Below, piece by piece: positions 1 through 24,549 of a DNA stretch of 24,549 nucleotides. How positions within the stretch are numbered: the first letter of the stretch is position 1; each line of letters starts with the position of its first letter. A program made the translations under genes and the position numbers. This DNA is from a virus. A model generated the notes under the pieces. That model was not told the DNA's origin and searched no databases. It saw nothing but the letters and a program-made list of their open reading frames with translations. Location: IMG/VR virus record IMGVR_UViG_3300020172_005917, positions 1 through 24,549 of that record; one strand, given 5' to 3'.

Positions 1-440
1 GCCTGAATACCCATACCAAAAGATTTTGTCAGATTAAACATCTCTTTATCAAGATCTCTAACTGGTTTTGAAAAGGCATCACCAAGATTTATGGTATTCT
101 TTACCGTCTCTGACATAACCTCTGACAAGCCGGCTGACATCGTGCCCAGAACATCAAAGGCAGTAGAAATACCTTGGCCAACACCTCGTAGTCCGGGAAT
201 TGTAGCTATTAAAGATCCAACAGTGCCACCCATGCTACCCATTGCTTTTGAGAGATGGCCTGCTGCAGTTCCAATGTCTTCAAAACCACTTGTTCCATCT
301 TTGAGACTTTTCCCCAATACAGTTATTGCAGCATTTATATCATTTATGGGAGCTAAAGTTTCTTTAAGACTCTCCTTAACCTTGACGGAACTATCGGCAA
401 GTTGTGTAAGGTTTGTTGCGAGTGGTGTATCTGATGCCAT
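1..440 (-). CDS. Probable tail tape measure protein, N-terminal part (runs off the left edge)
   Basis: An open frame starts at ATG 440 and stays open to the window edge, giving about 146 residues beginning MASDTPLATNLTQLADSSVK. A GAGGA Shine-Dalgarno lies 5-6 bases before the ATG and overlaps the TAG stop of the preceding gene. The visible part is rich in Ala, Gly, Ser and Thr. It mixes helical stretches with a small-residue hydrophobic segment (about residues 56-85), which is typical of tape measure N-termini. The main argument is position: directly downstream of the tube gene and a frameshifted tail assembly chaperone, where contractile- and long-tailed phages encode the tape measure. Tape measure proteins sit inside the tail tube and set its length. 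Most of the protein is outside the window, so length and any C-terminal lysozyme or peptidase domain cannot be judged. Another tail or baseplate protein remains possible. Confidence 0.65.
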   Translation of the reverse strand, partial: MASDTPLATNLTQLADSSVKVKESLKETLAPINDINAAITVLGKSLKDGTSGFEDIGTAAGHLSKAMGSMGGTVGSLIATIPGLRGVGQGISTAFDVLGTMSAGLSEVMSETVKNTINLGDAFSKPVRDLDKEMFNLTKSFGMGIQ

Positions 441-447
441 ATTTCCT

Positions 448-873
448 CTAGAAGTTTTCTCTATTTAGCTTTAAGATTCCAGAGATTTCTTTAGGTAACC
501 TAATATCTCTAGCTCCCTTTCTATCTGGAATATTATTAGAAATATTATCAGGAATATTATTTTGATACTCAACTTTTAAGAAGTCTTTATTTTTGATCAT
601 TTCTTCAAATTGACTATCATCCATAAATCTCTTATCATTCTTGGCTTCTCTTGCAGATTTGATCTTAGAGACTGCTTCTGGATTAATAAATGATGCCATA
701 TATTCTGAGAACGCCAAATCAGACTCAAAAGATTCTTCTAAATCTTTGCCAATCATTAATCCATACCACACCAATTGAGGTGCATTTATTTTTTTTATTT
801 TAGCATCATCAATTGGGCATCCCCAATATTTGGATAGGGTCCATAGAATCTTCGATTCTGGACCCTCTATTAT
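448..873 (-). CDS. Tail assembly chaperone, -1 frameshift extension (T-type domain)
   Basis: This frame has no good start of its own; the only early candidate is a TTG at 774 with no ribosome binding site. It is open from within the end of the upstream gene, and joining it by a -1 slip at the A7 run (873-879) adds 141 residues to the 148-residue upstream protein, about 289 in all. The extension begins IIEGPESKILWTLSKYWGCP and continues with INAPQLVWYGLMI. This Trp-rich layout matches the second part of G/GT-type chaperones, where a short helical domain reads roughly as 'W..L..YG.P...I..L...Q..W'. In those systems the minor fusion protein recruits tube subunits to the tape measure while the major short form coats it. 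It ends in TAG at 448, and the tape measure starts eight bases later. The family assignment is from pattern and position; the frameshift reading is an inference strongly supported by the signal. Confidence 0.8.
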   Translation of the reverse strand: MIEGPESKILWTLSKYWGCPIDDAKIKKINAPQLVWYGLMIGKDLEESFESDLAFSEYMASFINPEAVSKIKSAREAKNDKRFMDDSQFEEMIKNKDFLKVEYQNNIPDNISNNIPDRKGARDIRLPKEISGILKLNRENF

Positions 874-879
874 TTTTTT
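837..879 (-). promoter_or_regulatory. Programmed -1 ribosomal frameshift signal: A AAA AAA slippery heptamer plus stem-loop
   Basis: On the minus strand the upstream gene ends GTA AAA AAA TAA, which contains the heptamer A AAA AAA (879-873) in the X XXY YYZ register. After a seven-base spacer (872-866) comes an inverted repeat. GGGTCC (865-860) pairs with GGACCC (842-837), and inside it AGAATC (859-854) pairs with GATTCT (850-845) around a GAA loop, leaving a two-base bulge. That is 12 base pairs at the usual distance for a frameshift stimulator. The zero-frame stop lies directly after the heptamer, so slippage would read ATA ATA GAG into the downstream open frame. All of this is visible in the sequence; the efficiency cannot be read from it. 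Confidence 0.88.
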
Positions 880-1316
880 ACTTCTGTAATCTCAATTTGA
901 GAATTAGATTCTTCAATTATTTCTTCGTAGTTTTTAAATAACTTATTAACAACAGATATTTGAAGATTTTTTATAACAGATATTTTTTTATCAAAATCAT
1001 CTTCAAAGTCACCTTCTTCTGCAATATCTTCTAAAGGAACACCGTTAACCCTATCTACAGAAAAGGCTAGAGAAATAATTTTAGCATTTAGCAACCTAAG
1101 ATCATCCGGCAGCTTTATAACTTTTGCCACCATATTTCTTTGGTCTTCCGCTGTAATACTTTTCATTGAAAAGCTACATTCTCCGCAGACAACATCTCTC
1201 TCTATTCTTCCCAGAAATATAAGATCTTTTAAATTTTTAATTGTCATTTTCTTGGAAGGTGGTGCTTCGTTAACTTCTTCTTTTTTAGAATCTAATGAGA
1301 CAGATGTTTTTGACAT
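870..1316 (-). CDS. Tail assembly chaperone, short (zero-frame) form
   Basis: A 148-residue protein starting at ATG 1316 with a GGAG Shine-Dalgarno eight bases upstream and ending in TAA at 870. It has a low-complexity charged N-terminus (1-25) and then a compact region from LKDLIFLGRIERDVVCGECSF to LLNAKIISLAFSVDRVNGVP. This layout (short beta hairpin, 'T.ED...' helix, then a helix ending in 'VNG.PL') is common in tail chaperones encoded just before tape measure genes. The acidic C-terminal helix NYEEIIEESNSQIEITEVKK runs straight into the slippery sequence. By analogy with lambda gpG and P2/Mu-type chaperones it would bind the tape measure during tail assembly and be absent from the virion. 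It is separated from the tail tube gene by a hairpin terminator (1345-1377). Assignment rests on position, pattern and the frameshift signal. Confidence 0.78.
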   Translation of the reverse strand: MSKTSVSLDSKKEEVNEAPPSKKMTIKNLKDLIFLGRIERDVVCGECSFSMKSITAEDQRNMVAKVIKLPDDLRLLNAKIISLAFSVDRVNGVPLEDIAEEGDFEDDFDKKISVIKNLQISVVNKLFKNYEEIIEESNSQIEITEVKK

Positions 1317-1340
1317 TTATTATTCTCCAAAAATATTATA

Positions 1341-1377
1341 CTAAAATAAAAAACCCATCACCAAAGATGATGGGTTT
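1341..1377 (-). terminator. Rho-independent terminator between tail tube and chaperone genes
   Basis: The minus strand reads AAACCCATCA, a seven-base loop, then TGATGGGTTT (stem arms 1368-1377 and 1351-1360), followed by TTTATTTTAG. A ten-base-pair stem with a U-rich tail right after the tail tube stop (1405) fits an intrinsic terminator. It would limit read-through from the highly expressed tube gene into the chaperone and tape measure genes. The plus strand also has a T-rich tail, but no plus-strand gene ends here. Confidence 0.8.
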
Positions 1378-1404
1378 ATTATTGTTTTTATTTTTAGATT
1401 AAAA

Positions 1405-2043
1405 CTAAAAAGCTGCCTTGATGAGGCCTGGGAAGTCCAAGCTTCCTCTGTATGTACCGTAGTCTGCAGCCTGCTCGACTGCGTCGATTTGACGACCCTC
1501 TGAGCCAAGATCTCTACCGCCTCCGACACCTTGACTACTGGCGACTGGTGCGCCGTTTCTTTCGGTGCTGATGGACTCTACGGTAATGCTTGCGTCTTCT
1601 GTAATGGTATAATCATTAACTGTATAAGACCTGCCTAATGAACCGAACCAGCAGTTATGATACGTGGTTACTATTGAACCACCATCTTCTTCTGTGCCGG
1701 TAAATCTATCAATTACTACTATATCAAATGGTATTCTTTGAGAATGAATATTCCTAAATCCTCTAGCCATTGACTCTGGCAATGAAAGACCATCAAAAAC
1801 AATTCTATTTACTGTTAACTCAACAGTAGCTGCTGACTGAGGGACTGCTTCTACAGTTCCATCTGTTCCAACTTCATATATTCTTTTGATCGCCCTTTGC
1901 TGTCTTTCTTGAAACGTCTGAATTGCACCAACTGGTTGGTTATTTACATAGACAACAATCTGGGTGCTAAGCCCAGTTCTTGTCTTTGCACCAGTTACTG
2001 CTTCAGAGTCAAATAATGTTCCTGTATATGGATATGATGCCAT
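1405..2043 (-). CDS. Tail tube protein
   Basis: A 212-residue protein with ATG at 2043 and an AAGGAG Shine-Dalgarno overlapping the end of the sheath gene. The stretch QTFQERQQRAIKRIYEVGTD (about residues 43-62), followed by VEAVPQSAATVELTVNRIVF, is the pattern I associate with myovirus tail tube proteins. There the residues after 'VG' lead into a beta-sandwich whose strands carry 'VP...T..EL.V.RI.FD'. A later segment has the beta-rich text expected of the inner tube barrel, and the C-terminus (from about residue 165) is Gly/Ser/Asp rich and probably extended. Position directly after the sheath gene agrees: the tube polymerises as hexameric rings inside the sheath and is the DNA channel. The gene is followed by a terminator, which would help give the tube a high, separate mRNA level. 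The call is by recall of family pattern plus synteny. Confidence 0.85.
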   Translation of the reverse strand: MASYPYTGTLFDSEAVTGAKTRTGLSTQIVVYVNNQPVGAIQTFQERQQRAIKRIYEVGTDGTVEAVPQSAATVELTVNRIVFDGLSLPESMARGFRNIHSQRIPFDIVVIDRFTGTEEDGGSIVTTYHNCWFGSLGRSYTVNDYTITEDASITVESISTERNGAPVASSQGVGGGRDLGSEGRQIDAVEQAADYGTYRGSLDFPGLIKAAF

Positions 2044-2056
2044 GTTTATTTACTCC

Positions 2057-5000
2057 TTAAATTACGCCAACTTCAATGTCAATAAAGACAAAGTTGATTG
2101 GATATGCTGGTACAAACTGTAAGAAAATGTTTATTTGTCTTGGGTCAACTTTATCTCTAGATGCTCTAATATTTCCAAAACTAGTAACCAAACCCTGGGA
2201 TGATAGGCCCGTCATGATTGTCTTGGTTCTAGCTGAAATCAAGCTAAGTGTATCTGGGCCCTGGACTCCTCCGATAAATCCTGCAAGAGTTTGTCTCAGA
2301 ACCTGCTTAACTCTGTCTCTAATGAAGACAATTGAAATCTCTTCATCTTCAACATATCCACTCTGGCTAGTGGTTCTACCTGCCAAGACTTTCCCTCCGC
2401 CTGGGATTGGCTGGATAACTGTAGCGCCTTCTCCACCTAATCTATCAAGAATAATTGGCCTAAAGATTTTGTCTCTAGTCAATGTAAATCCTTGAAGAAC
2501 TTTATTTGTAAGTGGTATTGAAACATTTTGTGTTGCAGATAACAAGCCAGCTACTGCTGGAGCCATGTAGAATCCATGTAGTGCTATATTTGTTCCAGAA
2601 ATGTTTCTTACAATAGAGTCTGGGTAAAGGTATACTGATCTTGGTGTTGAATAGTTATCACTTAGCTTGTAGTTTGCCAAATCTTCTACATCTCCAGAGA
2701 GAATCTCTAGTGGATCATCACCCTGAATTCCCTCAAGAACTCCTAGATTCTCTACTGCAGCAAAAGATTCACCAAGAATATTAGCTGGAGTTATACCAAT
2801 TTGAGCGCCAATTATAGCCATTCTTTCTTTTCTATTAGCTATAGAGCTCATGTTTTCACAATGCCCTACTGCTGCCTTGAAAATAGAGGATATAGTGCTA
2901 GATGGTAGAGGAACGATGATCTGCGCATCTGCAGATTCTAGTTTCTCAAAAGCTGTAAACCAATTAGTATCGTAATAATCAGCATCATTTTGATCTACAT
3001 ATGTGATTCTAATTCCATCGCCCTTCTTAATCGCACCGCTCTTAACCAAATCTTTGTGAAGCAATATTGCAGCACTTACATTAGTTGTATTTGTAGATTT
3101 TACAAAAAATTGTATATTTACAAATTTGTTAGTAAAGGTTAAGGTATTGGTATCAGATCCCAAAATAGTAGCTCTAGTATCTGATGATACAGCAGAAATT
3201 ACAACTTCAGCAGAAGGATCCACTGGCACTAAACCATATAGTTGCTCGGATATATCTGTTATGCTTGTATAAACAGTTCCAGATAGATCTTCCATAGACT
3301 CAATAACAATGGTTGAGCCAATGTGTGAACCATCTAAATCAAGTGAAAGACTTGAAATACTTCTTCCATCTGAGGCGCTGGTCATTGTTCCATTTTCTGC
3401 TGTAAATAAAATTTCAGTATTAGTATTTACAACTGTATAAGAAAATGGATTATCAGAACTAGTAATGAAGTTAAGTTGCTGAGAATCTGTTTCTAACTGG
3501 CTATTATAAAAATCAACTTTATTTGGGAAAAGTTGAGTTTCAACTCCAGCCCTATTTATAAAGATATTTACCCTAGAGTCTGCATCTGGTTTTCCAGATC
3601 TTAGACCGGATGTTGGTCTTGGAATAACAAACCTAAGATCTTCCACTCCACAGAGGTCGTCGTCAATAATTCCAGAACCATCTAAACATCCGGTGAATCC
3701 ACCAATTCCAATGGAATTTATTGCAGATAGCAATTGTGCAGAAGTCCTTCTTGGTACTGGAGGCTTACATTGTACGGTCAAGATTCCAGGAGCACCATTC
3801 TCAAAGGCCATTTGTGCGCCAAGAGATAGTGTGTTAGTTTCAGATGGAAGTCCATGTTTTTGGAACAAGAGCTCTGCGTCTGTAAAGAACTGTGGATCGT
3901 TAAGGTTTCCTTCGTAGATATATCTTGCCACTAGGTTATCGCCAAAAGCTAATGCTCTAGATGCAACATCCACATAGATTCTATCTCCTACCTCAAAGGT
4001 TATGGTTCCCTCTTGGATTCCGGCCATGATTACGCCGTTAGATTCTACTAGGTAGAATGTAATTCCATCCTCAAAAATACCAGATGATCCAACACCACTT
4101 TGAGCAGGGAATGAGACAGATGGATCCTCATACTTGGAAACTCTAACTCTATTATTTGCAGTTACTTTGGTTATTACAAACTTTCCGCCGTCAAAGTTTC
4201 CTGATGGGCAGGCCAAAATTATCTTGCCTAGATCTGCACCTGTAAATTTTCCAGAAGCAACATCATCAATAAATAAGTTTGTTGCCTTAATCTCCCAGTC
4301 TCTAGCAAAACCAACGCCACCCAAGGAGTCTGTTGATAAGACTAGAGTGGTAGTGTCTGTTCCAGAATCATAAGAGATATTATCAATTTCTACAGAAGTA
4401 TATCCGTCTACACATAAATAATCTCCTGGTAATGCTTGTCCTTGAGATACAAGATTTCCAGAAAAAGTAAAGATATTAGTTGTATCTGGTGTCTCTCCAC
4501 CGTCTGCCTCTGGAGTTCCGGTGCCAAACTCTACAGAAGATGCAACAGTATATCCATCAGTACAAGCGTCTATGTTTCCTGATACAGCTCCAGAAGAGCT
4601 AGTAAAATAAGTGCTATGGAAGAAAATAGGATTTCCAGTAGAGTCATATGACTGACCAGACACATCTCCTACAACAGAGAATGTTGCCCTGCCAGGAACA
4701 GGAGAACCTGCAGAGTCTCTTACTACAGAAACACATTTTAATGTCCATCTTTCGGCTGGAGCACTAAAATCAATTACATCCAAAACTTTACATGGATCAG
4801 ATGTATCTGGAATTATTCCATTTCCAATATTTAAAGAGCTAACTGAATAACCCTTTCCATCTTGGTCTTTTATAGATGGAGATTGAAGCTCAATGCATCC
4901 AGTTTTAGTGTCAACTCTAAAATCATATTTAGAGTCAAATCCAGCCTCATCTATTTCATCTTCTGTTCCATAAAGCTGAGTTCCGTTTAGAGTTAATTCT

Positions 5001-5254
5001 GTTCTTCCAGAAATAACTGGATAACTTCCCAGCCTGAAGAATCTTCCATCTCCACTTCCGGTGGGAGAACAGACGGCAGACCCATCCTGTCCAGCTCCAG
5101 CAGCAGACTCTATAATTACTTCTTCTTTTATTCCCTCGCCCATAATTGCAGCAATCCTCAGACCACCAGGAATACTGGCAGCTTTTGAAACAACACGATC
5201 TCTTGCAAATGCGCCAGGTTGAATATATCCTGATATACCTGGAATGTTAGCCAT
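2057..5254 (-). CDS. Contractile tail sheath protein (large form)
   Basis: A protein of about 1065 residues. I take the start at ATG 5254, which has GGAGGA five bases upstream, rather than the TTG one codon earlier. The N-terminus (ISGYIQPGAFARDRVVSKAA) is the usual sheath linker arm, QPG followed by an R-V-V strand. The C-terminal quarter is diagnostic: VSIPLTNKVLQGFTLTRDKI, then a domain with SIVFIRDRVKQVLRQTLAGF and IGGVQGPDT, and a final beta-strand block ending NFVFIDIEVGVI. A mid region, FENGAPGILTVQC (about residue 487) and VGHCENMSSIANRKERMAII (about 800), matches the sheath core where subunits contact. Sheath subunits surround the tail tube and contract to drive it through the envelope. 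Many sheaths are about 450-700 residues; the extra length lies mainly in the N-terminal half (about 90-450) and 540-780, which look like added beta-rich, Ser/Thr/Gly-rich surface domains. Confidence 0.93.
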   Translation of the reverse strand: MANIPGISGYIQPGAFARDRVVSKAASIPGGLRIAAIMGEGIKEEVIIESAAGAGQDGSAVCSPTGSGDGRFFRLGSYPVISGRTELTLNGTQLYGTEDEIDEAGFDSKYDFRVDTKTGCIELQSPSIKDQDGKGYSVSSLNIGNGIIPDTSDPCKVLDVIDFSAPAERWTLKCVSVVRDSAGSPVPGRATFSVVGDVSGQSYDSTGNPIFFHSTYFTSSSGAVSGNIDACTDGYTVASSVEFGTGTPEADGGETPDTTNIFTFSGNLVSQGQALPGDYLCVDGYTSVEIDNISYDSGTDTTTLVLSTDSLGGVGFARDWEIKATNLFIDDVASGKFTGADLGKIILACPSGNFDGGKFVITKVTANNRVRVSKYEDPSVSFPAQSGVGSSGIFEDGITFYLVESNGVIMAGIQEGTITFEVGDRIYVDVASRALAFGDNLVARYIYEGNLNDPQFFTDAELLFQKHGLPSETNTLSLGAQMAFENGAPGILTVQCKPPVPRRTSAQLLSAINSIGIGGFTGCLDGSGIIDDDLCGVEDLRFVIPRPTSGLRSGKPDADSRVNIFINRAGVETQLFPNKVDFYNSQLETDSQQLNFITSSDNPFSYTVVNTNTEILFTAENGTMTSASDGRSISSLSLDLDGSHIGSTIVIESMEDLSGTVYTSITDISEQLYGLVPVDPSAEVVISAVSSDTRATILGSDTNTLTFTNKFVNIQFFVKSTNTTNVSAAILLHKDLVKSGAIKKGDGIRITYVDQNDADYYDTNWFTAFEKLESADAQIIVPLPSSTISSIFKAAVGHCENMSSIANRKERMAIIGAQIGITPANILGESFAAVENLGVLEGIQGDDPLEILSGDVEDLANYKLSDNYSTPRSVYLYPDSIVRNISGTNIALHGFYMAPAVAGLLSATQNVSIPLTNKVLQGFTLTRDKIFRPIILDRLGGEGATVIQPIPGGGKVLAGRTTSQSGYVEDEEISIVFIRDRVKQVLRQTLAGFIGGVQGPDTLSLISARTKTIMTGLSSQGLVTSFGNIRASRDKVDPRQINIFLQFVPAYPINFVFIDIEVGVI

Positions 5255-5301
5255 CAAATCCTCCGATACTTTACGTCAAAATTTTTATTAGTAGGTGTAA
5301 T

Positions 5302-5309
5302 CATTTATA
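5302..5309 (-). promoter_or_regulatory. Possible late promoter element upstream of the sheath gene
   Basis: The 61-base gap before the sheath ATG contains TATAAATG on the minus strand, 47 bases upstream of the start codon. It differs by one base from TATAAATA, the T4 late promoter consensus. This is one of few gaps large enough for a promoter in the minus-strand block. The region is so AT-rich that such an octamer could arise by chance, so this is only a candidate. Confidence 0.25.
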
Positions 5310-5315
5310 ATATTA

Positions 5316-6125
5316 TTAAACAATTTGTGTGATATCTAATATATCTTCATATTTAGTAGTTAATTCTGGTGCTGTTTTAATATTCCCTGAAACTTGGTGT
5401 AATGTTGGTTCAATTCTAAAAACTATTTTTTCTACCAAGTTATCTATTGGAATTTCAGCTCTCCATTCAGATGTTGTGTTTAATGTGATATTAGTATTGT
5501 ACACATAATCATTAGCATATGGCTCCGCATTTTCTCCACCAATACTTAAACCAGTGATAAATAAACCTGCAGCCCTTAGCTCATGCCATAAAGAAAACTG
5601 TATTGCTAAAGATGTTATATCAACTAACTCATTTAGTTCTGCTAAACTTTCAGAGTAAATTCCAATATCAAATGTTAGTTGCCATTTGCCAGTATACACT
5701 CTATGTGTTGGAGTTGAGATGATTCTTCTTGAGCCAAATTCATTCTCTATAACATCAGATCTATACTTCAAGGTCATATCTTGATTAAAAGAATTTGGCT
5801 TATAGGTGCCGCCATTTGACTTGATAATCATGGCTGGATAAAATTTAGTCTCGTACCTATAGCCATCACTAATCAAAATTTTAGTAGTGTCAGGAGAGTC
5901 AATTGTTCTATCTGTTAGGTCTGGAGTTAGAGGATATCCATACTCGTCATCTCTATATGTATAGACAGAATCACTCCTAAATATTTTTCTTAAACCATCT
6001 ATTAAGAGATATTTTGGATGAACAATTGCCGTCTGTTGAATAATATGATGGTCATGAAAATAACTAGAATATACAATATGGTCAGAATTAAGTCCCAGTC
6101 CTGGAAGATTTATCTGATCTATCAT
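5316..6125 (-). CDS. Virion structural protein upstream of the sheath, possibly tail terminator/completion
   Basis: A 269-residue protein, ATG at 6125, overlapping the preceding gene by 38 bases. Visible features are HDHHIIQQTAIVHPKYLLID near the N-terminus and a mid block RYETKFYPAMIIKSNGGTYK. These are followed by GKWQLTFDIGIYSESLAELN, ALFITGLSIGGE-type strands (here AAGLFITGLSIGGENAEPYA) and NDYVYNTNITLNTTSEWRAE. I recall this order ('FYP.....', 'G.W...+.I.IYA', 'GLSIGGE.EEPYANDYVY...I.L...SEW+..IP') from conserved proteins encoded immediately before sheath genes in large myoviruses. The mixed alpha/beta layout and position fit a tail terminator or neck-to-tail protein that caps the tail for head joining. 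No catalytic motif is apparent. The structural role is likely; the exact role is inferred from neighbourhood only. Confidence 0.6.
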   Translation of the reverse strand: MIDQINLPGLGLNSDHIVYSSYFHDHHIIQQTAIVHPKYLLIDGLRKIFRSDSVYTYRDDEYGYPLTPDLTDRTIDSPDTTKILISDGYRYETKFYPAMIIKSNGGTYKPNSFNQDMTLKYRSDVIENEFGSRRIISTPTHRVYTGKWQLTFDIGIYSESLAELNELVDITSLAIQFSLWHELRAAGLFITGLSIGGENAEPYANDYVYNTNITLNTTSEWRAEIPIDNLVEKIVFRIEPTLHQVSGNIKTAPELTTKYEDILDITQIV

Positions 6126-6468
6126 TATTCTTTTTTTCCTTTCTATACTGTAACGGTAAATATTTATTATCTTCTATTGTAGAAAGATTATCTAAACAAC
6201 TTTTTATGTAGAAAATAAACTTATCAAGTTTATCTCTGTCTAACATTTCATCTTGTGAAATTGAAAATTCACAAGAAAAATTAATTTCAGCAACTAAATC
6301 ATTTTTATTAGTATTTACATTTCCAGAGACAATATTAATTGCATTAGAATCTTTTATTATTAAAGAATTTTTATTTAAATTTTCTTTAATAAAATTTGCA
6401 ATATTGTTACCAGTCTTAATAGATTCTTCTACTAAAGAATCATTGGATTTAATAGAAATCGAAAACAT
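6088..6468 (-). CDS. Small hypothetical virion-operon protein
   Basis: A 126-residue protein with ATG at 6468 overlapping the stop of the upstream gene as TAATG; the AGGTG Shine-Dalgarno lies inside the upstream coding end. It begins MFSISIKSNDSLVEESIKTG and has alternating beta strands and helices. The C-terminus is strongly basic and polar (LQYRKEKKNNDRSDKSSRTG) and is encoded where it overlaps the next gene. I see no signal peptide, membrane segment or known motif. Its place between a carboxypeptidase-regulatory-like protein and the probable tail terminator suggests a small neck, tail-completion or chaperone function, but the sequence alone does not show this. Not recognised. Confidence 0.6.
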   Translation of the reverse strand: MFSISIKSNDSLVEESIKTGNNIANFIKENLNKNSLIIKDSNAINIVSGNVNTNKNDLVAEINFSCEFSISQDEMLDRDKLDKFIFYIKSCLDNLSTIEDNKYLPLQYRKEKKNNDRSDKSSRTGT

Positions 6469-6959
6469 TATTTCACCTCATATTCTTTTACATTTTTTGG
6501 TACTTCAATTTCTTTATTTATTGGCTTAAATTTATTATGTATATATTCAATATTGTATTTGCCAGTTGGTAACCTAGACTCCCAATAACCATCTATATTA
6601 GTTTTATTAGTCTTAATAAGTTTGTTATTTAAATCAAAAATATTTACTACAACATTCTCAACTGGTTGTCTCATTTTGTTCATTATGTATCCATAAATTT
6701 TAACCGGCCCCAGCACTAATCTCTCAACTTCTCTGGAAGCACCAGAGTCCTCTTCTGTAGGATTGAAGACAGGCTGTCCTACAGCAACTGCCGTAGGCAT
6801 AGCTCTAGGTGCTTCCTGAGAAACATTTTTATTTAATTTGGTTATTTTGTTATTTAATATCTTTATATTATCATCTATAATTTGGAATTTTTTATCTAAC
6901 CCATCTATTTTTTCCAAAATTTGATATATAGCATCTATAGCTGAAATTTCTCTTTCCAT
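6468..6959 (-). CDS. Coiled-coil protein with C-terminal carboxypeptidase-regulatory-like (Ig/transthyretin) domain
   Basis: A 163-residue protein, ATG at 6959 with only a weak GGGTG upstream. Residues 5-47 form a heptad-like coiled coil rich in Ile and Asn, and 48-84 are a Pro/Ala/Glu linker. Residues 85-155 read as a seven-strand Ig-like domain of the carboxypeptidase-regulatory type: VKIYGYIMNKMRQPVENVVV, a turn, then NIDGYWESRLPTGKYNIEYI with the signature 'DG.+...LP.G.Y.+....'. Such domains occur as decorations or adaptors on phage tails and fibres and often bind sugars or act as spacers. The coiled coil suggests oligomerisation and would fit a small fibre or fibre-linker. It follows the two giant fibre genes, so a role with those fibres (tip, collar or attachment) is a reasonable inference. 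Domain call moderately sure; function unknown. Confidence 0.65.
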   Translation of the reverse strand: MEREISAIDAIYQILEKIDGLDKKFQIIDDNIKILNNKITKLNKNVSQEAPRAMPTAVAVGQPVFNPTEEDSGASREVERLVLGPVKIYGYIMNKMRQPVENVVVNIFDLNNKLIKTNKTNIDGYWESRLPTGKYNIEYIHNKFKPINKEIEVPKNVKEYEVK

Positions 6960-6976
6960 TTTACACCCAGCATAGG

Positions 6977-9900
6977 TTAGTCAAATAATGTGTTTGCAGC
7001 AACACAAATATTTAACATTGATAAAGTTATAGAAGACATGGTTGGATAGATAAATCCAGATATTGAATAATTTATTGAATTATTAAATATAAAATAATTC
7101 CCACCAGATACTGCCAAAGAATTAGGTGATGCTTTTCTTATTAGATTTCCGTAGATATTGCAGCTTCTTATTGTGTAGGTACCTGGTTTTGAAATTATAG
7201 CACCAATAGTCGTCCAGCCACTACCCATATAGTTAAATGTGCAATTAGAAACCATTAATCCACCAAAGCTTGTTGGTGCTGTTCCTCCAGAATCTGATGC
7301 CAGCCCTATGGCTATAGGTATGATCTGTCTAGTTCCAGCCAATGCTCCGCTTGTATTGCTGGCGCTTTCAGACATGCTTGAAGATCCTTCAAAAATAATA
7401 TTATCAAATTTAAATGACTTAATATCATCGGATGAATTTAAACCCTGAGTAATTAAGAAGCAAAAATTATAATTAGAGTCAGTAGCTACTGGATAATCAT
7501 CTGCATAGGTACAGGTCAAATTTGATATTTTAATTCCATAAGTAAAGTCAGTAGATTGATTTGCCAAGAGGCTATCAGCAACACCTATCAAAAACATAGC
7601 AGAAGTATAATGCTCAACCAATAGCTCTTCTGCCGCACCTGAGTTGGAAACTAAATCATTTCCTTGTTTTAGAATAGTTTGTGGTCCAGATCCAGAAATT
7701 TGAATGTCAAAATCCAAAATAATTGTTTCATTAATATCATATGTTCCATTTTTAATAAAAATTGAAGGAATAACTGATGATTTATTAAACATCTTATAAT
7801 ATCTAGCATAGTTAACCGCTTCACTTATGCTGGCAAAGTGTCCAGCACCAGATTCTTGCGCTACAATAATTTGATCTATCTTTTTATCAATAAAAGATAT
7901 ATTTTTTCTTAAATCAATTTCAGTAATATTTCCACTAGGATCTACAATCATATAGGCTACATACGTCATCTTTTCGCCATAAAATGGAGAAATCATTCCA
8001 CCGCCTACTGGATCTGTAATTTCAGTACCAACTCTTAAACAGCCATTATTATCAAAAGCTACAAAAAAACTTGTTCCGCTATGATTTACTGGAAAATCTA
8101 AAACTCCATTAAATTTGTATCTAATTCCACTATTATAGTAAAAACCTGGATTTATTGATAATAGACAATCTGTTGCAGTTGATCCAGAAGTAGAGAAGGA
8201 AAGTCCAGAGGCCGAGCCATCATCTCTTAACTCTGATCTTGGTCCAGATATATATTTTTCAATTATAGAAGGAGATATTATTATCTCATCAGTAGTCCCG
8301 CTAGGCCTCTTGTCAATTAAAGTTGGAACACCAATATTTGACTCTCCAATTATAAATCCAAAAGAAGTAGAGTAAATACATCTAGATAGACTTATTAATC
8401 CAAAAGATAGCTCCTCAAAACCATTTACTGTAACAGAAGTAGAGCCGCTTAGAGGTGGACCATTTAATACCTGCATTTTATAGAAGCTAGATCCACTAGG
8501 AGATCTAATTATATACTCTCCAGATGAATATATTTGATCTCCACTTGAAGTAGAAGTTCCGTCAAAAACTGTTGCTAGGCCTGAAGTTGAAACAGATACT
8601 ACATCTGTTTGATCTACTAAGTAATTTTTTGATATATCAAAAATAATACCATTAAAAGAAGAGCTTTGTAAATCACCTATAATTGATGCTCTTATATGGT
8701 ATCCATAATCAAAATCTTCTGTCATAAATATATCCAGCATTATAGAGCCATTTGCTCCTACAATTTCTGAAAATTCTAAGGCCTCTAAAGATACTGTTGC
8801 TTTGTAAATAAAAACTTTTTTGTCTGTAGCAATATCAGATGTAAAAGTTGATCCTTGACTATCTAGCGTAATGGTATTTCCAGATATAGACTGAATTCTA
8901 TACAAACCATTATCTTCTATGTAGCAAAGATTTCCAACTTTAATTCCTTCTGAAATTGGATCAAGAACCTCAAATTCTATATTGTTAGTTCCTATTATTA
9001 AAGTTAAATCTGATCCAAGATATGTTGTTATGCTATCATTATCTAATAAAGTATTTCCATTTATCAGTACTGCATTTCCATAGCTTCCGTAAATTTCTTC
9101 ATCAAGCAAATAGTCTAAGCCTAGTGATGATGCTGCATCATTGGAACCTGCCGCAATAATCTTCAAATATCTATTTGTAGAAGAGTCTATCCAGCTTGGT
9201 ATAACATGGGATATTGCAATTTCATAGCAAGAAATTCCTTTATTTTTAAAAGCAAATACTGGAAGCTTATTGTCAGCGCAGTATTCATTAATATTTAAAA
9301 TAATTTCGTCAAGAGTATTTGAGGTGCCTCTAGATGGATTATAAACTGGAATATCGTAGCCTGTACCATCAATTTCCAGACCCATGTTTGCTGATGTTGC
9401 AGATATCTTTTCTGTTACAATATTTTTTGTTAAAATAGTGGCAGAGTTTGGATGAGCAATGACTATATCTGGAGTATTAGTTCTATTATATCTTGGTCTT
9501 ACAGTTGTATTATAAGCATTCAAATTGGAGTATTGATAGGGATTCTTTAAAATTCTAATTTTAGAATTTACGCCGCTATTATTTTTTGTTCCACCCAAAA
9601 TTGTAACATTTGATAAATTTCCAGATATTAATTCAACGTCAAGAATAAGATATTTTCTATTGTCTTGCTCATCAACTCCAGATGTTAATTCTAAAATATC
9701 AAATTTTTCTATACTATAAAGTGTCGTAGTAGGAGAGGATAATAATATGATTTGATCTTGAGATGATGTAGCTGTATAGGAAACATTTGTATAATCTAAT
9801 TTTAGTTTTCCATCTACGTTATTAACAATATCAGAATATTTTGACTGTCTAATGATTCCATTTGAATTTGTAGAGAATAAATTTGTTTTTAAAGCTTTTG

Positions 9901-10591
9901 TTTTTTGATCAGCTAAAGTCTCTATTGCAGTTTGTACATCTGTTGTAGAGATTAAATCTACAACGGCAGTATTATCAAAATAAATTTGAGATGCCTTATG
10001 AACATTATTTGCTTGAGATACATCTCCTGAGAATCCTATGTGATTATTGTAAATATCCAATAAGGCTTCAGATAGACTTCCACCGGCGAATCCTGATGTG
10101 GCCGTGTCGGATGCCACTATATCAATTGAGCTTACATAAATATTATCAGATATATGTCTAGACTTCCCAAGCACATTTATGTGAGAAGATAGTTTAGAAG
10201 AAATCTCCTCCATTAGTGAGATAAAACCTTCTAGCTCTGTCTTTAGTAAAGAAACTTCTGTTTGTAGCAGTTTGGTTGGAAAATCCAGTTTTAATTTAGC
10301 TTCTTCTATTGCCGCAATTTTAGAGATAGATTCATTGATTATTGGGCCATAAATAACTCCAGCTTTATCTAACGCTTCTTTTTTAAACTCTCCAGTTGCG
10401 TCTAATGATGAAGAAAGTCTTTCTGCTACAGTAGATGATCCATTTGGGTTTATGCCAAGTGTTTTTTCTATTTGAATAATAGCATCTCTAATGGAGTTTA
10501 AAAACTCTGCATTAATTTCTGTAATATTATTTCTAACTATTGGCAACTCTATAGAGGAGTCTATTTTGTTTGGATAAGATGACTTTGACAT
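6977..10591 (-). CDS. Tail fibre/spike protein with beta-helix domain (short paralog)
   Basis: A 1204-residue protein whose ATG at 10591 overlaps the stop of the upstream paralog (TAATG). Residues 1-115 are very close to the N-terminus of the gene at 10591-15321 and include EALDKAGVIYGPIINESI and LKLDFPTKLLQTEVSLL, probably the shared virion-anchoring domain. The section SRHISDNIYVSSIDI and QIYFDNTAVVDLIS...VQTAIETL is also shared. The centre is a series of Ser/Gly/Asn-rich beta modules. From about residue 915, ESGAGHFASISEAVNYARYY followed by IPSIFIKNGTYDINETIILD has the layout of a pectate-lyase-type right-handed beta helix, common in tailspikes that bind or cut surface polysaccharide. The protein ends within this helix and lacks the C-terminal stalk and tip seen in the paralog. 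No catalytic residues can be assigned from sequence alone. Confidence 0.8.
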   Translation of the reverse strand: MSKSSYPNKIDSSIELPIVRNNITEINAEFLNSIRDAIIQIEKTLGINPNGSSTVAERLSSSLDATGEFKKEALDKAGVIYGPIINESISKIAAIEEAKLKLDFPTKLLQTEVSLLKTELEGFISLMEEISSKLSSHINVLGKSRHISDNIYVSSIDIVASDTATSGFAGGSLSEALLDIYNNHIGFSGDVSQANNVHKASQIYFDNTAVVDLISTTDVQTAIETLADQKTKALKTNLFSTNSNGIIRQSKYSDIVNNVDGKLKLDYTNVSYTATSSQDQIILLSSPTTTLYSIEKFDILELTSGVDEQDNRKYLILDVELISGNLSNVTILGGTKNNSGVNSKIRILKNPYQYSNLNAYNTTVRPRYNRTNTPDIVIAHPNSATILTKNIVTEKISATSANMGLEIDGTGYDIPVYNPSRGTSNTLDEIILNINEYCADNKLPVFAFKNKGISCYEIAISHVIPSWIDSSTNRYLKIIAAGSNDAASSLGLDYLLDEEIYGSYGNAVLINGNTLLDNDSITTYLGSDLTLIIGTNNIEFEVLDPISEGIKVGNLCYIEDNGLYRIQSISGNTITLDSQGSTFTSDIATDKKVFIYKATVSLEALEFSEIVGANGSIMLDIFMTEDFDYGYHIRASIIGDLQSSSFNGIIFDISKNYLVDQTDVVSVSTSGLATVFDGTSTSSGDQIYSSGEYIIRSPSGSSFYKMQVLNGPPLSGSTSVTVNGFEELSFGLISLSRCIYSTSFGFIIGESNIGVPTLIDKRPSGTTDEIIISPSIIEKYISGPRSELRDDGSASGLSFSTSGSTATDCLLSINPGFYYNSGIRYKFNGVLDFPVNHSGTSFFVAFDNNGCLRVGTEITDPVGGGMISPFYGEKMTYVAYMIVDPSGNITEIDLRKNISFIDKKIDQIIVAQESGAGHFASISEAVNYARYYKMFNKSSVIPSIFIKNGTYDINETIILDFDIQISGSGPQTILKQGNDLVSNSGAAEELLVEHYTSAMFLIGVADSLLANQSTDFTYGIKISNLTCTYADDYPVATDSNYNFCFLITQGLNSSDDIKSFKFDNIIFEGSSSMSESASNTSGALAGTRQIIPIAIGLASDSGGTAPTSFGGLMVSNCTFNYMGSGWTTIGAIISKPGTYTIRSCNIYGNLIRKASPNSLAVSGGNYFIFNNSINYSISGFIYPTMSSITLSMLNICVAANTLFD

Positions 10592-13500
10592 TATTTGCTA
10601 TCCTCTTTTTTAAATTCTACTCCCTTCCATTTTGCAATACCAGGATCAATTCTTGTGCATACTAATAAAACATTGTAGCTACCGTCTGTATCTACATATA
10701 TTTCTAGTAAGTTTTTATTTTTTTCCTTTTTCCCGTACCCTCTTCCAAAACAATCTTCTGGACTTACCCATATCATTTCGTTACCATTTAAATATTGATA
10801 ATAATCTGGTAAATTAATTATATTTTTCTCTTCTTTTTTGCAATAGATTGTCCATCTATATAGATTGTCACCAGCTGTATTTGTCTCTACAACTGAATGC
10901 TGTAAATACCAATTACTTTTTTCTGGATGTGGATGATTTATTCTAAAAGATTTGGTTCCACTGCAATTTAAATCATTACCAATATCAAGGTCATTATTGA
11001 CGGTAACACTTCCACTAAAAACTCCTGTACCTGCTGTGAACTCATCAGCCTGACAATTAAGAGATCCAGTTGATGATATTAAAACTCCATTTAAGTCTAT
11101 TGAAGAAGATGTTTCAACTGAAAAGGTTGTACCGCTTACCAAGCTAAAAGTGGAGCTATCTATTGTTACTCCTCCGTTTTCAATTGATAATGTTGCGCCA
11201 ACAATATTTATATTACCTGTAGACTCCATACCTCCTGTAAAAGTTGCCTCATCTGTAAAGGATGTTAGTGCAGAAAATACTGTATCATTGTTAAAATTTG
11301 CGTTTCCATTGCATACGAGTGTTGAGGTTGCATCAATATTAACGCTTGTTGTGTTTATTGCCGATAATGATCCGCTACCTATTATTAGGCTTGCTCCATC
11401 TATTGTAAGCTCATTTGATACTAGTATATCAGCTGATTCAATATTGGCTGCATTAATAGTGCCGCTTGTTGTGAGTGCGGCAAATATTCCATTTCCGTCT
11501 ACTGTTAAATCTCCACCCTCCATGTATACATCACCAACAAATCCTGTGCTTGCAACCTCTATGGACAGCAAGGTGCCATCCACTAAATTAAAGCTTCCAT
11601 TGCAGAGGCTAACTCTTCCATCTCCAACTCTAAGTGCATTAGAAATTCTAATAGCATTATAATTGGCTAAATAATTTGAATGAGAAAATGGTAAATAATA
11701 AAATAAATAAGCACTAGAATTGTGAAAATAAGGCCCATTACCTATATACATGCATCCATCTTTAAGTGCGGATGCACTTTCATTATATATTTTTATTAAA
11801 AATGAAGGCGCAGAAGAATTTGTTGTCTCATCTTGAGAGAAAAACAAATTATTTGAAATATCTATATTTTGATATTCTATTGCATTGTTATAAAAATCTA
11901 TGAAACAAGTATCAAAGATACAATTTTTAACAGAAAAATTTCCATACTTGCTAGAGGATGAACCGTTTAATAGTGTTGGTGTGAATGCTGCGGCATTATT
12001 ATAATATTTTGTATCACTAAAAACAGCAGTATCAAATATAATGTTTGACCAATCAAAATATAAATTATCAATTTCTAATTTTTGAAAAGTTTTTTCCAAT
12101 CCAGATGAGTTAGAAATTCTGGGATCAATATATAAAATTGTTGAATTTTTTATTTTAAAATAACTTAATTTTATGTTTTCACTTTCAAATATATCATTAG
12201 AAAAATCTGGATAGGTTGTGCTTCCTGATCCGTTTATAACTAAATATCCTTTATTCTTGGCATTAGAAGATCTATCATCTCCAGAGATCGGGTAATCTGT
12301 ATAGCCAGTTATAATATCTAATATTGTAGAGCTTCCTTCTCCAGTAATTTTAATTGGAAAATCTAAATATAAACCATACTTATCATAATATTTGATTATA
12401 TCAGATGTGGTTTTGGCTGAAAAATTTAAAGGAATATCTACTTCTATTCTATGAGTTCCCGCCTTAAGTATAACCTCTGGTATGCCAGCCTCTGGATATA
12501 GTTGAGAAAATCTTTTAGCATATTTTATTGCACTATTTACAGATGTAAAGTGTCCCATTCCTTGAACTGGACTAACAGTAACAGAATTAAGAAGCTTTAG
12601 ATCTAAATCATTTATCAATAATCTTTGATCTATAATTTGAGTCACAGAGGCATTATATTCAATTGTGCCTAGAACTATGTTATCAGAACTATTGATATAA
12701 AAATTACATGTTGCAGAATCTGCAGAGTCTGCAAATAAAATTCCATCACTATTGATAAATAAAATTATTTTATCAAATGATGTGGATGAAATTCCTGTTT
12801 CAAAATCTACTTTTTCATTAAATTCAAATCTTTTTCCACGAATATACGCTACACCAGGAGCAATGCTTACTAGATAAGTGGGGCTTAATGTAAATGAAAC
12901 ATTTAAAATTTCTAAGCCAACAACAACTCCAGATGATCTAGTTTCTTTCATAGGGGTTATTTGAAGATCTCTTCTGACTTCCTCTCCAATATCTTTTGAT
13001 TTTATAGTCCCAGAGTCTTTCAAGTCATAAATATATGGAAGCCTAAAGCTGGAGCCCTGTATTCTGCCATTTGCAGATGAGTATGTAACATTTCCAAGTA
13101 GCAAAATATCGCTATATTCTGATTTTGAATAGATATATAAATTGGATACAAAGGTATCACCCGCCCCAAGAGAAGTAATATAAGAAGCTATATCATCTGC
13201 ATCATAAATCATTATTCTGATGAATAAATTATGATTTTTGCTAAAAATATCTAAATATGTATTTTTATAATTAGATATAAGTTTTTTGTCTAAAACATTT
13301 AAATAACAAAATACATTTGATCCATCATATTCAAATGTAAGTTGCTCAGAAACTTTTGAATTTACTTGGCCACAGTCTATTATTGAAAATAAAGATTTAC
13401 CAGAATAAAAAGCCATTTCATATTCTAATTTTGTTCTATATGTAAAATTGTAATTTTTGTCTAAAAACAATTCAAATACAGACCCATTAGGTGATCCATC

Positions 13501-15321
13501 TATTTCCATGAAATTATATTCTTGAAAAGAAATTGTATTTCTTAAAATTTCAAAGTTAGTAGTGGAAGAGCTACTTGATAACCAAGTGCCACCTGATAGC
13601 TGTGATGTATTCACATAAATTTTTGAAGAAGAAACATTTATAACAATATAGCTTCCATCATCTTGATCGGATCCAGAGATATTTATAATATCTCCTTTTT
13701 TAACTTGATAATCAGTAAATGTTGATCCAGATATAGAATTTGATCCAGAATCAAGAGTAAGTCCAGATAGACTCATTACATTCTTAATTCCAGAATAAAC
13801 ATAACCATTTATTAAATAATAATTTCCACTAGTTCCATAAACAGTCTTATCAGACCAGCTTGACAATCCCAAAAGAATAAGTGAGTCTGTTGAATCAGAA
13901 ATTTTAATATAGCTATCAGTTCCATAAAAATTAGAAATAATAGCAAGCTCATACTGCCCAGTCTTTTTACTGTATACCTTATAGGCCAGTGCTGCAGCCG
14001 CCTGCTGCATCAAAGACTCATTTATAGCAGAAATAATACATTCTAAAGTTTGAAAAGAATAACCTGGATTATAACAATCTATTGTGTATGTTTTATTATT
14101 GATTTCCAATGTAAATTGAGAACCCAATAAAATTGAGTTTGCAGTAAAATTACTTGAAATAACTCCTGGAGAATTTGGATTTGCTATTTGAACAATTCCA
14201 GCAGATAATAGATCTGGGTATTCAATTACAGTAGGACACAAGCCCCAATCAGACGTATCTCTCTTATCCCTCTTATAAAAAGTCGCAGTACTAGCTAATG
14301 TAGAACTTTCTGAAATCGAACCAAATACAATTATTTTTGTTATTTCATTTGATGAATTATAAATTATATCAGAAATAATGTAATTTGCTACACCATTAGT
14401 TAGGTTGATTGCAACTACATCTGATCTTTCTAGTGATGTAATTTCCTGTGGTATGGAAAAAGATATTTCTGTTTTTCTTGTAGAATCAAGATATGTTGAT
14501 GTTACGAATACAACAGATACATCTAATGCTAGAGCAGTTTCTGCCGCAAGAATAGAAATCTTAGATGAGTTAAAATATCCATTTCCATGGAAATAATTCT
14601 GATGATCTATTTGCTGCCCAGCTGCTACTATAGTCAGATCTTCTATAGCCCCCTGAACATTTTCAGAGGTAATATAGCTAACAACATTTGCATTGTCAAA
14701 ATAAATTTGTTCAGATGAATGTGAATTATTTGTAGATGAAATATTTAGTCCAGAATACTGAACATGTTTTTCCAATATTTCTTCAATTGCAGTGTAAACA
14801 CTGCCAGAGGATATTGAGGTTAGACCTAAGTCTGAAGAGCCTCCCACTATCTCTGGTATGGAAATAGACTTTGAAGAATGCCTATTAGGAGTATCTGTAA
14901 ATACATGTGAAGAAAATTTTGAAGATATTTCTTCAAATTGATTTAATAAATAATCAATCTTTCCCATTGTAAGGGAAATCTCTGTTTGCAACAACCTTGT
15001 TGGAAAATCTAATTTTAACTTAAATTCTTCTATTGCTGCTGTTTTTGCAATAGATTCATTAATTATTGGACCATAAATTACACCAGCTTTATCCAAAGCT
15101 TCTTGTTTTATATTTCCGCCAGAATCAAGTGATTTTGATAGTCTGTCAGATACAGTATTTGTTGCAGATCCTTGTGGATTTACGCCTAAGGTATGCTCTA
15201 TTTGTAATATAGCAGACCTAATAGAATTTAATACATCAACACCTATCTCATTAATATTCCCACGAATTTGAGGTATCTCTACTGATGTATCATATTTTTC
15301 TGGATATTTAGATCTTCCCAT
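10591..15321 (-). CDS. Giant tail fibre/spike protein with beta-helix, repetitive stalk and C-terminal tip domain (long paralog)
   Basis: A 1576-residue protein, ATG at 15321 with GGAG five bases upstream. Residues 1-120 form the same N-terminal domain as the following paralog, and the two match in order down to the beta-helix start (GMGHFTSVNSAIKYAKRFSQ, about residue 920, then IPEVILKAGTHRIEVDIPLN). After the helix (to about 1200) comes a Ser/Thr/Gly/Asn-rich stalk (about 1235-1450) made of short strands such as GTLLSIEV, GDVYMEGGDLTVDGNGIFAA and NLNGVLI-type turns, likely a beta-solenoid. The last 120 residues, from KSFRINHPHPEKSNWYLQHS through VETNTAGDNLYRW, LPDYYQYLNG, WVSPEDCFGRGYG to YNVLLVCTR, match a C-terminal domain I recall from phage fibres and some bacterial surface proteins ('HP....YL.HS.VE ... 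LP.YF..LN'). Probably a receptor-binding fibre. Confidence 0.82.
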   Translation of the reverse strand: MGRSKYPEKYDTSVEIPQIRGNINEIGVDVLNSIRSAILQIEHTLGVNPQGSATNTVSDRLSKSLDSGGNIKQEALDKAGVIYGPIINESIAKTAAIEEFKLKLDFPTRLLQTEISLTMGKIDYLLNQFEEISSKFSSHVFTDTPNRHSSKSISIPEIVGGSSDLGLTSISSGSVYTAIEEILEKHVQYSGLNISSTNNSHSSEQIYFDNANVVSYITSENVQGAIEDLTIVAAGQQIDHQNYFHGNGYFNSSKISILAAETALALDVSVVFVTSTYLDSTRKTEISFSIPQEITSLERSDVVAINLTNGVANYIISDIIYNSSNEITKIIVFGSISESSTLASTATFYKRDKRDTSDWGLCPTVIEYPDLLSAGIVQIANPNSPGVISSNFTANSILLGSQFTLEINNKTYTIDCYNPGYSFQTLECIISAINESLMQQAAAALAYKVYSKKTGQYELAIISNFYGTDSYIKISDSTDSLILLGLSSWSDKTVYGTSGNYYLINGYVYSGIKNVMSLSGLTLDSGSNSISGSTFTDYQVKKGDIINISGSDQDDGSYIVINVSSSKIYVNTSQLSGGTWLSSSSSTTNFEILRNTISFQEYNFMEIDGSPNGSVFELFLDKNYNFTYRTKLEYEMAFYSGKSLFSIIDCGQVNSKVSEQLTFEYDGSNVFCYLNVLDKKLISNYKNTYLDIFSKNHNLFIRIMIYDADDIASYITSLGAGDTFVSNLYIYSKSEYSDILLLGNVTYSSANGRIQGSSFRLPYIYDLKDSGTIKSKDIGEEVRRDLQITPMKETRSSGVVVGLEILNVSFTLSPTYLVSIAPGVAYIRGKRFEFNEKVDFETGISSTSFDKIILFINSDGILFADSADSATCNFYINSSDNIVLGTIEYNASVTQIIDQRLLINDLDLKLLNSVTVSPVQGMGHFTSVNSAIKYAKRFSQLYPEAGIPEVILKAGTHRIEVDIPLNFSAKTTSDIIKYYDKYGLYLDFPIKITGEGSSTILDIITGYTDYPISGDDRSSNAKNKGYLVINGSGSTTYPDFSNDIFESENIKLSYFKIKNSTILYIDPRISNSSGLEKTFQKLEIDNLYFDWSNIIFDTAVFSDTKYYNNAAAFTPTLLNGSSSSKYGNFSVKNCIFDTCFIDFYNNAIEYQNIDISNNLFFSQDETTNSSAPSFLIKIYNESASALKDGCMYIGNGPYFHNSSAYLFYYLPFSHSNYLANYNAIRISNALRVGDGRVSLCNGSFNLVDGTLLSIEVASTGFVGDVYMEGGDLTVDGNGIFAALTTSGTINAANIESADILVSNELTIDGASLIIGSGSLSAINTTSVNIDATSTLVCNGNANFNNDTVFSALTSFTDEATFTGGMESTGNINIVGATLSIENGGVTIDSSTFSLVSGTTFSVETSSSIDLNGVLISSTGSLNCQADEFTAGTGVFSGSVTVNNDLDIGNDLNCSGTKSFRINHPHPEKSNWYLQHSVVETNTAGDNLYRWTIYCKKEEKNIINLPDYYQYLNGNEMIWVSPEDCFGRGYGKKEKNKNLLEIYVDTDGSYNVLLVCTRIDPGIAKWKGVEFKKEDSK

Positions 15322-15332
15322 AACATCTCCGA

Positions 15333-15746
15333 TTAATTATCTATAGAATCATCTAGCTTATCAGCGGCATAAATTGATAGACCAGTAAATAAAACTCCAG
15401 CACCAAATAATACCATATTATTCAGTAGTTGTGTATTATGTTTCTTTTTAATTAAAGATAATTGATCGTCTTTCTCTAAAATAATTTCTTTATATAAATT
15501 TATTTGACCATCTTTTATTTCTAAAGAGTTTTTTAACAAATCAGTTTGTTGAGCTTTTAGGCCGTCTAATATCTTGTATTGTTCTAACAACTGTTCTTTT
15601 TTCTCTAAATCTTCAACTCTAATTTTTAACTTTTCTGCTTCATCAATAGAGAATACATAAGAGTCCTGTTTTAAAACAGTACCCGCTTTCATCTCATCTC
15701 CTGCCACTGCAGGAAAAACAAGTAAGCTTAAAAAAAATAAAATCAT
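15333..15746 (-). CDS. Exported coiled-coil protein with C-terminal membrane segment, spanin-like candidate
   Basis: A 137-residue protein whose ATG (15746) overlaps the upstream TGA as ATGA. Residues 1-16 are a hydrophobic signal peptide with an AVA|GD signal peptidase I-type site. Residues 33-105 are a long, highly charged coiled coil. Residues 108-128 (NNMVLFGAGVLFTGLSIYAA) form a membrane helix, and the tail is short and acidic. A protein exported and then re-anchored at the C-terminus, with the coiled coil in the periplasm, fits an envelope-spanning or lysis role, as in spanin-type proteins. There is no lipobox Cys, so it is not a classic o-spanin. It is the last of four small genes placed just before the fibre genes. 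A role in lysis is inferred from topology and neighbours; the family is not recognised with certainty. Confidence 0.6.
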   Translation of the reverse strand: MILFFLSLLVFPAVAGDEMKAGTVLKQDSYVFSIDEAEKLKIRVEDLEKKEQLLEQYKILDGLKAQQTDLLKNSLEIKDGQINLYKEIILEKDDQLSLIKKKHNTQLLNNMVLFGAGVLFTGLSIYAADKLDDSIDN

Positions 15747-15958
15747 TTAGCATCCAAAGTTATTTTGCCAATTGACTTATCTACATCTTCAACTATAACT
15801 TTGTCTGGATTAAAAATTGATTCCATATCTCCAATGTCAATTAGCAATACGTCTTTTGAACCTAAATCTTCTGCAATTTTATTTATTCTGTTTATAAAAT
15901 ATTCTTTTGCATCTTTAGAATTTAATTCTAATGCAATTTCTTTTAAGTGCTTAAGCAT
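15743..15958 (-). CDS. Small hypothetical cytoplasmic protein in the membrane-protein cluster
   Basis: A 71-residue protein. I place the start at ATG 15958, which overlaps the upstream stop as TGATG and has GAGGG four bases before it, rather than the TTG one codon upstream. It opens MLKHLKEIALELNSKDAKEY with an amphipathic helix, followed by a second helix and a beta-like end (VLLIDIGDMESIFNPDKVIV). It has no signal peptide or membrane helix. Translational coupling on both sides (TGATG and ATGA) suggests it is made at fixed ratio with the coiled-coil membrane proteins flanking it. Not recognised. Confidence 0.55.
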   Translation of the reverse strand: MLKHLKEIALELNSKDAKEYFINRINKIAEDLGSKDVLLIDIGDMESIFNPDKVIVEDVDKSIGKITLDAK

Positions 15959-16323
15959 CAAACCCTCTTGTCAAAAAATTCGTCTAAAGTTGATTTTTGT
16001 TGTTTTTCTTCTGTTATTTCTTTTATTTTAGATTCTGTACTTTGAATCTGCAATTCTATACTATCAATGGATTTTTTATAATCGTTTATTTTATCATCAT
16101 ATAAAGATATAGATCTTAATTTTTTTTCTGTATTTTTTTTAGATTCTTCTAAATATTTTTTTAATTCTTTATTATTAGAGTTATTAATGAAAAATAATCC
16201 TAAAATTAAAGTTAAAAATGATAGTAATAAGAATTTTGTCTTAAAGGCTAGGCTGCTAAACCAACTAATAAACTTACCCCACAAACTAGGGCTCTTCTGT
16301 GTTTTTTGTTTTTCTTCTATCAT
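15958..16323 (-). CDS. Single-pass membrane protein with C-terminal coiled coil (i-spanin-like topology)
   Basis: A 121-residue protein, ATG at 16323 with GAGG six to seven bases upstream. A short basic N-terminus (1-29) precedes one membrane helix (about 30-47, KFLLLSFLTLILGLFFINN), then about 70 residues of Lys/Glu-rich coiled coil. With the positive-inside rule the N-terminus is cytoplasmic and the coiled coil periplasmic, the topology of inner-membrane spanins that link inner and outer membranes at lysis. Its gene overlaps the two-helix membrane protein upstream by 38 bases. Spanin sequences diverge quickly, so topology and neighbourhood are the only support. It could equally be an unrelated small membrane protein. 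Confidence 0.6.
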   Translation of the reverse strand: MIEEKQKTQKSPSLWGKFISWFSSLAFKTKFLLLSFLTLILGLFFINNSNNKELKKYLEESKKNTEKKLRSISLYDDKINDYKKSIDSIELQIQSTESKIKEITEEKQQKSTLDEFFDKRV

Positions 16324-16621
16324 TTTTTGCCTCTAGTGCACTTGTTATTATTTCAGGAATTATTGTACTAATATCTTGTTGATTTTCTTTTTCAAATTTT
16401 TTATCTGTATATTTTCTTGTAACATAAGCAGTAAATGTTGCACCAAGATAAATAGAAGCAAGATTTGCGTCTAATGGTATAAAAGTAATTTTTGTATCAC
16501 CAATATTTACTTCTGAAATTGAAGACATAATAATTGAAAATGTTACAATAAAAAAAGATATTGTGGCAAAAGTCAACATTGCATCTTTTCTTCCACTTGA
16601 ATTTTTAACCCAGAAGTTCAC
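16286..16621 (-). CDS. Two-helix small membrane protein, holin candidate
   Basis: A 111-residue protein starting at GTG 16621; the GTG is favoured by a strong AAGGAG five bases upstream inside the end of the preceding gene. Two hydrophobic segments lie at about 15-34 (MLTFATISFFIVTFSIIMSS) and 50-66 (ANLASIYLGATFTAYV), separated by a short polar loop. A charged C-terminal tail of about 40 residues follows, basic just after the second helix (RKYTDKKFEK). Size, two membrane segments and a charged cytoplasmic tail fit class II-like holins, and it begins a run of membrane/coiled-coil genes. No endolysin gene is seen next to it, so holin is an inference rather than a recognised family. Confidence 0.55.
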   Translation of the reverse strand: MNFWVKNSSGRKDAMLTFATISFFIVTFSIIMSSISEVNIGDTKITFIPLDANLASIYLGATFTAYVTRKYTDKKFEKENQQDISTIIPEIITSALEAKNDRRKTKNTEEP

Positions 16622-18626
16622 CGTAGCTCCTTATTAATGCATAGTTAATAGGATAAGTATAAACAATGTCTGTCTTATCCAATCTCTTTAATCTTAACTT
16701 TTGTCTTGTAAAATTTCTAAAAACTAATTTTTCTTTTGTTACATCTAAAACTTCATAAATATATTCTATGTCATTAGTATAGTCAAATCTTACTATTAAG
16801 TCTCTGTCTCTTATGGCTGGGGCTGGCAAAGACCAGCAGGATGGCTCATATTCTACTTGCATATGAGTCTGTTGGGATAGCTTTAGATCTTCTGTGGTGT
16901 CACCAAATTTTACCATAACTCTTCCGTCCACCCGCCTCTTATATAGGTACTGATCATATCCTCTTTCAAATGTGGTGCCAAAGCATCCATTGCAGGATTT
17001 GACTTTTGGATGCTGCCCTCTCAAGTTGGCACAGCTACAAGTAGTACCATTCCAGATTCTTTTTAATAGAATTACTGGTTCACCAGTTTGATCTAATAAT
17101 ACTTCTTCTCTACTGATCATTCTATCATAAAGATTGAATCCTCTAAATCCATTAAACTCGCCTCCCAGATAAGAGGGACAATCGTCAACTCCTTGCAATG
17201 TTTTTTGTGGTAGTGGTCTATGATAACCACAAAAATCAAATCCCTGAAAAAACTTTCTATCTTCATCAGAATAATCTGTTACTAAAGTTCCAATTTCATT
17301 TATTTGTCTATCTATAGCATAGCCATCACTGCTGGTTGGTATTGCTGTAATGATATTTGAATTTTTATCTTGACAGGCCAGGAAAAGCTCTACCGAGTCG
17401 CCTGGTACAAAGATTGATGGAATAGTACCGCTCAATCCTCTAAATCCAGACTCTAATATAAAGGCATCTGGCAACTTCGATGTATATCTAACAACCTCTG
17501 TTTTATTAATCAATAATATACCATATTCTGGATAACCACTGGTAGTAGAAACATTTATGATCAAATCAGAAATCCCAACGCCCACAGATATAGTTGTTGG
17601 TGATGGAACAATATAGAAATCATCATTTAAAGATTCCATTCCATCTGGATTAAAAGACTCAGAGTATACTTCAAAAGCTCTGCCTGCAAATGCATAAAGA
17701 GTTCCTGATCTTAAGCCATTTATATTTCCAGTTAGTATTCCTGGTTTTGAGATATATTTAGGTAATGAATCAAAAATTCCAAGTCTATTTTCACTTTGAT
17801 ATATCGCAAAAAAAGCATCGCCCTTATAAGACCTAGAAAATGGCTTATGCCATTTTAATAATACAGAGTCGCCAATACCTAGGTTGGCAACCTTTTCAAG
17901 ACCTCTAACACTTCCTTCGTAAGTAATCTGAGGGAATACGTCTGGTAGGGTGGCTTCGATTAATTCTACAGAGAAGTCAAACTCTCCATATAGAAAACCG
18001 CCTATATTATTCTCTGAGGAATATTTTATCTTGTAAGGGCCATTCTTTAAGAAATTCTTTAAATCAATTCTAACAATAGCTCCGTCCGCTACTTTTGTTA
18101 TATCTGATTTATTACTACAAAATTCAGAATTAAAAGATCCATCTTCTAGCAAGATAACGTTTTCCAAAATTACTTTAATAGAAGATGAATTTACATCCGA
18201 AATAATATCTTCAAAGTATAGATAAATTACCTGTGGATATTGCAACTTATCTTTTTGTATTGGACTTGATTCTATCAAGATTGGATGATTTGGAATAACT
18301 TGAAATACATAATCAAAGTTATAAACCTTTCCATCTATATCAAAAGTCTGAACCTTAATAAGAACAACCGCCCCTAACTTAAAAGGTAAAATAGGAGATA
18401 TCAAGAAAATAACATTATCACCGACTCTATCTACAGAAGATTCTGCACCATCAAACTCGGGTAGGAAATCGCCAGAGTCATAAGCAAGTGCATCATTAAT
18501 AATGACCTTAGTTTTACTCAAGTTAACAATAGAGCCACTCTTCTCTATAAGAGTAAAAGAGACGTTCTCTGTTGGTAATATCATCTTCTCGTTTGGAGAA
18601 GGCGATTGTCCTGCTAATATAATCAT
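16605..18626 (-). CDS. Large virion structural protein with Ig/FnIII-like modules and a CxC...CxxC knuckle
   Basis: A 673-residue protein, ATG at 18626 with a weak GAGA upstream. The first 330 residues read as repeated beta-sandwich modules: about 15-115, 116-225 and 228-325, the last resembling a fibronectin type III domain (SVLLKWHKPF, then GDAFFAIYQSE). Residues 340-415 form another beta module. The C-terminal part holds FDFCGYHRPLPQK and the motif C530-S-C532 ... C545-x-x-C548, written CSCANLRGQHPKVKSCNGCF, a probable zinc-binding knuckle followed by FGTTFERGYDQ. I recall similar 'QHP....C..CYGTG..GGY' motifs in virion proteins of large phages. It probably forms part of the neck, collar or baseplate; the exact place is unknown. 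Its 3' end overlaps the holin-like gene by 17 bases. Confidence 0.65.
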   Translation of the reverse strand: MIILAGQSPSPNEKMILPTENVSFTLIEKSGSIVNLSKTKVIINDALAYDSGDFLPEFDGAESSVDRVGDNVIFLISPILPFKLGAVVLIKVQTFDIDGKVYNFDYVFQVIPNHPILIESSPIQKDKLQYPQVIYLYFEDIISDVNSSSIKVILENVILLEDGSFNSEFCSNKSDITKVADGAIVRIDLKNFLKNGPYKIKYSSENNIGGFLYGEFDFSVELIEATLPDVFPQITYEGSVRGLEKVANLGIGDSVLLKWHKPFSRSYKGDAFFAIYQSENRLGIFDSLPKYISKPGILTGNINGLRSGTLYAFAGRAFEVYSESFNPDGMESLNDDFYIVPSPTTISVGVGISDLIINVSTTSGYPEYGILLINKTEVVRYTSKLPDAFILESGFRGLSGTIPSIFVPGDSVELFLACQDKNSNIITAIPTSSDGYAIDRQINEIGTLVTDYSDEDRKFFQGFDFCGYHRPLPQKTLQGVDDCPSYLGGEFNGFRGFNLYDRMISREEVLLDQTGEPVILLKRIWNGTTCSCANLRGQHPKVKSCNGCFGTTFERGYDQYLYKRRVDGRVMVKFGDTTEDLKLSQQTHMQVEYEPSCWSLPAPAIRDRDLIVRFDYTNDIEYIYEVLDVTKEKLVFRNFTRQKLRLKRLDKTDIVYTYPINYALIRSYGELLG

Positions 18627-18663
18627 TTTATTTTTCTCTATAATAGAGAGATAATAATAGCAG

Positions 18664-19167
18664 TTATTCTACTTTTTCCATTAGCTCTTTTTTCTTGTGT
18701 ATTTTTTCAGTTTTTGGAATTTTGTGGTACTCTAAAAGTTCGTCTGTATATTCCTCTGCTGCTTTCAGTCCACGATGTTTTGCATCGTATTTTATTTGCT
18801 CCTGAAAAGCTTCAATCTCATCTTCTCTCTCAAGATATTCTTGATCTTTATCGTCTTCTGTCTCGCCCTTCTTTTGCTCTGTAATATGCTGTAATACATG
18901 CACAAACTCATGAATTACATATCTCATAACAATTTTAAAAGGCATATCTTCAATTTTTGGGCTTAGGTAGATAGTCCCATTAACAGTTTTTGCAGTTACG
19001 TTTATCTTCTTAAAGTCTAAAGGTACGGCATCAAAAATCCAATTTTTTAGCTTATACTCTTTGACTAAGTTTTTAGCCATACTATCATTTCGTAAATGAA
19101 CACGAATTTTTGCTAATAACTTTTGCTTATCTTCTATTTCGCTTTTTTTAGCTACCTTCAAAAACAT
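18664..19167 (-). CDS. Small HExxH zinc metallopeptidase-like protein
   Basis: A 167-residue protein, ATG at 19167 with AGGAAA four bases upstream. Residues 62-73 form a strand (VNGTIYLSPKIE) ahead of a helix with the zinc-binding motif H86-E-F-V-H90, continuing HVLQHITEQ. A second helix carries EDEIEAFQEQ (E117, E119), suited to supply the third, glutamate ligand. This strand, HExxH and downstream 'E.EA' order is typical of minigluzincins such as the SprT and ImmA/IrrE groups. The C-terminus is Lys/Glu-rich and helical. No signal peptide is seen, so it acts in the host cytoplasm or within the virion. Being between two virion genes, it could process a structural protein or cleave a host factor. 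Active-site motif is visible; substrate unknown. Confidence 0.65.
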   Translation of the reverse strand: MFLKVAKKSEIEDKQKLLAKIRVHLRNDSMAKNLVKEYKLKNWIFDAVPLDFKKINVTAKTVNGTIYLSPKIEDMPFKIVMRYVIHEFVHVLQHITEQKKGETEDDKDQEYLEREDEIEAFQEQIKYDAKHRGLKAAEEYTDELLEYHKIPKTEKIHKKKELMEKVE

Positions 19168-19175
19168 AATATTTC

Positions 19176-20087
19176 CTATACGATCTTTCTTTGTCTTATA
19201 TGTCTGAGTCTTGCAAACGCTGGGGAACCGGAGGATAGGTTGGAGTAGGTTCCGAATGTTGAAGCACCAGGTCTTATAGATGCTTTAATAAACTTAAGTC
19301 TTTCTCGGTAGGTTGTCAACCAATTTTGATAGTGACTCTGCAAAAAATCTCCAAGCTGTGGAGGCTGGTAGGAAATTCCACCGTCGCTGATCGTAAAGTC
19401 TCTGCCTTTTTCAAGTAATGCCTGTGACGCCAGTCCTACCACATAGGCTCCCTCTACAATTACGTTCGAAAATGTTTTATAAATTATCTGATCTGAAAAT
19501 AGATAAGAGGTGAAAAATGGAGTAGAATTAAACTCGGATAGGGACTGGCATAGGAAGCAGGCGAGGATTTCATCACTAAAAACATTACATTCTTCAGTTA
19601 ACATTTCTCCATAAGCATCAAATATAAAAGCTCCAAATTTATCTCTTTTTGGTTTTGTACCATCAGATCTTAGTCTACATTTTAAATATTTAATTAAAAT
19701 GTTTAAGCCTTCTAATTCTTCTTGTGTAAAATCAAAAAGAACATCATCTCCCAACTTAATATTTCCATCAGGTACGGCTGTAGAGTCAGAAACTACTAAG
19801 AAGTTAAACTCATTTACAATTTCTACGCCATCTACTGTTGCAGTCCAGATATCTTTCCAGATGCCTCTCTCACCAGATGAAGGAACATTATAGGTGTACT
19901 TATATACACCAGTAGATGTATTTGTAATACCAGCAGTTGTTTCTAAAACGATTGTGTTGTTGGTTGAATTAACAATGCTTATGGTTGGAGGAGGATTTGA
20001 TTGAGTCGGTGCTCCATCAAATCCATAAAATGTAACAATTAACTCTACTGCTTGTCCTAATATTGCTCTGCTTCTATCATTTGCCAT
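19176..20087 (-). CDS. Conserved virion structural protein with N-terminal Ig-like domain
   Basis: A 303-residue protein, ATG at 20087 overlapping the upstream stop as TAATG. Residues 1-105 look like an Ig-like domain: AILGQAVELIVTFYGFDGAP, later GVYKYTYNVPSSGERGIWKD and a final strand NEFNFLVV, the 'polymer-like' fold common in phage proteins. From about 120, FDFTQEELEGLNILIKYLKC introduces an alpha-helical region with NSTPFFTSYLF, VEGAYVVGLASQALLEKGRD and ISYQPPQLGDFLQSHYQNW. I recall this order ('FN.TP.FT.F....', 'A..LLEKGR.F...D.G+.+.PP...+L...') from conserved structural genes of large marine-type phages. The sequence ends in a basic tail (ARLRHIRQRKIV). It may be in the neck or head-tail joint, but no experiment-based role is known to me. 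Confidence 0.65.
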   Translation of the reverse strand: MANDRSRAILGQAVELIVTFYGFDGAPTQSNPPPTISIVNSTNNTIVLETTAGITNTSTGVYKYTYNVPSSGERGIWKDIWTATVDGVEIVNEFNFLVVSDSTAVPDGNIKLGDDVLFDFTQEELEGLNILIKYLKCRLRSDGTKPKRDKFGAFIFDAYGEMLTEECNVFSDEILACFLCQSLSEFNSTPFFTSYLFSDQIIYKTFSNVIVEGAYVVGLASQALLEKGRDFTISDGGISYQPPQLGDFLQSHYQNWLTTYRERLKFIKASIRPGASTFGTYSNLSSGSPAFARLRHIRQRKIV

Positions 20088-20422
20088 TAGCTTGCTACCG
20101 CCCTTGGAACATATCTTGTTGCTATTTTTAGAACGTTATCATTAACAGTAAAATTTTCAATAGTTGTATAAGTAGTTCCATCATGTATTATGTTAATTAG
20201 CACAATGTAATCTCCAATATATTTTGGTTTATAATTATAATAATATGTAGATGATCCTAGACTTGTAACTACCATTGGTTTTGGGAAGCCAGACTCATTA
20301 ACACCAGAGGGCAGAATTATTTTTTCAATAGTAGGGATTACTCCTGGTGTAGAGATGCCATTTATTTGCACTGTAACCGGTATCTTTACCTCTGATCCTA
20401 AAAAATAACTTCCCATTGCCAT
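20087..20422 (-). CDS. Small Ig-like virion protein
   Basis: A 111-residue protein, ATG at 20422 with AGGA seven bases upstream. The sequence from GSEVKIPVTVQINGISTPGV to YIGDYIVLINIIHDGTTYTT alternates strands and turns like the Ig-like N-terminus of the following gene, with the same 'G.Y...Y.P...G.+' pattern near the middle (SSTYYYNYKPKYIGDYIVLI). It may be a free-standing copy of that domain. Its stop overlaps the start of the larger gene, so the two are probably translated together and may assemble together. Domain resemblance is by eye. Confidence 0.55.
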   Translation of the reverse strand: MAMGSYFLGSEVKIPVTVQINGISTPGVIPTIEKIILPSGVNESGFPKPMVVTSLGSSTYYYNYKPKYIGDYIVLINIIHDGTTYTTIENFTVNDNVLKIATRYVPRAVAS

Positions 20423-20431
20423 GTTGATATC

Positions 20432-20713
20432 CTATGCTATTAGATATTTTATTATTAATGTTGCTGATAAATGAAAATAACTTGTGAATTTACCATCTGG
20501 AATGTTAATTAAAAAATGCTTAAAATCAGGATCCTCTTCGTAGTCTGCTATTGGCTTTAAAAGTACTCCATTTAAATAAACTTCTAGAGTTCCATCTTTA
20601 TAGATATAAGTAGAAGTATATGTTAATTTATCAATTGAAATCTGATCTGATATATCCTCAGAAAAATAATTGCTTCCAGTATTTTCTTGTTTTATAATAT
20701 TAATTATTGCCAT
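20432..20713 (-). CDS. Small fibre-tip-like virion protein
   Basis: A 93-residue protein, ATG at 20713, the first gene of the minus-strand block left of the plus-strand pair; the upstream GGA is a weak Shine-Dalgarno. Its second half, GTLEVYLNGVLLKPIADYEE followed by a final strand LSATLIIKYLI, matches in order the end of the repeat-containing fibre at 23630-24549 (QLDVYVNGLLVAPAYDGG, then FSILSTDVITVKYNRNF). This short 'L.VY.NG.LL.P .... S...I.KY' module is common at the C-termini of phage fibres, where it forms a compact beta tip. The protein could therefore be a small accessory tip or a remnant of a larger fibre. Similarity noted by eye; function inferred. Confidence 0.55.
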   Translation of the reverse strand: MAIINIIKQENTGSNYFSEDISDQISIDKLTYTSTYIYKDGTLEVYLNGVLLKPIADYEEDPDFKHFLINIPDGKFTSYFHLSATLIIKYLIA

Positions 20714-20769
20714 GTATTAATATCCATTTGTTATATTAGAATAAAATAATATTAATATGGAGTTTTTAA
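20714..20769. promoter_or_regulatory. Divergent intergenic region between the minus-strand virion genes and the plus-strand DUF2827-like pair
   Basis: This 56-base gap separates genes on opposite strands and must carry any promoter driving the plus-strand pair, and perhaps one for the minus-strand block. It is almost all A and T. It holds two copies of TATTAATA (near 20715 and 20752), which is self-complementary and so reads the same on both strands, and a plus-strand GGAG eight bases before ATG 20770. A weak TTGTTA with a TATTAA about 16 bases later could be -35/-10 boxes on the plus strand. Promoter elements are low confidence. Confidence 0.4.
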
Positions 20770-21843
20770 ATGTTAAAAATAGGTTTAATTCATGATAATG
20801 TTACAGATCATCTTTTAGATGGTAGTGATCAAAGTGGATATTTTTTATATAAAATATTAAAAAAAATACAATTTGATGTAAGTTTAGTTTCTTTTTATAA
20901 AAATAAAAATTTTTTTAAAGAAAAAAGTAATGTTATAAAGTTTAAAGATATTAAAAATTTTGATTTATTCATTAACATATCAAAAAATCTTGATGAAGAA
21001 ATAATAAAAAATATATTTATAAATAATAAAAAAATTGTAACAAATATACATGATAATATTTTATTAAAATTAAAAGAATCATTGGTTAATGATAATTTAG
21101 ATAAAAACTTTGATCCATCAAATATCAGTGTATCAAGAAATACGTCGCTAATAGCTGATCATTATGATGGTATTTCAAATTTTTTGGAAATAATTACAAA
21201 ATCAAAAACAAAGACAATCCCATTTCTCTGGGACGCAGATTTCTGCCTAGAGTCTATCGGCAATTTTGATAGCAATTCCTTAAACAAAGAAGACTTATGT
21301 AAGGTTGGAATATTTGAATCTAATAATTCATTTTATAAAAATTCAATCGTACCAATGTCTATATGCGAAGGAGTAGAAAGAGTTGACTCATCAATATTAA
21401 AATTTGTTTTTATTGCAAATATTGAAGATAAAATGAAAAATGTAATGTTCAATCATTATTATAATAATTTAAAATTGAAACATAATAATAAACTATATCC
21501 ATATCATAGATCTAATCTATCATTTTTGATATCTAGAAACGCCATTAATACTGTTGTTTCAAACCAACTTTTTGACATGTATAATTATACATATTTTGAA
21601 ACACTATTTTTAAATAGGCCGTTAATTCATAACTCAAAACTATACAAAAATGTTGGATATTATTATAATGATTTTGAAATTATAGATGCTTCAAAATTAT
21701 TAATAAAAGCAATAAAAACTTTTGATATAGATACAGATAATAATATTAATAAAGAATTTTTAAATAAATTTTCAACAGATAATAAAGACAATCAAGATAA
21801 AATAAAAAATATAATTTTAGAGGAAGCTAAAAATGAAAATTAA
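20770..21843 (+). CDS. Divergent DUF2827-like glycosyltransferase-family protein (first of pair)
   Basis: A 357-residue protein, ATG at 20770 with GGAG eight bases upstream, on the strand opposite its neighbours. It has the same block order as the next gene: an N-terminal Rossmann-like start (MLKIGLIHDN), TIPFLWDADF at 149-158, VGIFESNNSFYKNSIVPMSI at 179-198 and TVVSNQLFDMYNYTYFETLF at 261-280, then RPLIHNS...GYYYNDF to about 302. These blocks fit, with several substitutions, the DUF2827 family, a glycosyltransferase-like group. In particular the usual 'EPN.S..K....P' motif reads ESNNSFYKNSIVP here, so activity may be altered. The gene is strikingly richer in A and T than its neighbours, including its partner. 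It likely arose from the same ancestor as the next gene, followed by strong divergence or separate acquisition. Confidence 0.6.
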   Translation: MLKIGLIHDNVTDHLLDGSDQSGYFLYKILKKIQFDVSLVSFYKNKNFFKEKSNVIKFKDIKNFDLFINISKNLDEEIIKNIFINNKKIVTNIHDNILLKLKESLVNDNLDKNFDPSNISVSRNTSLIADHYDGISNFLEIITKSKTKTIPFLWDADFCLESIGNFDSNSLNKEDLCKVGIFESNNSFYKNSIVPMSICEGVERVDSSILKFVFIANIEDKMKNVMFNHYYNNLKLKHNNKLYPYHRSNLSFLISRNAINTVVSNQLFDMYNYTYFETLFLNRPLIHNSKLYKNVGYYYNDFEIIDASKLLIKAIKTFDIDTDNNINKEFLNKFSTDNKDNQDKIKNIILEEAKNEN

Positions 21844-22912
21844 ACATAAGATAGGAGTTACCACCAAAGGTTCCAAAACTATCTGGTCAAATGGTTTGAA
21901 TCAAAATTCTTATTTTTTTATAAAGTTATTGCAAAAAATGGGCTATGATGTTGACGCAATTGCAACAGTCTTAGATGTAGAGGATGCACAGTTTATAGGT
22001 CTGGATAGGGTGGTGCTGACTAAAGACAGTATTAAATCTTATTCGATAATATTTGAAGTTGCATCAATGTTAGATGAAGCAGCAATGGACATTTGTAGAA
22101 AAAATAACATAAAAGTAGTATCCATAAATTATGGAAGTTTTTTGTTTTACTTAATGGAAGGATTATTATATAAAGGAGAGACTCCAACTGCAGTACACGT
22201 TGAGGGAAGAGATGTTCTGATCTCCCCGCACTATAATTTTGGAAAAGAATTTTTGAAGAATGTTACTGGTCAAAATATTATGACAATCCCCTATATATGG
22301 GAGCCTTGGTTTATAGATGGAACTTTGTTAAAAGAATCTAAGATTAATGAAAAATTTTCCAAAGAAATTAATAAGAAAAATGTAGTTTCATTAGAGCCAA
22401 ATATTAGCATTGCAAAAACATGTATTGTTCCACTTGTAATTGCAGAAGGCCTTGAATTATCTGATTCTAGCAAGATAGATTCAATGACTTTATTTGGAAC
22501 AAAACATCTTAATGAAAGAACAACTTTCAATAAACTATACTCAAATACAGAATTATATAGATCTGGAAAGCTAGTTATAGAAAATAGATATTCTATTTCT
22601 GGTCTTTTTAATACAAAAAGAATTGGAACAATAGTTTCAAATCATTTTTATAATGATTTAAACTATGTTACACTAGAGGCTTTATATCTAGGTTTTCCTA
22701 TAATTCATAATAGTGAGTATTGCAAAGAAGGAGGGTACTACTATGATGGCTTCAATACAAAACTAGGTACAGAACTATTGGACAGGGCAATCTCTACAGA
22801 CGATCACTTGTCTGATGAAAAAATAAAGAATGCAAAAGAAATTATTTATGGTTACTCAATAAATAATCCAAGCACACAGAGGGCATATAGAGAGCTGATT
22901 AAAAATCTTTAA
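21833..22912 (+). CDS. DUF2827-like glycosyltransferase-family protein (second of pair)
   Basis: A 359-residue protein, ATG at 21833 overlapping the end of the previous gene by 11 bases, with AGAGGAAG upstream. Blocks match the DUF2827 family as I recall it: GSKTIWSNGLNQNSYFFIKL at 13-32, MTIPYIWEPWF at 150-160, VVSLEPNISIAKTCIVPLVI at 184-203, then GTIVSNHFYNDLNYVTLEAL at 265-284, followed by LGFPIIHNSEYCKEGGYYYD to about 305. The E-P-N motif and the C-terminal 'Y..LEALY.G.P.+HN' resemble the nucleotide-sugar-binding half of GT-B glycosyltransferases. The family has no settled activity that I know of. A phage copy could glycosylate a virion protein, alter the host surface or act in DNA base hypermodification. 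It ends convergently with the next minus-strand gene, overlapping by four bases. Confidence 0.7.
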   Translation: MKIKHKIGVTTKGSKTIWSNGLNQNSYFFIKLLQKMGYDVDAIATVLDVEDAQFIGLDRVVLTKDSIKSYSIIFEVASMLDEAAMDICRKNNIKVVSINYGSFLFYLMEGLLYKGETPTAVHVEGRDVLISPHYNFGKEFLKNVTGQNIMTIPYIWEPWFIDGTLLKESKINEKFSKEINKKNVVSLEPNISIAKTCIVPLVIAEGLELSDSSKIDSMTLFGTKHLNERTTFNKLYSNTELYRSGKLVIENRYSISGLFNTKRIGTIVSNHFYNDLNYVTLEALYLGFPIIHNSEYCKEGGYYYDGFNTKLGTELLDRAISTDDHLSDEKIKNAKEIIYGYSINNPSTQRAYRELIKNL

Positions 22913-23217
22913 TTAATTTCTTCAAAGATTTTTAGCTTAGGAGCTTTGGCAGGCGGTGGCCATCTTTCCTTTAGCTCTTCAACATCCGTGATATCATCGC
23001 CATTTTCATAATTATCTAGATGCCATTTATTTGCCCAGATAATATATTTTTTTATCCAGTCTTTAAGTCTTAATAAATCCATTCTTACAACAGAATCCCC
23101 ATTGCTATCTTCTAATGCAGCTTCATGTAATTTTAAAACATTATTATAATATTCTATCGCATTTGACTCTGCCCGCAATTGACATATTAAATCTAATGAT
23201 TTAATAAAAAGAGGCAT
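22909..23217 (-). CDS. Small hypothetical protein
   Basis: A 102-residue protein, ATG at 23217 overlapping the upstream stop as TAATG, with no clear Shine-Dalgarno, so translation is probably coupled. It is largely helical (SNAIEYYNNVLKLHEAALED, then LLRLKDWIKKYIIWANKWHL) and ends in a Pro/Lys-rich tail (ERWPPPAKAPKLKIFEEIN). No membrane segment or catalytic motif is visible. It forms a two-gene unit with the gene to its right. Not recognised. Confidence 0.55.
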   Translation of the reverse strand: MPLFIKSLDLICQLRAESNAIEYYNNVLKLHEAALEDSNGDSVVRMDLLRLKDWIKKYIIWANKWHLDNYENGDDITDVEELKERWPPPAKAPKLKIFEEIN

Positions 23218-23525
23218 TATGAATTTATTCTATTTAAAAAATTTTGAGCACGAACAGAAGGATGCTCAGCTGTTTCATCATGTACATTTTCGGTGCTATC
23301 TTTTGATATGCTAATAAGCAATGGTAGTATTTCATCGTAGACTTTTTGTCTAATTATGCCATCATATTTAATAGTCATAACATTATTAAATTCTGTAATT
23401 TTTTGATCTATAACATCTTTTAAGCAATCAAAATATCCAGTAGAGTACTCTACTGCTTTCATTGACTCTAATTTTGATGTTTCAATTTTTATTATTAAAT
23501 TTTTTAATCTGTCTGCTTTATTCAT
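23217..23525 (-). CDS. Small hypothetical helical protein
   Basis: A protein of about 102 residues. I start it at ATG 23525, which has GGAGTG six bases upstream, rather than nine codons earlier where no ribosome binding site exists. It opens MNKADRLKNLIIKIETSKLE and is helical through FDCLKDVIDQKITEFNNVMT, with a polar end (STENVHDETAEHPSVRAQNF). No membrane helix or known motif is seen. It begins just after the terminator of the fibre gene to the right and leads a short two-gene unit running toward the plus-strand pair. Not recognised. Confidence 0.6.
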   Translation of the reverse strand: MNKADRLKNLIIKIETSKLESMKAVEYSTGYFDCLKDVIDQKITEFNNVMTIKYDGIIRQKVYDEILPLLISISKDSTENVHDETAEHPSVRAQNFLNRINS

Positions 23526-23557
23526 AAAACACTCCAATAATAATTGTACCAAATAAT

Positions 23558-23587
23558 AAAGGATAGTAGATTTCTCTACTATCCTTT
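23558..23587 (-). terminator. Rho-independent terminator after the repeat-containing fibre gene
   Basis: GGATAGTAGA (23561-23570) pairs with TCTACTATCC (23575-23584); flanking AAA/TTT extend the stem to 13 base pairs. On the minus strand the loop is GAAA, a stable tetraloop class, and the stem is followed by TTTATTATTTGG. It lies 42 bases past the fibre stop at 23630, fitting an intrinsic terminator for that gene. The plus-strand tail is also T-rich, but no plus gene is next to it. Confidence 0.8.
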
Positions 23588-23629
23588 ATTTTTACATATT
23601 AGCAGTTATTAAAAAACTTTAATTAAAAA

Positions 23630-24549
23630 TTAAAAGTTTCTGTTGTATTTGACGGTAATTACGTCAGTTGAAAGTATGCTGAATCTAAAGACGATTCTGA
23701 ACAGAGGTCCAGTAGGATCCTTATAGAGTGCATAATCTCCAGTGGTGAACTTGGCTGGATCAACTGCAGCTCCGACTAAGTCGCCTGGTCCAAATAGCTT
23801 GTAGTTATTTGTTCCACCGTCGTATGCTGGGGCCACCAATAAACCGTTGACATAAACATCCAATTGGCCTGGAACTGATCCACCAACTATGCCCTCGATA
23901 AGCTTCTCTAGGAAGATGCCTGATGGGGTATTGATTAGAGTCTTTCCGCCACCAGTATTGAGGTTTATTAACTCTCTGACGGCTGTGGCTCCTGGCTTAC
24001 CGAACCAAATGCTCTCCTTAGATTTTGTGTCTACAATGGCTCTAGTAGAAGACTCATAGGCAATTGCAGAAGTGAGTACAGAGTCAGCAGAAGATCTAGT
24101 TGTAGATTCAACAGAAAGAGAGGAGGTTAGTACAGAATCGCCAGAGGATCTTGCTGCAGTCTCAACTGCAAGTGCAGAAGTGAGTGTAGAATCACCAGCA
24201 GATCTTGTTGCAGACTCAGCAGAAAGTGCAGAAGTTAGTGCAGAATCACCAGAAGATCTAGCAGCAGTCTCAACAACAAGTGCGGAGTTGATTGCAGAGT
24301 CTTCAGAAGATCTTGCTGCAGTCTCAACTGCAAGTGCAGAGTTAAGAGTAGAGTCACCAGCGGATCTTGTTGCAGACTCAGCAGAAAGTGCAGAGGTAAG
24401 TGCAGAGTCACCAGAAGATCTAGCTGCAGTCTCGACTACTAGGGCAGAGTTGATTGCAGAATCTTCAGAAGATCTTGCTGCAGTCTCAACAACTAGAGCA
24501 GAGTTGAGAGAGGAGTCACCAGAGGATCTGGCGGCAGTCTCAACGACTA
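23630..24549 (-). CDS. Repeat-rich fibre/stalk protein, C-terminal part (runs off the right edge)
   Basis: Reading leftward, the frame is open from the window edge to TAA at 23630, about 305 residues. The first 170 (24549 to about 24039) are a tandem array of 18-residue units with consensus 'VVETAARSSGDSALTSAL', with variants at several positions. Next comes a connecting region (IVDTKSKESIWFGKPGATAV), then RELINLNTGGGKTLINTPSG and IFLEKLIEGIVGGSVPG. The last module has QLDVYVNGLLVAPAYDGG, GPGDLVGAAVDPAKFTTGDY and a final FSILSTDVITVKYNRNF. The repeat is rich in Ala and Ser with regular Leu/Val positions, so it probably makes a long helical or fibrous stalk, and the end module a globular tip. 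It resembles phage fibres that use such repeats for length. A small in-frame TTG at 23863 is not the true start. The N-terminus is beyond the window. Confidence 0.75.
   Translation of the reverse strand, partial: VVETAARSSGDSSLNSALVVETAARSSEDSAINSALVVETAARSSGDSALTSALSAESATRSAGDSTLNSALAVETAARSSEDSAINSALVVETAARSSGDSALTSALSAESATRSAGDSTLTSALAVETAARSSGDSVLTSSLSVESTTRSSADSVLTSAIAYESSTRAIVDTKSKESIWFGKPGATAVRELINLNTGGGKTLINTPSGIFLEKLIEGIVGGSVPGQLDVYVNGLLVAPAYDGGTNNYKLFGPGDLVGAAVDPAKFTTGDYALYKDPTGPLFRIVFRFSILSTDVITVKYNRNF
24039..24549 (-). repeat. 54-bp coding tandem repeat (18 residues per unit), continuing past the window edge
   Basis: The landmark GATCT recurs at 24093, 24147, 24201, 24255, 24309, 24363, 24417, 24471 and 24525, exactly 54 bases apart; a more degenerate unit precedes it from 24039. 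Units 162 bases apart are more alike than adjacent ones: the 24201/24363, 24255/24417 and 24309/24471 pairs nearly match. This gives a three-unit higher-order repeat of 54 residues. The unit reads roughly A-R-S-S-(G/A/E)-D-S-x-L-x-S-A-L-x-V-E-T-A in the gene frame. Confidence 0.9.

Follow-up and report, generated by a model that had tools for sequence, protein, structure and literature searches.

A probable -1 ribosomal frameshift joins the two parts of a tail assembly chaperone in a phage group related to Bacillus phage G

Gene order of the tail locus

A 24,549-base IMG/VR virus record with a GC content of 33%, analysed here at its full length and referred to below as the window, carries on its minus strand a 148-codon ORF that runs directly into a long open frame in the -1 register. 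The question raised by this locus is whether the two frames are joined by programmed ribosomal frameshifting into an extended tail assembly chaperone, or whether the second frame is a gene of its own, the product of slippage during transcription, or the remnant of a broken gene. On the minus strand the order is tail sheath gene, tube-like gene, 148-codon ORF, open -1 frame and the start of a tape-measure-like gene. The features are as follows:

2057..5257, minus strand: tail sheath protein, 1066 aa (phrog_2839)
1405..2043, minus strand: tail tube-like protein, the upstream neighbour (phrog_985; 29% identical to gp180 of Bacillus phage G)
1351..1377, minus strand: terminator-like hairpin with a T-rich tail between the tube and chaperone genes (from sequence)
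870..1316, minus strand: predicted zero-frame tail assembly chaperone ORF (G-like part), 148 aa, stop TAA at 872-870 (family and fold matches)
873..879, minus strand: putative slippery heptamer A_AAA_AAA, in frame and adjoining the zero-frame stop (every readable relative has a slippery heptamer here)
836..866, minus strand: predicted stimulatory stem-loop of 12-13 bp with a 2-nt bulge and a GAA loop (z -4.0, synonymous-codon control, covariation)
448..873, minus strand: predicted -1 frame extension (T-like part), 141 codons after the slip, stop at 450-448 (dN/dS, homology to the C-terminal part of phage G gp182)
3..440, minus strand: N-terminal part of a tape measure protein gene, which leaves the window (weak matches to several tape measure PHROGs, best E 0.0027)

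The presence of the sheath gene indicates a contractile tail. Two overlapping ORFs in a 0/-1 relation between the tube and tape measure genes is the arrangement of the G/GT class of chaperones, and the tape-measure-like gene is the downstream neighbour expected of a chaperone pair.

Several other features of the locus deserve mention. The sheath protein is unusually long and its match to the sheath family is confined to the last ~175 residues, therefore large inserted or decorating domains probably make up part of it. The terminator-like hairpin that separates the tube gene from the chaperone gene is strong, which suggests either weaker transcription of the latter or a promoter of its own. At one end of the window (23630-24547, minus strand) there is an open-ended ORF containing near-perfect repeats of a unit like ETAARSSGDSAL, whose product may be a fibre or a coiled-coil protein. 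On the opposite strand, inside the tail module, lie two ORFs close to each other in size (357 and 359 aa; 20770-22912, plus strand), and their products look by eye like glycosyltransferases.

The slippery site and the -1 frame

The 148-aa ORF (1316-870) ends with the codons GAA GTA AAA AAA TAA, which places the heptamer at 879-873, in the correct register and abutting the stop codon. The -1 frame is open from position 891 to its stop, and the 141 codons following the slip give a predicted fusion of 148 + 141 = 289 residues. The first start-like codons in this frame are TTG 774, GTG 771 and ATG 756, none of them preceded by a Shine-Dalgarno-like sequence. A sequence-only reading of the window had described the same zero-frame ending and heptamer, an open frame of 141 codons, a fusion of about 289 residues and a poor start for the second part, and it was right on each of these points. 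However, as many as 154 strings of the XXXYYYZ type occur on the minus strand of this AT-rich window, so the presence of the heptamer alone says little, and its conservation was therefore tested.

Conservation of the probable frameshift site in related phages

With the tube protein as bait, 72 related IMG/VR loci on contigs of up to 335 kb were collected. The junction was readable in 65 sequences (the window included), 51 of which are distinct. All 65 possess the 0/-1 arrangement and an in-frame slippery heptamer, located at the zero-frame stop or one codon before it; such a conserved in-frame heptamer in the overlap is a further property of the G/GT class. Among the 51 distinct sequences the heptamer is A_AAA_AAA in 33, U_UUA_AAA in 15, A_AAA_AAG in two and A_AAA_AAC in one. 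A second search, with a profile of the -1 domain, yielded 33 further loci, several of them near-duplicates, and the 32 that reach the site all contain a heptamer, U_UUU_UUA being found among them. The lineage has therefore used five heptamer types (A_AAA_AAA, U_UUA_AAA, A_AAA_AAC, A_AAA_AAG and U_UUU_UUA) without ever losing the site, and at least four changes of type are required on the tree of the fused proteins. As a control, the other ORF ends of the first set of loci were inspected: only 5 of 338 bear a slippery heptamer, and the -1 frame remains open for 100 codons past none of these five. Because of this difference between the chaperone junctions and the control ends, we consider that the placement of the heptamer at the zero-frame stop is not due to chance.

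The junction is a homopolymer, a place where errors are common, and the open -1 frame might accordingly represent a gene disrupted by either a mutation or a sequencing error that shifted the frame. This reading is refuted by the conservation of the 0/-1 layout, which recurs in every readable relative, i.e. in many independent assemblies, as well as in the isolated Bacillus phage G, while an in-frame fused version was not found among the relatives; we regard its probability as practically nil. One candidate for such a fusion, a single 264-codon ORF in the related contig L018, was rejected, as it proved to be an inserted, unrelated sulfotransferase-like ORF, with the chaperone start located after it. 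This insertion between the tube and chaperone genes occurs in two related contigs, L018 (6702-7487) and L017.

A single-sequence search of IMG/VR with the zero-frame protein confirmed no direct relatives, and the single-sequence match of this protein to phage G was weak (E 0.4). No relative of the tube protein was found in the genome collection, hence the group could not be linked to a host or a prophage.

The hairpin downstream of the slippery site

Downstream of the heptamer the minus strand may fold into a stem-loop, GGGTCCAGAATC-GAA-GATTCT-AT-GGACCC (865-837). The seven-base spacer and the 12-bp bulged stem-loop proposed in the sequence-only reading were both recovered; ViennaRNA adds an A-U pair (866-836), which makes the spacer 6-7 nt. 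The minimum free energy of the window hairpin is -17.4 kcal/mol (z -4.0), and none of 200 shuffled sequences was as stable.

As a further control, synonymous codons drawn from the same genes were substituted for the 20 codons at the start of the -1 frame. Against these protein-preserving recodings the mean z over the 51 distinct sequences was -3.66, with 92% of the values below -1.5, and the next four 20-codon blocks gave means of -0.9, -0.2, -0.2 and 0.0. In six sequences (L010, L028, L042, L043, L045 and L046) the hairpin was not individually significant. Judged by this comparison, the hairpin is selected beyond the protein that it encodes. A downstream stimulatory RNA structure under selection is a common, not universal, property of the G/GT class.

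Paired changes on both sides of the stem were also observed (G-C to A-U; U-A to C-G and G-U; C-G to U-A), their numbers being small within each class, and the pairing collapses once one arm of the stem is slid. Three pairing registers surround one conserved protein segment, the partners of the 5' arm differing by clade: GGGTCC/GGACCC in the group of the window, GGAGCC/GGCTCC in the second group and AGCTCC/GGGAGCT in the third. In L048, L051 and L053, which lie near the third group, the 5' arm has moved by two bases, with the 3' arm unchanged. A loop-stem pseudoknot considered for the GGAGCC class was dropped on the grounds that its connecting loop is too short, and an Rfam search revealed no relevant family.

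One might speculate that the frameshift signal of this lineage is re-wired again and again, with the heptamer type and the partner of the 5' arm changing while the encoded segment stays homologous. The group would then offer a natural series for studying how the ratio of short to long chaperone is held constant, perhaps in step with tail length. We propose this only tentatively and think it rather less than probable.

The heptamer of the window consists of seven consecutive A residues, and poly-A tracts are a known cause of transcriptional slippage. RNA polymerase, instead of the ribosome, might thus slip at this site. Seven A is, however, short for polymerase slippage, and selection acts on an RNA hairpin located at the customary distance downstream. 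Transcriptional slippage is extremely unlikely because clades have exchanged the A run for U_UUA_AAA, A_AAA_AAC or A_AAA_AAG, which preserve the tandem re-pairing of tRNAs and not a long homopolymer.

Selection on the -1 frame

In the group of the window the median dN/dS for codons 2-32 of the -1 frame, which lie ahead of any start codon, is ~0.3, a rough value since dS is often near saturation, and the later part of the frame gives the same ratio. Codons 2-32 also encode those residues of the domain that are most conserved (W11, L13, K15, W17, D22 and D23).

These data bear on the possibility that the extension is a gene in its own right, with translation beginning inside the -1 frame (at TTG 774, GTG 771 or ATG 756) and perhaps coupled to termination at TAA 870. 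Start-like codons do exist in the -1 frame, and three relatives (L046, L057 and L058) have TAATG at the junction, i.e. a -1-frame ATG right after the slippery site. However, the most conserved block, W.LCK.W.C..DD, precedes the three starts of the window and is under purifying selection. The first start codons have no conserved position among the relatives and lack Shine-Dalgarno-like sequences; in L051 and L019 no start-like codon of any kind appears before codons 91 and 76, respectively. An internal start would also leave the conservation of the heptamer and the hairpin unexplained, and we consider it very unlikely. Homologs encoding the second part as a separate, well-started gene, which the sequence-only reading had named as counter-evidence, were sought among the relatives and not found, the exceptions being L046, L057 and L058, with no Shine-Dalgarno-like sequence at their junction ATG. 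In these three a second, coupled route to the extension is possible, and both routes may be usable. On the basis of sequence comparison, we conclude that the -1 frame is translated from the slip and not from an internal start.

Identity of the two protein parts

The expectation that the proteins would align to tail chaperone families held for the relatives and failed for the window taken alone. Neither of its two proteins matched a chaperone family in PHROG or Pfam, whereas in the zero-frame family alignment 22 of 44 sequences hit phrog_2792/2992, which are annotated as 'tail assembly chaperone' (best E 8.5e-7). The family assignment therefore rests on the relatives and on the fold. Pfam gave nothing credible, the -1 domain by itself had no convincing match in PHROG, and a sequence-profile search of the PDB returned no match.

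The zero-frame product, as modelled by AlphaFold2 (mean pLDDT 75.7), has its best fold matches in the HK97 tail assembly chaperone (2ob9) and YqbN (3klu), with a Foldseek probability of 0.99 against 2ob9 and a VIA-align Z of 7.5 for each, which is a middling value. Among the viral models in BFVD, the best matches of the zero-frame product include gp181 and also gp182 of phage G, and the best match of the -1 domain is gp182. Profile comparison by hhalign gave a probability of 98.5% for the zero-frame part against gp181 and 97.3% for the -1 part against the C-terminal part of gp182. The first product is consequently placed in tail chaperone families by sequence and fold, as in other members of the G/GT class, and the homology of both halves together with the matching neighbours assigns the locus to the gp181/gp182 lineage of phage G.

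Proposed mechanism and its significance

The G/GT-type frameshifted chaperone suggested in the sequence-only reading is supported by conservation of the site, covariation in the hairpin, purifying selection spanning the junction, gene order, predicted fold, matches to chaperone families and homology to the annotated frameshifted chaperone of phage G. It is very probable, as far as comparative sequence analysis and structure models can indicate, that a -1 programmed ribosomal frameshift produces a short and an extended tail chaperone in this large contractile-tailed phage. We infer the slipping itself, its frequency, the ratio of short to long form and the roles of the two products. Most ribosomes would stop at TAA 872-870 and release the 148-residue short chaperone. 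Others, delayed by the hairpin (866-836) while two lysyl-tRNAs occupy A_AAA_AAA, would slip back by one base and read 141 more codons, giving the 289-residue fusion, which by analogy with lambda would be the minor product. As in the G/GT system of that phage, binding of the tape measure protein would be the role of the short form, tail tube subunits would be recruited by way of the extension, and neither form would remain in the virion.

With these observations, a recoding mechanism that is already known is extended to the relatives of Bacillus phage G, a large group whose members are mostly uncultivated. They also supply about 50 distinct natural variants of a single frameshift signal, which show turnover of both the heptamer and the hairpin within the coding sequence of one protein. 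Ordinary gene callers can be expected to miss or mis-start the chaperone extension in these records.

Comparison with known systems

The structures closest in fold to the zero-frame product, the HK97 chaperone and YqbN, have no sequence relation to it that the PDB profile search could detect. Lambda is a siphovirus and its slippery site is G_GGA_AAG. Unlike lambda, the window phage has a contractile tail and a site that abuts the stop codon. What the two systems share is a -1 frameshift placed close to the 3' end of the first chaperone ORF, with the tail tube gene on one side and the tape measure gene on the other (PMC5009743). G-T frameshifting is widely conserved (PMC5009743), and our survey of the literature on metagenomic phages found no earlier report specific to the present group.

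The best comparison is with Bacillus phage G, for which the gp181/gp182 frameshift has already been stated (PMC8570332). Like the window, phage G has a tube homolog (gp180), two ORFs joined as a chaperone (gp181/gp182) and a tape measure gene (gp183), and it slips by -1 at a site abutting the stop, A_AAA_AAC TAG. On the other hand, protein identity between the two is only 20-30%, the heptamer is A_AAA_AAC instead of A_AAA_AAA, and the extension comprises 252 residues in phage G and 141 in the window. Moreover, phage G, unlike the window, has no significant local hairpin by the stability test applied (z -1.1). Set beside these systems, the window contains a G/GT-class chaperone of a phage G-related group, a known mechanism and ordinary in kind; the one mildly new point is that the heptamer and the pairing of the hairpin have turned over while the protein stayed conserved.
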